Part shown: in pieces, positions 1 through 64,000 of the stretch | Numbering within the stretch: the stretch's first letter is position 1 | Layout of the letters: every line of letters starts with the position of its first letter | From: Haloarcula rubripromontorii | GTDB taxonomy: Archaea; Halobacteriota; Halobacteria; Halobacteriales; Haloarculaceae | Direction: 5' to 3' | NCBI RefSeq assembly: GCF_001280425.1 | Contig: NZ_LIUF01000001.1 | Location: forward strand, 414,945-478,944 | Length of the DNA: 64,000 nucleotides | Notes under the pieces: model-generated | Database searches by the model: none | Seen by the model: only the letters and a program-made list of their open reading frames with translations | What the model was told of the DNA's origin: nothing | Program-made: the position numbers and the translations under genes

Positions 1-609
1 CGACAGCGGGGCCGAGCCGTCCGCGACGGCCGCCGCGAGCGAGACGAGCCGGCGGACCAGCCCGCGGCAGAACCCGCCGGCACTCACCCGGACGACGAGA
101 AACTGGCCCTCCCGGGTCCAATCGATACTGACGGCCCGCTCGGTGCCGGTGTCGTCGGACGTGAGGTTGTGAAAGTCATGTGTCCCGGCGAGCGCGTCGA
201 CAGCGTCGGCCCACCGCTGGTCGTCGACGGGGTCGCGTCCGGGCCGGTCGGCGTCCGTCGGGGCGTGCAGGTAGTAGGTGTAGCTGCGCTGAGCGGCGTC
301 GTGGGTCGCGTGGAAGCCGTCGGGGACCTCGGCGCTTGCCCACACGCGAATGTCGTCCGGTAGTTCGCCGTTGAACGCCACCGGTGAGAGCCACGCCGGC
401 GCGTCGAAGGCGACGGTCTGTGCTCGTGCGGATACGCCAGCGTCGGTCCGGCCGGCAGCGGCGTACCGCTCGGGTAGCCCCTCGCCGCGCTCGCAGACGC
501 CGAGGCGGACGAGCGCCGAGCGGAGCCGGCCCTCGACCGTGTCCACGTCAGGCTGGCGCTGGAACCCGTGGTACGGTCGGCCGTCGTAGGCCACGCGATA
601 GGCGCGCAT
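1..609 (-). CDS. truA: tRNA pseudouridine synthase A, partial (C-terminus off the window)
   Basis: The frame opens with ATG at 609 and stays open to base 1, giving 203 codons without a stop, so the 3' end lies outside the window. It reads as TruA, which converts uridine to pseudouridine in the tRNA anticodon arm. The N-terminus has the family pattern YDGRPYHGFQRQ, followed by AAGRTDAGVSA, where Asp56 is the expected catalytic aspartate. Later blocks such as FHATHDAAQRSYTYYLHAP and GGFCRGLVRRLV also fit the family. The divergent acetyltransferase gene starts 96 bases away. Confidence 0.93.
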   Translation of the reverse strand, partial: MRAYRVAYDGRPYHGFQRQPDVDTVEGRLRSALVRLGVCERGEGLPERYAAAGRTDAGVSARAQTVAFDAPAWLSPVAFNGELPDDIRVWASAEVPDGFHATHDAAQRSYTYYLHAPTDADRPGRDPVDDQRWADAVDALAGTHDFHNLTSDDTGTERAVSIDWTREGQFLVVRVSAGGFCRGLVRRLVSLAAAVADGSAPLS

Positions 610-704
610 ACCGATTTCTCGACTGCGAGCCACTTGTCTCGTCCGAATCTCAGTCGCTGGGAAGGATAGACGAACTTAGGCGTCCTGAGGACAAAGAAGG
701 GAGT

Positions 705-1211
705 ATGTCCAACGCCGCCGCGGCGGATCACGACTTCCCTCGCCCGCCCGAAACGTTCACCGACCACGACGGGCGGACGGTGACAATCGAGGCTTACGAC
801 GGCGACATTGACCCACTCGTGGAGATGTACACTGACTTCGGCCCCGACTCCCGGTCACAGGGCGTGCCACCACGGACTGAGGCGGATGTCCGTGACTGGC
901 TACCGAACCTTGTCGAAGACGGCCTGAACGTCGTTGTCTGGCACGAGGATCGCGCCGTCGGCCACGCCGTCCTCGTTCCGTATCAGGACACCTCGGAGCT
1001 TGCGATCTTCGTCCATCCGGACTACCAGCACGCTGGCATCGGCTCACAGCTCATCCGCGTACTGCTTGGCTACGGACAGGAGAACGGACTTGACCGCGTC
1101 TGGCTCTCCGTCTCGAACACGAACCACGTCGCCCGAGCGCTGTACGAGTCGGTGGGCTTCGAGACGATTGCCAAAGAACGCGTAGAGATGGAGATGGAAC
1201 GGGCGCTGTGA
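705..1211 (+). CDS. GNAT family N-acetyltransferase
   Basis: This 168-residue protein has one GNAT fold. Residues 84-118 hold the core strands and the acetyl-CoA pyrophosphate loop (QHAGIG, 109-114), and the C-terminal ARALYESVGF block is typical of the family. The frame is open further upstream, but the ATG at 705 is preferred because the upstream part overlaps truA on the other strand and reads as arginine-rich shadow sequence. The substrate cannot be told from sequence. The approximately 25 residues before the fold are acidic and probably disordered. Confidence 0.88.
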   Translation: MSNAAAADHDFPRPPETFTDHDGRTVTIEAYDGDIDPLVEMYTDFGPDSRSQGVPPRTEADVRDWLPNLVEDGLNVVVWHEDRAVGHAVLVPYQDTSELAIFVHPDYQHAGIGSQLIRVLLGYGQENGLDRVWLSVSNTNHVARALYESVGFETIAKERVEMEMERAL

Positions 1212-1275
1212 GCGGCCCACTCACGAACGGCCACACGCAGGGATAGTGGCTACGCGGCAGTAGACCCTGACGCCG

Positions 1276-1707
1276 TCATTCGGTTTCGAGGGAGACTTCC
1301 CTGTCGGTCTTACGGACCTCGTTTTCGGTTCCGCTGTTCGCTGAGAGAGATTCGGTCTCCAGCAGGCGGTCCAGCCGCCGCTCGAACTCGCTGTCTGTCA
1401 GTTCGCCGCGGGCGTAGCGCTCTCGGAGGTGATCGACCGGGTCCACCGTCGGTTCCGTTGCGTTGGGTGCATCGGCTTCATCCTGTGCTGTCTCATCCGC
1501 CGGGGACTCGATCATCGGCAGTTTCGACCCCAGAAGGGCGACGAGCGGAGCGAGGATGACCCACCCGAGAATGATCGAGACCGGTGCAATCACGTTGCCG
1601 AGGCCGGCCACACCCCCAAGCATGGCGATACCCAGCGAGAGTATCGCGATGGTCGCAACGAGCTTCCATCTCGGGAGGGCGATGGAGGGGAGGTTCATGT
1701 CGTCCAC
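1276..1707 (-). CDS. small membrane protein with SHOCT domain
   Basis: The 143-residue product has two hydrophobic helices at about residues 14-36 and 38-60, then an acidic linker and a SHOCT-type segment at about 89-117 (VDHLRERYARGELTDSEFERRL). SHOCT is a short helical module found at the ends of many prokaryotic membrane proteins and thought to mediate oligomerisation; its role here is unknown. A second ATG three codons in (1698) is an equally good start. It lies immediately downstream of hisS on the same strand and could be cotranscribed. Confidence 0.8.
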   Translation of the reverse strand: MDDMNLPSIALPRWKLVATIAILSLGIAMLGGVAGLGNVIAPVSIILGWVILAPLVALLGSKLPMIESPADETAQDEADAPNATEPTVDPVDHLRERYARGELTDSEFERRLDRLLETESLSANSGTENEVRKTDREVSLETE

Positions 1708-1759
1708 TCAACACGCTGGTCGCAAAAAGCTACTGTCACAATCCGACCGCGAGGTCGCG

Positions 1760-3067
1760 CTACTCCGCGAAGTCCTCGAACGTCGGCCGGTCGTGATCGC
1801 CGGGGAACGCCGAGAGCGGGACGCTCACCTGCTCGCCGTCGTCCATCTCCTTGAGCGTCACCTCGTCGTTTTCGAGGTCCTGCTCGCCGACGATGACGAC
1901 CGTCTCGGCGTTGATGCCGTCGGCGTAGCCCATCTGCGCGCCGAACGAGCGGTCGGCTACGTCGCTCTCGACGACGTGCCCGCGCTCACGCAGCTCCCGT
2001 GCGATGCGGGCCGCGGTCGGACGGGTGTCGCCGACCTGCAGGACGTAGTAGTCCGTCGAGAGTTCCTCGGCGGGCCAGACGCCGGCGCGCTGGCAGAGGA
2101 GTTGGAGCGTGGCGTGGCCGGGCGCGAACCCGACTGCCGGCGTCGGCTGGCCGCCGAAGCCCTCGATGAGATCGTCGTAGCGGCCGCCGCCGAACACCGA
2201 CCGGGAGACCTCGCCCGTCGAGTCGAAGCACTCGAAGACGACGCCGGTGTAGTAGTCAAGCCCGCGTGCGGTCGTCAGCGAGACGGTGAGGTGCTCGCGG
2301 ACGCCGAAGTCCGCAGCCGCATCGAGGACTGCCTGCAGGTTGTCGGTCGCCGCGCGAACGTCCTCGGAGCCGGTGAGGTCCGCGAGCGTTTCGATTTCCT
2401 CTGCGTCGATCTGCAGCATCTCGTCGAATTTGTCGGCCTGTCCGTAGTTGAGTCCCGCCTCGACGAGCGCGTCGAGGTAGTCGTCGTGGTCGACTTTCGC
2501 CCGCTTGTCGACCGCGCGGATCGCCTCGGGCACGTCCACGTCGGCCCCGAACGACTCCAGCACGCCCGCGAGGATATCCCGGTGGGAGACGCGAATCTCG
2601 AAGTCCTCGCCGGTCAGCCCGAGATCGGTGAGCATGTCAACGGCGACGGCCAGAATCTCGGCGTCCGCGGTCGGCTCCGACGACCCGAAGATGTCGACGT
2701 TGGTCTGGTAGAACTCCCGGAACCGGCCCTGCTGGGGTTCCTCGTAGCGCCAGAACGGTCGCGTCGAGACCCATTTGATCGGTTTCGAGAGTTCCTGTTG
2801 CTTGGCGACGAACATCCGCGCGACGGTCGGCGTCAGCTCCGGCGTGAGTGCGACCTCGCGTCTACCCTTGTCCTCGAAGCTGTACAGTTCCTCGACGATC
2901 TCCTCGCCGCTCTTGTCGACGTACATCTCTGTCGGTTCCAGCGCCGGCGTGCCGATCTCTCGGAAGCCATAGCGCTGTGCGACATCTTCCAGCGTGTCCA
3001 TAGCCCACCGCCGAGCCTGCATCTCCTCGGGGTAGAAATCGCGAAAGCCCTTGACGGAGTCGTACAT
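1760..3067 (-). CDS. hisS: histidyl-tRNA synthetase
   Basis: This 435-residue class II synthetase charges tRNA-His. Motif 2 is visible as RPFWRYEEPQQGRFREF, the histidine-binding block as ARGLDYYTGVVFE, and motif 3 begins at GGGRYDDL. The C-terminal 90 residues form the usual anticodon-binding domain. The length is normal for the family and the N-terminus (VKGFRDFYPEE) matches the standard start. No paralogue such as HisZ or other his genes lie nearby. Confidence 0.97.
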   Translation of the reverse strand: MYDSVKGFRDFYPEEMQARRWAMDTLEDVAQRYGFREIGTPALEPTEMYVDKSGEEIVEELYSFEDKGRREVALTPELTPTVARMFVAKQQELSKPIKWVSTRPFWRYEEPQQGRFREFYQTNVDIFGSSEPTADAEILAVAVDMLTDLGLTGEDFEIRVSHRDILAGVLESFGADVDVPEAIRAVDKRAKVDHDDYLDALVEAGLNYGQADKFDEMLQIDAEEIETLADLTGSEDVRAATDNLQAVLDAAADFGVREHLTVSLTTARGLDYYTGVVFECFDSTGEVSRSVFGGGRYDDLIEGFGGQPTPAVGFAPGHATLQLLCQRAGVWPAEELSTDYYVLQVGDTRPTAARIARELRERGHVVESDVADRSFGAQMGYADGINAETVVIVGEQDLENDEVTLKEMDDGEQVSVPLSAFPGDHDRPTFEDFAE

Positions 3068-3311
3068 ACCCGCGCCTACAGCGAGCGCGCGCTTGAACCT
3101 GTTCGTTCACGTTGACCAGAACCACAAATGAAGGGCCGGTAGCAACTCGCTAAGGTGTGCACACTACTGCGTTTGCTAGCGATTTATCTATCACAGGCGG
3201 CGTAACCAGTGCACGCTGGCGGTAAGGGAGCTAGAGGCTGACTATATGGGACGCAGCCCGTATTAGAGAGGAGGCAACAAAGAGCGTCTCCGCCGAGAGT
3301 GGTCGTATGGG

Positions 3312-3977
3312 ATGGGCAACGGCTCGGTGGACGCGGCGCGGGGTGAGACAGTGACACAGCGATTCGAGATGGGGGTCCGGGCGCTGGACCGGCAGCTCAA
3401 CGGCGGCATTCCGACTGGAAGCCTTGTCACGCTGCTCGCTGAGCCGGCGAGTCAGGCGGAGCTGTTTCTCTCCGAGTTCGTCGCCCGACAAGAGACGGTG
3501 TATCTCTCCGGCGAGCAGGCACCCACGACGATTGCGTCGGCGCTGCGGTCACAGCGAGAAACCTACGACGACCTCGCGGTCAGTCAATTAGACCGGGAGG
3601 CTCCGGTCAGCGATGCGCTCGCTCATGTCAAGGGGCTCACCGAAGGGTCGCTCCTCGTCGTCGACCCGGTCGAGCCGCTTGAGCGCGCCGATACAGGGGA
3701 GTTTCGGGCCTTCCTCGAAACGCTGCAGGCCAGACTCACACAGACCAACAGCGTCGCGGTCCTGCACGCGCTCAAGCACGACGCAACGCCGTCACAGCGC
3801 CACCGGACGGAGTACACAAGCGACATGGTGCTCGACCTCGAAACGGAGCGACGCGACGACGCCATCGAAAACAGGCTCTATATTCCGAAGTTCCGCGGGG
3901 GACGAGCGCTCACCGAGCCGATCCGTCTCGACCTCACCGACCGCATCAGGGTGGATACCACCCGAGATATCGCCTGA
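3312..3977 (+). CDS. RAD55/KaiC-like protein with degenerate P-loop
   Basis: The 221-residue protein has the outline of a single RecA-fold domain of the KaiC/GvpD/RAD55 type: GVRALDRQLNGGIPTGSLVTLL at about 21-42 is the usual lead-in to Walker A. The position of the Walker A loop reads AEPASQAE (43-50), so the GxxxxGKT/S motif is lost. A Walker B-like strand (LLVVDP, Asp118) remains. It therefore probably does not hydrolyse ATP by the canonical mechanism and may act as a regulatory or scaffold protein. From memory, similar haloarchaeal proteins are annotated as HTR-like; no HTH is evident here. Confidence 0.75.
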   Translation: MGNGSVDAARGETVTQRFEMGVRALDRQLNGGIPTGSLVTLLAEPASQAELFLSEFVARQETVYLSGEQAPTTIASALRSQRETYDDLAVSQLDREAPVSDALAHVKGLTEGSLLVVDPVEPLERADTGEFRAFLETLQARLTQTNSVAVLHALKHDATPSQRHRTEYTSDMVLDLETERRDDAIENRLYIPKFRGGRALTEPIRLDLTDRIRVDTTRDIA

Positions 3978-4005
3978 ACGGGCGGGTGCGTAGAGGGGCC
4001 GACGG

Positions 4006-4623
4006 CTACTGCAGGCCCTGGACGCGCGACTGCGTGTGCTCGGGGAACACGTCGGCCACGGCGCCCACGCCGTAGCGCTCCCGCAGGAGTGCCCGGAGTT
4101 CGACCTCGTAGTCTGCCTTCGGAATCTCGGCGCTGGGGCCGCTCTCGACAACTAATCGGTCAGCGGCCATCACGTCGATAGCGCCACGACCGATGCCAGC
4201 AAGCGGCGCGAGGTAGTCCACGCCGAAGCGGTCCTCGATGCTCTGTGCGAGCGGGCGGTCCACCGTCGGCACCCGGTCGTCGCGCCGGGTGCCGTCGGCC
4301 ACAGCGTCGAGCGTATCGAGACCGTCAGCATCAGCGAGCCAGTCACCGCTCGCGACGGTTTCGACGGCGTGTTCGTGGACCTGCTGGATGCCGTTTCGCG
4401 GGTAGCCGTCGTCGTACATCTGCTCGACAGCGTCGTGGGCCACGTCCGGGTCCAGCTCGACCGTCGCGTGGTCGAAGCCAACAGCCGTTGCGCTCTCCTG
4501 TGCAGGGTCCGTGTTACAGATGCCGAACGAGCCGCTGACGAGCGTCACATCGTAAAAGGGATCAAGCAAAAGCGCCGCCAGCGTCGAGTCTTTGCCGCCG
4601 CTGTACAACAGGGCACAGCGCAT
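4006..4623 (-). CDS. PP-loop ATPase-like protein (N-type ATP pyrophosphatase fold)
   Basis: The 205-residue product starts with MRCALLYSGGKDSTLAALLL; SGGKDS at 8-13 is the ATP pyrophosphate-binding loop of the adenine nucleotide alpha-hydrolase superfamily, seen in tRNA thiolases, GuaA and diphthamide amidases. The rest does not match a named enzyme that I can recognise. Its start codon directly abuts the stop of the PDCD5-like gene (4624), so the two are translationally linked behind S19e. A role in tRNA or translation-factor modification is a guess from fold and neighbours. Confidence 0.8.
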   Translation of the reverse strand: MRCALLYSGGKDSTLAALLLDPFYDVTLVSGSFGICNTDPAQESATAVGFDHATVELDPDVAHDAVEQMYDDGYPRNGIQQVHEHAVETVASGDWLADADGLDTLDAVADGTRRDDRVPTVDRPLAQSIEDRFGVDYLAPLAGIGRGAIDVMAADRLVVESGPSAEIPKADYEVELRALLRERYGVGAVADVFPEHTQSRVQGLQ

Positions 4624-4968
4624 CTACCGGCGCTTGATGTCGAAGCTCTTTGAGTCGGGCGTCAGCTCCGAGAGGAGTTCCTTCATCTGATCCTCGTCAA
4701 TCTGGCCCTGCACACGGCCGCTGCGGGCCAGCGCGACGACCTGCTGTTCTATCTGTTCGCCGACCTGCGGTTTGGACATCTTGACCGTGTTGAGCCGTTT
4801 GCGAGCGCCGTCCGTGAGGTTCTGCTTGAGAACCGCCTGCTTCTGGGCTTCGGCCTGCTGTTGCGCGGCCTCCTGACCCTCGCTCTCGCCGCCCTGCTGT
4901 TCCTTGAGCTGCTCCATCTTCTTTTTCCGGAGCTCTTCGAGTTCTTCCTCGCTGGGGTCGCCACTCAT
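4624..4968 (-). CDS. PDCD5/TFAR19-family DNA-binding protein
   Basis: This is a 114-residue, strongly charged helical protein. The central block [20 protein letters not shown] and the C-terminal half resemble the archaeal PDCD5 family, small helical-bundle proteins that bind double-stranded DNA in vitro; the cellular role in archaea is unclear. The N-terminus is a Glu/Lys/Gln-rich helix ([18 protein letters not shown]). It sits between S19e (87 bases upstream) and the PP-loop gene, an association with S19e that is common in archaeal genomes. Confidence 0.9.
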
Positions 4969-5055
4969 AGTTGTGTGAAAATACTGGAGTCGGTCGGAAA
5001 ACGATTTCGGAGCAGGGACTACGGGACGAGCGAAAAACAGCCAGAACGGCGTCAG

Positions 5056-5517
5056 TTACGCGTAGCGTTCGAGTTCCGGACGGTCGAGTTCCGTCAGGAG
5101 GTCGCCTGCAGTATCGTCGAGGAGGCTGCGACCCTCGCCGGTGACGCGGCGGCCGTCGTTCTCGCTGGTCTCGACGTAGCCGGCGTCTTCGAGCTGCTGG
5201 AGCGCCGTCCGGATGATGTTGCCCGAGCCCTTGGTCTTCTGGTGGGGGCGAACGCGGTAGCGGGTCGTCCCCTGCTTCGAGGTGCCGTACTCGGAGCGGA
5301 GGGCGTTGACGCCGACGGGGCCGTCGACGGCGACCTTCCGGAGGAGGCTGGCGGCGCGTCGAGCCCAGAAGTCTTCCTGCTCGGGTGGGAGTTCGCGGTC
5401 GACGCCGGTTTTCGTGTATTCGGCCCAGTCCGGCGCTTCGATGTCGTCTTCGTCTGCGAGCGTCTCCGTGAGTGCCTCGATGAGTTCCTCGGGGGGAACG
5501 TCGTAGAGTGTAGCCAT
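5056..5517 (-). CDS. rps19e: 30S ribosomal protein S19e
   Basis: The 153-residue protein matches archaeal/eukaryotic S19e: N-terminal TLYDVPPEELIEALTE, the block DFWARRAASLLRKVA and the winged-helix C-terminus (ALQQLEDAGYVE). It is a head protein of the small subunit needed for late 30S maturation in relatives. A TATA-like element lies about 27 bases before the ATG, so the mRNA is probably leaderless. It leads an apparent operon with the PDCD5-like and PP-loop genes. Confidence 0.97.
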   Translation of the reverse strand: MATLYDVPPEELIEALTETLADEDDIEAPDWAEYTKTGVDRELPPEQEDFWARRAASLLRKVAVDGPVGVNALRSEYGTSKQGTTRYRVRPHQKTKGSGNIIRTALQQLEDAGYVETSENDGRRVTGEGRSLLDDTAGDLLTELDRPELERYA

Positions 5518-5538
5518 TGCAGAATGCTTTCCGTCGCC

Positions 5539-5550
5539 GTCATTTAAACG
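5539..5550 (-). promoter_or_regulatory. TATA-type promoter of the S19e operon
   Basis: On the minus strand the sequence reads GTTTAAATGACG, centred about 27 bases upstream of the S19e ATG (5517). This spacing predicts transcription starting at or within a few bases of the start codon. Confidence 0.55.
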
Positions 5551-5626
5551 CGTCGTTCGCAGTCGGCGGGCGTGAACCGTTCACTCGCCCGTAGGGCAGC
5601 GATGCTTCTACCGCGAACCGTGGCAG

Positions 5627-6661
5627 TCACTCCTCGGGCGAGGTAGCCTGATCGACACTGAGTGCGGCGGCGACGCCGCCGCCGATGATCGTCGGCAACA
5701 GGTAGCTCCCGACGCGGTGGATCAGTACTGCGGAGGTAGCGAGTGCGGCCGAAACCGGGGCCGTCGAGACGAGCAGCGTCACGAGTACCGTCTCGATAGC
5801 GCCGGACCCGCCGGGTAGCGGGACGACGCTGGCGATGCTCCCGACGGGGACAACGAGCAGGACAACTTCGACCGGAACTGGTGCCCCAACGGCGTACAGC
5901 GACGTCCACAGCGACGCCGACAGGCAGACCCAGCCAAACGCCGAAAGCCCGAAGGTCTGGAGGACCGTCCGGCGGTCGGTCGCGATGCGCTCGATAGCCG
6001 AAAAGAATCCCTCGATTCGCGCCTCGATGTTTTCCGCAGACGGCGGTGACCACCGGGGCATAACGCTCGACAGCGCAGCCAGAGCCGGGACAACACCCCG
6101 AATGACTGCCGCCTGTACGCGGTCTCTATGTCGCCAGCCCAGGACAGCAATAGTGGGGATGCCGACCGCAAGCGCTGCGACAGCACCGGCTGCAAACGTC
6201 AGATTCCGGGTCAGCTGGACCGCTCCAGCGGCGACGAAGGTGAAGCCGACGATGGCGTACCCGACCGACGGGAGGAAGTGGACCGTATCGACAGTGGCGA
6301 TAGCCGCCAGCCCGGTCTCGTACTCGGAGTCGGCGGCCGTCGAGATCAGCAGCGCGCTCAGCGGCTCGCCGCCGGCCTGGCCAAAGGGTGTGACGTTGTT
6401 CGAGAACACAGCGGCGACGAATACGAGTACGGCAGTGTGTGGTGCCACCGGTGCGCCCAGCGCCTGCAGGACCGTCCACAGCGCTAATCCCCACGAGACG
6501 AGCCACAGTATGGCGATACCTGCGACGGCGAGCAACGCCCCCGGGTCCGCTGTCGCGAGCGCGGCCAGCGTCTCGTCGATGCCGACAAGCCACACCAGCC
6601 CCGCGAGAACGGCAAGCGCTGCCGTGAATCCGACGACAGTCGCCATCCGGTTCCCATCCAT
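5627..6661 (-). CDS. lysylphosphatidylglycerol synthase-type (UPF0104) membrane protein
   Basis: The 344-residue protein is hydrophobic throughout, with roughly eight transmembrane helices and the pattern of the LPG synthase transmembrane / UPF0104 family (for example FSNNVTPFGQAGGEP and PLPGGSGAIETVLV, the family signature). Members are flippase-like lipid transporters; no lysyl-transferase domain is attached here. The frame is open to 7090, but that extension lies antisense to thiL, so the ATG at 6661 is chosen. It is divergent from thiL with 96 bases between the starts. Confidence 0.88.
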   Translation of the reverse strand: MDGNRMATVVGFTAALAVLAGLVWLVGIDETLAALATADPGALLAVAGIAILWLVSWGLALWTVLQALGAPVAPHTAVLVFVAAVFSNNVTPFGQAGGEPLSALLISTAADSEYETGLAAIATVDTVHFLPSVGYAIVGFTFVAAGAVQLTRNLTFAAGAVAALAVGIPTIAVLGWRHRDRVQAAVIRGVVPALAALSSVMPRWSPPSAENIEARIEGFFSAIERIATDRRTVLQTFGLSAFGWVCLSASLWTSLYAVGAPVPVEVVLLVVPVGSIASVVPLPGGSGAIETVLVTLLVSTAPVSAALATSAVLIHRVGSYLLPTIIGGGVAAALSVDQATSPEE

Positions 6662-6757
6662 GTGGATGGGATTGGCAGTCTCCGATTTCAACCCACCGAC
6701 CCTGTCTTGCCGAGAGATATCCACGGGGGTTTTGCCCCGGGAACTCGACGACGGGGT

Positions 6758-7624
6758 ATGGACGAGCGGGCTGCACTCGCCGACCTCGCCGACCGGCTTC
6801 CCGACGCTGGCGACGACTGCGCCGTCGTGGACGGACAGGTCATCACGACCGACATGCTCCACGAGCGGACGGACTTCCCGGCGGGGACGACCCGCTACAC
6901 GGCCGGCTGGCGAGCCGTCGCGGCCTCGCTGTCGGATGTAGCGGCGATGGGTGCCGACGCAACTGCGGCGGTGGCCGCGTACGGCGCACCGACATTCGAG
7001 GCGGAGGAACTCGGGGCGTTCGTCGACGGCGCACAGGACGTGTGTCACGCGGTCGGTGCAGAGTACGTCGGCGGCGACCTGGACAGTCACGACGAGTTTA
7101 CCGTCGCGACGACGGCCATCGGCTCCGCGGCTGCCCCGGTCCGGCGCTCGGGCGCGTCGCCCGGTGACGCGGTCTGTGTCACCGGCACGCTCGGTCGCTC
7201 AGCCGCCGCCCTCGAACTGTTCGACCGGGGAGACGTCGACCACGCGAACGACCTCTTCCGGTTTGAGCCGCGCGTACGTGCGGGCGCTGCGCTCCGACCG
7301 CACGCGACGGCGATGATGGATTCGAGCGACGGGCTGGCCCGCTCGCTGCACCAGTTGGCCGAGGCCAGCGGCTGTGGCTTCGCTATCGAGGAGCCACTGC
7401 CAGTAGACGAGCAGGCCGACGCGCTTGCGGAGACTGAACAGGAGCGCAGGGAGTTCGGTGTATTCTTCGGCGAGGACTTCGAGCTGGTGTGTACGTTGCC
7501 CGAGTCCGACGTGTCCGAAGCCAGAGCGGCAGTGCCATGCCCGCTTCACCGAATCGGTACGGCCACCGAGCGCGGCGTCACGCTCGACGGCGAGCCGCTT
7601 CGGGACCGGGGCTACTCTCACTGA
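6758..7624 (+). CDS. thiL: thiamine-monophosphate kinase
   Basis: This 288-residue enzyme phosphorylates thiamine monophosphate to thiamine diphosphate, the last step of cofactor synthesis. Family signatures are GDDCAVVDG near the N-terminus, VAASLSDVAAMGA, GDLDSHDEFTVATTAIG and the late MDSSDGLARSL block that resembles the classical MDVSDGL. The ATG at 6758 fits the family; the in-frame upstream part is in the divergent promoter region. The gene ends 28 bases from the convergent S2P gene. Confidence 0.95.
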   Translation: MDERAALADLADRLPDAGDDCAVVDGQVITTDMLHERTDFPAGTTRYTAGWRAVAASLSDVAAMGADATAAVAAYGAPTFEAEELGAFVDGAQDVCHAVGAEYVGGDLDSHDEFTVATTAIGSAAAPVRRSGASPGDAVCVTGTLGRSAAALELFDRGDVDHANDLFRFEPRVRAGAALRPHATAMMDSSDGLARSLHQLAEASGCGFAIEEPLPVDEQADALAETEQERREFGVFFGEDFELVCTLPESDVSEARAAVPCPLHRIGTATERGVTLDGEPLRDRGYSH

Positions 7625-7652
7625 GAGGGGTCCCGGCGACGCGAGCGACTGG

Positions 7653-8876
7653 TCAGATCGCGCTGATTTCGAACGGCACCGGCGTGAAACAGGCCAGCCC
7701 AAGCAGGAACGTAAGCAGGCCAAGCAGCGTCCGCCGTCGGTCCAGCGTCGTGTCCACGGTCGGTCTGGCGGGGCCCGCATACGCGAGTCCGGTAGCGAAC
7801 AGGCCCCAGAATACCCACAGTCCCCAGACGCCGAAGCCGACCGGCGGCGGGTCGCGGGTGAAATACAGGTAGCCGGCGAGTGCAAACAGTGCGCCGGGCA
7901 CGGCGGCGGCGACGGTCTCCTGTCGCTGGCCGACGATGGACCGCACGATGTGGCCGCCGTCGAGTTGCCCGACGGGGAGGAGATTCAGGAAGGTGAAGAA
8001 CATCCCGGCCCAGCCAGCGAACACGATTGGATGGACCGACTCGCCGGGACCGATCTCGGTCCCGAGCCCCAGCGCGTCCACCAGCGCTTCCAGCGCCTGA
8101 AACAGGAGCGGATAGTTGAATGTGATGATGACGCCGGTGTCGCTGTTTGCCACGCGTTCCGGGACCGTAATCGGGTCTATCGAGAGGCCGATGATCGTGA
8201 CGATTGTCGTCGCGACAAGGCCAGCCAGCGGCCCGGCGACGCCGATGTCGAACAGCGCCGTGCGGTCAGGGATGCGCCCGCGGATGTTGATGACCGCTCC
8301 CATCGTGCCGAGATACGACGGGAACGGGATGAAATACGGGAGCGTCACGTCGACGCCGTGGTAGCGGGCTGCGGCGTAGTGGCCCAGTTCGTGGATGCCC
8401 AGCACGCCCAGCATCGCCACGGCGAACGGCCAGGCCTCGAAGACGCGAAGCGGGGCCTCGGCGACCGGGATGTAGTACCAGGCGCTCGCCCCGACGTACA
8501 GCGTCGAGGCGATGGTCGCGAGCAGGAGCCCAATGTTGAGCCACGGGAGGCCGGTGTCCGTGTCAATGGGTTCCGCCACTAGCGCGTACTGGTCTCTACC
8601 CGCGTGCAACCCGTCACTAAGGGCGGTAATCGAGTCGCTGTCGCCCGGACCGCCGACAACGGTCGTGCCGCCGTTGCTCGCGGGACCGAGTTCTTCGAGC
8701 CGAACGTCGTAGCCCTGCTGTCGGAACACCGGCCTGAGCTGCTCAGTGACGGCGGCTGGTGACACTAGCGGGTCGCCGATATACTGAACAGTCCCGTCTC
8801 CCCGCCGCACTGACGAGACGGAGAACACGCCGGCCAGTCGGTCAGGCGACGGCGGGTCATCGGCGGAGCCACTCAT
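7653..8876 (-). CDS. M50 site-2-type zinc metalloprotease
   Basis: The 407-residue membrane protein has a soluble N-terminal part of about 140 residues and then about six helices. The zinc site is complete: HELGHYAAARYHG provides HExxH, and QLDGGHIVRSIVG provides the third ligand in the LDG motif. Such enzymes cut transmembrane segments of regulators. It has no PDZ domain, unlike the second S2P gene at 13238. The target is unknown. Confidence 0.92.
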   Translation of the reverse strand: MSGSADDPPSPDRLAGVFSVSSVRRGDGTVQYIGDPLVSPAAVTEQLRPVFRQQGYDVRLEELGPASNGGTTVVGGPGDSDSITALSDGLHAGRDQYALVAEPIDTDTGLPWLNIGLLLATIASTLYVGASAWYYIPVAEAPLRVFEAWPFAVAMLGVLGIHELGHYAAARYHGVDVTLPYFIPFPSYLGTMGAVINIRGRIPDRTALFDIGVAGPLAGLVATTIVTIIGLSIDPITVPERVANSDTGVIITFNYPLLFQALEALVDALGLGTEIGPGESVHPIVFAGWAGMFFTFLNLLPVGQLDGGHIVRSIVGQRQETVAAAVPGALFALAGYLYFTRDPPPVGFGVWGLWVFWGLFATGLAYAGPARPTVDTTLDRRRTLLGLLTFLLGLACFTPVPFEISAI

Positions 8877-8970
8877 CGACTACTCGTAGACGATGCGGGC
8901 ACAAATACTCCGCGAACGATCACACAGTTAGCAGGTACGAGTCCGAAAACTGTACGCGGGGACCAGTCGC

Positions 8971-9219
8971 CTACGCCGGCTCGATACGCCAGGTGGTCGC
9001 GCTCGTGTACGACCACTTTTCGACGTTGATCTCGGACGCGCTGTCCTTGAGCTTGACCATCAGGGCACCGATCTCCTTCGGGGAGAGACCGACTTCGTCG
9101 GCGATGAACTTGCTCTTGAAATACATCTCGCCGTCACTTGCCTTCTCTGCGAGGAACGACTTCAGTCGCTCTTCTTTGGAGGGCTCTTCCTCGCCGGAGG
9201 GCGTTGCAGTAGCGCTCAT
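8971..9219 (-). CDS. small conserved haloarchaeal wHTH-like protein
   Basis: An 82-residue charged protein with the pattern KERLKSFLAEKASDGEMYFKSKFIADEVGLSPKEIGALM, which looks like a compact winged helix; I recall similar proteins across haloarchaea as an uncharacterised family (DUF7123). The ATG at 9219 is chosen over the in-frame GTG at 9228 because a purine-rich Shine-Dalgarno-like run (GGAGGAGTGAGGTG) sits just before it and overlaps the GTG. A strong TATA element lies about 39 bases upstream. Function unknown. Confidence 0.85.
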   Translation of the reverse strand: MSATATPSGEEEPSKEERLKSFLAEKASDGEMYFKSKFIADEVGLSPKEIGALMVKLKDSASEINVEKWSYTSATTWRIEPA

Positions 9220-9251
9220 CTTTGTCACCTCACTCCTCCGTAACCCCGCCG

Positions 9252-9263
9252 GGAGTATATAAA
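9252..9263 (-). promoter_or_regulatory. TATA box for the small wHTH-like gene
   Basis: The minus strand carries TTTATATACTCC here. A start about 25 bases downstream gives a short leader of about 14 bases that contains the Shine-Dalgarno-like purine run before the ATG at 9219. Confidence 0.6.
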
Positions 9264-9300
9264 GGCAGGAACCTTCAGGTCACTTCGGTCACTTTCAGGA

Positions 9301-9605
9301 CAAATCGGGCTAAAACGCATTTTTTATAACCGTTTCAAATTCCTTTAGACATTTTACAAAGCCATCTGAGACGATATCTGGACACCAGTTTCGAGGTAGT
9401 TTGAACGGTCTGTAAAAGAGAGATATCACCCTCTGTGGCCCCAACAGGCGGCATATTTCGCTGGTAGAACGGCGGAGCCGTCAGACGTGCGTCAGCACGT
9501 CGGGCACACGTCATACGGAGATTCGCGCCGGTGCGTGGTGGATAGCAGTCGCTGTGGGGGCCAGAAAGGGCCGTCTATAGAGACGGCGGTCAGTGGCCTT
9601 GACAA
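9301..9605 (+). other. uncoded stretch with TATA-like element and hairpin cluster
   Basis: No convincing gene is seen between the small wHTH gene and pyrH. The first part is unusually AT-rich, with a plus-strand TATA-like run at 9321-9330 (TTTTTATAAC). Further on are three compact perfect hairpins: 9469-9481 (ACGGC/GCCGT, 3-base loop), 9484-9501 (GACGTGC/GCACGTC, loop GTCA) and 9570-9587 (GCCGTCT/AGACGGC, loop ATAG). The last is enclosed by a further pair GGCCA/TGGCC (9559-9563 with 9594-9598). This is compatible with a small structured RNA, but nothing shows that it is transcribed. Confidence 0.4.
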
Positions 9606-9615
9606 CCCTTAAGAG
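9606..9615 (+). promoter_or_regulatory. candidate promoter of pyrH-lysS
   Basis: The run CCCTTAAGAG is centred about 27 bases before the pyrH ATG (9639). It is a plausible TATA element giving a leaderless pyrH-lysS transcript. Confidence 0.45.
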
Positions 9616-9638
9616 TGCATCGCGGTTACGGCGGGCTA

Positions 9639-10325
9639 ATGAAAGTCGTCGTCTCCATTGGCGGGAGCGTACTGGCTCCGGACCTCGACGCGGACCGGGT
9701 CGCCGACTACGCCGACGCCATCCAGTCGCTCGATGCACAGGGGCATACACTCGGAACCGTCGTCGGCGGCGGGCCGACTGCACGTGACTACATCGGCAGC
9801 GCCCGCGACCTCGGCGCGAACGAGATCGAACTCGACCAGCTCGGTATCGCTGTCACGCGGCTGAACGGCCGGCTATTGATCGCCGCGCTGGACGACCGCG
9901 CGGCACCGACGCCCGCGGAGAGCTACGACGAGGGGCGAGAAGCCATCCGTCGCGGGGACATCCCCGTTCTCGGGGGCATCGTCGCCGCACAGACCACCGA
10001 CGCCGTGGCGGCCGCGTTCGCGGAGTACGTCGGGGCTGACCTGCTCGTCTATGCCACGTCGGTTCCGGGCGTCTACGACGCCGACCCGAACGAGGACGGC
10101 GACGCGACGCGGTTCGACGAACTCGGCGCGGACGAACTCGTCGATGTGATCGCCGACATCGAGATGGACGCCGGCAGCAGCGCGCCGGTCGACCTACTCG
10201 CCGCGAAAATCATCCAGCGGTCCGGCATCCGGACGATAGTGCTCGACGGCGCTGACCCAGACCGCGTCGTGCGCGCGGTCGAAGACGGCGAGTTCGAAGG
10301 GTCTGAGATTCTCCCGGAGGCATAG
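9639..10325 (+). CDS. pyrH: UMP kinase (archaeal PyrH)
   Basis: The 228-residue amino acid kinase-fold enzyme phosphorylates UMP to UDP. It begins MKVVVSIGGSVLAPDL, with the phosphate-binding glycine loop, then VVGGGPTARDYI, GIVAAQTTDAVAAAFAEYVGA and a late EIDAGSS-like block (DIEMDAGSSAPVDLLAAKI), all typical of archaeal PyrH. The ATG at 9639 is chosen because the product then starts at the first strand. The stop codon is immediately followed by the lysS ATG. Confidence 0.94.
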   Translation: MKVVVSIGGSVLAPDLDADRVADYADAIQSLDAQGHTLGTVVGGGPTARDYIGSARDLGANEIELDQLGIAVTRLNGRLLIAALDDRAAPTPAESYDEGREAIRRGDIPVLGGIVAAQTTDAVAAAFAEYVGADLLVYATSVPGVYDADPNEDGDATRFDELGADELVDVIADIEMDAGSSAPVDLLAAKIIQRSGIRTIVLDGADPDRVVRAVEDGEFEGSEILPEA

Positions 10326-11963
10326 ATGGCGGAAGACCCCTACGAGGTCGGACGGGGCGGTTCCCGGGCGTTCTGGGCCGATTCCGTCGCCGACGCCATC
10401 GAGGCGCGTGACCCGGACGAGCCAATCGTCATCAAGGGCGGTGTCTCGCCGTCCGGCGTCCCCCACATCGGCCACTTCAACGAGATTATGCGGGGCTACT
10501 ACGTCGCCGAGGCGCTGCGGGACCGCGGCCACGAGGTCCGGCAGGTGTTCACCGCCGACGACAAGGACCGCCTGCGTGCGGTTCCCCGCCAGCTCGCCGA
10601 CCTCGACTGGAATGTCGTCGGCCTCGGCGAGGTCGACGCCGGCGCGCTCGGGCGAAACCTCGGGAAGCCCTACACGGACATCCCGGACCCCTTCGGCTGC
10701 TGTGACTCCTACGGCGCGCACTTCACGACGCTCCTGCAGAAGAGCGCCGAACTGGTCGGCGTCGACGTGGAGTTCGTCTCGAACACGGAACTGTACGCCG
10801 ACGGCGAGTTCGAAGCAGTCACGCGCCGCGTGCTCGAACGCGCCGACCGAGCCCGCGACGTGCTCGCAGAGTACCAGAACAAGGTTGACGACGACTACGT
10901 CCCGTTCCTGCCACAGTGTGCCGAATGTGGGAAGCTCACCGAGGGCGTCACCGCGGTCGACCTCGATGCCGGCGAAATCGAGTACGTCTGTGAGGATGTC
11001 GAGGCCGGCGACCAGACCATCGAGGGCTGTGGCCACGAGGGGACGGCGACGCTCCGGGACGGCAAGCTCCCGTGGCGGTTCGAGTGGCCCGCCCAGTGGG
11101 AGATTCTGGGCGTCGACTTCGAGCCCTTTGGCAAGGACCACGCCGAGGGGTCCTGGCCCTCCGGCGAGGACGTCGCCGAGAACGTGCTTGACATCCAGCC
11201 GCCGGTCCCGATGGTGTACGAGTGGTTCACGCTGGACGGCGAACCCCTCTCCTCGTCGTCGGGCAACGTCATCACTGTCGATGAGGTGCTGGACATCCTC
11301 GAACCGGAGGTGTTCAAGTACTTCTTCGTGAAAAACCCGCGGAAGCAGCGGGACTTCTCCGTCGAGAATGTCGACCAGCTCGTTGACGAGTTCGACCGGT
11401 TCGAGCGGCGCTACTTCGGTGAAACAGACGGAAGTGAGGACGAGATGGAACTCGCTGAGCGAGCCTACCCGATGGTCGTAGACGAACCGCAGGAACAGCG
11501 GGTTCGGATTCCCTACACGTTCGCGGCCGTCCTCGGGATGACAGATGACCCGGCGCTCCGGGAGCAGATAGCCCGGAAGGAGGGTCACATTCCGGACGAT
11601 GCGCCGGAGTGGGCCGTCGAGCAGGCGCTTGCCCGCGTCGAGCGCGCCCAGGAGTGGGCCAGCCTGACGAACAACGAATTCAACTACGAACTCAAGCGCG
11701 CCGAGATGCCCGACGTGTCCTTCGACGACGAGACGGCGGCCGCGCTGGACGAACTGGCCGATTTCATCGCCGAGGGCCACAACGGAGAAGCGATTCAGTC
11801 GGAGATCTACGAGACGGCGAAGCGAAACAACATCGACATCGGCGAGTTCTTCTCGGCCGGCTACCGGCTGCTGTTCGACGACACCGAAGGTCCACAGCTC
11901 GGGACGTTCATCGCGAAGCTGGACCGTGAGTTCGTCGTGGAACGGTTCCGTCGAAACGAGTGA
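10326..11963 (+). CDS. lysS: lysyl-tRNA synthetase, class I
   Basis: The 545-residue enzyme is the archaeal class I LysRS rather than the bacterial class II form. The HIGH motif is HIGHFNE (about residues 42-48 in VSPSGVPHIGHFNE), a Cys cluster for zinc appears at about 199-235 (CAECGKLTE and a later CEDVEAGDQTIEGCGHEG), and the KMSKS-equivalent is SSSSGN. The long helical C-terminal domain binds the anticodon. It directly abuts pyrH. Confidence 0.96.
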   Translation: MAEDPYEVGRGGSRAFWADSVADAIEARDPDEPIVIKGGVSPSGVPHIGHFNEIMRGYYVAEALRDRGHEVRQVFTADDKDRLRAVPRQLADLDWNVVGLGEVDAGALGRNLGKPYTDIPDPFGCCDSYGAHFTTLLQKSAELVGVDVEFVSNTELYADGEFEAVTRRVLERADRARDVLAEYQNKVDDDYVPFLPQCAECGKLTEGVTAVDLDAGEIEYVCEDVEAGDQTIEGCGHEGTATLRDGKLPWRFEWPAQWEILGVDFEPFGKDHAEGSWPSGEDVAENVLDIQPPVPMVYEWFTLDGEPLSSSSGNVITVDEVLDILEPEVFKYFFVKNPRKQRDFSVENVDQLVDEFDRFERRYFGETDGSEDEMELAERAYPMVVDEPQEQRVRIPYTFAAVLGMTDDPALREQIARKEGHIPDDAPEWAVEQALARVERAQEWASLTNNEFNYELKRAEMPDVSFDDETAAALDELADFIAEGHNGEAIQSEIYETAKRNNIDIGEFFSAGYRLLFDDTEGPQLGTFIAKLDREFVVERFRRNE

Positions 11964-12004
11964 GCCTGAGTAAGCAAGTCTTACCGGGCTGCGAAACGGC
12001 GCGT

Positions 12005-12181
12005 TCAGGGCGACTGTTGCTGCGTATCTGCCCGGTCGAACATCGGCCCGAGCCGTTCGTCGTAACAGTCCTCACAGACGTACGCGTCGATGACGCCGGC
12101 CTCGCTATGCGTGTGAATCATTGCGTGGACGGTCGCGTCGAAGGGGACCGTCTCGCCACAGATCCCGCATGTTTCTGGCAT
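12005..12181 (-). CDS. small zinc-finger protein (58 aa)
   Basis: Reading the minus strand from ATG at 12181 gives 58 codons: MPETCGICGETVPFDATVHA, then a middle with two histidines, then AYVCEDCYDERLGPMF. Two CxxC knuckles (C5/C8 and C-E-D-C later) predict one zinc site. Codon use is normal for this genome, with mostly G or C in third positions. The gene lies between lysS (convergent) and the tandem Usp gene upstream on the same strand. Small zinc-finger proteins of this size are abundant in haloarchaea; function unknown. Confidence 0.8.
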   Translation of the reverse strand: MPETCGICGETVPFDATVHAMIHTHSEAGVIDAYVCEDCYDERLGPMFDRADTQQQSP

Positions 12182-12223
12182 GTTCCGGCACCGGTTTGCG
12201 GTACGTTCCCACGGTACATAGAA

Positions 12224-12242
12224 CAGGTGGTTCGTCCACCTG
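12224..12242 (-). terminator. hairpin directly after the tandem Usp gene
   Basis: A perfect 7-bp stem (CAGGTGG/CCACCTG) with a 5-base loop begins one base after the Usp stop codon. No T-run follows, so it may be a 3' stabiliser or processing site rather than a true terminator. The zinc-finger gene follows on the same strand. Confidence 0.45.
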
Positions 12243-12243
12243 C

Positions 12244-13134
12244 TCAGGTCGAACGGGGCGTCACCAGCACGGGGACATCGGCAGTTCTGACGAGTTGCGA
12301 TGTGACGCTTCCGAGCAACTGGCGTTTCAGGTTCGAGCGGCCGTGTGATGCCATCACGACGAGGTCGATATCTCGGGCCGAGACGTACTCACGGATGCCG
12401 GCGGCGACGCCGTCGAGGGAGTCGGTTCGTTCCACCGCGGTTGCAACCGACACATCCGGGGCAATCTGTCCGATTTCGTCGGCGGTCGCTGCAACGGCGT
12501 CACGTCCGTTCTCGTCCAGTCGTTCAAGGAACGTCTGGTCCAGCCCGCCGGCGTTGAACGCGCCGCCGGCGGCCTGAATATCAACGACGTTGAGGACGTG
12601 GACCATCGCGTCGTATCGGCCCGCAACCTCCGTAGCGTGTTCCGTCGCCGTCTTAGCGTTCTCGCTGCCATCGGTCGGGAGGAGTAGCCGAGAGTACTCG
12701 AAATCGTCCGGCTGTGTCCCGTCTGAAACGACGAGGACAGGCACCGCGGACCGGTGTAAGACCTGTTCAGTGACGCCACCGAGAAGTCGCTTCCCGAGAC
12801 CGGTCATCCCCTGTCGGCCAAGAACGATGAGTCCGGCATCAGTGTCACGAGCGCGCGTGTCTATCTGCACGCTCGGTTTCCCCTCCAGCAGCTCTGTCGT
12901 GACCGACTGGCCGATATCGGCTGCGAGTGACTCGATCTCCGCGAGGACCGACTCGCCGTGTTCCCGGAGACGGGCGCTCTCGGGGTCAGTTCGCGTGAGC
13001 CTGCGTGCTCGTTGGTTGAGGACATACACCGCCTCGGCAGTCGCGTCAAAGTCCATCGCCAGTTCGAGGCCACGCCGGGCGGCGGCGACGGATTCGTCGC
13101 TCCCATCGACGGGAATGAGAATGTGGTCGTACAT
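12244..13134 (-). CDS. tandem universal stress protein (two Usp domains)
   Basis: The 296-residue protein contains two UspA domains. Each starts with the family strand (ILIPVDGSDES at the N-terminus; RLLLPTDGSENA at about 148) and ends with the ATP-binding loop: GRQGMTGLGKRLLGGVTEQV in the first, SHGRSNLKRQLLGSVTSQLV in the second. The first loop keeps the G-x2-G-x(9)-G-S/T type spacing more closely than the second. Role inferred only as stress-related nucleotide binding. Confidence 0.93.
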   Translation of the reverse strand: MYDHILIPVDGSDESVAAARRGLELAMDFDATAEAVYVLNQRARRLTRTDPESARLREHGESVLAEIESLAADIGQSVTTELLEGKPSVQIDTRARDTDAGLIVLGRQGMTGLGKRLLGGVTEQVLHRSAVPVLVVSDGTQPDDFEYSRLLLPTDGSENAKTATEHATEVAGRYDAMVHVLNVVDIQAAGGAFNAGGLDQTFLERLDENGRDAVAATADEIGQIAPDVSVATAVERTDSLDGVAAGIREYVSARDIDLVVMASHGRSNLKRQLLGSVTSQLVRTADVPVLVTPRST

Positions 13135-13237
13135 TGTGTGGTCGTTTGCGGCGGGGTCACTTCACCGTTGGCTGCGCTGTGCCAGCAGTGTGTCCCAAAC
13201 CAAACCCTCTTGCTTGGCTAAACCTATCTTCTGATAA

Positions 13238-15004
13238 ATGGTGAGTACGTTGACGTGGGTCCTCGCGGGCCTTGTCGCCTACACCCTCCTCGCGATGGCG
13301 CTACGGACTCGCGGCGTTGTTCCCGAGTATATCCGATTTAGCGGCCCGATTACGACGATCCACACGCAGAAGGGCAAGGCAGTTCTCGACTGGCTCGCGC
13401 GGCCAAAGCGGTTCTGGCGCGCCTGGGGGAACCTCGGCGTCGGGTTCGGCCTCGTCGTGATGGTCGGCTCGTTTCTCCTCGTTGCGCTCGGAGCCTACCA
13501 GGCGCTCGTCAACCCACAGCCCTCGGCACTGAACGAACCACGGAACGCGCTGGCGATTCCCGGCGTGAACGACTTCCTCCCGCTGTCGGTCGCACCGGAA
13601 ATCGTCCTCGGGCTATTGCTCGGCCTCGTCGTCCACGAGGGCGGTCACGGGCTGTTCTGTCGCGTCGAGGACATTGACATCGAGTCGATGGGGCTTGCCC
13701 TGCTGGCGATTATTCCGATCGGGGCGTTCGTCGAACCCGACGAAGACGAACTCCTCCGTACCGACCGCGGCTCACAAACCCGGATGTACACGGCCGGCGT
13801 GACCAACAACTTCGCACTCGCTATCATCACGCTCCTGCTGCTTTTCGGACCAGTTGCCGGTGCTATCTCCGTCGTCGATGGCGTTCCGGTCGGGAGCCCA
13901 ATCAGCGGAACCCCCGCCGCCGATGCGGGCATCGAGTCGGGTGACGTCATCACGGCAGTCGACGGCCAGCCTGTCGAGACCCAGCAGGAACTCGAATCGG
14001 TACTCGGAGAAAGCGACGCACAGGCTGTCGAAGTGGCTCGCAAGGATGCCACCCCCGTCACCGTCGAGCGGTCCGTCGTTGTCTCTGCGGCCCTCCAGAG
14101 CGCGCCACTCGGAACTGGTGAGACGATTGTCGCGGTCAACGGGACCGCAGTGGCGACCCGCAGTGAGTTCGAGCAGGCGGCCCGAACCCATTCCGTCGCG
14201 ACGCTCGAAACTGAGTCCGGGGAGACGGTCACGACCCCACTCGGCGCGTACGTGCTGGTCGCCGAAGACGGCCCGCTCGCCGGGGAAGGAGCGCCAAGCG
14301 GCGAAGGGATGATTATCACCGCGGTCAACGGGGAGCGCACACACAGCGGGGCCGCACTGATGCAGGCTCTTGAAGGGGGAGAACCCGGTGACAGAGTGAC
14401 AGTCACCGGCTACGTCGACGGCTCGCGGGAAACCTACGAGCTAACGATGGCCGAGAGCGAACAGGTCGACAACGGTATCATCGGTGTCGGCATTCAACAG
14501 GGCATCAGCGGCATCCAGGTCAGTGACTTCGGCATCGACGCCTACCCCGCGGCGGCGTTTCTTGAATTCATCGGTGGCTCGCCTGACACACCGACATCGG
14601 TCTCCGAGTTCTCGTTCGCCCAGCGGATCTTCAGCACGCTCTTGCTTCCGTTCATCGGCGTTGCTGGCGGCTTTGGCTATAATTTCGCCGGCTTCACCGG
14701 AATCGCAACGAACTTCTACACCGTTCAGGGCCCGCTCGGGGCGCTCGGGTCGACGCCGGTGTTCCTGCTCGCAAACGTCCTCTTCTGGACCGGCTGGATC
14801 AACCTCGTCATCGGGCAGTTCAACCTCATCCCGACGTTCCCGCTCGACGGCGGCCACATTCTTCGGGCGTCGACTGAATCGTTCGTCTCGCGGCTGCCGG
14901 TCTCGGACGGGCGGCGGGTGACGACGGCTGTCTCGATCGCAATCACAGTGTCGATGATCAGCGGCCTCCTGTTGATGGTGTTTGGCCCGAGGCTCCTGAC
15001 CTGA
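13238..15004 (+). CDS. M50 site-2-type protease with PDZ domains
   Basis: This 588-residue polytopic protein carries [11 protein letters not shown] (HExxH zinc site, about 131-135) and [12 protein letters not shown] near the C-terminus (third ligand). Between them are two PDZ-like segments: one at about 210-280 ([19 protein letters not shown]) and another at about 345-400 ([17 protein letters not shown]). The layout resembles RseP-like intramembrane proteases, where PDZ domains gate access of substrates already cut once. N-terminal helices start at residue 3. The gene is monocistronic; the divergent Usp gene lies 103 bases upstream. Confidence 0.92.
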
Positions 15005-15137
15005 GGCGAACCGTCGTCTCTGTTTCTCCCGACGACTGCCAGACTATTGTGGTTGCTGTGAATGGAGCGTCTCACAGGCCGTCTGTGACGGTCGGGGTTT
15101 CGTTACCCATTTACTCCCCGCCGCGAAAGCCGGGCGT

Positions 15138-16877
15138 ATGTTCCTGCAGCTCCGTGCGGAGGTCGAGGACGCCCTCGCCGACGCACTCACAACCCTCGAC
15201 CTGCCGGCCGAGGACCTCGGTATCGAGGAGCCACCGGAGGACGTCGACGCCGTGTTAGCGTCCAGCGTCGCCTTCCGGCTGGCCGGCGAGGTCGGTACCG
15301 CGCCGCCGAACGTCGCCGGCGATATCGCCGACGCAATCGACGCCGACGACCTCACCTACGTCAGCGACGTGACGACACAGGGGCCGTATGTCAATTTCCT
15401 CCCGAGCGAAGCGTACTTCGCCGAGACCCTGCAGTCGGTCACGGAGAGCGAGTTCGGCCGGCTCCCCGACCGCGACACCAGCGTCGTCGTCGAACACACC
15501 TCCGCGAACCCGACCGGCCCGGTCCACGTCGGGCGAGCGCGCAACCCCATCATCGGTGACGCCGTCGCCCGCGTGCTGGACTACGCCGGCTACGACGTCG
15601 ACCGCCACTACTACGTCAACGATGCGGGTCGCCAGATTGCGGTGTTCACCTGGGCCTACGAGACCTTCGGGGAGGACGACCTGCCCGAACCCCAGCGAGA
15701 CTCCCCAGAGTACGAGATGGTCCGGTACTACCGAAAGGGCAACACCGTTCTCGAAGACGGGGACCCCGAAGAAGTCGAGGAAGCAGAGACCGAGATACAG
15801 TCAATTTTGCAGGGCCTCGAAGACGGCGACGAGGAAACCTACGAGCGGGTCGCCGAGGTCGTCGACACTGTGTTAGGCGGGATGCAGAACACACTCGGTC
15901 GCCTCCCGGCGGAGTTCGACGAGTTCGTCAAGGAAACGCGGTTCATGCGCAACGGCGACACGGACGATCTGGTCGACCGACTGAAAGCGCTCGACTGCGC
16001 CGTCTACGAGGAGGACGCCTGGCAGTTGGACCTGCCCGACTTCGAGAAGAACCTCGTGTTCCTTCGCTCGGACGGCACGTCGCTGTACACCACCCGCGAC
16101 CTGGCCCACCACGAGTGGAAGTTCGAGAACTACGACCGCGCCGTGACGGTGCTTGGTGAGGACCACAAGCTACAGGCCGACCAGCTCGACGCCGCTCTCG
16201 GCCTGCTGGGCAACGACACCGACCAGCTCCGGCAGGTGTTTTACTCCTGGGTGAATCTCCCCGAAGGTGGGATGAGTACACGCGAGGGGACCGGTATCGA
16301 CCTCGATGATCTGCTAGATGAGGCTATTGACCGCGCGCGCGAGGAGGTCGAGTCCAGACTCGACGACCGGACCCGCGGCGACCTCGACGAGGACGACATC
16401 GACCGCATCGCCCGCCAAGTCGGCATTGGCGCGGTGCGCTACGACATCGTCTCGAAACAGCCGACGAAGGGCATCACCTTCGAGTGGGACCGCGCACTCG
16501 ACTTCGAGGCCCAGTCCGCGCCGTACGTCCAGTACGTCCACGCGCGCTGCTGTGGCATTCTGGGCGACGTGGAGGGCGATGTGCCCGACCAGCCGGACTT
16601 CAGCCCGCTCGCCGAACCGGAAGAACGCGATCTGCTTCGCGAACTGGCCCGGTTCCCCGCCGTCATCGAGGCGGCCGCCGACGACCTGACGCCACACACC
16701 GTCGCTACCTACACCCGCGACCTCGCCGAGACGTTCAACGCCTTCTACCGGGAGTGCCCGGTTCTCGACGCCGACCCCGAGACCCGCGCCGCGCGGCTGG
16801 CGCTCGTCGACGGGACCCGGACCACGATTGCGAACGCGCTCGACGCGCTGGGCGTCGAAGCACCGACCTCAATGTAG
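15138..16877 (+). CDS. argS: arginyl-tRNA synthetase
   Basis: The 579-residue class I synthetase charges tRNA-Arg. The HIGH motif appears as [14 protein letters not shown] and the KMSKS-equivalent as [20 protein letters not shown], both typical of ArgRS. The N-terminal tRNA D-loop-binding domain (residues 1-105) and the C-terminal helical anticodon domain (ending [12 protein letters not shown], close to the usual LxxLGxxxPxxM end) are complete. A TATA-like run (CATTTACTCC, about 15108-15117) sits 25-30 bases before the ATG. Confidence 0.97.
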
Positions 16878-16942
16878 GAGCGGTCTGCGCCGGGTATCCG
16901 GTGTGACGGACGCGATTGCCGACACAAGTCCGTCGAGCTGGC

Positions 16943-17734
16943 CTACTTCTGCAGGAACGCGGTGACTTCCGGTTCGATTAGTGCAGGTGCCGCAGCCGGG
17001 CCGCTGTGGCTGACACCATTGAACTCGACGAATCGACTCCGTGGCAGTGCGTCGTGAACGTCCCGAGCACTCTGTCGAAGGAAATCCGGCCCATCGGTGC
17101 CGGACAGAACGAGAGTGGGCGCGTCGACATCGAGTCGGTCCGGGAGCCGGTACTGTTCGACGGAGCGGTTCATCCGGACGACCTCCTCGGCGAGGCCCAC
17201 ACAGTCGGGCCAGACCGGCCAGTCCGCTAGCCAGGCGTCGAGGTTGTCGATACCGCTTGGGTGAAGCACCTGTTCGATGTAGCGTTTCACCGCCTCCTCC
17301 CGCTTCCCATCACGTACGAGCGACGCCATCCGGTCGGCGAGGTCAGCCTCAGCCCGGTACGCGTCGGGAAGTACTGCCGGTTCGTACGCGACGACCGCAT
17401 CGACCGCCGTTTCGGTCGCGGCCTCGATAGCGGTGAGCGCGCCGTAGGAGTGGCCGAACAAGATCGGGTCGCCGTCGACAGCGTCGATAAGCGCCCGGAC
17501 GTATCTGACCTCGCGGGCCAGTACCTCGTCGGCGCTCGTTTCCGAGGGGGAGTCGAGGCAGGTCCCGAACCCCGGTCGCTGGGGGACGACACCACCGTAT
17601 TCTTCGAACTGTGGGAGGACCGGCCTCCAGTACTCCGTGGGTGCCATCCCACCGTGTAAGAGAATGAGTGGCTGGCCGTCGCCGTAGCGCTCGAATTCGA
17701 CATCAATCTCGTCTGTTGATTGTGCTGGCTGCAT
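16943..17734 (-). CDS. alpha/beta hydrolase
   Basis: A 263-residue soluble protein with the alpha/beta hydrolase order: oxyanion block LILLHGGMAPTEYW, nucleophile elbow FGHSYGALTAIEAA, acid strand TLVLSGTDGPDF and catalytic histidine in FNGVSHSGPAAAP. It is complete and has no signal peptide. The family covers esterases, lipases and many others, so the substrate is not predictable. Confidence 0.88.
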   Translation of the reverse strand: MQPAQSTDEIDVEFERYGDGQPLILLHGGMAPTEYWRPVLPQFEEYGGVVPQRPGFGTCLDSPSETSADEVLAREVRYVRALIDAVDGDPILFGHSYGALTAIEAATETAVDAVVAYEPAVLPDAYRAEADLADRMASLVRDGKREEAVKRYIEQVLHPSGIDNLDAWLADWPVWPDCVGLAEEVVRMNRSVEQYRLPDRLDVDAPTLVLSGTDGPDFLRQSARDVHDALPRSRFVEFNGVSHSGPAAAPALIEPEVTAFLQK

Positions 17735-17788
17735 ACAGTAGTACGGTCGAGCGCAGTCGGGCTAAGCCGTTCTCTCAGTGCTTCGGCC

Positions 17789-17801
17789 GTTTAAAAGGGC
17801 T
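17789..17801 (+). promoter_or_regulatory. candidate promoter of the HTH-10 gene
   Basis: GCCGTTTAAAAGG is a good TATA match about 70 bases before the ATG at 17866. It predicts a leader of about 40 bases with a GAGGGAG Shine-Dalgarno-like run just before the start. Confidence 0.45.
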
Positions 17802-17865
17802 GGGTCGGCAGGGGTAGACGCACTGTTCCGACAGGCGCTTCAGCGTCGGCCTAGAGGGAGTTCCT

Positions 17866-18564
17866 ATGGGACTCGTTGCAGAGTTTCAGATATACTGCGA
17901 TGCGTTGCCGCTCGTGTCGGTCGCGAACGCGGTCCCCGACGCGTCGATTGTCTGCTCCCTTCAGTACAACCACGGCCGTCGTCCACTGTTTCTTGCCACG
18001 GTGACGGGTAGCTCCGAGCAAGCTGTCGAGCGGGCACTCACCGACGCCTACGACGTGCAGGAGTGGACGCGAATCGGGACGGCAGGCGACACCAGACGGT
18101 ATCAGGCAGTGCCGGCGCTGAGTTTCGAGGAGCAACTCGGCGGCCAGATTGACGACTTGAGCGGACTCGAAGCACTGGCCACGGCAGACGCAATCATTGA
18201 ACGGATAACCGTGACCGCGGACGGGTGGGAGCAAATGGGTTGGTTCGCTGACCGGGCGGCGTTCACGGAGTTTTCATCCTTCTGGCAACGGAACGCGGAC
18301 TTCGGACTAGAGCGACTGACCCGGGATGCGGAGCCGAAGCCGCCCGGTAACGGGCTCACTGACCGACAACTGGAGGCGCTACGGACGGCGTACGAAATGG
18401 GGTATTTCGAAATCCCGCGACGTGCATCACTAGACGCCGTGGCGAAGGAACTGGACATCTCTGCATCATCGCTCTCTGAGCGACTGCGCCGAGCACAGAC
18501 ACAGCTCATCCAGGAAACGGTCGCAACGCTGTGGCCGCCGCTTCCGGAAGCCGAAAAGCAGTGA
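17866..18564 (+). CDS. HTH-10 family (Bat-like) transcriptional regulator
   Basis: The 232-residue protein ends in the helix-turn-helix of bacterio-opsin-activator type: LTDRQLEALRTAYEMGYFEIPR then SLDAVAKELDISASSLSERL, about residues 165-225. The N-terminal 160 residues resemble the ligand-sensing-like domain common in this family but lack PAS or GAF modules that I can recognise. Bat proteins activate rhodopsin genes in Halobacterium; a rhodopsin gene lies 4.5 kb away here, but a link is only a possibility because the family is very large in haloarchaea. Confidence 0.9.
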   Translation: MGLVAEFQIYCDALPLVSVANAVPDASIVCSLQYNHGRRPLFLATVTGSSEQAVERALTDAYDVQEWTRIGTAGDTRRYQAVPALSFEEQLGGQIDDLSGLEALATADAIIERITVTADGWEQMGWFADRAAFTEFSSFWQRNADFGLERLTRDAEPKPPGNGLTDRQLEALRTAYEMGYFEIPRRASLDAVAKELDISASSLSERLRRAQTQLIQETVATLWPPLPEAEKQ

Positions 18565-18617
18565 AACGCGGTCTGGACAGCGGGCTACGACCGGAACAGC
18601 AAGCAGGTGCAGACCCG

Positions 18618-19436
18618 TCAATTAAACAGGCCAAACACGCCGCCCGAGTCCTCGTCGTCGTCGACATCTGAGCGGTCGTCGGTGTCGTCAAGGAACCACT
18701 CGTCGTCGAGTATCGTCTCGATATCCCCCTCGGGGCTCTCGCCACGGAAGAACACACCCTCAAGCGCCTCGGTCAGCCGCTGGTAGGCGTCTGCAGCCGT
18801 GCTCTCGGGGGCGTTGAGCACGAGCGGTTCCTCGGTCGTCGCTTGCGGGTCGTCCGGGATGACCGCGAGCAGCGGGAACTCCATCTGCTCGGCGATGGAC
18901 GCGACATCGGTGTGGCGGGTCGCACGGTTGATGATAGCGCCGAGGACGGTCCCGTCGATCCGGTTCGCTAGCTGGGCCGTTTTGACCGTATCACCCACCG
19001 CAACGTCGTCAGGGGTCGTGACGAGGACGATTCCATCGGCCAGTCCGAGCGGCACGGCGACTTCGTGGCTCAGTCCGGCCCCCGTGTCGATCAGCACCAC
19101 ATCGTAGGCATTTCGCAGCGTCTTGATGACTTTCCGCAGCTTTGCGGGGTCAGCGTCCGCGAACGCTTCGAGCGACTGTTCACCCGGGATCACCGTGAGC
19201 CCACCCGGTGCATCGGTCAGGGCCTCACTCACGGCCGCCTCGCCGGCCAGGATCTCGTGGAGGCTCTTGTCGGGCTCCACGGAGAGCATCGAGCCGAGGT
19301 TCGCCATCCCCAGATCCGCGTCGACGACAGCCACATCGTAGTCCATCTCCTGAAGGACGGCTCCGAGATTTACCGCGGTCGTCGTCTTTCCGACGCCGCC
19401 CTTGCCGCCCGCAATCGTACACACGTACCCCGCCAT
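18618..19436 (-). CDS. minD: MinD-type P-loop ATPase
   Basis: The 272-residue product starts MAGYVCTIAGGKGGVGKTTT, with the deviant Walker A (KGGVGKTT) of the MinD/ParA family. Further signatures are DADLGMANLG, DVVLIDTGAGLSHEVAVPL and the NRATRH block. The C-terminal 40 residues are an acidic tail ending VFGLFN, possibly a short amphipathic membrane-binding end. Archaeal MinD paralogues position polar structures; which one this is cannot be said. The ATG at 19436 fits the family start. Confidence 0.92.
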   Translation of the reverse strand: MAGYVCTIAGGKGGVGKTTTAVNLGAVLQEMDYDVAVVDADLGMANLGSMLSVEPDKSLHEILAGEAAVSEALTDAPGGLTVIPGEQSLEAFADADPAKLRKVIKTLRNAYDVVLIDTGAGLSHEVAVPLGLADGIVLVTTPDDVAVGDTVKTAQLANRIDGTVLGAIINRATRHTDVASIAEQMEFPLLAVIPDDPQATTEEPLVLNAPESTAADAYQRLTEALEGVFFRGESPEGDIETILDDEWFLDDTDDRSDVDDDEDSGGVFGLFN

Positions 19437-19465
19437 AGTCTGATTGCTTGGGTACAATGCAGGCA

Positions 19466-19476
19466 GTCATATAAAT
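19466..19476 (-). promoter_or_regulatory. TATA box of minD
   Basis: The minus strand reads ATTTATATGAC about 35 bases upstream of the minD ATG, a strong TATA match implying a leader of about 10 bases. Confidence 0.55.
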
Positions 19477-19489
19477 GCGACTGTCAATT

Positions 19490-19757
19490 GTCGAACCGCT
19501 CCGGGAGACCCGCCCAGACTAGTCAGTTCCACGGCCACGCAGGTCGTCCCGCCTCGCTCACCGAAGGCCACGCTTTGCACGCCTTCGCTCCCTTCCTCCG
19601 CGGCTCCTGTTGGTCGCCGTTCCCATTCGAGACCCCTCGCTTCGGTCGGGCTCTCGCTGCTCACGGGTCGTTCCGCCCCGCTACGTATCTGAGGACCGCA
19701 CTTCGCGCGCCCCTCGCTGTCAACAGGTTCTTACGCCACCTCGGCCAACAGAGAGTA
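19490..19757. other. uncoded stretch upstream of aRF1, possible decayed or repeated element
   Basis: About 270 bases between the minD promoter and the aRF1 start hold no convincing gene. The composition differs from neighbours, with many CGCTC/CTTCG motifs. The minus strand has one short open frame (65 codons, 19467-19664) of low-complexity Glu/Gly/Arg character that resembles, from memory, sequences found repeatedly between haloarchaeal genes. The aRF1 frame itself is open backwards through this stretch to about 19065, but that part reads as arginine/proline-rich shadow. Confidence 0.35.
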
Positions 19758-21014
19758 ATGAGCGAGCAGCAGGAACAGGAGCAATCTGACAAGCAGAAAT
19801 ACGAGTTCCGGAAGGTCATAGAGGAACTCAAGGGGTACCAGGGTTCGGGCACCCAGCTGGTCTCTATCTACGTCCCCGAGGACAAGCAGATAAGCGACGT
19901 CGTCGCCCACGTCACCCAAGAGCACTCCGAGGCCTCGAACATCAAGTCGAAGGACACCCGCACTGCGGTCCAAGACGCACTGACCTCGATCAAAGACCGG
20001 CTTCGATACTACGACAACACGCCGCCGGAGAACGGCCTAGTGCTGTTCTCGGGCGCGTTCGACACCGGCGGCGGCCGGACCGACATGGTGACCAAGGCCC
20101 TCGAATCCCCGCCGGACCCTATCGAGTCGTTCCGCTATCACTGTGACTCGGAGTTTCTCACCGAGCCACTGGAACACATGCTGGCAGACAAAGGGCTGTT
20201 CGGCCTCATCGTACTCGACCGGCGCGAGGCCAACGTGGGCTGGCTGAAGGGCAAACGCGTCGAGCCCGTCAAGTCCGCCTCCTCGCTGGTGCCCGGTAAG
20301 CAGCGGAAAGGTGGCCAGTCCGCTCAGCGTTTCGCCCGCCTCCGGTTGGAAGCCATCGACAACTTCTATCAGGAGGTCGCAGGGATGGCCAACGACCTGT
20401 TCGTCGCCGACCGCCACGAGCTGGACGGCATCCTCGTCGGCGGCCCCTCACCGACGAAAGACGAATTCCTCGACGGCGACTACCTCCACCACGAGCTACA
20501 GGACATGGTGCTGGGGAAGTTCGACGTGGCCTACACCGACGAGTCGGGCCTGTACGACCTCGTGGACGCAGCCGACGAGGTGCTGGCCGAGCACGAGATG
20601 CTCCGGGACAAGGAGCTCATGGAGGACTTCTTCAAGCAGCTCCACAACGGTGACAAGGCCACCTACGGCTTCGACCAGACCCGCCAGAACCTCAACATGG
20701 GCGCGGTCGAACAGCTGCTCATCTCCGAGGACCTCCGGAAAGACGTGGTCGCCTACACCTGCGAGAACGGCCACGACGAATACGACCTCATCAACAGCAA
20801 CGCCGGGACTGACGACCACGAGTGCTCCCGCTGTGGGGCCACCGTCGACGCCGAGGACGGCGAGCGCGAAGACGCCATCGACCACCTGATGGAACTGGCC
20901 GACCAACGGGGCACGGAGACGGTGTTCATCTCCACTGACTTCGAAAAAGGCGAACAGCTGCTGACCGCTTTCGGCGGCGTCGCTGGTCTGCTGCGCTACT
21001 CGACAGGCGTCTAA
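19758..21014 (+). CDS. prf1: peptide chain release factor aRF1
   Basis: The 418-residue protein is the archaeal class I release factor, which recognises all three stop codons and triggers peptidyl-tRNA hydrolysis. The NIKS stop-codon loop is in EASNIKSKDTR and the GGQ catalytic loop in RKGGQSAQRFAR. The C-terminal domain contains a Cys/His cluster (CENGHDEY and CSRCGATVD) that forms the zinc-binding minidomain. The ATG at 19758 gives the standard family N-terminus. Confidence 0.96.
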   Translation: MSEQQEQEQSDKQKYEFRKVIEELKGYQGSGTQLVSIYVPEDKQISDVVAHVTQEHSEASNIKSKDTRTAVQDALTSIKDRLRYYDNTPPENGLVLFSGAFDTGGGRTDMVTKALESPPDPIESFRYHCDSEFLTEPLEHMLADKGLFGLIVLDRREANVGWLKGKRVEPVKSASSLVPGKQRKGGQSAQRFARLRLEAIDNFYQEVAGMANDLFVADRHELDGILVGGPSPTKDEFLDGDYLHHELQDMVLGKFDVAYTDESGLYDLVDAADEVLAEHEMLRDKELMEDFFKQLHNGDKATYGFDQTRQNLNMGAVEQLLISEDLRKDVVAYTCENGHDEYDLINSNAGTDDHECSRCGATVDAEDGEREDAIDHLMELADQRGTETVFISTDFEKGEQLLTAFGGVAGLLRYSTGV

Positions 21015-21122
21015 CGAGCCAGTCGTTCTCCTGTTTCTGGGGCGTCTTCGACGAGGGGTGTCAACACCACCGAGACACTCGTGTTACTGCCGTCTACCCC
21101 ACCTCGAAAACAGTCAGCCGAC

Positions 21123-21521
21123 TCACAGCAACTGTTCGAGTTGCCGACGGCGATTGCCGAGGTCGACGTGGGCCGCCTCGCCATAGCTAGCGTCAAGCCG
21201 ATCCAGTACCAGCAGCGGGTCGACACCCTCGCGCTCGATTCGCTCTAGCAGCGCGGTGATTTCTTCGCGGTGCATCGCAAGCGAGTCAAGCAATCCGACG
21301 AGCAACACCACCGGGATCGCTGCACCATCGGCAGTGGGGATTGCGCTGTCGAGCCGTGTGAGGTCGGGCACATCAGCGGGCGGCTCCGTCTCCGGGTGCA
21401 GTGCCAGACAGGTCCGGCAGACGCTGGCCCCCGGTGCGTCTCCGGGGAGATATTGCTGGAGGTCAGACGGAATCGGAATCGAAACGAGGTCGCCACCGCA
21501 GTCGGGACAGGACATACGCAA
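21123..21521 (-). CDS. haloarchaeal zinc-ribbon protein (DUF6276-like)
   Basis: A 132-residue protein starting MRMSCPDCGGDLVSIPIP, with a second knuckle CRTCLALHP at about 35-38; together C5/C8 and C35/C38 predict a zinc ribbon. The C-terminal part is helical (AMHREEITALLERIEREG). I associate it with the uncharacterised haloarchaeal family DUF6276. The start could equally be the second Met (21515). It is convergent with aRF1. Confidence 0.8.
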   Translation of the reverse strand: MRMSCPDCGGDLVSIPIPSDLQQYLPGDAPGASVCRTCLALHPETEPPADVPDLTRLDSAIPTADGAAIPVVLLVGLLDSLAMHREEITALLERIEREGVDPLLVLDRLDASYGEAAHVDLGNRRRQLEQLL

Positions 21522-21570
21522 CCACGGACGGGAAAGAGCAAAAACGATACCGGTCAGGACGGTCCCCTGT

Positions 21571-22263
21571 TCAGTCGTCAGCAGTGACCGCTTCGGGCTC
21601 TTCTTCGGCTTCCTCCGCGGCAGCGAGTTCGTCCTCCTCTTCTTCCTTCTTGGCTTTGATCTTCTTCATGCGGAAGATCTCCTCGCGCTCCTGCTCTTCG
21701 AGCTTCTGCTCGATGTACTCCTGGTTGTCGTAGAGGTCGGGCAGGAGTTTGAATTCGAGAGCGTTGACACGGCGCTTCGTCGTCTCGATCTCTTCGAGCA
21801 TCTTCTTCATCGCCGTCTCGACCTCGGCGGCGAGAATGATGTTTTCGAGCAGTTCCTCGTAGGCCTCGGCGGCCTCGTCGATGCGGGCCGAGGTCCCCAT
21901 GACGCCGTATCCGCGCTCGTCCAGTGACTTTCGAACCTTGCTGGACTCGATCTGTGGAACGACGACGCCCATGATGTTCTTGGACTGGGTCGTCAGTTCG
22001 GGGTGTTCTTTCAGCGCTGCAGCGGCCCCACGGACAGCCACGTCACCCTCCATCGCCCGGGCCATATTGATCGCGCGCTGGGCCCGCTCGTAGGAATCGT
22101 CAAGGTCTTCACGGACGTCCTGCGCTTGGTCCAGAATGTCCATGAACTCCATGATGAGGCCGTCACGCTTCTTCTCCAGCGTGTCGTGCCCACGCTCGGA
22201 CAGCTCGATGCGGTCCTCGATCTGCATCAGATTCTTGCGCGTGGGTTTGACGTCCTTAGCCAT
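21571..22263 (-). CDS. atpD: A-type ATP synthase subunit D
   Basis: The 230-residue, mostly coiled-coil protein begins [20 protein letters not shown], the usual start of the V/A-type subunit D that forms the central rotor shaft. The C-terminus is a Glu-rich low-complexity tail. The ATG at 22263 is taken; the open frame upstream (to 22341) is not similar to the family. In this genome it is separated from the rest of the atp genes by a rhodopsin gene. Confidence 0.95.
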
Positions 22264-22339
22264 TACGGGCCTCTTTTCGACGTAGGCAGTTAACGGTTTC
22301 CAGTTATTTCGGTCCGAGCGCTGCCGCTTCCGGACTGAC

Positions 22340-22350
22340 ACCGAAAAAAC
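22340..22350 (-). terminator. T-tract after the rhodopsin gene
   Basis: The minus strand carries a run of six T (22344-22349) about 23 bases after the rhodopsin stop codon. Archaeal termination often uses such oligo-T signals, so the rhodopsin message may end here, before atpD. Confidence 0.45.
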
Positions 22351-22371
22351 GAGGTCGACGAACGACAGCGG

Positions 22372-23124
22372 TTAGTCGTCTGCAGGCGTTGCGCCAGTTC
22401 CGGTCGTCTCGGCCGCGCCGTCGAGCACGCCGTGGCTCCGGAGCAGGATGATACCGAAGCCGACCTTCGCGACGAGGTCGATGACCATGAAGCCGGCTGT
22501 CTCGATCCCGATACCGACGAGGCCGATTCCCTCGGTACCAACGAGCCACCAGACCGGATAGACCAGCCAGACGACGGTGACGAGGTTGCGCAACGTCTTG
22601 AACGTGCTACGCGTATCGCTTGGCAGGTCTGCGACCCGGCCGGACAGCGAACTGAACAGGAAGTACAGCAGGACCAGCAGGAAGGCGGTACTGATGCCCC
22701 ACCAGACCAGCCGTTCCGCGCCGGCAGACAGCACGCCGCTTCCTGCGCTCAGCGTCGCGACCAGACCGGTCCCGATCATCAGCACGTCGAGGCTGACGAG
22801 GGAGCTGATAGTGTTCCGATCCGCCCCTGCAAGGAGCCCGAGGTCATACAACAGCAGTGGCGTCGTGAACAACCAGTCGCTGTATCGGGCCCAATAGATG
22901 GGGCGTTGCTCTCCGGCAATCTCGACGATCGTCAGGCCGAATCCAAGCGCCATCGCGAGGTAATTCACGAACGCGATTGCCGTGATAAGTATTGTCGCGA
23001 TGTAGAACTTTTGACGCCGGCTGTCGGTTTCACCCCAGCCGCGCGCGATGAAGTAGAGCATGCCGAGGAACATGCCCGCTGTACCTAACCACAACCATAT
23101 TCCTTCGCTCCCTGGTGCTGGCAT
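22372..23124 (-). CDS. bop: bacteriorhodopsin-type proton pump (cruxrhodopsin-like)
   Basis: The 250-residue seven-helix protein is a retinal protein. Helix C reads [16 protein letters not shown], giving Asp83 (proton acceptor, Asp85 in bacteriorhodopsin), Thr87 and Asp94 (donor, Asp96); Arg80 is also kept. Helix G has DLVAKVGFG with Lys220 as the retinal Schiff base. These residues mark an outward proton pump, not a halorhodopsin (TSA) or sensory rhodopsin. The N-terminus [20 protein letters not shown] is, from memory, nearly identical to Haloarcula cruxrhodopsins. It is placed between atpB and atpD on the same strand, with its own TATA element and oligo-T tracts on both sides. No carotenoid or retinal synthesis gene lies in the window. 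Confidence 0.96.
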
Positions 23125-23170
23125 AGTGCATTCTAGTATACGGGGTCATTCCTCAACAGTCGCGTACCCA

Positions 23171-23184
23171 AAATATATGGTATA
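23171..23184 (-). promoter_or_regulatory. TATA-like element upstream of the rhodopsin gene
   Basis: The minus strand carries TATACCATATATTT about 50-60 bases before the rhodopsin ATG in the 94-base gap after atpB. It suggests independent transcription of the rhodopsin gene. A second short AT stretch (GTATACTAGA, about 23134-23143) lies closer to the start, so the exact promoter is not settled. Confidence 0.5.
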
Positions 23185-23198
23185 GATCGGGGATGGCC

Positions 23199-23209
23199 GG
23201 AAAAAGTAA
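23199..23209 (-). terminator. T-tract after atpB
   Basis: Five T in a row on the minus strand (23201-23205), 14-18 bases after the atpB stop codon, may end the main atp transcript before the rhodopsin promoter. Confidence 0.4.
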
Positions 23210-23218
23210 GCCGTCGCG

Positions 23219-24631
23219 TCAGGCTTCGACGGTTTCGGCGGTCTCGTCCTCGCGGTAGTGCTCTTCGATGAGGTCCTCGTCGATGCGGTTCAGCGCATCC
23301 TTCGGGAGCATCGAGAGCAGGTCCCAGCCGAGTTCGAGCGTCTCGTCGATGCTGCGGGCCGTGTCAGTCCCCTGATCGACGAACTCCTCTTCGAAGCGGT
23401 CGGCGAAGTCCAGATACTTGTTGTCCAGTTCCGACAGCGCCTCGCGACCGACGATGTTCACGAGGTCGCGCAGGTCTTCACCTTCCGCGTAGGCAGCGAA
23501 GATCTGGTCTTTCACGTCGGCGTGGTCGGCGCGGGTCAGCCCCTCACCGATACCGTCGTCCATCAGCCGCGACAGGCTGGGCAGGACGTTGATCGGCGGC
23601 TGGATACCCTGGCTGTTGAGGTCGCGGTCGATGTAGATCTGCCCCTCAGTAATGTATCCGGTCAGGTCCGGGATCGGGTGCGTGTCGTCGTCGCCGGGCA
23701 TCGTCAGAATCGGGAGCTGGGTCACGGAGCCCTCGCGGCCCTCGATACGACCGGCACGCTCGTAGAGCTGGGCCAGGTCGGTGTACATGTATCCGGGGTA
23801 GCCACGGCGGCCCGGGACCTCCTCACGCGCGGCACCGATTTCACGCAGCGCCTCGCAGTAGTTGGTCATGTCCGTCAGGATGACCAGAACGTGATAGTCC
23901 TTCTCGAAGGCGAGGTATTCGGCGGTGGTCAGCGCCAGCCGCGGCGTAATCGTCCGCTCGACGGCCGGGTCGTCTGCGAGGTTCATGAAGACGACGGAGC
24001 GTTCCAGCGCACCGGTGCGCTCGAAGTCGTCCATGAACTCGTTTGCCTCCTCGGCCGTGATACCCATCGCGCCGAAGATGACGGCGAACTCCGAACCCTC
24101 GTCGTCTTCGCCGTCCTCCTCTTCCGGCACCGTCGCCTGTCGCGCGATCTGGAGCGCCAGATCGTTGTGTGGCAGGCCGGAGGCGGAGAAGATCGGCAGT
24201 TTCTGGCCGCGGACGAGCGTGTTCATGCCGTCGATGGCCGAAACGCCAGTCTGGATGAACTCCTCGGGATACTCCCGAGAGAACGGATTGATTGCCTCAC
24301 CCACGATGTCGCGGCGTTCGTCGGGGACGATTTCCGGGCCGCCGTCGATCGGCTGGCCGGTCCCGTCCATGACCCGCCCGAGGAGGTCCTCGGTGACGGG
24401 CATCTTCATCGTCTCGCCGAGGAAGCGAACGGAGGCATCGCGGTCGATACCTTCGGTGCCCTCGAACACCTGAATGGCGACGTAGTCGCTCGCGGATTCG
24501 AGCACCTGACCACGGCGGGTCTCGCCGTCGCTGAGCTCGATTTCGACGATGTCGTCGTAGCCGACCGGTTCGTCGGTCTCGACGAACACCAGCGGTCCGC
24601 TGATCTCCGTGATTGTCTGATACTCTTTCAT
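23219..24631 (-). CDS. atpB: A-type ATP synthase subunit B
   Basis: The 470-residue regulatory, non-catalytic subunit of the A1 head. It lacks a P-loop: the equivalent region reads [20 protein letters not shown], as expected for subunit B. Other family blocks are [37 protein letters not shown] and the C-terminal helices. It starts two bases after the atpA stop codon. Confidence 0.98.
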
Positions 24632-24633
24632 TG

Positions 24634-26394
24634 TTAGTACAGCTCCCGCAGTTGAGACTCGATGTCGTCTTCGAGGTCGTCGATGTACTCGTTGTAGTCT
24701 TCCTGCACACCGATACGGTTGAGCCGCGGCGCGGCGTCGATGTCGGTGATCTCCTCGACGGGAACACCGGCATCCAGCGCCTCGAAGGCCGCATCGTTGT
24801 ACGTCTTGGCGGCGTCCATGATGCGGTAGGTCTTCTCGGGCTCACAGAAGGTGTCGACGTCGTGGAAGGCGTTCTGCTGGAGCCACGCCTCGCGCAGGTA
24901 GCGGGCGATTTCCAGCGTCAGCTGCTGGTCTTCCGGCAGCGCGTCCTTCCCGACAAGCTGGACAATCTCTTGCAGTTCCGCCTCCTCATCCAGCGTGTCG
25001 ATGGCCCACTGGCGCGTCTCCGGCCAGTCGTCCCGGACGTTCTCCTCGAACCACGGGTCCAGCTGGTCGCGATACAGCGAATAGGACTCGTTCCAGTTGA
25101 TAGACGGGAAGTGCCGGCGTTCGGCCAGATCCGCGTCCAGCGCCCAGAACGTCTTGACGATACGCAGCGTGTTCTGGGTGACCGGCTCCGAGAAGTCCCC
25201 GCCGGGCGGCGAGACGGCCCCGATAACCGAGACGGACCCTTCGGTGCCGTTGATGTTCTCGAAGTATCCGGCTCGTTCGTAGAACTCGCTCAGGCGAGCG
25301 GAGAGGTACGCGGGGTACCCCTCTTCGCCCGGCATCTCCTCAAGTCGCGAGGAGATTTCGCGCATGGCCTCGGCCCACCGAGAGGTGGAGTCGGCCATCA
25401 GCGCCACGTCATAGCCCATGTCACGGAAGTACTCCGCGATGGTGATCCCCGTGTACACGCAGGATTCGCGGGCCGCGACGGGCATGTTCGACGTATTGGC
25501 GATGAGGCAGGTCCGGTCCATCAGCGCGTTGCCAGTGGTCGGGTCCTCAAGCTCCGGGAAGTCCTCGATCACTTCAGTCATCTCGTTGCCACGCTCGCCA
25601 CAGCCGACGTAGACGACGATGTCCGCGTCGGCCCACTTGGCGAGCTGGTGCTGCGTGACCGTCTTCCCGGACCCGAACGGACCGGGAATGGCGGCTGTTC
25701 CGCCCTTCGCAATCGGGAACAGGCCGTCGAGCACGCGCTGGCCGGAGATGAGCGGTTCCGTCGGGGTTTCCTTCTCGACGGTCGGTCGCTGCTGGCGCAC
25801 CGGCCACTCCTGGTGCATCTGGATTTCCTCGCCGCTGTCCAGTTCGACGACCGTCTCTTCGACGTTGAAGTTGCCCGATTCGATGGCGACGACCTCGCCA
25901 CCCTCAGAGTCGGGCGGGACCATCACTTTGTGATCGATACTGGGCGTCTCGGGGACGGTACCGACGATATCGCCGGCTTCGACCTCGTCGCCTTCCTCGA
26001 CTTCTGGGGTGAACTCCCAGGTCTTCTCCAGGTCAATACCCGGCGCGTCGACACCGCGGTCGAGGAACGCCGACCCCATCTTCTCTTCGAGCACGTCGAG
26101 CGGGCGCTGGACACCATCGTAGATGGCGTCGAGCATGCCCGGCCCGAGGTCCACGGAGAGGGGCGAGCCCGTCCCTTCGACGGGTTCGCCGGGGGAGACG
26201 CCGGAGGTCTCCTCGTACACCTGAATCGTGGTGATGTTTCCTTCGATCTCGATGACCTCGCCCATCAGCCCTTCCGAGCCGACGTAAACGACGTCGTTCA
26301 TCCGGGCGTCGAGGTCCCGAGCCGTTACGACCGGTCCCGAGACGCTTTCGATAATGCCGTCCTCGCGGACGTCTGTGTCTGTTGCTTGACTCAT
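24634..26394 (-). CDS. atpA: A-type ATP synthase catalytic subunit A
   Basis: The 586-residue catalytic subunit has the P-loop [17 protein letters not shown] at about 233-249, the A-type non-homologous region (about 110-200) that separates it from F-type beta, and the block [17 protein letters not shown]. No intein interrupts the P-loop region, which is a common intein site in archaea. The gene lies two bases after atpF. A long open frame on the opposite strand is a codon-bias shadow. Confidence 0.98.
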
Positions 26395-26396
26395 GG

Positions 26397-26720
26397 TTAG
26401 TCTTCGTCCATCAGGTCGATACCGATGGCTCGCTTGATCTGTTCACGCAGTCCGCCGCTGCCTGTGCCGCCGCCGAGCGTGACCATCACCGGCTCGACAC
26501 TCGTCTCCGCGTCCTGCCTGACACCGCGTGAGAGGTGCGACAGGTCGTCGTCGTGCATCACGACGATGCCGACGTCGTCGTCGTTGAGCATCTCCTCGAC
26601 GGCCTCGTCGAGTTGCTCGTCTTTCTCGTCGGCAGGCACGTCCGCGAACTTGCGGACGCCAGCTAGCCGAAAGCCCGTCGTGAACTCCGGGCTGCCGATG
26701 ACAGCAATCTCCTGGCTCAT
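26397..26720 (-). CDS. atpF: A-type ATP synthase subunit F
   Basis: A 107-residue protein of the V/A-type subunit F family, with the opening strand [20 protein letters not shown] and the [12 protein letters not shown] block. It binds the rotor shaft and may regulate coupling. Its start overlaps the atpC stop by four bases (ATGA type). Confidence 0.95.
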
Positions 26721-27790
26721 AGTATCACCAGCTCCTGTTCGACTTCGTCGGGGCCGAGGCCGGCCTCACGACCGCGAGCGATGGCCCGGATGTTGTCGAC
26801 CTCGCGTTCCTTGGCGAGGACGTAGGATAACACCGGACAGACCGACAGCGGATAGCGGTTCGAGAGCCGGTCGGCGTATTCGAGCAGCGCCGCATCCAGT
26901 GCCCGCTCGAAGTCGATGAGGTTGTCGGCCTCCTCAAGCGCCGACAGCGCCTGGTTGAGGTCCTCGCCGTACTTGCTCTCGCGGACAGCACTGACCAGCT
27001 GGTCGAGGTTCGTCGACAGCTGTGCGACCTCTTGGGCGTCGAACAGCTGGCCGCCCTCGATGAAGTACTCCGAGGGGTCGATGTCGGCACCGCTGTGGGC
27101 CAGCCGGAGCGCGTTCCGGAGGTTCCGGAAGTCGACCTCGGTTTCGAGGAACTCGACGTACAGCCCGGTCGGGCTGTCGACCTCGGGGTTATCCGGCAGC
27201 CCCGACAGCAGCGTTTCGTAGAACGCGCGGTCGAGCGCGTTCTCCAGTGGCACGAGGACGCCGCTTTCCTCGTACACATCGAACGCTTCGGCCAGCGTGT
27301 CACCGAAGATAGTGTCGTCGAGCTGCTCGACAACCTCCTCGATAGAGCCGGCGTTCAGCAGGTCCTCAACGCGCCGGTCGGTGAACTCGCCGGCCCGGAT
27401 GAGGTCGTCCTCGACCTCGGTTCGCTCTGCATCCGAGTAGAGCCCGCGGATGACGGTCTTGACGTTCCACACGTCGAACTTCCGCAGGTAGCGGGCGATG
27501 TAGTCGTACAGCGCCCCCTCGGACCAGCGAAGCAGGTCGTCGAAGTGTTTCGCGAGGTTGCGGTTCAGCGCGTACTCGACGAGGTCGACGCCGTCGTACC
27601 GGGAGCCGAGCGCGTTCATCTCGGTCTCGTACTCTGTTTCCTCCATGAAGCGGGCGATCTCGCCCGTCCCCATGCGGACCAGCTTCCGGTAGTCGTCATC
27701 GTCGAACAGCGCCGCGCTACGGGCACGAACCCGTGCGATGACGTACTCGTAGTTGCTTCCCTGGCCGCTCGTTCCCGTTCGCGAACTCAT
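26717..27790 (-). CDS. atpC: A-type ATP synthase subunit C
   Basis: The 357-residue helical protein matches the V/A-type subunit C (V-ATPase subunit d family), the socket that links the central shaft to the membrane ring. Family features include NYEYVIARVRARSAALFDDD near the start and repeated three-helix blocks. The first residues (SSRTGTSGQGS) are a short disordered extension. The start overlaps the atpE stop by four bases. Confidence 0.95.
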   Translation of the reverse strand: MSSRTGTSGQGSNYEYVIARVRARSAALFDDDDYRKLVRMGTGEIARFMEETEYETEMNALGSRYDGVDLVEYALNRNLAKHFDDLLRWSEGALYDYIARYLRKFDVWNVKTVIRGLYSDAERTEVEDDLIRAGEFTDRRVEDLLNAGSIEEVVEQLDDTIFGDTLAEAFDVYEESGVLVPLENALDRAFYETLLSGLPDNPEVDSPTGLYVEFLETEVDFRNLRNALRLAHSGADIDPSEYFIEGGQLFDAQEVAQLSTNLDQLVSAVRESKYGEDLNQALSALEEADNLIDFERALDAALLEYADRLSNRYPLSVCPVLSYVLAKEREVDNIRAIARGREAGLGPDEVEQELVIL

Positions 27791-28371
27791 TGGTCTTCGA
27801 ACAGGCGGTTGCTGATTGCTTTCAGATTGTCCTCCCAGACGTCCTCCAGGATGGAATCGAACGTGTTGTTCACACGGACTCGTGACTCGCTGCTCTCGAC
27901 GACGACGCCGCCGAGACAGTCGCGCTCGCCGGCGTAGGTCGCGTCGTCGTAGTCATCGAGTACGTCCTCGAGAAGCGACTGGTCAGACGCACGGCCGTAC
28001 ACCGACAGCTCGTCGCTGTCGTCGAACTCCTCGACGGCGGCGTCAAGCAGTGCGCGTGTCAGTTCCTCCCGTCTGTCCCCTTCGAGGGCCGCGAGCGCGT
28101 CCTCGACGTCGCCGTGAACGTCTTCGAGGATGTCACGCCGGGCGTTGAGTCGGGCCTGTTTGGCCTCGAGCTTCGCGGAGGAGAGCCGCTGCTCTCGCTC
28201 CTGCTCGATGGTCCGCTCGACCTCTGCCTCGCGTTCCTCTCGGATCTGCTCGGCGTCGGCCTCGGCGTCAGCAATAATCTCCTCGGCACGTTCGTCGGCC
28301 TCGTCGCTAATCTCCTGAGCACGCGCGCGGGCCTCGTCGCGGATGTCCTCTACGACTGTTTGAAGGCTCAT
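27787..28371 (-). CDS. atpE: A-type ATP synthase subunit E
   Basis: The 194-residue peripheral stalk protein has a long N-terminal charged coiled coil (EDIRDEARARAQEISDEADE onward to about residue 85) and a compact C-terminal domain, as in V/A-type subunit E. The ATG at 28371 gives the typical start MSLQTVVEDI; the frame extends upstream without similarity. It follows atpK by 19 bases. Confidence 0.95.
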   Translation of the reverse strand: MSLQTVVEDIRDEARARAQEISDEADERAEEIIADAEADAEQIREEREAEVERTIEQEREQRLSSAKLEAKQARLNARRDILEDVHGDVEDALAALEGDRREELTRALLDAAVEEFDDSDELSVYGRASDQSLLEDVLDDYDDATYAGERDCLGGVVVESSESRVRVNNTFDSILEDVWEDNLKAISNRLFEDQ

Positions 28372-28390
28372 TATTGGAAAAGAGGCTGAG

Positions 28391-28657
28391 TTAGTTGGGG
28401 ACCACGAAGACGACGACAAGCGCAAGAATGACGAGCGTTTCCGGCAGGACTGTCAGGATAAGCCCACGACCGAACATACTCTCGTCTTCTGCGATAGCGC
28501 CGACAGCAGCGGCCCCGATCCCACGTTCAGCGTATCCAGAACCGAGTGCAGCGAGACCAACTGCGAGTGCTGCAGCAGCTTTGTTCGGGATAGCTGGGGC
28601 GACGTTTCCACCTTCTTGCAGTACGACATTGACGAGAAGTGCGATAGTTTCTATCAT
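28391..28657 (-). CDS. atpK: A-type ATP synthase proteolipid subunit K (c-ring)
   Basis: The 88-residue protein forms the membrane rotor ring. It has a short hydrophobic N-terminal segment that may be a cleaved leader, then two helices: the first is AAAALAVGLAALGSGYAERG, and the second (about 67-86) contains LPETLVIL with Glu73 as the ion-carrying carboxylate. A single hairpin per subunit is the usual haloarchaeal form; I see no sodium-binding pattern, consistent with protons as the coupling ion. Confidence 0.94.
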   Translation of the reverse strand: MIETIALLVNVVLQEGGNVAPAIPNKAAAALAVGLAALGSGYAERGIGAAAVGAIAEDESMFGRGLILTVLPETLVILALVVVFVVPN

Positions 28658-28874
28658 GGATGTGTAGTCTCTGGAATTGCTCGTGTCCGAACAAGCGTAT
28701 GTGAATCCACGGAGTTCATAAAGCTTCCCAAAACGGTTCGTCAGCGTGCCGTTCGGACGGTTTAGCGCCTCAGATCGGGGCGGGTGTGATGCCGTCTCAG
28801 CCCCATCTATTAGTCCTCTGAAAGGAGCCGGCAGCAAACAACCGAAATCTGTCCGACAAAGCGGAGTTGCGCAA
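28658..28874 (-). promoter_or_regulatory. intergenic region atpI-atpK with candidate promoter
   Basis: This 217-base gap is the longest inside the atp cluster. The minus strand has AAGCTTTATGAAC at about 28717-28729, a TATA-like element about 65 bases before the atpK ATG. An internal promoter here would allow extra expression of the c-ring gene, which is needed in many copies per complex. No other gene is seen. Confidence 0.4.
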
Positions 28875-31139
28875 TCAGTCTTCAGTCGTGTAGTTCCGCT
28901 CGTAGCCGAACGGATTGTAGCGCTTGCCGCCGCCCTCGAAGAACTTGCCGAAGAACTCGACGTACTCGAGGCGCACACCTTGCAGCCCAGCACTGGTGAT
29001 TCCCAGTACCAGCACAAGCAGGTGGCCAAGAACGAGAATAAGGACACCGACCAGTGCGGCAGCAATGCCGGAGTGGACGAGGCCGCCGAACATGACTTCT
29101 GTGACCTCATGACCGTGGTAGGTACCCTGTTCGAGATAGTAGGACGGCGAGTGGCTGACACCGAAGTGCCACTCGGCCTCACTTCCGTGGCCGGTTACGT
29201 AGACACCGAAGAACAGCAGGTTAACCACGAAGGCCATCCCCGCCTTCGCCAGCAGCACTGCGGCCAACCGCGTGTACGACAGCACGTTCACAAGGACGTT
29301 GAGGAACTCGACAACCTCGATAGGGTCGGCAAGCGCAAGCAGGACGAGCCCGAGCAAGAAGAGGACCAGCCACGCCGAAAATGGTGCGCCGAGCCCCGGA
29401 ATTGTGAACAGGTTGAGCGCCGGCATGCCCGCAAATCCGAGAGGGAGTGGATGACCGGCGAAAACGCCTTCCGAGCCATAGAGGAAGTCGGGTGCAGCAC
29501 CGTTTGCGCCGGAGAATACCCACGCCCAGAGGCCAAACAGCATCAGGAGCCAGGATCCACTCTCGGTGGTCGCATCCCAGAGGCCGTGGTTCAGGTTTTC
29601 GACGAAGTCGAATATCCATCCCACTGCGAGGTGGGCCATCCCGGCGAGGAGGCTCACAGTGAGCCATGCGGTCGCATATTCACCGTAGTGAGGCTGGAGC
29701 CCCTTATGAATCGGGGCGCCTTCGAAACCAAGCGCCGGCCACACGACGTTCGAAATCGTGTGCAGCCCAAAGATTTCGCCGTACAGCACGCCAAACAGCG
29801 CGGTGAACCCGCCGGCCCACATACCGACGCCACCGAGGCTCTTCAGCACGGCGCTGTCGACTTTCGAGTACAGCCCGTATCCGAGTGCAAGGTACAGGAG
29901 CCCGTAGCCAAGGTCACCGATCATGAACCCGAAGAAGGCCGGGAACGTCAGGAAGAAGGCGACCGTTGGGTCGAACTCGCCGTACTTCGGCCGGTTGACG
30001 ACCTCGACGAGGTCCTCGAAGGGTCGCACGCCGCTCGGGTTGTCCTGAATGACCGGTGGGTCGTCGCTGCCCATCGTGATGACGCCGCCGTCAGCGACGG
30101 TTTCCTGCGGTTGGCGCTCGCTTTCGGGCTCGGGGGCATCGACGGAACTGCCGACCGGTTCGCCGCCGTTGCCGCCTTCGCGTTGGACTTCTTCGTGGGA
30201 CTCCGCGTGCCCTTCGCTATCGTACTCGGCGATTTCGATCCTGTCGATGTCGACAGCGTCGCCGACAGTACTCGAGAGGGCCCGCTGGAACTCCTCGTAG
30301 CGTTCGTTCGGAATCCAACCTTCGGCGATGAAGGCGTTTTCCGTCGTCGCGAAAGTGAGCGGCGCTTCGCCCTTCTGGGCCTCGATAGCCAGTTTCTCCT
30401 CGGCCGCGAGCAGGAATCCAGCGTGGTCGAGGCGGAGTTCATCGAGTTCGTCCTCGACAGTCGAGAGCTTCGATTCGAGCTGCTGTTTCTCGTGTTCCAG
30501 CTCTTCGAGATATGACGTTGGGTCGCCGTCGCCCTCTGGGACTTCGAGCCGGGAGAACGTCGCCCCGACCAGTGCGTCCTGCAGGGCGTCTTCGTCGGCC
30601 TGTGCGAACACGGCGACGACGCCGTCCTCGGTGAACAGCTCGAACGTCTCGATGTCGCTAGCTGCAAGGACAGTCTCGATCTCGTCGCTGTCGCCCTCGC
30701 CGACGACGACTGATAGCGAGTCGTAGCCACGGAGCAGGTCGAGATCGATGCCGAGCGTGACGAACGGGGCCATCGTGTTGATCCGGTCTTCGACGGCCCG
30801 GAGCTCATCACGGACGTCGTCGCGCCGGTCGTCGAGTTCGTTGACTGCCGTCCGAACCTCGTCGAGTTGCTCCTCGATTGCCTCGTCAGTGACAACTCGG
30901 GTCGGACCGGCGTCTTCCTCGCTGACGTCCAAGATTGACTGGAGCGAGCGAACCGTGACGAGCTTATCGGAGACCTCGTTGGTTCCGTCGATCGAGTTCC
31001 CGGGTTCGAATCCGTCCCAGGAGCCGTCATACTCGGTGACGTGGAGCATATCGAGGTCGTGGACGGCCTCGATAGTCTGCTCCATCGTGCGTTTCGACCC
31101 CGTCACCGAGACGCGGCACATCTTCTCAGGTCTGAGCAT
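28875..31139 (-). CDS. atpI: A-type ATP synthase subunit I (a subunit)
   Basis: The 754-residue protein has a large cytoplasmic N-terminal half with coiled coils (residues 1-370) and a C-terminal half with about seven or eight helices, as in the V/A-type a subunit that carries protons past the ring. An acidic, glycine-rich insert at about 315-345 (HEEVQREGGNGGEPVGSSVD) separates the halves and looks like a haloarchaeal insertion. Its start overlaps the end of atpH by 14 bases. Confidence 0.96.
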   Translation of the reverse strand: MLRPEKMCRVSVTGSKRTMEQTIEAVHDLDMLHVTEYDGSWDGFEPGNSIDGTNEVSDKLVTVRSLQSILDVSEEDAGPTRVVTDEAIEEQLDEVRTAVNELDDRRDDVRDELRAVEDRINTMAPFVTLGIDLDLLRGYDSLSVVVGEGDSDEIETVLAASDIETFELFTEDGVVAVFAQADEDALQDALVGATFSRLEVPEGDGDPTSYLEELEHEKQQLESKLSTVEDELDELRLDHAGFLLAAEEKLAIEAQKGEAPLTFATTENAFIAEGWIPNERYEEFQRALSSTVGDAVDIDRIEIAEYDSEGHAESHEEVQREGGNGGEPVGSSVDAPEPESERQPQETVADGGVITMGSDDPPVIQDNPSGVRPFEDLVEVVNRPKYGEFDPTVAFFLTFPAFFGFMIGDLGYGLLYLALGYGLYSKVDSAVLKSLGGVGMWAGGFTALFGVLYGEIFGLHTISNVVWPALGFEGAPIHKGLQPHYGEYATAWLTVSLLAGMAHLAVGWIFDFVENLNHGLWDATTESGSWLLMLFGLWAWVFSGANGAAPDFLYGSEGVFAGHPLPLGFAGMPALNLFTIPGLGAPFSAWLVLFLLGLVLLALADPIEVVEFLNVLVNVLSYTRLAAVLLAKAGMAFVVNLLFFGVYVTGHGSEAEWHFGVSHSPSYYLEQGTYHGHEVTEVMFGGLVHSGIAAALVGVLILVLGHLLVLVLGITSAGLQGVRLEYVEFFGKFFEGGGKRYNPFGYERNYTTED

Positions 31140-31458
31140 GCACCGCCTCCTCGAACAGGTCTGTGACGTATTCGACTACCTCGTCGATCTGTTCACTGGC
31201 CTGCTGTTCGAGGTCGTCGCGAGCGTTCTCACCTTCTTCGATGATCTGCTCGCGCTCGGCCTCGATCTCTTCGCGAGCCGCTTCAAGACGGTCCTCTGCG
31301 GCCGCGTCGGCCTCTTCCCGCGCCGATTCGCGGATCTCCTCGGCCTCCTCGCGAGCCTCCGCGATGCGATCTTCGCGGTCTTGTTCGGCCTCTTCGACGA
31401 TCTCGTCGGCCTCCTGCTCGGCCTCCTGTATCCTGTCAAGAACTTCTGGCCGTGGCAT
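31126..31458 (-). CDS. atpH: A-type ATP synthase subunit H (peripheral stalk)
   Basis: The 110-residue product is an almost continuous, highly acidic helix (EVLDRIQEAEQEADEIVEEA and on), which fits the coiled-coil subunit H/G that pairs with subunit E in the peripheral stalk. It is the first gene of the atp cluster, in the order H-I-K-E-C-F-A-B known from other haloarchaea. Confidence 0.92.
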   Translation of the reverse strand: MPRPEVLDRIQEAEQEADEIVEEAEQDREDRIAEAREEAEEIRESAREEADAAAEDRLEAAREEIEAEREQIIEEGENARDDLEQQASEQIDEVVEYVTDLFEEAVHAQT

Positions 31459-31539
31459 TCTCTAATCATGTGAGCGTTGCCAGAGCGGCTATTTGGTAGT
31501 TGCGAAGTTTCTCCGTGTGAGACACCGGCCAAAATCCGG

Positions 31540-31550
31540 GGAATTATGAC
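31540..31550 (+). promoter_or_regulatory. candidate promoter of the methyltransferase gene
   Basis: GGAATTATGAC is centred about 28 bases before the ATG at 31574, the spacing expected for a leaderless transcript. Confidence 0.4.
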
Positions 31551-31573
31551 CGCCAAGTCCTAAGCTGGCAGTA

Positions 31574-32194
31574 ATGGGAGTCCTCGAGAACAAGGCCCGC
31601 GCGCGGACGTTCTACAAGTATCTCTCGAAGGTGTACGACCAGATCAACCCCTTCATCTGGGACGAACGGATGCGCGACGAGGCGATCGCAATGCTCGACC
31701 TTGCGCCCGACGATAGAGTCCTCGATGTCGGCTGTGGCACCGGCTTCGCCACCGAGGGACTGCTCGAACACGTCGATACGGTGTACGGGCTCGACCAGAG
31801 CCCCCACCAGCTCTCGAAAGCCTTCGAGAAGTTCGGCAAGTTCGGTGACGTACGCTACCACCTCGGTGACGCCGAACGACTCCCGTTCAAGGATAACAGC
31901 TTCGACGCGGTGTGGTCCTCAGGGTCCATCGAGTACTGGCCCAACCCCGTCGACGCGCTCGCTGAGTGTCGCCGACTGACCAAACCCGGCGGCAAGGTTC
32001 TCATCGTCGGTCCCGACTACCCGAACTCGACAGTCTTCCAGAAGATGGCCGATGCCATCATGCTGTTTTACGATGAGGAGGAGGCCGACCGGATGTTCAC
32101 TGAGGCCGGGTTCGCGGAGTTCGAACATCACATTCAGCAGTCCCGACCGGGCAGCCCGCGCGCGATTACGACAATCGCAGAAGTCCCCGAATAA
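31574..32194 (+). CDS. class I SAM-dependent methyltransferase
   Basis: The 206-residue protein has motif I RVLDVGCGTGFATEGLL at about 48-64, an acidic residue after strand 2 (VYGLDQSP) and LPFKDNSFDAVWSSGSIEYW in the motif II/III region. The N-terminus (FYKYLSKVYDQINPFIWDE) resembles quinone and tocopherol-type (MPBQ) methyltransferases, so a role in methylating a quinone or other isoprenoid is a reasonable guess given the neighbouring respiratory genes, but not proven. It is divergent from atpH. Confidence 0.85.
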   Translation: MGVLENKARARTFYKYLSKVYDQINPFIWDERMRDEAIAMLDLAPDDRVLDVGCGTGFATEGLLEHVDTVYGLDQSPHQLSKAFEKFGKFGDVRYHLGDAERLPFKDNSFDAVWSSGSIEYWPNPVDALAECRRLTKPGGKVLIVGPDYPNSTVFQKMADAIMLFYDEEEADRMFTEAGFAEFEHHIQQSRPGSPRAITTIAEVPE

Positions 32195-32220
32195 TCGCGA
32201 ATTTCGACCTTCTCGCGCCG

Positions 32221-33453
32221 TTACGCCGACCCACTAACAGGCACTCGAACCTGTTCGCCGTCCTGTGTGGTGGCGGTAACCGTGTACTCCCCACGAGGCT
32301 CGACCGTCCAGAGAGTGCCGTCCGTCCCGGTCGTGCCGATCCGCTTACCGTTTATGCTGACGGTCGCATCGGTCGGAGAGCCCGTGCTATTATCAGTGGC
32401 TGTGATGAGCAGCGGACCGGACTCGAAGGACTGCTGGACTCGAACCCGAACGGACTGGTTCACGCCTGCCGCCACTTCCGACCGGTCGACCGTCGTGAGT
32501 TCGAGGGTCTGAGTCTCGTAGAAGACATTCGTCGTCCCGCCGTCGAGATAGGCAGTCAGTTGTCCGTTGGAGTGATCAGCCTGAATCTGGTAGATGGCAC
32601 TCCGACCGTATGTCTGGACGGACGGGTACTGCTCACTGTAGAGCCACGGATAGAGGGTCTCTGCCCGCGTGTTAACCGCACCGAGAGAGTCGTTGGTCTG
32701 TGCGAACTGGTCAACTGCCGTCTGTTCGCGGTCCTGTCCGAGATACGTCTCACGCGTGTACTGGCCGTCCGCGACTGTAGACAACATATATCCCTCCGAG
32801 GATGCCTCAACGTACACCGCGTTTGGCTCGACCGTCCCGGCGGTTTCGTGGCTGATACGCTGACTTATCGGGCCGCGGTACGTCTTGAGGACGCCTCTGC
32901 TGTTTTCTAGACGGAAGCGCTGAGCCGGTGAGAGCGAGTAGTCCGGTGCGGTGCCGGCGGTGGCCCGGATACGGTCGAGTCGGGTGGCCAGCTGACGGGA
33001 CTCAGCGTCGATCAGTGCACGCTGTCGGAGGAACTCTGTAGCGGTTATCACGCCGCTTGCGTATTGCTGGATTGCGGCCTGATTCCGTCGTTCGAGACTC
33101 GTGCGCTGGCTTTCGATATCGGTCAGCGTCTCGTCGACGAGACGGTCGCGAGCGGCCTCGCTGTCCTGCTGGAAGAACTGTCGTTCGAACGTCGTCGTTG
33201 CGTAATCGCTTCGGAGGTCACTGGACCCGGCTGCAACCGCGACGCCAACATCGATTGAGGACCGGTTGTACGTCGTTGACCTGACATCACTGGCTGGGAT
33301 CGCGAGATGGTTCGTCGTGTTGTCGACGGCCGTGATCTGTGGTAACTGGTCGCTGCCGTCAGCGGTCTGGGCTGGCGAGGCGGCCCCAGTCACCGGGGCA
33401 GCCACGGAAACAACCATGAGGAGGATCACACCGACTGCGGGGAGGGGACGCAT
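32221..33453 (-). CDS. secreted protein, helical domain plus C-terminal Ig-like domain
   Basis: The 410-residue product begins with a Sec-type signal (MRPLPAVGVILLMVVSVAAP...VTGA). The middle contains helical segments rich in Arg/Gln (EAARDRLVDETLTDIESQRT), and the last 85 residues read as a beta-sandwich of the carboxypeptidase-regulatory type (DATVSINGKRIGTTGTDGTL). No hydrophobic C-terminal anchor or lipobox is seen, so it may be fully secreted. I recall it as an uncharacterised haloarchaeal family (DUF7096). It is divergent from the membrane-anchored HTH gene, a pairing that suggests a shared task. Confidence 0.8.
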   Translation of the reverse strand: MRPLPAVGVILLMVVSVAAPVTGAASPAQTADGSDQLPQITAVDNTTNHLAIPASDVRSTTYNRSSIDVGVAVAAGSSDLRSDYATTTFERQFFQQDSEAARDRLVDETLTDIESQRTSLERRNQAAIQQYASGVITATEFLRQRALIDAESRQLATRLDRIRATAGTAPDYSLSPAQRFRLENSRGVLKTYRGPISQRISHETAGTVEPNAVYVEASSEGYMLSTVADGQYTRETYLGQDREQTAVDQFAQTNDSLGAVNTRAETLYPWLYSEQYPSVQTYGRSAIYQIQADHSNGQLTAYLDGGTTNVFYETQTLELTTVDRSEVAAGVNQSVRVRVQQSFESGPLLITATDNSTGSPTDATVSINGKRIGTTGTDGTLWTVEPRGEYTVTATTQDGEQVRVPVSGSA

Positions 33454-33550
33454 CAGCGATGAATACTCACCCGCCGTACAAAAATCTCCCCATTCTCCAT
33501 ATCTCAATAATCGTCTGAGAGGACACGAGACCTTTCAAAGCGCCCGCTGA

Positions 33551-33560
33551 CGTTTTATTC
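33551..33560 (+). promoter_or_regulatory. candidate promoter of the membrane HTH regulator
   Basis: CGTTTTATTC is a TATA-like element about 50 bases before the ATG at 33608. Transcription would start close to 33580, just before the palindrome at 33589-33604. Confidence 0.4.
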
Positions 33561-33588
33561 TCGGATGGAAAGGGTTTTGCCCCCAGAA

Positions 33589-33604
33589 CGTTCATCGATG
33601 AACG
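33589..33604. promoter_or_regulatory. 16-bp perfect palindrome at the start of the membrane HTH gene
   Basis: CGTTCATCGATGAACG is a perfect inverted repeat without spacer, ending three bases before the ATG of the membrane-anchored HTH gene. Its place near the predicted transcription start fits an operator, possibly for the product itself. This is inferred from position and symmetry only. Confidence 0.45.
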
Positions 33605-33607
33605 AGA

Positions 33608-34705
33608 ATGACCCCGCGGGTTTCAGGTGCCCTCCTCCTCCTTGTCCTGCTTGCCCTGTTGGCGACCCCGCCGCTTGCGACAGCGGCGACAGCGGATACT
33701 GTCTCCGCACAACAGACGACCGGGACGCCGGCACCGGTCGCGGAGAACACGACGTTTGCCCTCCAGATACAATCGAACGGCGACGCCAAGTGGACGATAA
33801 CAGACACTTACGCGCTCGATGAAAGCGAGACTGAGTCGTTCAGAGATACCGGTGAGCAGTTCGCTAGCGACGACGGCGAGGCAGTGTGGCTACCAGCGTT
33901 CCGGGAGGCAAAAGGCGAGGCCAGTACGGCCACCGGCCGTGAGATGGAGATCACTGACGTCGACCGTCGGTACGAGGTGTCAGACCGCAGAGGGCAACTG
34001 ATCCTCGAGTTTACTTGGACAAACTTCGCGGTTGTCACCAGCGAGAACATCGTCGTCGGTGACGCGTTCAATTCAACGGACGGCACGTGGTTCGGGACGC
34101 TGACTGCAGACCAGCGACTCGTTATCTCGCCGCCGGCTGGGTACGGGGTAGAGAGCGCTCCGAGCGCCGTCGACGACGGAAAGCTGGTTTTCGAGGGGCG
34201 ACGGACGTTCGAGCCGGGATACCTGTCCGTCGTGTACACTGGCGAACAACCGACGACCGAGACGCCGACGGGAACCCCAGAGTCGATCTTCAGTGGCATC
34301 GGCTCGGCCTGGATCGGCGGCGTCGTGCTGATGTTGCTGCTCGTTGGTGCCGTCGGGTACATGTTCAAAACGGGATACACTGACGGGCTGCCAGCAATCG
34401 CAGCCGGGACCGACGACGACGGAGACGACAGTACCGGGACGGCAGCCACGACGAGCGACACCACGGCCTCGGATGATGTCGATGTCGAACTGCTGAGCGA
34501 CGAGGAACGCGTCGAACGGCTCCTCGAAGAGAACGGCGGTCGGATGAAACAGGCGCGCATCGTCTCCGAGACCGGGTGGTCGAACGCAAAGGTGTCCCAG
34601 TTGCTCTCATCAATGGACGACGAAGGACGGATCGACAAGCTCCGGATCGGTCGGGAGAACCTCATTTCGTTCCCGGACGAGGATATCACCGACTTCGACG
34701 AGTGA
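33608..34705 (+). CDS. membrane-anchored winged-helix transcription regulator
   Basis: The 365-residue protein has a signal sequence (1-27), an extracytoplasmic beta-rich domain (about 45-215), a single transmembrane helix (about 234-253), an acidic Thr/Asp-rich linker and a cytoplasmic winged helix at about 296-355 (RVERLLEENGGRMKQARIVS then KVSQLLSSMDDEGRIDKLRI). I recall the domains as DUF7345 and DUF7343 of haloarchaeal membrane regulators. The layout is a one-component sensor that could pass an outside signal directly to DNA. It is divergent from a secreted protein gene. Confidence 0.88.
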   Translation: MTPRVSGALLLLVLLALLATPPLATAATADTVSAQQTTGTPAPVAENTTFALQIQSNGDAKWTITDTYALDESETESFRDTGEQFASDDGEAVWLPAFREAKGEASTATGREMEITDVDRRYEVSDRRGQLILEFTWTNFAVVTSENIVVGDAFNSTDGTWFGTLTADQRLVISPPAGYGVESAPSAVDDGKLVFEGRRTFEPGYLSVVYTGEQPTTETPTGTPESIFSGIGSAWIGGVVLMLLLVGAVGYMFKTGYTDGLPAIAAGTDDDGDDSTGTAATTSDTTASDDVDVELLSDEERVERLLEENGGRMKQARIVSETGWSNAKVSQLLSSMDDEGRIDKLRIGRENLISFPDEDITDFDE

Positions 34706-34757
34706 GCCGGGAGACTGCCCGAGCGTAAACAAGCCGGGCGTGGTTTCTGGTTCGGAA

Positions 34758-34782
34758 ACGTTTATTCGCTGTCCGATCGGAC
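34758..34782 (+). promoter_or_regulatory. etfBA promoter with 12-bp palindrome
   Basis: ACGTTTATTC (34758-34767) is a TATA element 27 bases before the etfB ATG. GTCCGATCGGAC (34771-34782) is a perfect palindrome between it and the start, where a bound protein would block polymerase. No regulator gene for it is identified. Confidence 0.45.
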
Positions 34783-34789
34783 TGCCGAT

Positions 34790-35581
34790 ATGAAAATTCT
34801 TGTCACGGTGAAGGAGGTGGCAGCCGTCGACGACGAGTTCGAGATCGACGGACTCGCTATCGACGACCGATACGTCACAGCTGACCTCAACGAGTGGGAC
34901 GAGTACGCTGTCGAAGAGGCCGTCCAGATAAAGGAGGCCCACGACGATGTCGAGGTCGTCACTGTCACCATCGGCCCGTCTGAAACCGACGAGACGATCC
35001 GACAGGCACTGGCGAAAGGGGCCGACCGCGCGATCCGTGTCTGGGACGACGCACTCGAGGACGCCGGCCTGCTGGACCCCGAGACGAAGGCCGAAGTGCT
35101 GGCCGCTGTCGCCGCCGAAGAAGACCCCGATCTGGTGTTGACCGGCGTTCAGTCCGCCGACGACGGATTCGGGGCGACCGGTGTCACGCTGGCCGATAAA
35201 CTCGGCATGGAATGGGGCGCTGTCGTCAACGACCTCGACCTCGATCTGGAGGGCGGTGTTGCAAGCGTTCACCGGGAGCTGGAAGGCGGCGTCGAGGAAC
35301 TCACCGACATCGAAATCCCCGCCGTACTGACGATACAGACCGGGATCAACGACCCACGCTACGCGAGCCTTCGGGGTATCCGGCAGGCTCAGAGCAAGGA
35401 ACTCGCGGAGTACGGCCTGTCAGATGTCGGACTTGACGCGTCTGAGATCGAGAGTCCGCTGGAACAGACCTCGCTGTACGAGCCGGAAACCGAGGGCGAG
35501 GCGACGGTGTTCGAAGGGAGTCCCGAGGAGACAGCGGCCGAGTTGGCTGAACTGCTTGCGGAGAAGGGGGTGACCAGCTAA
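34790..35581 (+). CDS. etfB: electron transfer flavoprotein beta subunit (FixA type)
   Basis: The 263-residue protein matches EtfB: MKILVTVKEVAAVDDEFEID at the start, VEEAVQIKEAHDDVEVVTVT, DLVLTGVQSADDGFGATGV and the AMP-binding C-terminal region with YASLRGIRQAQSKE. With EtfA it carries electrons from acyl-CoA or other dehydrogenases to a quinone oxidoreductase. FixC/FixX-like partners are not in the window. The stop overlaps the etfA start by one base. Confidence 0.95.
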   Translation: MKILVTVKEVAAVDDEFEIDGLAIDDRYVTADLNEWDEYAVEEAVQIKEAHDDVEVVTVTIGPSETDETIRQALAKGADRAIRVWDDALEDAGLLDPETKAEVLAAVAAEEDPDLVLTGVQSADDGFGATGVTLADKLGMEWGAVVNDLDLDLEGGVASVHRELEGGVEELTDIEIPAVLTIQTGINDPRYASLRGIRQAQSKELAEYGLSDVGLDASEIESPLEQTSLYEPETEGEATVFEGSPEETAAELAELLAEKGVTS

Positions 35582-36531
35582 TGTCGGTCCTCGCTATCGC
35601 CGAACACCGGCGCGGGGAACTCCGACCGGTGAGCATAGAACAGCTAGCAGCCGGTCGCGATCTCGCCGACGAACTCGGTGGCGAGCTACACACCGCCGTC
35701 ATCGGCGGTGATGTCGAGGCGTTTGGAGCGGATCTGAACCGTGAGGGCGTTGATACTGTCCACACCGTCGACATCGGTGAGGAGTTCAACCACGACGTGT
35801 ACACGCAGGTCGTCACCCAGCTGGCCACGGAGCTGGATCCGACTGTCCTCCTGATGCCGAACAGCGTCAACGGCCTCGATTACGCGCCGGCAGTCGCCAA
35901 CCGACTGGACCGACCGCTCGTGACCGACGTGGTCGACATCGACGCTGAAGACGGCCTCACTGCGACCAGAGAGCTATACGGCTCGAAAACCGAGACGACA
36001 ATCGACGTGCACGCCGAGCAGGCGGCCGTGACCATCCGCCCGGCCGAGTGGCCGACAATCGAAACGGACGGTGACGCCGCAATCGAGGCATTCGACGCGA
36101 CAGTCGATGAGAGTGCCGTCAAGTCCACCGTGAAGGGCTTTGAAGAGGTCGGCGGCGGCGACATCGACATTACTGACGCCGACGTGCTGGTGTCCGTCGG
36201 CCGCGGGATTGAGGAAGAGGAGAACCTGGATATTATCCACGACCTCGCCGAGGCACTGGACGCGACGGTGTCGGGTTCGCGGCCGCTCATCGACAACGGT
36301 TGGCTGGAGAAAGACCGTCAGGTCGGTCAGAGCGGGAAAGTCGTTACCCCGGACGTGTACATCGCCATCGGCATTTCCGGGGCCGTCCAGCACGTCGCCG
36401 GGATGAAGGGGTCGGATACGATTGTCGCCATCAACACCGACCCGAACGCGCCGATCTTCGACATTGCCGACTACGGCATTCAGGACGATCTGTTCGAGGT
36501 CGTCCCAGCACTCACCGAACAGTTCCAGTAG
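35581..36531 (+). CDS. etfA: electron transfer flavoprotein alpha subunit (FixB type)
   Basis: The 316-residue protein has the EtfA C-terminal FAD-binding region: DATVSGSRPLIDNGWLEKDR, PDVYIAIGISGAVQHVAGM, and NTDPNAPIFDIADYGI, which contact the FAD of the heterodimer. The N-terminal half shows the usual domain (TQLATELDPTVLLMPNSVNG). It is translationally coupled to etfB. Confidence 0.96.
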   Translation: MSVLAIAEHRRGELRPVSIEQLAAGRDLADELGGELHTAVIGGDVEAFGADLNREGVDTVHTVDIGEEFNHDVYTQVVTQLATELDPTVLLMPNSVNGLDYAPAVANRLDRPLVTDVVDIDAEDGLTATRELYGSKTETTIDVHAEQAAVTIRPAEWPTIETDGDAAIEAFDATVDESAVKSTVKGFEEVGGGDIDITDADVLVSVGRGIEEEENLDIIHDLAEALDATVSGSRPLIDNGWLEKDRQVGQSGKVVTPDVYIAIGISGAVQHVAGMKGSDTIVAINTDPNAPIFDIADYGIQDDLFEVVPALTEQFQ

Positions 36532-36562
36532 CCGCGAGGCACCGAGTCGCGGGTGACAAGGT

Positions 36563-36573
36563 ACTTTTTATGG
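36563..36573 (+). promoter_or_regulatory. TATA box of the prenyl diphosphate synthase gene
   Basis: ACTTTTTATGG is centred about 25 bases before the ATG at 36593, a strong match with leaderless spacing. Confidence 0.55.
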
Positions 36574-36592
36574 TAGTCCTAAGAGGGCGGTA

Positions 36593-37435
36593 ATGGAGTA
36601 TCTCGAGCGCCGGCGGGACCGGGTTGAGGAGCGCCTAGAGGCGGTTCTCGACAGTGTGGAGCCGGACGAACTCGCGGATGAAGTGCGTCACGTGGCGCTT
36701 TCCGGCGGAAAGCGGGTGCGGCCGACGGTGACAGTGCTGGTGTGTGAGGCGCTGGGTGGAGAGCCAGCCGATGCCGTCGATTTCGCGGTCGGCATCGAAC
36801 TCGTCCACAACGCCTCGCTGGTCATCGACGACATTATCGACGAGTCAGAGCTTCGACGGGGTTCTCCGGCCGCTTGGGAGGCTTTCGGCCACGGCCCGGC
36901 AATCATCGCTTCCGACGGCCTGCTCGGCGAAGCGTTCAATCTCTTTTCGACAGACGAACGCGCCATGCAGACCGTCTCCGAGTCGATGGTCGAACTCGGC
37001 GAGGGCGAGGCCATGGAGCTAGTCGCAGAACCCACCAACGAGAAAGAGTACATGGAGTTGGCCCGTCGAAAGACCGGGGCGCTGTTCCGCGCTGCGGCTG
37101 AGCTGGGAGCAATCGCGGCTGACTCGGACCCGTACACGGTCGAAGCGGTCGGCCAGTACGCCGAACGGGTCGGCGTGGCCTTCCAGATGCGTGACGACGT
37201 GCTTGATGCGACTGCCGACGCCGAAACGCTGGGCAAGCCGGCCGGGACCGACGCGGAGATGGAACGACCGTCGCTGGTGGAAGTGACGGAGCTGACGACA
37301 GAGGAGGCAAACGAGCGGGCGCGGGCCGAATCCGACGCCGCCCTGGAGTCGCTATCGACCATCGACGCCCCGGAGTCCCAGTCGATGGAGTACCTGCGGG
37401 ACCTCGCGGAGTTCGTCGTCGTCCGCGAACGGTGA
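36593..37435 (+). CDS. polyprenyl (geranylgeranyl-type) diphosphate synthase
   Basis: The 280-residue enzyme condenses isopentenyl diphosphate with allylic diphosphates for archaeal lipids, carotenoids and quinones. The first aspartate-rich motif is DDIIDE in VIDDIIDESELRRGSPA, and the second is MRDDVLDATAD. It is shorter than many paralogues (about 350 residues), and the second motif is DDVLD rather than the strict DDxxD with a following lysine. Product length cannot be predicted with certainty; a short-chain product is my guess. Confidence 0.92.
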   Translation: MEYLERRRDRVEERLEAVLDSVEPDELADEVRHVALSGGKRVRPTVTVLVCEALGGEPADAVDFAVGIELVHNASLVIDDIIDESELRRGSPAAWEAFGHGPAIIASDGLLGEAFNLFSTDERAMQTVSESMVELGEGEAMELVAEPTNEKEYMELARRKTGALFRAAAELGAIAADSDPYTVEAVGQYAERVGVAFQMRDDVLDATADAETLGKPAGTDAEMERPSLVEVTELTTEEANERARAESDAALESLSTIDAPESQSMEYLRDLAEFVVVRER

Positions 37436-37480
37436 GGCAGAACGGGAGGGCTTTTGCCCGCTGCTCGATTACGCCCGGCA

Positions 37481-38044
37481 ATGACAGTTATCGGTATCGT
37501 CGGGCTGCCGGGCAGCGGGAAAAGCGAGGCAGCGAACGTCGCCGCCGAGATGGACGTGCCGGTCGTGACGATGGGCGACGTCATCCGCGAGGAATGCCGT
37601 GACCGCGGGCTTGACCCCGCATCGGACCACGGGACAGTCGCGAAGGCGCTCCGGGAAGAGAACGGCCCGGCCGCCATCGCCGAGCGCTCGCTCCCGATGA
37701 TCGAGGGGGAACTCGAATCGAACGACACCGTCCTCGTCGACGGCATCCGATCAGACGTGGAGGTCGAGGCGTTCGAATCGGCCTTTGGCGACGCGTTCTT
37801 GCTCGTCGAGATAGACGCCCCCTTCGAACTGCGAGCGGACCGGCTTGACATTCGTGGCCGGGACGCCTCGGCCGACGACGGCGGCGAATCGCTGGAGGAC
37901 CGCGACGCTCGCGAACTCGGCTTCGGGATGGGCGAGGCCATGGACATGGCCGACCTGACTATCGAGAACACGGAGACGCTGGCCGCATTCCAGCGGACCG
38001 TTCGCACACTGATACGGGACGGGCCGGAGGCACTCGACCAATGA
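37481..38044 (+). CDS. UPF0200-type P-loop kinase-like protein
   Basis: The 187-residue product starts MTVIGIVGLPGSGKSEAANV with the P-loop GLPGSGKS, and resembles dephospho-CoA and adenylate kinase-like nucleotide kinases. Archaeal members (UPF0200/COG0237-like) lack a confirmed substrate. The block RSDVEVEAFESAFGDAFLLV follows a Walker B-like strand (TVLVDGIRSD). The next gene's ATG overlaps its stop by four bases. Confidence 0.88.
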   Translation: MTVIGIVGLPGSGKSEAANVAAEMDVPVVTMGDVIREECRDRGLDPASDHGTVAKALREENGPAAIAERSLPMIEGELESNDTVLVDGIRSDVEVEAFESAFGDAFLLVEIDAPFELRADRLDIRGRDASADDGGESLEDRDARELGFGMGEAMDMADLTIENTETLAAFQRTVRTLIRDGPEALDQ

Positions 38045-38463
38045 GCGCCGTCTACGCCGTCGACGTCCGCATCGAAGCGCCCGTCAACGACACCGAGGTA
38101 ACCGACCGGGTCGCAGACGCGGTTCGGAACCTCTTCCCGGAGGCCGACCCGTCCCACCAGCAGGGCGCGCTCGTCGCGGAGGTGCACACGATGGACGGGT
38201 TCTCCGAGCTACTCCACCGGCGGGAAATCCTCGATACGGCCCGGTCAGTCTTCTTCGACAATCTGGAGGGGGACACCTTCGCGTTCGACGTGAAGAAGCA
38301 AGCGGCGTTCGAAGGACGCATAAACTTCGCAGTCGGTGACCCCTCGGAACTGGGCGACATCCACGTGAACGTGACCGTCAATGAACCGTCGGCCGAGGAG
38401 TATATCGACTACGTCGCGCCGCCGACAGAAGACGGCCAGCCGGTCTACGACGAAGACACATGA
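38041..38463 (+). CDS. UPF0201-type RNA-binding-like protein
   Basis: The 140-residue protein fits the archaeal UPF0201/COG1325 family, distantly ribosomal-protein-like, often described as a predicted exosome-associated protein. Visible blocks are VRNLFPEADPSHQQGALVAE and AFDVKKQAAFEGRINFA. It is sandwiched with four-base overlaps on both sides between the P-loop kinase-like gene and the HAD gene. Confidence 0.85.
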   Translation: MSAVYAVDVRIEAPVNDTEVTDRVADAVRNLFPEADPSHQQGALVAEVHTMDGFSELLHRREILDTARSVFFDNLEGDTFAFDVKKQAAFEGRINFAVGDPSELGDIHVNVTVNEPSAEEYIDYVAPPTEDGQPVYDEDT

Positions 38464-39083
38464 CGACAACCATCTGTTTCGACCTCGACGACACGGTCGT
38501 CCACTATCCGGAGCCCTACGAGAACGTCATCCAGAGGACCGTCGAAGCCCATGGTATCGAGTACACCGACGAGCTTCGAGCCGTTAGCAAAGAGGTGTTT
38601 TACACGGCCTTCGAGGCGCTGGAGCCGGACCCGTACCGCCAGTCGATGGCTGCCGTCGCCGAGGCGGCCGGGGCAGATGTCGACCTCAATGCGCTGGTCG
38701 AGACGCTCAAGCAGACCGAGTTCGCGTCAACGACCGTCCCCGACACAGCCCGGGACAGCCTGACCGCACTTGCCGCCGACAATCAGCTCGCGATTGTCAC
38801 CAACGGTATCCGGGAGCGACAGGTCGCCAAGCTCGACCACCACGGACTGACCGACCTGTTCGACCTTGTTGTCGCCTCCTACGAGGTCGGCGCACACAAG
38901 CCCGACAGCGCGCCGTTCGACCGGGTCCGGGAGGAGCTACCGGCTGACGAGTACGTGATGGTCGGCAACGAGTACGAAACCGATGTCGAGGGTGCACGTA
39001 ACGCGGGCTTCGTCCCGATTCACTACGAGTCGGGCGATGACGGCGGGCCGGACCTCTGGGATTCTATCGACGCGCTGGTGTAG
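38460..39083 (+). CDS. HAD-superfamily hydrolase
   Basis: The 207-residue enzyme has all four HAD motifs: FDLDDTVV (motif I, nucleophile Asp8), VTNGIRERQ (motif II), the lysine in GAHKPDSAPF (motif III) and VGNEYETDVEGARNAGF (motif IV). A helical cap lies between motifs I and II. Phosphatase activity is likely; substrate unknown. It is the last gene of the run starting at 37481. Confidence 0.92.
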   Translation: MTTTICFDLDDTVVHYPEPYENVIQRTVEAHGIEYTDELRAVSKEVFYTAFEALEPDPYRQSMAAVAEAAGADVDLNALVETLKQTEFASTTVPDTARDSLTALAADNQLAIVTNGIRERQVAKLDHHGLTDLFDLVVASYEVGAHKPDSAPFDRVREELPADEYVMVGNEYETDVEGARNAGFVPIHYESGDDGGPDLWDSIDALV

Positions 39084-39130
39084 CGCACGGCGCCACCGGG
39101 ACGGAACAGCGTGCTGGAAGCAGCTGACAA

Positions 39131-39475
39131 TCAGGTCAGTACAGCGGTAAGGATGACGCCGGTGTTCCACGCCGTTACCGCGACACCGAGTAGCGCCAGC
39201 CCGAGCGGGACGCCGATTGAGTACGGCCGAGAAACGTACTTCCAGATGGCGAAAAAGCCCACGAACACGGCGGCTTTCAGGGCCGTCAACACCAGCACTG
39301 CATGCTGTGCAAGCAGTAGCTTGACAACGGGGCTGAGTTCCGTCACCCCGGTGATGCTGTAGCCGACGAGCGTCGTGACGAGGTCGCCGACGCCGAAGAA
39401 GGCGACGGCGACCGCCCACAGGGCAACGGCAGTGTTCGAGGGACCAGTGAGTCGGGCGGGGTGTCGCCAGTTCAT
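39131..39475 (-). CDS. small membrane protein, DUF5658-like
   Basis: A 114-residue protein with about three hydrophobic helices: ALWAVAVAFFGVGDLVTTLV, HAVLVLTALKAAVFVGFFAI and a last one before the C-terminus. It resembles, from memory, the DUF5658 type of short prokaryotic membrane proteins. The ATG at 39475 (MNWRHPARLTG) is preferred over the upstream TTG. Function unknown. Confidence 0.72.
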   Translation of the reverse strand: MNWRHPARLTGPSNTAVALWAVAVAFFGVGDLVTTLVGYSITGVTELSPVVKLLLAQHAVLVLTALKAAVFVGFFAIWKYVSRPYSIGVPLGLALLGVAVTAWNTGVILTAVLT

Positions 39476-39567
39476 ACCACCCGGTACCGCTACACAGTAC
39501 TTCGTTAGTAGTAGCTTCAATGACAGCTACAGCGGTAAGCTCTCTTTTCGAGGGGGCTGTCGGTCGT

Positions 39568-40638
39568 TCAGAACCCGCTCACGAATATCGCGAGCCACTC
39601 CCCGAGTTCGCGGCGCTTGCTGACCCGAACCGACTCGACCCACTTCACCCACTGGAACCCACGGCGGCCGGGCGCAACGAGTCGGAGGGGGTAGCCGTGC
39701 CCGTGGGCCAGGCGCTCGCCGTCGACGTGCGTGGCCAACACGGCGTCACGAGCCTCCGACAGCGGGAGGCTCCACCGGTAGCCAGTGACAGAGCGGAACT
39801 GGACCCATCCCGCCGCGTCGTCGGCGTCGGCGGCGTCAAGCAGGTCACCGACGCGAACGCCCTGCCACTCGTGACCGGAGTACCAGCCGCTCGTGCAGTC
39901 AAGCACCGCCGATTCGGTCGCGTCCGGCGAGAGGTCGTCGGCGGCGTAGCTGGTCTCGCTGTCGACCCGGCCACCGACCGACAGCGACCAGTCGGCCGCG
40001 TCGACCGGGTCCGGATCGTCGGCGACCCAGCTCGTGACGGGGAAGCGGTTGCCGTCGCCGGTCCCGTCCTCCCGCGAACCGGTGTAGCGGCGGTCCGCGC
40101 CGGCCGTGTCAAGTGCATCGTTAACTGGCCCCTGGAGTCGCCAGATCAGCGCCCCCGCGGTTACCAACCCAGCGTACCGGAGGACGTCACGGCGGCCGCT
40201 ACGAGTGGCCTCTGCTGGAGAGTAAAACCGGGTCCGGAGATGCATCAGCAACAGCGGCGGGACCAGCAGGCCGAGCGCGATGTGGAGGTGAAACAGCCCC
40301 CACGGTCCGAGGTCGAGCGTGCCGCCGAATATCCACCAGACGCCGGTACCGAGCGCCCCCAACGTGACCGCCGCCAGACCGACCGAGAGGACACGGGCCG
40401 CAGTGAGCCGCGACGGCGCGACACGGTGGGCGACACGGTGGAGCTTCACCGGCAACAGGAGCACCAGGACCACGCCGGAGAGCGCGTGGAGGTCGATTAT
40501 CCACGCGCTGCTGGGAACCCCTGCGTAGATGGTGGCGATGCCGGTGGTAAGCAGCGTCGCCACCGCCGCGAACAGCCCCCAGTCGACCGCCCGTGGCGTC
40601 GGCGTCACCCGGCGGAGCGTCATGGTATCGGTTAGCAC
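39568..40638 (-). CDS. membrane cytochrome-type domain fused to sulfite oxidase-like molybdopterin domain
   Basis: The 356-residue protein combines two parts. Residues about 18-165 form roughly four helices with spaced histidines (LHALSGVVLVLLLPVKLHRVAH and LFHLHIALGLL), consistent with a b-type heme or YedZ-like anchor. Residues 195-356 are a sulfite oxidase-fold molybdopterin domain with the conserved cysteine ligand in LDCTSGWYSGHEWQGV. In most bacteria the equivalents (MsrP and MsrQ) are separate. A periplasmic-side reductase or oxidase is likely; substrate unknown. The usual start could also be the second Met (MTLRRV). Confidence 0.85.
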   Translation of the reverse strand: MLTDTMTLRRVTPTPRAVDWGLFAAVATLLTTGIATIYAGVPSSAWIIDLHALSGVVLVLLLPVKLHRVAHRVAPSRLTAARVLSVGLAAVTLGALGTGVWWIFGGTLDLGPWGLFHLHIALGLLVPPLLLMHLRTRFYSPAEATRSGRRDVLRYAGLVTAGALIWRLQGPVNDALDTAGADRRYTGSREDGTGDGNRFPVTSWVADDPDPVDAADWSLSVGGRVDSETSYAADDLSPDATESAVLDCTSGWYSGHEWQGVRVGDLLDAADADDAAGWVQFRSVTGYRWSLPLSEARDAVLATHVDGERLAHGHGYPLRLVAPGRRGFQWVKWVESVRVSKRRELGEWLAIFVSGF

Positions 40639-40674
40639 TGGAGCGGCTTATACTGCCGTGACAGCGCAGCGGCG

Positions 40675-41637
40675 TCAGTACGACTGCCGGAGGACCGTCT
40701 CACCGCTGGCGTTTCGGACACTAACGGTGTCGGCGTCGTTGTTCCAGACTGCGCCGTTCCGGCCCCAGTACCGCTCGGTCCCAGTGTCGGTGCCGCGACC
40801 AGTGTAGAGGGTGACCGAGCCGTTCGGGACGAGAGTCAGGCTCGCAAACGTGTACCGGTGCCCCACAGCATCGCTGACCGTCCATCCGGAGAGATCGAGC
40901 GGTTCGTCGCCAGTGTTGGTGAGCGTGAGGTACTCGTCGTTCAGGTTCTCGTTGTCGTTGCCGGCCGCGTCGGAGTGAATTTCGGCGATCGCGAGTCCGC
41001 CGGGACTCTCAGTGATAGTTCCACCGTCGGCGATAGCCGTGCGAGTCACCGCGCTCGGGTTCGTACAGCGCCAGAGCCCGCGCCGGTCGGAGCGGGCGTC
41101 GTCCTCAGCCGTGTAAAACCGCTCGGCTCGCGTGAATTCGCTGTCGTAGACCCGCGCGTGGCCAGTCTCGACGAGTCGGTAATTGAACAGCGCTTCGTCG
41201 TGAACAACGTAGGCCAGTAGCCTATCGTAGTAGCCGCGCCGGTCCAGGTTCGGGTCGAACGCGAGCCCGACCGTCTCGCCCAGCAGGTGCTGTTTGGCGA
41301 ACGACGACGCGTCCGTGCCGGCCCCGCGGAGGCAGGACACACCGGCGTCCGTCTCGGGAACACCCTCGAACTCTGCGGGGTCGGTCTCGGTGTGGACTTC
41401 GGGGGTGTCGACGCCGACGAGTCGGATCGTGTCGCCAGTCCCGTTCTCGTAGGCAATCTGTATCGTATCGCCGTCGACGACGGCCGTGACGGTAACGGTG
41501 ACAGTTGCGTGTGGCACATCGACTGCTGACTGGCCGTCAACAGCGGTCCCCGTCGGCTGCGACGACGAGCCGGCGAAGCCGCTACAGCCGGCAGCCACCA
41601 CGAGAACAACGACGAAACCGAACACGGGCCAGCGCAT
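40675..41637 (-). CDS. secreted lipoprotein: staphylococcal nuclease-like plus lamin-tail domain
   Basis: The 320-residue product has a lipoprotein signal (VVVLVVAAGCSG, Cys18), a thermonuclease-type OB fold (VVDGDTIQI, IRLVGVDTPE and RRGYYDRLLAYV with the catalytic Arg/Glu pattern, about 50-205) and a C-terminal lamin-tail domain (about 212-320: IAEIHSDAAGNDNENLNDEY, WTVSDAVGH). It probably degrades extracellular DNA at the cell surface, supplying phosphate or nucleosides. ATG at 41637 is chosen because the signal peptide starts there. Confidence 0.9.
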   Translation of the reverse strand: MRWPVFGFVVVLVVAAGCSGFAGSSSQPTGTAVDGQSAVDVPHATVTVTVTAVVDGDTIQIAYENGTGDTIRLVGVDTPEVHTETDPAEFEGVPETDAGVSCLRGAGTDASSFAKQHLLGETVGLAFDPNLDRRGYYDRLLAYVVHDEALFNYRLVETGHARVYDSEFTRAERFYTAEDDARSDRRGLWRCTNPSAVTRTAIADGGTITESPGGLAIAEIHSDAAGNDNENLNDEYLTLTNTGDEPLDLSGWTVSDAVGHRYTFASLTLVPNGSVTLYTGRGTDTGTERYWGRNGAVWNNDADTVSVRNASGETVLRQSY

Positions 41638-41689
41638 CGGATAGACCTTGTCGGCCGGCGGCACAAGTGTGGCGGTGCCGCTGGGCGGA

Positions 41690-41700
41690 CTGTTATACGT
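41690..41700 (+). promoter_or_regulatory. candidate promoter of the CBS-MaoC gene
   Basis: CTGTTATACGT lies about 29 bases before the ATG at 41725, the right spacing for a leaderless transcript. Confidence 0.45.
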
Positions 41701-41724
41701 CTGCCATGTCTGGGTCCCGGTACA

Positions 41725-42618
41725 ATGCTCGTCCCGCTGCCAGTCAGGGAAATCATGCGGACACCGGTCGAGACCATCGGCCCCGACGCCCCCGTCATCG
41801 AGGCCGCGAAGCGCCTCCGCGACAAGGACATCGGCTCGCTCGTCGTCGAGTCCGACGGTGACTGTGTCGGCATCATCACGGAGAGCGACATCGTCGCCGT
41901 CACCGCGGCCGAGGGGGACACCAGGGCGCTGTCGGTCGGCGACGTGATGGCCGAGACGCTGGTGACGGTCGGTCCCGACGTGGACATCGAAACGGCCGTC
42001 GACCGGCTCCGGACGAACAACGTCAAGAAACTGCCCGTCATCGAGGAGGGCGAACTTGTCGGGATTGTCACAACGACCGATATCTCGGACTACATCCCGC
42101 ATCTCGCGCGGGCGGGGGGAGCGACCGGCGAGCCGTCACAGCGAGAGCGGTTCACCCGGCCGGACACGCTGTACGAGGACGAGGACTGGACCTTCGAGAG
42201 CTACGGGACTGTCGACGGTATCGACGTAGGTGACCACGTCCAGTTCAGCAAGACGATAACGCAGGGCGACGTGGAGGCCTTCGCCGAGGCGAGCGGCGAC
42301 ACGAACAGGCTCCACCTCGACGCGGGGTTCGCGGCGGGGACCCGGTTCGGCCGCCGAATCGTTCACGGAACACTCGTCTCCGGCCTCATCAGCGCCGCCC
42401 TAGCCCGGCTCCCCGGGCTGACCATCTACCTCTCGCAAGAGCTGAGCTATCAGGGACCCGTCGACATCGACGAGGAGGTCACGGCCCGCTGTGAGGTCGT
42501 CGAGCGCATTCAGGACAACCGGTTCCGACTGGCCACGGCCGTCGACGACTCAGAGGGGAACTGCGTCATCGAGGGCGATGCCGTCGTTATCTCCGACCCG
42601 ATTCCGGATACGGCCTGA
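41725..42618 (+). CDS. CBS-domain pair fused to MaoC-type hydratase
   Basis: The 297-residue protein has two CBS motifs (residues about 5-65 and 72-127; IMRTPVETIGPDAPVIEAAK and VMAETLVTVGPDVDIETAVD) forming one adenosyl-nucleotide-binding module, a linker, and a MaoC hot-dog domain (about 163-290). The hydratase site reads SGDTNRLHLD, with Asp192 and His197 as the expected catalytic pair, followed by FGRRIVHGTLVSGLIS. It would hydrate or dehydrate an acyl-CoA-type substrate under control of AMP/ATP or a related ligand; this control is inferred from domain content. Confidence 0.9.
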   Translation: MLVPLPVREIMRTPVETIGPDAPVIEAAKRLRDKDIGSLVVESDGDCVGIITESDIVAVTAAEGDTRALSVGDVMAETLVTVGPDVDIETAVDRLRTNNVKKLPVIEEGELVGIVTTTDISDYIPHLARAGGATGEPSQRERFTRPDTLYEDEDWTFESYGTVDGIDVGDHVQFSKTITQGDVEAFAEASGDTNRLHLDAGFAAGTRFGRRIVHGTLVSGLISAALARLPGLTIYLSQELSYQGPVDIDEEVTARCEVVERIQDNRFRLATAVDDSEGNCVIEGDAVVISDPIPDTA

Positions 42619-42671
42619 GTGGCGTGCCCTCCGGCGGCGCTCGCGCGGCCACATTGGTTCGTGTTACCGAA

Positions 42672-42683
42672 TAACAATTGTTA
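42672..42683. promoter_or_regulatory. 12-bp palindrome at the wHTH-GNAT promoter
   Basis: TAACAATTGTTA is a perfect palindrome that overlaps the start of the AT-rich element GTTAATAATC (42680-42689), itself about 25 bases before the ATG at 42709. A protein bound here would cover the TATA/BRE site. Since the gene product carries its own winged helix, autoregulation is possible. Confidence 0.5.
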
Positions 42684-42708
42684 ATAATCTGCTAGTATAT
42701 AGGCCGAT

Positions 42709-43443
42709 ATGGACGCTGTTGAACGGCCGACTTTCGAGACAAGCGCGGCGATGGAGGTGTATCAGTACGTCGAGCGACACGGGACGGCGGCGCGACACCG
42801 GGTCCGCGAGGCGGTGGACCTGTCGCCGGAGAGCTTCGAAGAGACCCTGACACACCTCCTGTCGAAGGGGTACATCGAGGACGACGGCGGGACCCTGACG
42901 CTGGCGCTCGATGTCGGCTCCGTCGAGCAACACACCACGAACGGGCTGACTTACACGATTCGGCCGGCCCGCAACGATGACTTCGAGGGACTCGTCCAGA
43001 CGATTCGGAACGTCTCCAGCGACGGCACCTACGTCGTCGCCGAGAGCGTCGCCGAACAGTTACTCTACGAGGACGCTGTCACGCGGCACAACACGGTCGA
43101 ATCGAGAGTGTTCTTCGTCGCCACAGTAGACGGCGAGGTCATCGGCTGGTGTCACCTCGACATCCCGCAACTGGACAAGCTCCGCGAGACGGCCCAGCTC
43201 ACCGTCGGCGTCAGGGAGGAACAGCGGGGGCAGGGCATCGGCAGCCAGCTCATGGACCGCGGGCTGGACTGGGCGCGGGCCAACGGCTACCGGAAGCTGT
43301 ACAACAGCGTGCCGGCGATAACGGAGAACGCGATGGTGTTCCTCGAAGAGCACGGCTGGCACACCGAGGGAATCCGGCGGAACCACTACACCGTCGACGG
43401 CGAGCAAGTCGACGAAGTGATGATGGCCTACACGTTTGACTGA
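42709..43443 (+). CDS. winged-helix / GNAT acetyltransferase fusion
   Basis: The 244-residue protein has an N-terminal MarR/ArsR-like winged helix (about 8-70: AMEVYQYVERHGTAARHRVR, then SFEETLTHLLSKGYIEDDGG) and a C-terminal GNAT domain (about 82-244) with the acetyl-CoA loop EEQRGQGIGSQLMDRGL (RGQGIG at 173-178). The combination suggests DNA binding linked to acetylation of a small molecule or protein. The promoter carries a perfect palindrome. Confidence 0.88.
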   Translation: MDAVERPTFETSAAMEVYQYVERHGTAARHRVREAVDLSPESFEETLTHLLSKGYIEDDGGTLTLALDVGSVEQHTTNGLTYTIRPARNDDFEGLVQTIRNVSSDGTYVVAESVAEQLLYEDAVTRHNTVESRVFFVATVDGEVIGWCHLDIPQLDKLRETAQLTVGVREEQRGQGIGSQLMDRGLDWARANGYRKLYNSVPAITENAMVFLEEHGWHTEGIRRNHYTVDGEQVDEVMMAYTFD

Positions 43444-43464
43444 CGCCGGGCCGTCGGCTCCGTA

Positions 43465-44511
43465 CTACAGGAGTACGACCAGCGCCAGCGCGATCCAGAC
43501 GATTTTCAGCCCCGTGTTGACGACGATGACCTTCGAGCCGAACTCCCGGCCCCAGATGCCGTACTGGAACGGAATCGAGCGCTTGAACGTCGAGACGGCA
43601 AAGGAGATGATGCCGCCGACGAGCATCGTCGCCACGGCGGTCCGTGCGGTGAACGTCCCGTTCCGGATGAGCGGGGCGATGACCGTCGCTCCCGAGGTGG
43701 TATCGAGCGCGTAGGCGGCGATGACGGGGATGGCCGCCCCGGGCAGGCCGAGCAGGCCGGCGAACCCGTCGGCGGCGGCAGTCACGGACGCGCCATCGCT
43801 GCCGGCCAGCGCTAGTAGTTCATCACCGTAGGCCACGAGCAGGGAGACGACGGCGTAGATGGCCGCTAGCCGCGGCAGGATGTCCCGGACTTTCTCGGCC
43901 GTCGCGTCGAAGGCCGTCCTGACGGCCGCCCGGCGGGTGGCCGGGCGCTCGTCGAACACGTCCCCGGGGTCGTCGGCCGTCCCGCCGTCGGGGGCCGGGC
44001 CCGCGCCGGCGGCCGAACGGCCCACGTTGGCCGGATCCAGCAGGACCGCGCCCGCGGCGATGCCGGTCAGCGTAATCGCCAGCGCGATGAGCCCGCGGGT
44101 GGTGACGTACAGCACGCCGACTCTGAACCCCAAGATGGGGATGAGTATCGGCGCGTAGAACGTGATGATGTGCTGGGCGAAGCCGAAGAAGGTGTTGATG
44201 GTGACGGCGACGAGCGTCGCGCGGTCGGACAGCGCGCCGGACTCCCGGAAGTCGGCCAGCATGCCGTAGCCGGCGGTCGTCGAGGCCGTCGTCGTCAGGA
44301 TGGCGGTCCCGACCTCGTCGGGGAGGTTCGCTGGCGACGTGAGATAGCGGGAGACGACGGCGATTTTCTCGACGAGGCCGAACGCCACGGCCAGTTCCGC
44401 GAGGAACACCCCCAGCGAGAGGAAGACGGTGATGCGCAGGACGCGGACGGCGACCTCACCGAGAACCGAGACGGCCGGGTGTCCGAGGACAGCGGCGACA
44501 AGCGACTGCAC
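43465..44511 (-). CDS. nucleoside-recognition/gate-type membrane protein
   Basis: The protein has eight to ten hydrophobic helices and repeated Gate-domain features: TAILTTTASTTAGYGMLADF, TINTFFGFAQHIITFYAPIL and AYALDTTSGATVIAPLIRNG. Such proteins resemble spore-maturation SpmA/B and YjiH-type transport proteins. The start is uncertain: the frame is open beyond 44591 into the MgtE gene, so the GTG at 44511 (giving 348 residues) or the upstream TTG at about 44539 is likely; I use the GTG. The long polar insert (about 160-215) is Ala/Gly/Asp-rich. Substrate unknown. Confidence 0.78.
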   Translation of the reverse strand: MQSLVAAVLGHPAVSVLGEVAVRVLRITVFLSLGVFLAELAVAFGLVEKIAVVSRYLTSPANLPDEVGTAILTTTASTTAGYGMLADFRESGALSDRATLVAVTINTFFGFAQHIITFYAPILIPILGFRVGVLYVTTRGLIALAITLTGIAAGAVLLDPANVGRSAAGAGPAPDGGTADDPGDVFDERPATRRAAVRTAFDATAEKVRDILPRLAAIYAVVSLLVAYGDELLALAGSDGASVTAAADGFAGLLGLPGAAIPVIAAYALDTTSGATVIAPLIRNGTFTARTAVATMLVGGIISFAVSTFKRSIPFQYGIWGREFGSKVIVVNTGLKIVWIALALVVLL

Positions 44512-44590
44512 GGTTCGACGTAGCGGCCTGTCCTGCAAAGGCCCATCGGTAGCGTCAGTCCCTTCAGGGGCCGCCGTCGCTGCTGTGAAC

Positions 44591-45157
44591 TCACACGAAC
44601 ACGCGGACGGCACCGAACAGCACCACCACGCCCAGCACGTCACAGACGTTCGTGACGACGGGGATGACCACGTCATCGGGGTCCAGTTCGAACCGGTAGG
44701 CGGCGTAGGTCGTCACCGTCGTCACGACGATGGCCAGCACTGCAAGCAGACCCCCACTGACGAGCGCGACCAGCACGACCGTCCGAAGCGGGAGCGCAGC
44801 GCCGCCGATAACGGTCTGGAGGAGCCACGCGCCGGCACCGACGAGCGGGAACAGCGTCACCGCGAGAGCGAGCGTAGCGATGGCGTTGCCGGCCAACCGG
44901 TCGTCGGTCGGCGTAAACGACAGGAGGCCGAGGTGAAACGCCGTCGAGAACCGCGCCGCGAGGATACTGCCGAGGTTGCCCGCCATCCCGATTGTCACCG
45001 GGACGAGGACGAGCAGCGACGGATACTGCAGTAGTGTTCCCTCGAAGGTATCGAGCACGAGGCCGCTCCCGAGTTCGATAGCGGTGAGGACGACCAAGAT
45101 GGGGAACATCGTCCGGACGATGCCCGACACCGACCACTGGGAGGCGAACTCCGCCAT
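44591..45157 (-). CDS. MgtE-type divalent cation transporter half (second gene)
   Basis: The 188-residue membrane protein matches the integral domain of MgtE/SLC41 Mg2+ transporters, with PSLLVLVPVTIGMAGNLGSI (the family helix with the GN motif) and DDVVIPVVTNVCDVLGVVVL near the end. No N-terminal MgtE or CBS regulatory domains are present. Its ATG follows the stop of the neighbouring half-gene with no gap, so the two probably pair like the two repeats of a eukaryotic SLC41 protein. Confidence 0.9.
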   Translation of the reverse strand: MAEFASQWSVSGIVRTMFPILVVLTAIELGSGLVLDTFEGTLLQYPSLLVLVPVTIGMAGNLGSILAARFSTAFHLGLLSFTPTDDRLAGNAIATLALAVTLFPLVGAGAWLLQTVIGGAALPLRTVVLVALVSGGLLAVLAIVVTTVTTYAAYRFELDPDDVVIPVVTNVCDVLGVVVLFGAVRVFV

Positions 45158-45736
45158 TCAGCCACCTCCCAGCGCGAGAACGAGGCGGGTCGCGCCCAGC
45201 AGCGTCGCGATGCCGACCACATCGCCGGTTGTCGTCACGACCGGGCCGGCCAGCGTATCCGGATTGAGTCCGCGGCGGTAGCCCATAAACACGACGGAAA
45301 CGACAGCGATGGTCAACAACAGCCCGGAGACGAAGCCCGCGATGAGCGCAATGGCGACGAGGGTTGTGAGCGGGGCCGACGGTCGACCGACCAGCGCGAG
45401 CAGGGCGACGGCCATCACCGCAGCGACCCCGCTGATGAGCACACCGTTTGCCAGTGCCGCCGCGACGGCGGCATTGATGCGGTCGTCGTCGAAGGAGAAC
45501 TGCGGATTGATGAGGCCCTGATGAAGTGCCGATCCCAGACGCGCCCCAAGCGAGCCGTAGACGTTCCCGCGGGTGGCAAGCAGCGCCGGGACGAGTACAA
45601 GCAGTCCCGCAACGTCCTGTAGCTCCGCGTCCATGCCGCCGAGGACGACGCCCGCGAAGAGGCCACCGACTGCACTGAGCGCCAGTACCGGGAGCGATTC
45701 CCGGTAGGCTTCGAGTGCCACCTCGCGGACAGTCAT
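45158..45736 (-). CDS. MgtE-type divalent cation transporter half (first gene)
   Basis: The 192-residue protein is the same integral domain type as its neighbour: VAGLLVLVPALLATRGNVYG is the counterpart of the GN helix, and DTLAGPVVTTTGDVVGIATL the counterpart of the conserved late Asp-bearing helix (both genes keep the Asp). It has a short N-terminal cytoplasmic helix and about five transmembrane segments. Two tandem halves without sensor domains imply that regulation must come from elsewhere. Confidence 0.9.
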   Translation of the reverse strand: MTVREVALEAYRESLPVLALSAVGGLFAGVVLGGMDAELQDVAGLLVLVPALLATRGNVYGSLGARLGSALHQGLINPQFSFDDDRINAAVAAALANGVLISGVAAVMAVALLALVGRPSAPLTTLVAIALIAGFVSGLLLTIAVVSVVFMGYRRGLNPDTLAGPVVTTTGDVVGIATLLGATRLVLALGGG

Positions 45737-45791
45737 TGCAGGGCGAAGGACGGCGAGCGAAAAAAAGCCCCCTGATAGCGCTGGCGACGCC

Positions 45792-46643
45792 TCAGCCGGG
45801 AGTCGACTGTGCCCTGTCACGCCACGGCGGCGGCCCGACCGTCGTGTTCCCAACTCCGGTAAACCGCACAGTCCGGGTGACAGTGACGAGGTCGCCACCG
45901 TCCGTGACCGTCGTGTACTCGGTCCGGTAGTCGCGGACGAGTCCTGCCCGAGTGACATGGGCGACGAGCGTCGCGTTCTCCCGACTCGTCCACACTGTCG
46001 ACGTTGCGTTGTCCCGCAGCCGGTCACCGCTGATGACGTAGACCGCTTCGTCGGACCGCTCGGACCGCGAGGTCCGAGTGTGGAACGGAGCAACGGTCCG
46101 AGTGACGTCGGCGGCGGGACGCCCGTTCAGCGCGGCGGTGTGGACCCAGTATTGCCACGTACCGGCGTAGCTGTCCGGCGGGTCATACTCGTTGTAGACC
46201 GTTTGGTTGTCGCGTACGAGTCGGCGGAGATACGTGTCGCCGTCAGACCAGAACGACGCAGTCGCCGGCGGTCGGCCGAGGAGAACTGGGGCTGCATGGC
46301 CACGGACAGAGATGTTAGCGAGATGCGTCCGGTTCCTGTCAAGCGCGACGTGGACTCGAAGGTGGGATCGCAACGACCCGTTTGCATATCTGACGGTGCG
46401 GGTCATCGTCAGCGTGTACCCGGTTCCGTTGAGGCGGTCGCCGTGTGCAGACCCAAGTAGAGATGGGCTGGTGACACCCGTCGGTCCAACGCCGGCCGGA
46501 TACGCGGTCGCAGAGTCGGTCGGCACCGGAGCAGGCGTCACCGGCGGGGGCGAGCCGTCGTCGCCGCTGAACCCGAGTCCCCCACAGCCCGCGGTAACGA
46601 CGACGGTGAGGACGAGTAGTTGCCACCCTGCGACCCTTGCCAT
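45792..46643 (-). CDS. secreted lipoprotein, DUF7537-like
   Basis: The 283-residue product has a lipobox after a short hydrophobic stretch (VLTVVVTAGCGG, Cys20), then a Pro/Thr-rich linker and a beta-rich domain with paired strands such as TLTMTRTVRYANGS and VTVTRTVRFTGVGN. I recall it as a haloarchaeal lipoprotein family (DUF7537) with no known role. Several N-x-T sequons suggest surface glycosylation. An AT-rich element (ACTTATTTCG on the minus strand, about 46667-46676) could be its promoter. Confidence 0.8.
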   Translation of the reverse strand: MARVAGWQLLVLTVVVTAGCGGLGFSGDDGSPPPVTPAPVPTDSATAYPAGVGPTGVTSPSLLGSAHGDRLNGTGYTLTMTRTVRYANGSLRSHLRVHVALDRNRTHLANISVRGHAAPVLLGRPPATASFWSDGDTYLRRLVRDNQTVYNEYDPPDSYAGTWQYWVHTAALNGRPAADVTRTVAPFHTRTSRSERSDEAVYVISGDRLRDNATSTVWTSRENATLVAHVTRAGLVRDYRTEYTTVTDGGDLVTVTRTVRFTGVGNTTVGPPPWRDRAQSTPG

Positions 46644-46744
46644 GGTATAACAAACCATTCAGATCGAAATAAGTGTACGGATCGCAATTTACCCGGAATC
46701 TGTCGGTCTGTAGATGTTAAATCGTTAGTTAACCTACCGAAACT

Positions 46745-46757
46745 ATTATGATATATA
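46745..46757 (+). promoter_or_regulatory. TATA box of the Liv-type importer operon
   Basis: ATTATGATATATA lies 18-30 bases before the ATG at 46775 and argues for that start rather than the in-frame ATG at 46748, which lies inside the element. A GTTAA/TTAAC inverted pair (46716-46733) stands just upstream. Confidence 0.5.
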
Positions 46758-46774
46758 CACACACCGTATGGAAC

Positions 46775-48169
46775 ATGCCAACTAATGGCAGATCGGTCAA
46801 CCGACGACAGTTGCTGAAGAGTACGGGCGTCGCAGGTGTGGCAGGGCTAACAGGACTGGCCGGTTGTTCCGGTGGCGACGGTGGCGACGGCGGTGGTGGC
46901 GACGGCGGCGATGGCGGTGATGGTGGTGGCGACGGCGGCGACGACTACCCGTCGCTCGGGAACTTCCCGGTCGAGGGCGATACGGTCACGTTCGGATTCA
47001 ACGTGCCACAGTCCGGACCCTACTCGTCTGAGGGGCAAGACGAACTCCGGGCATACGAACTCGCTCAAAAGCACCTGAACAACGGGGGAGGCTGGGTGGA
47101 CAGCTTCGAGGACCTCAGCGGTGACGGCGTCCTTGGCTATACGGTCGAGTCGGTAAACGGTGACACAGCGACCGACGCCGACACTGCCCGACAGGCCGCT
47201 TCGCGGATGATAAACCGGGATGACGTGGTGATGATCTCTGGTGGCTCCTCCAGCGCGGTGGCCATCGCCGTCCAAGGCCTCTGCCAGCAGGAGAAGGTCA
47301 TGTTCATGGCCTGTCTGACCCACTCCAACGACACGACGGGGAAAGACTGCGCCCGGTACGGCTTCCGGGAGATGTTCAACGCGTACATGACCGGACAGGC
47401 GCTAGCGCCGGTGCTCGAAAGCGAGTACGGCTCGGACAACTCCTTCTACCAGCTGTACGCCGACTACTCCTGGGGACAGACCGTCCAGGAGTCGATGAAC
47501 CAGTTCCTCTCGGAGATCGGCTGGGAGCAGGTCGATAGCGTGCCGACGCCGCTCGGGACCAGCGACTTCTCGTCGTACCTCTCGGAGGCGGCAAACAGTG
47601 GCGCTGACGTGCTGCTGCTCGACCACTACGGGCTGGACGGCGCGAACTCCGTCTCTCAGGCCGTCGATGCCGGTATCGACGAAGACATGGAGATCGTCGT
47701 TCCGTTGTACAACCGCCCGATGGCACAGGCCGCCGGTGGCTCTATCGAGGGCGTGTTCGGCACGATCGCCTGGGACTCCCAGATTGACAACGAGGCGTCG
47801 AACTCCTTCACCGAGGTGTTCCAGAACGAGTACGACCGCGTCCCGTCCGGACCGGCACAGCTGGCCTACGCCCAGACGCTCCAGTACGCGGCCGCCGCCG
47901 AGCGGGCAGGCACTTTCTACCCGCCGGAGGTCATCCGCGAACTAGAGGACTACGAGTACAACAACATCGGCCTCGGCGAGGAGACGATGCGGGCCTGCGA
48001 CCACCAAGCCCAGCGAGCGATTCCAGTTGCCCGCGGACTCCCGGAAAGCGAACAGGGCGACGGGAACTTCATCGAAATCGTCGAAGTCACGTCTCGGGAC
48101 GATGTCGGCTACGGGTGTGATTCCGGGCCGGCTGCAGAGTGCGAACTCGGCGAATACGGCGACGAATAG
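46775..48169 (+). CDS. branched-chain amino acid-type ABC transporter substrate-binding lipoprotein
   Basis: The 464-residue protein has a Tat-like twin-arginine signal (NRRQLLKSTGVAG) and a lipobox (GLAGCSGG, Cys31), so it is exported folded and lipid-anchored. Next comes a Gly/Asp linker (about 32-57), then the type I periplasmic-binding fold of the Leu/Ile/Val or amide family, with FNVPQSGPYSSEGQDELRAY and MISGGSSSAVAIAVQGLCQQ. Ligand not certain: amino acids, urea or short amides. It is followed after 111 bases by permease and ATPase genes. Confidence 0.92.
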   Translation: MPTNGRSVNRRQLLKSTGVAGVAGLTGLAGCSGGDGGDGGGGDGGDGGDGGGDGGDDYPSLGNFPVEGDTVTFGFNVPQSGPYSSEGQDELRAYELAQKHLNNGGGWVDSFEDLSGDGVLGYTVESVNGDTATDADTARQAASRMINRDDVVMISGGSSSAVAIAVQGLCQQEKVMFMACLTHSNDTTGKDCARYGFREMFNAYMTGQALAPVLESEYGSDNSFYQLYADYSWGQTVQESMNQFLSEIGWEQVDSVPTPLGTSDFSSYLSEAANSGADVLLLDHYGLDGANSVSQAVDAGIDEDMEIVVPLYNRPMAQAAGGSIEGVFGTIAWDSQIDNEASNSFTEVFQNEYDRVPSGPAQLAYAQTLQYAAAAERAGTFYPPEVIRELEDYEYNNIGLGEETMRACDHQAQRAIPVARGLPESEQGDGNFIEIVEVTSRDDVGYGCDSGPAAECELGEYGDE

Positions 48170-48196
48170 GCTATAATCCGGACAGGGGACCGTTTC

Positions 48197-48220
48197 CCTC
48201 ATGATTTATAGTTCATGAGG
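48197..48220. repeat. 24-base perfect hairpin between binding-protein and permease genes
   Basis: CCTCATGA and TCATGAGG form an 8-bp stem with an 8-base loop (TTTATAGT). It lies between the abundant substrate-binding gene and the permease. It could be a 3' stabiliser of the upstream message or an operator around a second promoter, since the loop itself is TATA-like. Confidence 0.45.
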
Positions 48221-48301
48221 TTGCCTTACTTGATACACAAAAACTAGCATGATTAGGAATACGCAGATAGTACGAGCGGAGTGCAGTGGGGGGAGTCCGG
48301 C

Positions 48302-49240
48302 GTGACGCTACTCGCGGACATCCTCACTATCTTACTAAACGGGTTGCAACAGGGTGCGATTTACGTCCTACTCGCGGTTGGACTGTCGATTATCCTCGGG
48401 ACACTGAAGTTCGTGAATTTCGCCCACGGGGCACTGTACCTCGTCGGCGCGTATCTGGGGCTGTTCATAACTGGCCAGGTCCCGCTGAACAACGGCCAGT
48501 TAGCGGAGTGGGGCATCCAGTCATACGGCATCGGACTGGGGTTCATCGCCGCACTGATCATCGTGCCGATTGTCGTGTTCGTCGTCGGCCTCCTGATGGA
48601 GCGGTTCGTCGCACAGGCGTTCTACGACCGCCCCGACACTGACCAGATTCTCGTGACCTTCGGGCTCGCAATCATCGTCCAGGAACTGCTCCGGGCGCTG
48701 CTTGGCGGAAACAGCCAGCCGTTCCCACAGCCTTCGTGGGCATCCGGCCCGATCGCGTTGCCCGTCGTTGGGAACTTCCCGCGCTGGCGACTCGGCGTCA
48801 TCGCGATTACGGCAGTCCTCGTCCTCGGCGTGTACGGCCTCGTCGAGTACACTGACTTCGGACTCATCGTCCAGGCCGGTACCCTCGACGGTGAGATGGT
48901 TCGCCTCCTGGGAATTAAACTGAGCCGGCCGTACCTCGTCGTGTTCGGCATCGGTGCCGCGCTCGCTGGCGTGGCTGGCGTCGTCGGCGGCCCGCTCGCC
49001 AATGTCAATCCCAACATCGGGACTGAACAGTTGGTTCCGGCGTTCCTGACCGTCGTTATCGGCGGCGTCGGGAAAATAGAGGGGGCCGTCGTGGCCGGGC
49101 TGATGCTTGGAACCCTGCAGGTGCTTCTCATCCAGACCGGCTACGCCGCCTGGAGTCAGGTCGGTATCTACGCGCTCGCGGCGCTCGTCTTGCTGGTGCG
49201 TCCGCAGGGTCTGCTGGGCTCGGAGGTGGATGTCTCATGA
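48302..49240 (+). CDS. livH: Liv-type ABC transporter permease (LivH)
   Basis: The protein (312 residues from this start) has about eight transmembrane helices and the LivH signature GLSIILGTLKFVNFAHGALY. The late EAA-like loop reads VNPNIGTEQLVPAFLTVVIG. The start could be GTG at 48281 or GTG at 48302; the second is preferred because a GGGGGGAG purine run precedes it and the family N-terminus is short. Its stop overlaps the next ATG. Confidence 0.9.
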   Translation: MTLLADILTILLNGLQQGAIYVLLAVGLSIILGTLKFVNFAHGALYLVGAYLGLFITGQVPLNNGQLAEWGIQSYGIGLGFIAALIIVPIVVFVVGLLMERFVAQAFYDRPDTDQILVTFGLAIIVQELLRALLGGNSQPFPQPSWASGPIALPVVGNFPRWRLGVIAITAVLVLGVYGLVEYTDFGLIVQAGTLDGEMVRLLGIKLSRPYLVVFGIGAALAGVAGVVGGPLANVNPNIGTEQLVPAFLTVVIGGVGKIEGAVVAGLMLGTLQVLLIQTGYAAWSQVGIYALAALVLLVRPQGLLGSEVDVS

Positions 49241-50328
49241 GCGACGAACCGGGCGACGCGACCGCAACGGCAGCGGCCGACGCCGAGACAGAGGTCACCG
49301 GCGGCCTCGCCGACCGGTGGGCCAGCTTCCGCGACCGGGAGATATCGACGGTACTACTCACAGTCGTGGGCGTGGCCGTCTTCCCGTTCCTCTTCAACAA
49401 TTACCTCAACGGCTACACGCAGCTGGCGACGCTGGTTCTCATCTACGGCATCTTCGCCGTCGGGTTCGATATCCTGCTGGGGTACACCGGCCTGCTGTCG
49501 TTCGGTCACGCCGTCTTCTTCGGAGGCGCAGCCTACGCCGCCGGTATCTTCAGCGCGAGCGTCAGCAGTTCGCCGCTGCTCGTGCTGTTCGCCGGCACGG
49601 CGTTTGCGGTACTGATGGCGTGGGTCGTCGGGTTCCTGTCGCTTCGCCGCGGCGGCATCTACTTCGCCATCCTGACGCTGACGTTCGGCCAGATGTCCTT
49701 TTACCTGGCGGCGTCGCCGCTTGCCTTCCTCACGAACGGCGAGAACGGCTTCACCTCCGTGGACATCGGGAGCCTGCTGGGCGTCATCGACATCCACGGC
49801 GGCGTGCCGTTCCCGCTGTCGATGCTGGTCGACAATATGCTGTACGTGTTCGTCGCCGTCATGACGGTGCTGTCGGTCGCGATGGCGAACCGCATCCTCC
49901 ACTCGCCGTACGGGACCGTGTTCCGCGCGATTCGAGAGAACGAGCGGCGAGCGGAGTTCGTCGGCTTGGACGTCTGGCGGTACAAGCTCATGGCGTTCAT
50001 CATCTCGGCGGCCTTCGCCGGCATCGCCGGGAGCCTGTTCGCCATCGAAGGGAACTACGTGCCACTGGAGTCGCTGTACTGGACGGAGTCCGGTCGGGTC
50101 GTCATCATGACCGTGCTCGGCGGCGTCGGGTCGCTGTTCGGGCCGCTGTTCGGTGCCGGCCTGTACCTGTACATCGAGAACATCGTCAGCGGGTTCGAGA
50201 CGCTCGGCCCGTTCTGGCACCTCATTCTCGGTATCGTGTTCGTCGTCGCTGTCGTCCTCTTCCCCAACGGAATCTGGGGCGGTATCGACTACCTTCGTGA
50301 CATGGTCGTTGGAGGTGAGGACGAATGA
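49237..50328 (+). CDS. livM: Liv-type ABC transporter permease (LivM)
   Basis: The 363-residue permease has about ten helices. The LivM pattern is visible in GYTGLLSFGHAVFFGGAAYA and GSLLGVIDIHGGVPFPLS, and the C-terminal VLGGVGSLFGPLFGAGLYLY block. The N-terminal 45 residues are an acidic cytoplasmic extension (DATATAAADAETEVTGGL). The ATGA overlap with the upstream and downstream genes shows one operon. Confidence 0.92.
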   Translation: MSDEPGDATATAAADAETEVTGGLADRWASFRDREISTVLLTVVGVAVFPFLFNNYLNGYTQLATLVLIYGIFAVGFDILLGYTGLLSFGHAVFFGGAAYAAGIFSASVSSSPLLVLFAGTAFAVLMAWVVGFLSLRRGGIYFAILTLTFGQMSFYLAASPLAFLTNGENGFTSVDIGSLLGVIDIHGGVPFPLSMLVDNMLYVFVAVMTVLSVAMANRILHSPYGTVFRAIRENERRAEFVGLDVWRYKLMAFIISAAFAGIAGSLFAIEGNYVPLESLYWTESGRVVIMTVLGGVGSLFGPLFGAGLYLYIENIVSGFETLGPFWHLILGIVFVVAVVLFPNGIWGGIDYLRDMVVGGEDE

Positions 50329-51083
50329 CGGTTCTCAAAACGGAACAGCTCACCAAGCAGTTCGGCGGCCTCACGGCCGTCGACGAGGTGGATCTGGAGA
50401 TAGAACAGGGTGAAGGCGTGAGCCTCATCGGCCCCAACGGCGCGGGGAAATCGACGTTCATCAACCTCGTCACCAGGCGACTCGAACCGAGCTACGGCGA
50501 GATCGCGTTCCAAGGGGATTCCATCATCGGGATGGACCCACACGAGGTCGTCCAACGAGGGATGAGCAAGTCCTTCCAGACGGCCTCTATCTTCCCCGAG
50601 CTAACCGTCAAGGAAAACGCCACCATCGCGGCGCTGGCGGCAGAGCACGGCTCGTTCCGGTTCAACTTCTTCCGGAATCAGAACAGCTACCCGGCGGTCG
50701 ATGAACTGGCCAACGAGGTCCTCGAGTCGGTCGGCCTGTACGACGAGCGGGAGAATCAGGCCGATAGCCTCGACTACGGGAACAAGCGCCGGCTCGAACT
50801 CGGCATCGCGCTGGCCGCCGAGCCGGATATGCTGTTGATGGACGAGCCGACTGCCGGGATGAGCCCCGACGAGACGAAATCGACCGTCAAGCTCATCAAG
50901 CGAGTCAAGGAGGACCTCGACCTGACGTTCCTGCTTGTCGAACACGACATGGAGATCGTCTTCGACATCTCGGACCGCATCGTCGTCCTCAACCGCGGAT
51001 CAGTCATCGCGGAAGGGACGCCGACGGAGGTACAGAACGATCCTGCGGTACAGGAAGCGTACCTTGGAGGTGTCGAAGAGTGA
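50325..51083 (+). CDS. livG: Liv-type ABC transporter ATP-binding protein (LivG)
   Basis: The 252-residue ATPase has Walker A GPNGAGKSTFINLV, a signature region with the reduced form DYGNKRRLELGIAL instead of the strict LSGGQ, and Walker B LLMDEPTAG. The degenerate signature is common in LivG. The C-terminal tail TEVQNDPAVQEAYLGG is typical of this branch. Confidence 0.95.
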   Translation: MTVLKTEQLTKQFGGLTAVDEVDLEIEQGEGVSLIGPNGAGKSTFINLVTRRLEPSYGEIAFQGDSIIGMDPHEVVQRGMSKSFQTASIFPELTVKENATIAALAAEHGSFRFNFFRNQNSYPAVDELANEVLESVGLYDERENQADSLDYGNKRRLELGIALAAEPDMLLMDEPTAGMSPDETKSTVKLIKRVKEDLDLTFLLVEHDMEIVFDISDRIVVLNRGSVIAEGTPTEVQNDPAVQEAYLGGVEE

Positions 51084-51823
51084 CGCTGCTCGACGTGGAC
51101 AGCATCAACGGCTACTACGGCGAGAGCCACATCATCCAGGACGTGTCGATGAACGTCGACGACGGCGAAATCACGGCCCTGCTGGGCCGCAACGGCGCGG
51201 GGAAGACCTCGACACTCCGGTGTATCTCCGGGGCGACGCCGCCGGATGTCCGGAGCGGCCGTATCGAGTTCGACGGAACGGACATCACGAACCAGCCGCC
51301 GGAGGACATCGCCGTCCGCGGCATCTCGCTGGTCCCGGAGGAACGGCGCGTGTTCACTGATCTGACCGTCGCCGAGAACCTCCATCTTGCGGACACCGTC
51401 CGCAACAAATCGAACACCTGGCGGCGGAAGCTCGACTTCCGCGACGAGGGGATGTCGACGGACGAAATCTACGAGTACTTCCCGCGGCTGGACGAGCGCC
51501 GGTCACAGAAGGCCGGGACGCTCTCGGGCGGCGAACAGCAGATGCTCGCCATCGCCCGCGCGCTCCACCAGAGCACCGACCTGCTGATGCTCGACGAGCC
51601 ATACGAGGGGCTGGCCCCACAGATCATCGAATCTGTCGAGAACGCCATCGAACGCATCAGCGAGGACGGGACGACGATACTGCTGGTCGAGCAAAACGCT
51701 GTCGCGGCGATGAAGATCGCCGACCGGTGTTACGTGCTGGATCGGGGAGAGGTGGTCTTCGAGGGACCCGCCGAGGAACTACAGCAAGATCAAGAAACAC
51801 GCGACAAATATCTGGGTGTCTGA
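51080..51823 (+). CDS. livF: Liv-type ABC transporter ATP-binding protein (LivF)
   Basis: The 247-residue ATPase has Walker A GRNGAGKTSTLRCI, signature TLSGGEQQMLAIARAL and Walker B LLMLDEPYEGLAPQ. It begins with GTG overlapping the livG stop. An insert at about 102-135 (KSNTWRRKLDFRDEGMSTDE) is longer than in most bacterial LivF proteins. Confidence 0.95.
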   Translation: MTLLDVDSINGYYGESHIIQDVSMNVDDGEITALLGRNGAGKTSTLRCISGATPPDVRSGRIEFDGTDITNQPPEDIAVRGISLVPEERRVFTDLTVAENLHLADTVRNKSNTWRRKLDFRDEGMSTDEIYEYFPRLDERRSQKAGTLSGGEQQMLAIARALHQSTDLLMLDEPYEGLAPQIIESVENAIERISEDGTTILLVEQNAVAAMKIADRCYVLDRGEVVFEGPAEELQQDQETRDKYLGV

Positions 51824-52507
51824 ATGTCGGACACACACTCTCCCGAAGCGCTGCTCGACGCACTGCAGTCGGAAGGCATTGCCGTCATCGACGAAGAGAC
51901 AGACGAAGTCAGCACGACAGAGGCGTTCGAGGCCGACCGCGAGGTGTACTACGACACCTACGTCACGATGGGCGACGCGGAGTTCCACGAGTCCGTCGCC
52001 GACGTGTTCGGCCTCGATTCGGCGGCCGAAGCCGCCGAGCGGGTCGACGAACTGGACGTGTCCCGCGAGGAGTTCGCCACGTTCCTGACCCTTCGGTCGG
52101 CCGTCGACGGGGACTACACCACCGTGGAACTGACGACGATGGCACAGATGGCGACCGAACTGGGGCCGGAGACGCCGGTCCCCGACGGGGTCGAACATCT
52201 GGACGACGACAGCTACGAGGCCTTCGTCGACGCCCACGACCGGTGTGTCGTCACCGTCTGGAAACTGTTCTGTGACCCCTGCGAAGCGATGAAAGAACAG
52301 TTAGACGACGTGCTGGCCGCCTTCCCCGACGGCGTTCCGGTTGGCGGCGTCGCCGGCGAGCAGTCGCCGGAGTTCTGTCGGTCAGTCGGTGTCAACGCAG
52401 CGCCCGCCGTCGTATTGTTCGAGGACGGGGAGCCCGTCGAGCGAATCACTGGCCGGACGGACCCGGCACCGCTCGCCGAACGGGTCGAAGAAGTGTACGG
52501 CGTCTGA
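51824..52507 (+). CDS. two-part protein with C-terminal thioredoxin-like domain
   Basis: The 227-residue protein begins immediately after livF. Residues 1-130 are an acidic helical region of unknown type. Residues about 135-227 form a thioredoxin fold with a CDPC active site (150-153: VTVWKLFCDPCEAMKEQLDD) and the cis-Pro strand NAAPAVVLFEDGEPVERITG. A CPxC-like redox centre suggests disulfide reduction. Why it is joined to the importer operon is not known. It is convergent with the following Usp gene (8 bases apart). Confidence 0.85.
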   Translation: MSDTHSPEALLDALQSEGIAVIDEETDEVSTTEAFEADREVYYDTYVTMGDAEFHESVADVFGLDSAAEAAERVDELDVSREEFATFLTLRSAVDGDYTTVELTTMAQMATELGPETPVPDGVEHLDDDSYEAFVDAHDRCVVTVWKLFCDPCEAMKEQLDDVLAAFPDGVPVGGVAGEQSPEFCRSVGVNAAPAVVLFEDGEPVERITGRTDPAPLAERVEEVYGV

Positions 52508-52515
52508 CCGCGGCG

Positions 52516-52914
52516 TTACTCTTCTTCGCCGCTACAGACCAGCACGGAGCGGTCCGTGCCAAGAATCACGCTCTGTGTGACACTGCCAAACAGCACCTTG
52601 CCCGTCGGGGTCCGCTTGCGCCCGGCGACGACAATCATGTCAGCGTCCTGCTCGTCAGCCAGTCGGAGGATTGCGTCGGCCGGTTCGCCGCTTGACTCCT
52701 CCAGCGCCACCTCGACGCCAGCCTCCTCGAGGACTTCCCGTGCCCGGCGAATAGAGGCCACCTGATCGACGGACGCACCCTCGGGGTTCTCCTCGAAGTC
52801 GTGTAGCAGCGTGACGCGGACCTGGCTTGCGTCCATCGGAATCTCGGTTATCGCTTCCGCGATAGCGGTCCCACGAGCCTCACTTTTGTCTATCCCAGCG
52901 ACAATTTCGTACAT
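52516..52914 (-). CDS. universal stress protein, single domain
   Basis: The 132-residue protein is one UspA domain, with MYEIVAGIDKSEARGTAIAE at the start and an ATP-loop-like block GRKRTPTGKVLFGSVTQSVI near the end. The ATG at 52914 matches the first strand. The upstream in-frame ATG adds nine residues without similarity. Confidence 0.92.
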   Translation of the reverse strand: MYEIVAGIDKSEARGTAIAEAITEIPMDASQVRVTLLHDFEENPEGASVDQVASIRRAREVLEEAGVEVALEESSGEPADAILRLADEQDADMIVVAGRKRTPTGKVLFGSVTQSVILGTDRSVLVCSGEEE

Positions 52915-53022
52915 GCTCGCTTTATCCGTACGACGGGGCAACCCTTAGTTCTGGCCCGGATTTCGAATATAAATCATCAAAATCACGCGGGGTATCACAG
53001 CCCGCGGCCCGACACAGCAGCG

Positions 53023-54432
53023 TCAGTCGCCGAACGGCCCCATACCGCCGCCGCCCATACCGCCCATGCCGCCACCGCCGCCACCGCCCTGCTGCATCTG
53101 TTTCATCATCCGCTCCATGTCGCCGTCGCCCATCCCCTGGAACTGCTTGAGCATCTGCTCCATCTGCTTGTGCTGCTGGAGGAGTTCGCGCACCCGTTCC
53201 TCGGGTTTGCCCGAGCCGCGACAGATGCGTTCGGTCCGGGACTGGCCGACGACGCGGGGGTTCTCCAGTTCCTCCTCCGTCATCGAGTCCATGATAACGT
53301 CGAAGTCACGCATCCGCTCTTGGGTCACGTCCATGGCGTCGTCGGGGAGCTGGTCCATCAGCCCGCCGCCCAGGCCGGGAATCATGTCCATCACCTGGTC
53401 CAGCGGCCCCATGTTGTTCATCGTCTGCATCTGCTTGCGCATGTCCTTGAGGGTGAACTGCCCCTCCAGCATGTCCTCGGGGTCCCAGTCCTCGTCGTCG
53501 CCTTCCTGCGTCTCCTCCATCGCACGCTCGACGCGCTCGGTGAGCTGTTTGAGGTCACCCATCCCGAGCAGGCGGGAGATGAACCCGGACGGTTCGAAGC
53601 GCTCGATGTCCTTGACGGTCTCCCCGGAACCGAGGAAGGCGATGGTCGAGTCCGTCTCGTTGACGGCGGCGAGCGCGCCGCCACCTTTCGCCGTCCCGTC
53701 GAGTTTGGTGATGACGACGCCGTCGATGCCGATGGCTTCCTCGAAGTCGGCGGCCTGACTCTTGGCGCTCTGACCCATCGCCGCGTCCAGCACGAGCAGG
53801 TCCCGGTCGGGCTGGACCTCCTGCTCGATGCGCTCGATCTGTTCGATGAGTTCCTCGTTCAGGCCGTCACGGCCCGCCGTGTCCACGATTCGAACGTCCG
53901 CGTTCTCCGTCGCTTCCAGCCCGTCACGGGCGATCTTCACCGGGTCGTCCTCGTCGGGGTCGCCGTAGAAGTCGACCTCGGCTCGTTCGGCCATCTCCTT
54001 GGACTGGTCGTACGCACCGGGCCGGTCCGTGTCAGTCTGGATGATAGCCGGTCGGAGTCCTTTCGTCGAGAACCACCACGCCATCTTCGCGGCCGTCGTC
54101 GTCTTCCCCGACCCGTACAGGCCGGCGAGCATGATGGTCTGCTCTTCTAGCGGGAGTTCGGTCGACTCGCCGACGAGGTCGACCAGTTCCTCGTAGACGA
54201 TCCGCAGGACCCAGTCCCGCGGGGTCGTCCCCGCCGGCGGCTCCTCATCCAGCGCGCGTGTTTCGATGCTGTCGGAGAGGTCCTGTACGAGCCCGACATC
54301 CACGTCGGCCTGTAACAGCGACCGCTGAATCTCCTTGACGATGTCCTCGATGTCTTCTTCAGAGAGCCGGGACTTCCCCCGGAGGTCGTCAAGTGTCCCC
54401 CGGAGCGAACTCCCAAGATCGTCGAGTACCAT
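53023..54432 (-). CDS. srp54: signal recognition particle GTPase SRP54
   Basis: The 469-residue protein delivers ribosome-nascent chains to the membrane with FtsY. It has the N domain ([20 protein letters not shown]), the G domain with [24 protein letters not shown] and [10 protein letters not shown], and a methionine-rich M domain that binds signal peptides and SRP RNA. The C-terminus ends in a glycine/methionine-rich tail ([19 protein letters not shown]). ATG at 54432 is the family start. The SRP RNA gene is not recognised in this window. Confidence 0.97.
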
Positions 54433-54530
54433 TGTTGGCGCGAGATACGCGACGGTGCGGGTAAAGGCTTGTTGTCGGGCCGCCACGCCCTGACTGGGAG
54501 CGGAACCGCCCCCTCTGCGGGTGAACTACA

Positions 54531-54562
54531 TGATTTAAATTCGCTTTCGCCTGTGACGAAAG
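54531..54562 (+). promoter_or_regulatory. AEC transporter promoter with inverted repeat
   Basis: CATGATTTAAATTC (about 54529-54542) is a TATA-like run, and CTTTCG/CGAAAG (54544-54549 and 54557-54562) is a perfect 6-bp inverted repeat with a 7-base spacer just downstream of it, upstream of the ATG at 54594. Position suggests an operator. Confidence 0.4.
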
Positions 54563-54593
54563 GGTCAAGCGTTCGAACCGATTGGGCACCAAT

Positions 54594-55502
54594 ATGGCCG
54601 TTCTCGGGCAGCTCGGATTCATGGTCGCGTTTCTCTCGGCCGGCGTCGCTGCCGGCCACTTCGGGCTGCTGACCGAGCGGCGGACGGATATCCTCACCAC
54701 ACTCGTCTTTACCGTCGCGCTGCCGGCGCTCATATTCCGATCTACGTACAACCGCCCGTTACAGGAGATTATCTCGCCGGCGCTCCTCGGAGGGTTCTGG
54801 GCCGTCATCGGACTGACGATAGCGCTGGGCTGGCTCGTCCATCGACGGCTGGAGTCGGCGGGTCGCCGGAGCGTGTCGGTCGTGCAGTCGTATCACAGCA
54901 ACATGGGGTTTCTCGGCCTGCCGCTCGTGGCGGCGACGATGGGCAACGAAGCGACAGCCGTCGCTAGCGTCATCCTCGGCATCGGCGCGGTGACCCACGT
55001 CCCGGTGACAGTGTTCCTGCTGGTCCGCATCAACGGCAGCGATGCCTCGCTACTGAGCGAGTGCAAGAAACTCGCGACGAACCCGGTGCTCATCGCACTG
55101 GTGGCCGGTATCACAGCCTCGGTCCTGTCGCTATCCGTTCCGGAGTCACTCATCAGTGCACTCGGCCCGCCGGCCGAACTGGCGCTGCCGGTCGCTCTGC
55201 TGTGTATCGGGGCGACGCTCGACACGGACCTCCCGGTGGCGGACTTACAGAAGACCGTCAGCGTCGTCGGGCTGAAGGTGCTGTGGATGCCGGCGCTGGC
55301 GTGGCTGGTGTACTCCTCGCTGTCGATGGACACGACGGCGCTGAGCGCGGCGGTCGTGATGCTCGGCACCCCAACAGCGGTGTCGACGTACGTCTACACG
55401 ACGGAACTGGGCGGCGATGCGGCGTTTGCCTCGCTAAACGTCTTCACGTCGACGGTAGTCTCCATCGGAACGCTTTCGCTTCTCATCTGGCTGTTCACCT
55501 GA
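54594..55502 (+). CDS. AEC family (auxin efflux carrier-type) transporter
   Basis: The 302-residue membrane protein has about ten helices of the bile/arsenite/AEC type, with FTVALPALIFRSTYNRPLQE, YHSNMGFLGLPLVAATMGNE (the family broken helix) and LGTPTAVSTYVYTTELGGDA. The family exports or moves organic anions such as malonate or malate; the substrate here is unknown. The ATG at 54594 is preferred over the upstream TTG at 54582. Confidence 0.9.
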   Translation: MAVLGQLGFMVAFLSAGVAAGHFGLLTERRTDILTTLVFTVALPALIFRSTYNRPLQEIISPALLGGFWAVIGLTIALGWLVHRRLESAGRRSVSVVQSYHSNMGFLGLPLVAATMGNEATAVASVILGIGAVTHVPVTVFLLVRINGSDASLLSECKKLATNPVLIALVAGITASVLSLSVPESLISALGPPAELALPVALLCIGATLDTDLPVADLQKTVSVVGLKVLWMPALAWLVYSSLSMDTTALSAAVVMLGTPTAVSTYVYTTELGGDAAFASLNVFTSTVVSIGTLSLLIWLFT

Positions 55503-55550
55503 CACCGCGCCGTGGTCACGCTTTTGCCCGCCGACGCCCCCACCGACGAT

Positions 55551-55925
55551 ATGGGCTATCACCAGATCGACCCACAGGACCTGTCAGAAACCGATGACTA
55601 CCCCTGTGACCGGCGCGGCATCTCCGACGCCGCCGAACTCCACGCGCTCCACGCGGCCACCTACGAGATGGCACCCAGCGAAGACCTCTCGCGGGCCTAC
55701 CACTACCACGAAACGCGCGAGGAACTGTTCTACGTCCTTGAGGGGACACTTCACGTCGAAACGCCCGACGGGGAGTACGTTGTCTCGGCTGACGAAGTGT
55801 TCGTCGCCGACCCGGAAAGCCCACATCGCGCTCACAACCCTGCTGACGGCGACGAATCGGTGACTGTACTGGGCGTCGGCGCGCCACCGACCGACATCGC
55901 GCGACCGTACGACCCGGACGCATAG
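55551..55925 (+). CDS. small cupin-domain protein
   Basis: The 124-residue single cupin has the metal-binding pattern HYHETREELFYVLEGTLHVE (His, His, Glu) and PESPHRAHNPADGDES (fourth ligand His). Such one-domain cupins may be sugar isomerases, dioxygenases or sensors. It is between an AEC transporter and KDPG aldolase on the same strand, possibly a carbohydrate context. Confidence 0.88.
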   Translation: MGYHQIDPQDLSETDDYPCDRRGISDAAELHALHAATYEMAPSEDLSRAYHYHETREELFYVLEGTLHVETPDGEYVVSADEVFVADPESPHRAHNPADGDESVTVLGVGAPPTDIARPYDPDA

Positions 55926-55980
55926 CGAGTGAGCCGGCGGTTCAGACACGCTTTTCAGCCACCCCGTCACAGTTGCGCCT

Positions 55981-56631
55981 ATGACGAGCAAACAGGCGGT
56001 ACAAGAGGAACTGGTCGACAGCGGCGTCACGGCGGTCCTGCGCGGGATTCCCGAGGAGAAAATGGTCGACGTGGCGACGGCGGTCCACGAGGGCGGCGTC
56101 ACGGCGCTGGAGCTGACAGCCGACGCGAAGCGCTGTTCGGACATGATCGCCGCCGTCGACAAGGCGCTCGACGACACCGACGCCATCATCGGTGCCGGCA
56201 CGGTCATGGACGCCGCCGCCGCCCGCAATGTTATCGAAGCCGGCGCGGAGTTCGTCCTCGCACCGAACCTCAACGAGGACGTCATCGACGTGTGCAACCG
56301 CGAGGGCGTCCTCGCCATCCCCGGCGTCATGACGCCGACGGAGGCCGCCGACGCGATGGAAGCGGGCGCGGACATCCTGAAGATGTTCCCCGCCTCGACT
56401 GTCGGCCCGGGCCACATCGGCGCGCTGCAGGGGCCGCTTGGCGACGTGCCTATTATGCCGACCGGCGGCGTCTCCGTCGACAACGTCGAAGAGTACTTCA
56501 ACGCTGGCGCGGTCGCCGTCGGCGCAGGCTCGGCACTGGTCAACTACGAAGCCATCGAAAACGACGACATGGACGGTGTCCGCGAACAGGCCGCGGCATT
56601 CGTCGACGCCGTCGAGGCCGCCCGAGAGTAG
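55981..56631 (+). CDS. KDPG/KHG aldolase (class I, bacterial type)
   Basis: The 216-residue TIM-barrel enzyme cleaves 2-keto-3-deoxy-6-phosphogluconate to pyruvate and glyceraldehyde-3-phosphate. Family motifs are the first-strand Arg (VTAVLRGIPEE), the Glu in VTALELTAD, the Schiff-base Lys in ILKMFPASTVGP and the phosphate loop MPTGGVSVDN. This fits the semi-phosphorylative Entner-Doudoroff route of haloarchaea. KDG kinase is not in the window. Confidence 0.92.
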   Translation: MTSKQAVQEELVDSGVTAVLRGIPEEKMVDVATAVHEGGVTALELTADAKRCSDMIAAVDKALDDTDAIIGAGTVMDAAAARNVIEAGAEFVLAPNLNEDVIDVCNREGVLAIPGVMTPTEAADAMEAGADILKMFPASTVGPGHIGALQGPLGDVPIMPTGGVSVDNVEEYFNAGAVAVGAGSALVNYEAIENDDMDGVREQAAAFVDAVEAARE

Positions 56632-56677
56632 CAACAGTCGTACCCGGGCAGAAGCAGCCCGGCACGGCATCAGCGAC

Positions 56678-57169
56678 TTATCCGCCGGTTTCGTTGGCGG
56701 TCGTTTCGTTGCCAGTCTCGTTTCCGGCCGTGTCGGTCTCGTTACCGGGCAGACCGGTTTCGTTGCCCGGAATATCTGTCTCGTTGCCAGGTCGTTCAGT
56801 TTCGTTATCCGGCAGTCCGGTCTCGTTGCCTGGCAAGTCTGTTGCGTTGCCCGGACCTTCAGTATCGTTGCCGGGTATGTCGGTTTCGCTGTCCGGCATC
56901 CCGGTCTCGTTTTCGTCGAATTCCGTCTGCGTATCCATTCCGGTTTCGCCCTCGGTGTCGGACTCAGTCTCCATCGCCGGTTCTGTGTCGTCTTCCGTCA
57001 TCGCGTCAGTCTCTGCCGCCGTGGGCGTACTCGGGGCTTCGGCACCTCCGCCGTCAGTTTCCATCGTGGCGTTACCGCCACTACCGCCAGTGTCACTACA
57101 GCCAGCGAGCGCTACGAGTGCGCCGCCTGCGATTTTGAGAACGTTTCGTCGAGCTGTGAGTCGTCCCAT
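56678..57169 (-). CDS. sequon-rich repetitive lipoprotein
   Basis: The 163-residue product has a Tat-like signal (TARRNVLKIAGGALVALAGC) with lipobox Cys24. The rest is low complexity: Thr/Glu/Asp-rich, then degenerate repeats of the form (I/L)PGNETD/G at about 98-155. About twelve N-x-T sequons occur in the mature protein, so heavy N-glycosylation is likely in an organism that glycosylates surface proteins. It may act as a mucin-like surface stalk. No enzyme domain is visible. Confidence 0.82.
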   Translation of the reverse strand: MGRLTARRNVLKIAGGALVALAGCSDTGGSGGNATMETDGGGAEAPSTPTAAETDAMTEDDTEPAMETESDTEGETGMDTQTEFDENETGMPDSETDIPGNDTEGPGNATDLPGNETGLPDNETERPGNETDIPGNETGLPGNETDTAGNETGNETTANETGG

Positions 57170-58052
57170 AGCGTTTGCCCGAAGACCACAAGGGCAGTTT
57201 ATGAATGACCTGCTAAGCGTCTGACGGAGAGCCAACAGAACGAATTAGCCACATCCGAAGGTGGATCGACTCACAAAACAGCCGTAAACAGTCTGTGTCA
57301 GACCATGATTCGTCCGAACCCAGTATTTCGACCGGTCCACCGGGGTTTCTGGCCTCGATTTCCCAGACATTGACGTGTCGCGGTGTTGCTCGATACCCGG
57401 CTTGTACCGGTACACACTGTTCCCGAGCGGTTATCGAGCGCATAGGTATCTGCGCCCGAGGACATGCCGGTCTGTCCTGTACTGTGATCAGACAGCCGCG
57501 CAGCGGTCAGAACCCACTCAGTCGCCGTTTAGTAACACAATAACGCGTGGTTCCAGTGGTCAGTACCTGCAGCCGTCCCACACCTGCGGGAACTCCCATC
57601 GCCGCAGCTCTCGTCACCGGCAACTGAAACAGCGGGCAACAGCTCGTCCCCGCCAGTTAGCTATGCTCGTCCACAGGCAGAGGACGATCATCCGGAGACG
57701 GCCCGATGAGTTCCGGTGCGACATCAGCCGGCGCGGCTTGCCGACAGTAGCGTCTGTCAGACATCGCTATTTCCCCCGTTCACGACAGCGCCGGAAACGT
57801 CACGTCGGTCGATTGGTTGCATTGGTGTCACGCTACGATGGTGTGTACGTCAGAGATACACACCGAGTGACTTCAGCGCGCTCCTGTCGGCGAAAACGAC
57901 CACACCTCCGCTTATGTGGTGATATTTGCCGCATCGTGCGCAGTGCGTTCTCGGCACAAGAGTGTGACCGCTCCGGATTCTCCACGAACAGGGTGGACAA
58001 TAGGGACACACAGCCCAGATATGTCGGCAACACTAGCCGCGAAGTCCGAGGC
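57170..58052. other. 880-base stretch with no clear gene
   Basis: No open frame here has convincing composition: third-position G+C is low in the best ones, and none resembles a known family. The stretch is less GC-rich in places than its neighbours. Two perfect inverted repeats stand out: 57840-57864 (GGTGTGTA/TACACACC, 9-base loop) and 57899-57920 (ACCACA/TGTGGT). They might mark the end of the ftsY message on the minus strand, or part of an RNA. The lipoprotein promoter is also inside this stretch. Confidence 0.4.
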
Positions 58053-59345
58053 CTACTCGCCGATGAGACTGTCGACGATTTCCTCGGGGTCGAACGGTTC
58101 GAGGTCGTCGTAGTCCTGGCCGGTCCCCAAGAAGAGAATTGGCTTGCCGGTGACGTGGGCGACGGAGATAGCCGCACCGCCCTGCGGGTCGGCATCAGCT
58201 TTCGTCAGGATTGCCCCGTCGATCTCGGCCGCGTCGTTGAATTCGCGCGCCCGATTGACGGCATCCTGCCCCGCGACCGCCTCGTCCACGAACAGCGTCA
58301 TGTCGGGGTCGATGTTGCGGTCGATCTTCGCCAGCTGGGCCATCAGGTCATCGGAGGTGTGGAGTCGACCGGCTGTATCGCCGAGCACCACGTCGATATC
58401 GTTGGCCTTGGCGTACTCGACGGCGTCGTAGACAACCGCCGTCGGGTCCGACCCCTGCTCGTGGGTGATGATCTTCTTGTCGAGGTTCTCGGCGTGTTTC
58501 TCGAGTTGCTCGTTCGCGCCGGCGCGGTAGGTGTCGCCGTTGGCGAGCACCGTCGAGAGTCCACGGTCCTCGAAGTACTGCGCGAGTTTCGCTATCGAGG
58601 TCGTCTTCCCGACGCCGTTGACGCCGGTGAACACGATGGTGACGGGCTTGTCCGCCTGCTGGACGCGCTCGTCGAAGTCGAACTGGCCGACGTTGATGAC
58701 GTCGTACAGCGACTCGCGGAGTGCGTCCCGGACGAGGTTCCCCGTGCTGGAGAGCCGGCGGCGGGTCTGGCCCGTGAGGTTCTCCTTGACGCCGTCGAGG
58801 ATTTCGTTGGCGACGCTCATCTCCACGTCGCTCGACAGCAACGCCAGTTCGAGGTCGTCGAGGTGGCTTTGCAGGTCCTCCTCCTCGATGACCGTCTTTC
58901 CGGTTGCCATGAGCTTCGCCTTCGCGGCGAGGCCGCGGCCACCGTCGTCGCCTTCCTCAGACTCCGAATCGGCTTCGGACGACGAGTCCTTCTCGGTCGC
59001 CGCGGCGGTGTCCGACTGTGACTCGCTGTCGGGGACCGCGTCCGTGTCTTCAACTGCCGTAGCCGACGCTGTGGCTGACTCATCTGTCGCCACAGAGTCC
59101 GCCGCTGGCGGTTCAGCGTCAGCCTGTTGCTGGTCGGTTTCGGCTGTCGTTTCCGCCACTCGGGTGTCGTCCTCGGACGGCTGTGCGTCCGCTGCGGGCT
59201 CGGATTCAGTCACTTCATCGGCAGGCACTTCCCCGTCTGCCTCGTCGGCGTCCGGTTCGTCCTCCGCTTCGAGCGCGTCGTCGTCGACATCTTCCTCGAC
59301 GTCGCTCGTGAACCCGCTGAGTTTGTCCTTCAGTCCGTCGAACAT
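58053..59345 (-). CDS. ftsY: signal recognition particle receptor FtsY
   Basis: The 430-residue GTPase is the SRP receptor. It has a highly acidic, Ala/Thr-rich N-terminal region (about 12-120) as usual in halophiles, an N domain, and a G domain with GVNGVGKTTSIAKLA, DTAGRLHTSDD and TKADADPQGGAA. The C-terminus GTGQDYDDLEPFDPEEIVDS is the family end. It is 7 bases downstream of pfdA. Confidence 0.97.
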   Translation of the reverse strand: MFDGLKDKLSGFTSDVEEDVDDDALEAEDEPDADEADGEVPADEVTESEPAADAQPSEDDTRVAETTAETDQQQADAEPPAADSVATDESATASATAVEDTDAVPDSESQSDTAAATEKDSSSEADSESEEGDDGGRGLAAKAKLMATGKTVIEEEDLQSHLDDLELALLSSDVEMSVANEILDGVKENLTGQTRRRLSSTGNLVRDALRESLYDVINVGQFDFDERVQQADKPVTIVFTGVNGVGKTTSIAKLAQYFEDRGLSTVLANGDTYRAGANEQLEKHAENLDKKIITHEQGSDPTAVVYDAVEYAKANDIDVVLGDTAGRLHTSDDLMAQLAKIDRNIDPDMTLFVDEAVAGQDAVNRAREFNDAAEIDGAILTKADADPQGGAAISVAHVTGKPILFLGTGQDYDDLEPFDPEEIVDSLIGE

Positions 59346-59352
59346 GGCGGCC

Positions 59353-59814
59353 TTACTCGTCTTCCTGCTCTTGCTGTTGCATCATCTGCTGCATCTGCTG
59401 CTGTTGCATCTGCTGGGCCTGCTGTTCGAGTTCCTCCATTTCGGTCTCGACTTCGGCCTTCTCTTCCTGCAGCTCGCTGATGTGGTCGTCCAGCGTCTCC
59501 TTCTTGGTCTCCAGCGTGTCGACAGCGCCGTCCTGTTCGCGCTCCGCGGAGTAGCCGCCACCGAGAGAGACAACGACCTCGTCGATATCCTCGATAGTCG
59601 CGCGGATGTAGGCGTCGCCGCCGAGCGGGACCTGCACCGTGGAGCCGGAGTCGAGCGTTTCGATGGCCTCGATGGCCTCGTCGATGTCCGACTGCTTCTC
59701 GCGGAGGCGTTCGATTTCCTCGTCGATGGCGTCGACTTCCTGCTCCATCTGCTCGATCTCCTGTGCGACCTGCTGCATCTGACCGCCGCCGCCACCGCCG
59801 CCACCGCCCATCAT
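59353..59814 (-). CDS. pfdA: prefoldin alpha subunit
   Basis: The 153-residue protein has two long coiled coils flanking a beta hairpin (SGSTVQVPLGGDAYIRATIE then EVVVSLGGGYSAER), as in prefoldin alpha, a chaperone that hands unfolded proteins to the thermosome. The N-terminus is a glycine run (MMGGGGGGGGGQMQQ) and the C-terminus a Gln/Met-rich tail, both low complexity. Its ATG overlaps the stop of the LX gene. Confidence 0.95.
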   Translation of the reverse strand: MMGGGGGGGGGQMQQVAQEIEQMEQEVDAIDEEIERLREKQSDIDEAIEAIETLDSGSTVQVPLGGDAYIRATIEDIDEVVVSLGGGYSAEREQDGAVDTLETKKETLDDHISELQEEKAEVETEMEELEQQAQQMQQQQMQQMMQQQEQEDE

Positions 59815-59984
59815 GCTGCCACCTCCTCGATCGTGATCTGCGTGCGCTTGAGGTTGTGCTGGGAGCCGAAGTCGCTGTAAACGCGCTCTTCAGCGACGTT
59901 CTCGTTTGGCGCCTCGACCTCCTTCTCGAACTCCTGTGGGCCGTCTCGGGCCGGGAAACTACCGCGAACAGTGTACGTGCTCAT
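59811..59984 (-). CDS. rplX: 50S ribosomal protein L20e/LX (L18a)
   Basis: The minus strand from ATG at 59984 gives 57 codons: MSTYTVRGSFPARDGPQEFE, then KEVEAPNENVAEERVYSDFG and a short tail ending TIEEVAA. This is the archaeal LX protein, found as a short gene before pfdA and ftsY in many archaea. The stop TGA overlaps the pfdA ATG (ATGA). A TATA-like element (GAAGATACTTCC on the minus strand) lies about 30 bases upstream. Confidence 0.92.
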   Translation of the reverse strand: MSTYTVRGSFPARDGPQEFEKEVEAPNENVAEERVYSDFGSQHNLKRTQITIEEVAA

Positions 59985-60132
59985 ACACGCAGATGCGGGC
60001 AGGGCAGGGAAGTATCTTCCCCTTCCGCCTTTTTGGGGTAACCCATCTGTCCGCGACAGAACCGAGCAGTCCTCACCGCTGTCAGGCCCGGGCAGTCCGG
60101 GACCGACATATCAAGAAACGGGCGGGATACCT

Positions 60133-60270
60133 CTATTCACCGGGTTCTGGCGCATACACCATATCGCCGCCACACTCCGGGCAGGACGGCCGGAGGACAC
60201 CTGTCGAGTAGTCACACTTCCGGCAGACGAGGCGGTTCTGGTCTTCCGCAGTCGGTGTTCGCTGGACCAT
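60133..60270 (-). CDS. small zinc-ribbon protein (45 aa)
   Basis: The minus strand from ATG at 60270 gives 45 codons: MVQRTPTAEDQNRLVCRKCD, then YSTGVLRPSCPECGGDMVYA and PEPGE. Two CxxC pairs (C16/C19 and C30/C33) predict a zinc ribbon. It is 148 bases upstream of LX on the same strand, divergent from another small Cys-rich gene. A TATA-like run (AATAATATAG, minus) is at about 60289-60298. It resembles small ribosome- or polymerase-associated zinc ribbons but I cannot assign it. Confidence 0.78.
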   Translation of the reverse strand: MVQRTPTAEDQNRLVCRKCDYSTGVLRPSCPECGGDMVYAPEPGE

Positions 60271-60287
60271 ACGTGATGTTTGGGAAC

Positions 60288-60300
60288 GCACTATATTATT
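60288..60300. promoter_or_regulatory. AT-rich divergent promoter region of two zinc-finger genes
   Basis: The run CACTATATTATTC can serve as TATA on both strands. It is about 20-25 bases from the minus-strand zinc-ribbon ATG (60270) and about 40 bases from the plus-strand ATG at 60334. Confidence 0.4.
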
Positions 60301-60366
60301 CTTTGACACGAGCTATCATGGTCGTCGACCCGGATGGATTTGCCGGGGCAAAGCGTACAGTCAGAT

Positions 60367-60531
60367 ATGAGCGAGGCGACATACCAGTGTGAGTGTGGTG
60401 CGACGCTACGGTTCAGGCAGGACCTGACGCTGGAGCGGGGCGGGACCAGTCGGTCCTGGGCGTGTGGAGACTGTGGACTACCCGTTCCGGGCGTGGTGGC
60501 AGAGAAACTCAGCCACCAGCATCCATCCTGA
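60367..60531 (+). CDS. small Cys-rich protein (54 aa)
   Basis: From ATG at 60367 the product is 54 residues: MSEATYQCECGATLRFRQDL, then TLERGGTSRSWACGDCGLPV and PGVVAEKLSHQHPS. CxC and CxxC pairs (C8/C10 and C33/C36) suggest one zinc site. The in-frame ATG at 60334 would add 11 residues and fits the AT-rich promoter spacing better, so the start is not settled. Function unknown. Confidence 0.72.
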   Translation: MSEATYQCECGATLRFRQDLTLERGGTSRSWACGDCGLPVPGVVAEKLSHQHPS

Positions 60532-60551
60532 GTGAGGAAAGAGAAGTCGCG

Positions 60552-61217
60552 TCAGTCGATGTAGCCCAGCGCTTGGTCGATACGGCCCAGCTCCGGCCCG
60601 GAGGTGTCCGAGCCACAGACGTAGCCGTGGTCGTTCGCGACCAGCCCGGAACCCACGAGCGGGCCACCGTAGTTGATGGTCCCGATGTCGGCCGGCACGT
60701 CGAGGATGTCCTCAAGGGCATCGAGTTCGCCGTCCGTGGCCTTCGGATGGCAGAGCACGCCCTTGTTGGTGGCGACGGCGGCGGTCCCGACGGTTGTGAC
60801 ACCGGCGATGACACCGCGTTCGATGGGTACGTCCAGCCCGTCCTTGATCGCCTGCACGGCCTCTCTGGAGAGATCGGGGTGAACGTACGCGCCGTAGTCG
60901 TTACAGCAGACGACGTTGCCGGCGGCGTTGATCCGGCCGGGCAGCCGCGTCACGGGCACGTCGACGACGTCCTGAATCCGTTCGATTTCGGTCTCGCGGA
61001 CGCGTTCGGAGACGACCAGCCCGTTCTCGTTGCCGGTCGCGAGCGCACCGACGGTCCCGGAGCGGCCAACAGTGGTCGGCACGGCCGGAACGTCGAGTTC
61101 GTCGCTCAGGTCGTCACGCAGCGATTCGTCTAAGTCTGGGCGAACCAGCACGCAGTCGTCGGTCGCACGGGCGAACACACCCACGTACGACGACCCGGAG
61201 AAAGCCGCGCGGAGCAA
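60552..61217 (-). CDS. eif6: translation initiation factor 6 (aIF6)
   Basis: The 221-residue protein has the five-fold alpha/beta-propeller repeats of aIF6, with [60 protein letters not shown] and the end [20 protein letters not shown]. It keeps ribosomal subunits apart until mature. The frame starts with TTG at 61217, two bases after the L31e stop; no ATG or GTG near the start gives the full family N-terminus. It is the last gene of the L39e-L31e-aIF6 operon. Confidence 0.95.
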
Positions 61218-61219
61218 CG

Positions 61220-61498
61220 TTACTCTGCGGTCTCTGCTTCGACGATGGCTTCGCCCTCTTCCTCGAAGCGGGCGGCGCGAACACGGATTTTGCTCGGCGT
61301 GTTGGCGCGACCGCGGGCCCAGGCCGCCTCGTTGATGGAGGGGTCCAGACGGACGGCGTCCTCGTCGACAGAGAAGTGTTTAGCGAGGTGCTCGCGGATG
61401 AGGACCATCGCCTTGTCTGCGCGCTTGTGGTTCGGTTCAGCTCGCGCGTCTCGGAGCGGGACGGTGACGACACGCTCCTCGAAGTCACTGGCGCTCAT
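61220..61498 (-). CDS. rpl31e: 50S ribosomal protein L31e
   Basis: The 92-residue protein matches L31e: [40 protein letters not shown] and [20 protein letters not shown]. It lies near the exit tunnel, where SRP and nascent-chain factors dock. Its ATG shares one base with the L39e stop (TAATG). Confidence 0.96.
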
Positions 61499-61650
61499 TA
61501 TTCGTCAGTGTCGTTGCGCCGCCAGTGGCGTCGTTTGTGGTTGCGCTGGACCTCGCGGTCCGTCTTGAGCATGACCCAGGCCGGCACTCGACTGTTCTGG
61601 TTGTCGAGTTTGGCCAGTCGCTTCTTCGTAGCCTTCGATTTCTTACCCAT
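61498..61650 (-). CDS. rpl39e: 50S ribosomal protein L39e
   Basis: The minus strand from ATG at 61650 encodes 50 residues: [20 protein letters not shown], then [20 protein letters not shown] and [10 protein letters not shown]. This is L39e, a tiny basic protein lining the exit tunnel. A strong TATA element (GGAATTTAAACC, minus strand, 61675-61686) is centred about 30 bases before the start. It is too short for most automatic ORF lists. Confidence 0.95.
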
Positions 61651-61674
61651 GGTATGGTGCTTGTTCCGCGCCGT

Positions 61675-61686
61675 GGTTTAAATTCC
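61675..61686 (-). promoter_or_regulatory. TATA box of the L39e-L31e-aIF6 operon
   Basis: GGAATTTAAACC on the minus strand, centred about 30 bases before the L39e ATG, is the clearest TATA match in this part of the window and predicts a nearly leaderless message. Confidence 0.6.
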
Positions 61687-61773
61687 TTCCTTTTCGAACC
61701 AGTCACAGCCCGTTATCAGCGGCTATAACTGCGGACGTAGAACTAAGTAGACCGTAACCCTGATTATCAATGG

Positions 61774-62289
61774 ATGAAGCGCCGGAGATTCCTCCAGACA
61801 ATGGGTGTCGGTGCAACAGCCGTCGGCTCTGGTTGCATGGGTGGTGGCGGCGAAGTCGTCGTCAGTGTGAAGCAGGATGTCAGAGTCGAGCCACACGAGG
61901 CGTGGATAAAAGAGCGGATTCCGGACGTATCTGACCCCGGCGGTGAGTTGCAGTATATTGTCAAGTCTGAAACCCCGTTCAACGTGTACTTCTTCACTGA
62001 CCGTGCGCAGTTCAAGCAGTACGATGCGTATATCAAGGGTCGAGAGCCGGACGAGACACCGCCGGGGAACCCCAAATTCAGCCAGACAGCAGTCCAGCCA
62101 AAGGGGTCGGATATCTATCAGGCGTCGACAGACAACGGCGGCGCGCGGGAGTCACTTGACGAGCCCGGGCCATACTTTTTCGCCGTCGACCACTCGAACT
62201 ACCGGATGGAGACCCGGGTCGACGACTACGACGACCCGCTAAAGGCCTTCGTCGATCTCACCGTCATCCGGAGCAAGCTCCCCTTCTAG
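61774..62289 (+). CDS. Tat-exported lipoprotein of unknown function
   Basis: The 171-residue protein begins MKRRRFLQTMGVGATAVGSG with a twin-arginine motif (RRRFLQ) and a Cys right after (SGCMGGGG, Cys21), so it is exported folded and lipid-anchored. The mature part has alternating strands and blocks such as PFNVYFFTDRAQFKQYDAYI and GPYFFAVDHSNYRMETRVDD, which look like a compact beta domain. I do not recognise the family. The 3' end overlaps the convergent ZIP gene by four bases. Confidence 0.78.
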   Translation: MKRRRFLQTMGVGATAVGSGCMGGGGEVVVSVKQDVRVEPHEAWIKERIPDVSDPGGELQYIVKSETPFNVYFFTDRAQFKQYDAYIKGREPDETPPGNPKFSQTAVQPKGSDIYQASTDNGGARESLDEPGPYFFAVDHSNYRMETRVDDYDDPLKAFVDLTVIRSKLPF

Positions 62290-63098
62290 ACGAATGCCAG
62301 CGGCACCATCGCCAGCACGCCGACAGCGACGCCAGTGATGAGTTCGCGTTTGCCCCCACCCGGCAAACCGTCGCCGTACTCCAGCGCTTCTGGGATGAAC
62401 TCCGTGAGCACGAGATACACCATCGCTCCAGCGGCGAAGCCGAAGCCGAACGGGAGAAACGCCTTCGCCAGCGTGACGAAGTAGTACGCGATGACGGCCC
62501 CGACTGGCTGTGGCAGCGAGGAGAACACCGCCCACCAGACCATCTTCCACTCGCTGACGCCCAGCGAGCGGAGGGGGATGGCGATGGCAGTTCCTTCAGG
62601 AATATTGTGGATAGAAATGGCGACCGTCATGAACACGGCAAGCAACGGGACGGAGACGCCCGCGATGCCAAGGGCGGAGTCTGGCGTCGCCGACTCCAGT
62701 CCGAGTTCCGCGAAGGAGACGCCGACAGCCACGCCCTCCGGGAAGCTATGGACCGTCAGAATCCCCAGAATCAACAGGAGTTTCGTGAAATCTGCCTGTT
62801 CGAACTCTTTGGGAGACCTGTCGAAGTCGTCCAGAAGTTCGTGCGCCACGGCGACAAGCGCGACACCGGCGAGGATTCCGGGGACCAGCAGCACCGGCGA
62901 TCCGTATGCCAGCCCCTCGCGGACGAGGCCGAACAGCGAGGCGGCGACCATGATCCCCGAAGCTAGCCCCCACAGCACGACGTTCCACCGGTCCGAGAAC
63001 TCCTCGACGAGAAAAAACGGTATCGCGCCGAGGCCGGTGGCGAGCGCCGTAAGCAACCCCGCGACGAACACGAAGACAACGTTCTCCACGACGACCAT
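62286..63098 (-). CDS. ZIP family metal transporter
   Basis: The 270-residue protein has about eight helices and both ZIP metal-site motifs: HSFPEGVAVGVSFAELG and HNIPEGTAIAIPLRSLG, plus a His-containing helix HELLDDFD. Such carriers import zinc, iron or manganese. The promoter region has a DtxR-like box and two further palindromes (63101-63194), so metal control is likely. The N-terminal helix begins at residue 5. Confidence 0.92.
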   Translation of the reverse strand: MVVVENVVFVFVAGLLTALATGLGAIPFFLVEEFSDRWNVVLWGLASGIMVAASLFGLVREGLAYGSPVLLVPGILAGVALVAVAHELLDDFDRSPKEFEQADFTKLLLILGILTVHSFPEGVAVGVSFAELGLESATPDSALGIAGVSVPLLAVFMTVAISIHNIPEGTAIAIPLRSLGVSEWKMVWWAVFSSLPQPVGAVIAYYFVTLAKAFLPFGFGFAAGAMVYLVLTEFIPEALEYGDGLPGGGKRELITGVAVGVLAMVPLAFV

Positions 63099-63100
63099 AT

Positions 63101-63122
63101 CGGTCCTACGCCGCTCGGACCG
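63101..63122. promoter_or_regulatory. inverted repeat overlapping the ZIP transcription start
   Basis: CGGTCC (63101-63106) and GGACCG (63117-63122) are perfect inverted halves with a 10-base spacer. On the minus strand they lie between a TATA-like run (ATTTTTATCGG, about 63119-63130) and the ATG at 63098, where a repressor would sit. Confidence 0.45.
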
Positions 63123-63144
63123 ATAAAAATTGTCACTAACCTGA

Positions 63145-63163
63145 TTTGTTTTGGCTGACCTAA
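63145..63163. promoter_or_regulatory. DtxR/IdeR-like box upstream of the ZIP gene
   Basis: TTTGTTTTGGCTGACCTAA matches the 19-base DtxR-type consensus (TTAGGTTAG-S-CTAACCTAA) at about 15 positions, best in the half CTGACCTAA. The site lies upstream of the TATA element. Haloarchaeal DtxR-family proteins control iron and manganese uptake, so this is a reasonable candidate. Confidence 0.45.
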
Positions 63164-63353
63164 ACGGGTAGCCAGACGCTATAGGTAGCTACCTGGGAGC
63201 CTAATTGACGGCCTTGACACGGATACCGGCCATGCTACAGCGGTCGCAACGCCGTCGCGCACCTCCTGACAAAATTATGGTAATAAAAATCGGCAAGAAC
63301 CGCCCGTCTGGAAGTCGTACCGGCAGCAGTCGTCTGACTGTGACGGCACACGG
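63164..63353. other. gap between ZIP and RNA ligase-like genes
   Basis: No gene is seen. The stretch holds a 12-base perfect palindrome AGGTAGCTACCT at 63183-63194 and an AT-rich run near 63270-63292 (AAAATTATGGTAATAAAAAT), which could act as an oligo-T-like end signal for the RNA ligase-like gene on the minus strand. Confidence 0.35.
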
Positions 63354-63917
63354 TTACAGTGGCACCGATTCGACGGTCCGGTACGTCGGTCCGTCGGGTC
63401 CGAGTTCGCTCTCTTTGAGTCGAATTTCCTCGACCAGCAGGCGACCCACGTCGGGGTCGTTGTGCTCGACTGCGTTCTGTACTGTCTCTTTGCCGCCGGC
63501 GTGGTCCATTCTGGCGACGGTCGCGTGGGGCGTGAACTCGTGGTCTTCCGGCTCGAACCCCATCGCGACGGTCTGCTCTTCGATAGCGTCGTGCAGCGCA
63601 GTCAGTCCCGTGCCACCCTGGCCGTCGCGGACGCCGACCCAGACCACGCTGATGTAGGACAGCGACGGAAAGACGCCGAGACCGCCGAACTCGACTTCGA
63701 ACGGCTCGACGCCGCTGTCTTCAACTGCGGTTTCGAGGGCGGGGACGATCTCACCGACGCGGTCCGGGTCCGTATCACCAAGAAACTTCAGCGTGACATG
63801 GGCTTGTTCGGGGTCGGTCAGCCGAAGACCCGACACCCCGTCGAAGCGCGCCTGTACGCTCGCAACCGCGTCTTCGAGCCCGTCCAAGTCGACGCTGACG
63901 AACAGGCGTTTGGCCAT
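63354..63917 (-). CDS. thpR: 2'-5' RNA ligase-type phosphodiesterase (ThpR/LigT)
   Basis: The 187-residue protein has the two HxTx motifs of the 2H superfamily: HVTLKFLG (His near residue 41) and HATVARMD (near 131), which form the catalytic pair of RNA 2',3'-cyclic phosphodiesterases. The start MAKRLFVSVDLDGLEDAVAS is typical; the ATG at 63917 is preferred over the upstream GTG. The substrate may be tRNA halves or cyclic-phosphate RNA. Confidence 0.93.
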   Translation of the reverse strand: MAKRLFVSVDLDGLEDAVASVQARFDGVSGLRLTDPEQAHVTLKFLGDTDPDRVGEIVPALETAVEDSGVEPFEVEFGGLGVFPSLSYISVVWVGVRDGQGGTGLTALHDAIEEQTVAMGFEPEDHEFTPHATVARMDHAGGKETVQNAVEHNDPDVGRLLVEEIRLKESELGPDGPTYRTVESVPL

Positions 63918-63949
63918 AATTAGCGGTTCCGGTCGTGTCCGCAAGAAAG

Positions 63950-64000
63950 CTACGACGGGGTCAGGGGCTGCTGCGGTCCGGGGCTGTATGCCACCGCTAG
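63950..64000 (-). CDS. possible C-terminal end of an upstream gene (partial)
   Basis: The minus strand is open from the window edge to a TAG at 63950-63952, encoding LAVAYSPGPQQPLTPS. The piece is too short for an assignment. It ends 32 bases before thpR on the same strand, so a gene cotranscribed with thpR may end here. Confidence 0.3.
   Translation of the reverse strand, partial: LAVAYSPGPQQPLTPS

Follow-up and report, generated by a model that had tools for sequence, protein, structure and literature searches.

The gene lying between a KDPG/KHG-aldolase-family gene and ftsY in Haloarcula rubripromontorii encodes a putative lipoprotein whose tail is densely packed with N-x-T sequons. We consider it moderately probable that one Haloarcula clade lost the folded domain of an older lipoprotein and kept a lipid-anchored, disordered chain, glycosylated by AglB, as an N-glycan carrier or brush. 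From the comparative evidence below we infer that the protein would be expressed and lipidated, that glycans would occupy its sequons and form a brush, and by which route the domain may have been lost. The whole stretch of DNA analysed, 64,000 nucleotides in length, is called the window here, and the interval between the aldolase gene and ftsY is called the slot. The features concerned are as follows.

55981..56631, plus strand: gene of the KDPG/KHG aldolase family (PF01081), the convergent neighbour and one border of the slot
56678..57169, minus strand: coding sequence of the sequon-tail lipoprotein, 163 aa, with ATG at 57169 and stop at 56678-56680; orthologues in 15 genomes
56687..56911, minus strand: sequon tail, residues 87-161, with 11 N-x-T sequons and a period of mostly 7 residues
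56912..57097, minus strand: acidic Thr/Glu/Asp/Gly stem, residues 25-86, with a single sequon (N33)
57098..57109, minus strand: lipobox LAGC, residues 21-24, with Cys24 as predicted lipid anchor; kept in 15/15 orthologues
57101..57169, minus strand: predicted Tat signal peptide, residues 1-23 (MGRLTARRNVLKIAGGALVALAG), with twin arginine and hydrophobic stretch recognized by eye
57197..57217, minus strand: promoter-like box CTTAGCAGGTCATTCATAAAC (TATA-like TTCATAAA), conserved, 27 bases upstream of the ATG
58053..59345, minus strand: FtsY (SRP54-type GTPase, PF00448), the upstream neighbour and other border of the slot

The first-pass annotation had located the gene correctly at 56678-57169 without giving its strand, which is minus. 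A long plus-strand frame over the region was rejected as an antisense by-product, because it is the minus-strand frame that has a signal, a promoter box and orthologues. The protein has the short N-terminal twin-arginine signal ARRNVLKIAGGALVALAGC (ARRNV in the window protein, RR by eye in 15/15 orthologues) and a lipobox in which a small residue precedes the invariant Cys. The same combination of twin-arginine signal and lipobox with Gly or Ala before Cys is seen in the haloarchaeal Tat lipoproteins described in excerpts of PMC2945643, whose anchoring in the membrane by lipid is shown or predicted there; the window protein differs from them in having no folded domain after the linker, just a stem and a sequon tail. 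The lipid anchor that had been proposed at first is thus backed by the signal and the LAGC lipobox of all 15 orthologues, lipidation itself being a prediction. Judged from its sequence, the protein would be secreted through Tat, lipidated at Cys24 and devoid of a folded domain.

The mature part comprises 140 residues, 38 acidic and one basic. Thr, Glu, Asp, Gly and Pro make up 99 of them (71%, or 79% with Asn), so that these residues dominate, as had been claimed, but fall short of being nearly the whole protein. AlphaFold2 reported no structural elements and a mean pLDDT of 49, a score as expected for a disordered chain that the shallow alignment of 11 rows could also cause. Searches with the 163-aa protein gave no Pfam match up to E 0.1, no PDB-sequence or NCBIfam match, no confirmed relative in the related-locus search and no match in the plasmid search. 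The Pfam model of DUF4397 (PF14344), a domain that becomes important below, is likewise unmatched.

Under the rule N-x(not P)-S/T the protein has exactly 12 sequons, all N-x-T, in agreement with the earlier count of about twelve. Their Asn residues are N33, 87, 101, 108, 115, 122, 129, 136, 143, 150, 154 and 159; eleven of the twelve fall in the last 77 residues, and every Asn of the mature part (12/12) belongs to a sequon. Shuffled versions of the mature part held 2.5 sequons on average and 8 at most, and none of 5000 reached 12. The tail is built of short units of the PGNETxx type, with one unit, PDSETDI, that has no sequon, and the claim that every repeat offers one was therefore overstated. 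The array is also visible in the DNA, where Tandem Repeats Finder gave periods of 21, 42, 63 and 84 nt with 67-77% matches. Proteins that are exported and carry sequons above chance are the expected AglB-dependent N-glycoproteins; the excess of sequons is found here, and export is predicted.

Orthologues with 9-15 sequons each occur in 14 further genomes, and in all 15 Haloarcula genomes the frame is open and the gene lies between the aldolase gene and ftsY (the order with ftsY was seen for all 15, 4 + 11). The 15 genomes form a single clade with support of 100/100 on a tree of seven neighbouring proteins, which is rooted at its midpoint and in which G014 and G020 have 22% of the columns. Seven of the orthologues are identical to proteins in the records of H. 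sebkhae, H. vallismortis, H. amylolytica, H. japonica, H. argentinensis, H. mannanilytica and H. salina, which were reached through the neighbouring aldolase. The aldolase was found in 31 of the 32 genus genomes searched, and outside the clade the slot is in other states. In six genomes (G002, G008, G010, G022, G024 and G044) it is occupied by a DUF4397 lipoprotein of about 300 residues, whose N-terminus is similar to that of the sequon-tail protein. These DUF4397 slot proteins sit on two separate branches of the tree, and the five of full length, that of G022 not having been extracted, have 0-1 sequons. G015 has a form of 106 residues with three sequons; 3 of its 5 Asn lie in sequons, a number reached by 181 of 5000 shuffles, and this short form was left out of the 15-genome counts, the constraint statistics and the pair counts. 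No slot lipoprotein was found in five genus genomes (G011, G013, G018, G045 and G046), and in G014 and G020 ftsY is not near and no lipoprotein was found by the aldolase. G007, an incomplete genome without an aldolase match, has its DUF4397 lipoprotein on a 3.2-kb contig and was kept outside this comparison of slots. In Halosimplex, a pattern search beside the aldolase gave a lipoprotein in 0 of 4 loci.

The remaining slot state, in G001 and G041, is a lipoprotein of about 100 residues with TETGM repeats and no sequons. These TETGM-repeat lipoproteins (L072 4907-5206, L070 5087-5383), with a domainless tail and no sugar sites, provide a natural control.

Other sequences in and near the slot were also recorded. 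The 883 bp between the lipoprotein gene and ftsY (57170-58052) contain no clear gene; they are 73-83% identical over nearly their full length in nine relatives and partially in others. A 25-residue match (64%) within them to the start of a protein encoded there in G023 suggests that the interval is partly a remnant of lost genes. No Rfam family matched at gathering score between 50000 and 64000. The slot regions of G023 and G001 (L082 2748-6144; L072 7142-10784) have two extra genes, which by eye resemble a nitrite/sulfite reductase and a 4Fe-4S protein and are not at this place in the window. A lipobox-type protein of 171 aa without Pfam matches up to E 0.1 is encoded near the slot at 61774-62289, in the company of genes for eIF-6 and a ZIP transporter (PF02535), and recurs in 25 of the 31 regions read.

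A DUF4397 lipoprotein of this locus that lost its domain is the likely ancestor of the sequon-tail protein, as suggested by profile and reverse matches, by place and orientation, and by the similar N-termini. Eleven of the 15 orthologues make up alignment A1. A profile of 11 orthologues matched 27 of 146 family genomes at E <= 1e-8, the best 25 candidates per genome being scored for many genomes; the matched genomes are the 15 with the sequon-tail protein, eight with a slot protein only (six DUF4397, two TETGM), G007 and three outside the genus. With the same scoring, the slot protein was the sole match at that threshold in 8 of the 9 non-NET genomes with a slot lipoprotein, and the short form of G015 was unmatched at E 1e-8; G023 gave two extra matches. 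In the reverse search, with the first 79 residues of the DUF4397 protein of G008 as query, the sequon-tail protein ranked first in 7 of 8 genomes; in the eighth, G023, it came fourth, behind three others. The AlphaFold2 model of a DUF4397 slot protein, made with five alignment rows, had a mean pLDDT of 37 and was of too low quality for interpretation. According to a table note in PMC7349177, the alginate acetylation protein AlgF contains DUF4397. As the folded domain was lost, the low-complexity linker, or a Thr-rich C-terminal tail, would have filled with sequons in this one clade.

It might also be that an unrelated lipoprotein took over the slot and that the NET protein does not derive from a DUF4397 protein at all, an alternative that concerns origin only and is compatible with the glycan-brush function. 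Haloarchaeal lipoproteins have similar signal peptides and N-termini, which weakens the case for domain loss; moreover, no shared folded part is left, and the reverse search in G023 ranks other proteins first. However, the sole profile matches, the best reverse matches and the common place and orientation given above speak against a take-over, which we regard as fairly unlikely. Because the tree has a midpoint root, the DUF4397 form is a presumed ancestor.

The constraint on Asn and Thr bears on what the tail is for. Across the 15 genomes, sequons account for 186 of 190 Asn; their third residue is Thr in 185 cases and Ser in one. Over all aligned pairs of the 15 orthologues, N and T of the repeat unit have pN values of 0.038 and 0.026, and the other unit positions 0.098 at x, 0.179 at -1, 0.219 at -2, 0.292 at +3 and 0.363 at -3. 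Silent differences are common at N and T (pS 0.40 and 0.53, respectively), and all four Thr codons are in use at the sequon Thr. The repeat alignment is biased toward pairing NET with NET, and counts from pairs of genomes are less prone to this bias than all-pairs pN. In five sister pairs the ratio of amino-acid to silent changes is 13:27 at N and T versus 77:60 elsewhere (Fisher p 0.011). One of these pairs, G016/G023, has repeats of differing period that align badly, and 11 of its 31 N/T positions differ. Four closely related pairs, among them two with a short branch in common, gave 1:10 versus 23:15 (p 0.005), and another set of five pairs gave 2:15 versus 31:24 (p 0.002). Branches are partly shared in these last two sets, and are not shared by the five sister pairs on the neighbour-protein tree.

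Sequon density stays at 7.3-9.5 per 100 residues in 15/15 orthologues and is kept without a regular 7-residue period; for example, the spacing is 4-7 in G023, and 6-7 with one gap of 15 in G004. The conservation of N and T, together with a stable density where the period is irregular, points to selection on the N-x-T sites rather than on the repeat itself. The remaining tail is constrained less strongly (dN/dS 0.33), suggesting that the acidic chain matters too. DNA-level slippage by itself was rejected as the cause of the array, in that Asn and Thr are retained while silent sites vary.

One alternative is an acidic disordered tether without glycans, in which the sequons are a by-product of the Gly/Thr/Glu linker composition of halophiles and of repeat duplication. 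It would account for the Thr/Glu/Gly-rich, almost sequon-free linkers seen in DUF4397 slot proteins, for the TETGM forms of G001 and G041, which retain a tail with none, and for the somewhat constrained spacer residues. It does not readily explain why nearly every Asn lies in a sequon, why constraint is stronger at N and T than elsewhere in the unit, or why sequon density is maintained when the period changes, and we judge the glycan-free tether to be unlikely.

The promoter-like box bears on the question of decay. In 15/15 orthologues it stands exactly 27 bases from the ATG and deviates by one mismatch at most, and it would suit a TATA-type promoter of a leaderless transcript; at the short form of G015 it is not found (11 mismatches). 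If the gene were a functionless remnant of a decayed DUF4397 lipoprotein, with a tail produced by DNA-level repeat slippage, then the tandem repeat, the DUF4397 proteins in the slot of six genomes outside the clade and the five genus genomes in which no slot lipoprotein was found would be easily understood. The conserved box, the open frame in 15/15 and the dN/dS values of signal, stem and tail, each under 1, make this highly improbable, and the combination of kept amino acids with diverged silent sites is unexpected under slippage alone.

The glycosylation machinery presumed by the preferred reading, a lipid-anchored N-glycan carrier, is encoded in the genome: AglB (G000:C5) scores 922 bits against TIGR04154, with a cut-off of 450, and has the WWDYG motif. 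STT3-family matches were found in 31 of 32 genus genomes, and the presence of AglB can therefore not be correlated with that of the tail. A second STT3-like protein of 777 aa is encoded in the same genome outside the window (L143 601-2934), with 135 bits to TIGR04154, below the cut-off of 450, and such a weaker match recurs in most genus genomes.

In the proposed mechanism, Tat would export the lipoprotein, and lipidation of Cys24 would anchor it in the membrane, from which an acidic disordered chain of about 140 residues would extend into the gap below the S-layer or through the layer itself. The existence of a pseudo-periplasmic space under the S-layer is described in an excerpt of PMC8640222. 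AglB would then glycosylate many of the N-x-T sites, spaced about every 7 residues, and so build at the membrane face a brush or spacer of glycans that is hydrated and negatively charged. Glycosylation at many sites is suggested by the constraint on N-x-T, and the brush or spacer function by the disorder, the charge and the anchoring. A conserved N-x-T need not be occupied, and glycans spaced by 4-7 residues may be mutually exclusive. In addition, the sequon x is Glu at 158 of the 186 sites of the 15 genomes, and Glu at this position may lower glycosylation efficiency, as known from eukaryotic work.

Mucins, with their PTS domains, are extended, repeat-rich, disordered and densely glycosylated, and the window protein resembles them in being extended, repeat-rich, disordered and potentially densely glycosylated. 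It differs in having N-x-T instead of Ser/Thr clusters. Mucin or PTS domains are recognized by Ser+Thr above about 40% and Pro above 5%; with Ser+Thr at 23%, though Pro at 8%, the protein does not belong to them by composition, and the "mucin-like" of the first-pass annotation was a poor label. A mucin in the strict sense, with O-glycosylated Thr and incidental N-x-T, is another alternative. The mature part has 27 Thr among its 140 residues, and the Thr-rich membrane-proximal part of haloarchaeal S-layer glycoproteins carries O-linked sugars. O-glycopeptide candidates from Tat lipobox proteins of Haloferax volcanii appear in excerpts of PMC8241124. The low Ser+Thr content and the joint retention of Asn and of the Thr at its +2 position make a strict mucin very unlikely.

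Dense N-glycosylation, as first proposed, stands as a prediction that is backed indirectly, by the constraint on N and T, by the encoded AglB and by the N-glycosylated lipobox proteins known in Hfx. volcanii. Excerpts of PMC8241124 describe 45 N-glycoproteins in that organism, several lipobox proteins among them, with 19 confirmed sites in the largest case and with detection improved by GluC. The window protein would share with them export and the modification of N-x-S/T sites by AglB, both predicted here. However, the proteins in the rows listed have 1-5 sites each and are larger or uncharacterised, whereas the window protein has 12 potential sites in 140 residues. The DUF4397 lipoproteins of the same slot, which are alike in place, orientation, Tat/lipobox N-terminus and Thr/Glu linker, differ in having the domain and hardly any sequons.

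NET arrays are not confined to this gene. Within the order, three NET codons at 7-residue spacing turned up in 61 of 392 genomes; 14 of these carry this gene, and the reversed control pattern had no match among the matches listed; G004 is the fifteenth genome with the gene and has no NET match at that spacing. Among 30 NET-array loci fetched, 14 are this gene and 16 are others, with frames assigned by reading and Pfam/NCBIfam used for some. Ten of the 16 (L098, L099, L101, L110, L113, L120, L122, L123, L125 and L126) are by eye larger secreted or surface proteins in which the array is a linker or tail. L097 and L118 are DUF4397 proteins with a NET stretch, L118 being a lipoprotein outside the genus with a NET linker; the frame of L124 is ambiguous. 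Two loci encode tail-only lipoproteins in another genus of the same family (L119 1488-1976 and L121 1437-1901, with 10 and 9 sequons). The NET array is thus a recurrent haloarchaeal linker, and the array-only lipoprotein is its notable variant. The earlier remark that such a protein would be unusual in an archaeon does not apply to the arrays, which are not rare in the order, but does apply to lipoproteins made of stem and array only, which account for 2 of the 16 fetched loci outside this gene.

The last of the 16 loci, L100, is an AglB of another haloarchaeal family (1386-3050; AglB core and AglB_L1, with WWDYG), with a NET sequon array near its C-terminus, after the AglB domains. Its own tail may be among the substrates of this transferase; for Hfx. 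volcanii, excerpts of PMC8241124 indicate that AglB carries N-glycans.

The tail-only lipoproteins of L119 and L121 are like the window protein in having a twin arginine, a lipobox, a TETE stem, a NET tail and no Pfam or NCBIfam match. They differ in belonging to another genus, in having a signal peptide and repeat of their own and in being unmatched by the orthologue profile at E 1e-8, and they probably represent an independent, convergent origin of the same design. At the level of titles and abstract starts, no description of such a protein was found in the literature, and the excerpts of PMC8241124, PMC2945643, PMC8640222 and PMC7349177 do not treat the sequon-tail protein.

Taken more broadly, these proteins may belong to a haloarchaeal class of domainless, lipid-anchored "N-glycan brush" lipoproteins, selected mainly for the density of AglB sites, which arose by domain loss and linker filling in the present Haloarcula clade and, it seems, anew in G015 and the other genus (L119, L121). 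We advance this only tentatively, as an N-linked functional counterpart of mucins under the S-layer. If true, archaea would have a protein to which N-glycan sites could be added, and from which they could be removed, one by one without harm to a fold. It would give a direct route to the role of N-glycans at the archaeal surface and to the question of how closely AglB places them, and a way to ask whether the region between archaeal membrane and S-layer contains a glycan brush. For Haloarcula, the gene documents a lipoprotein that probably lost its domain yet kept, under selection, its sugar-bearing linker.
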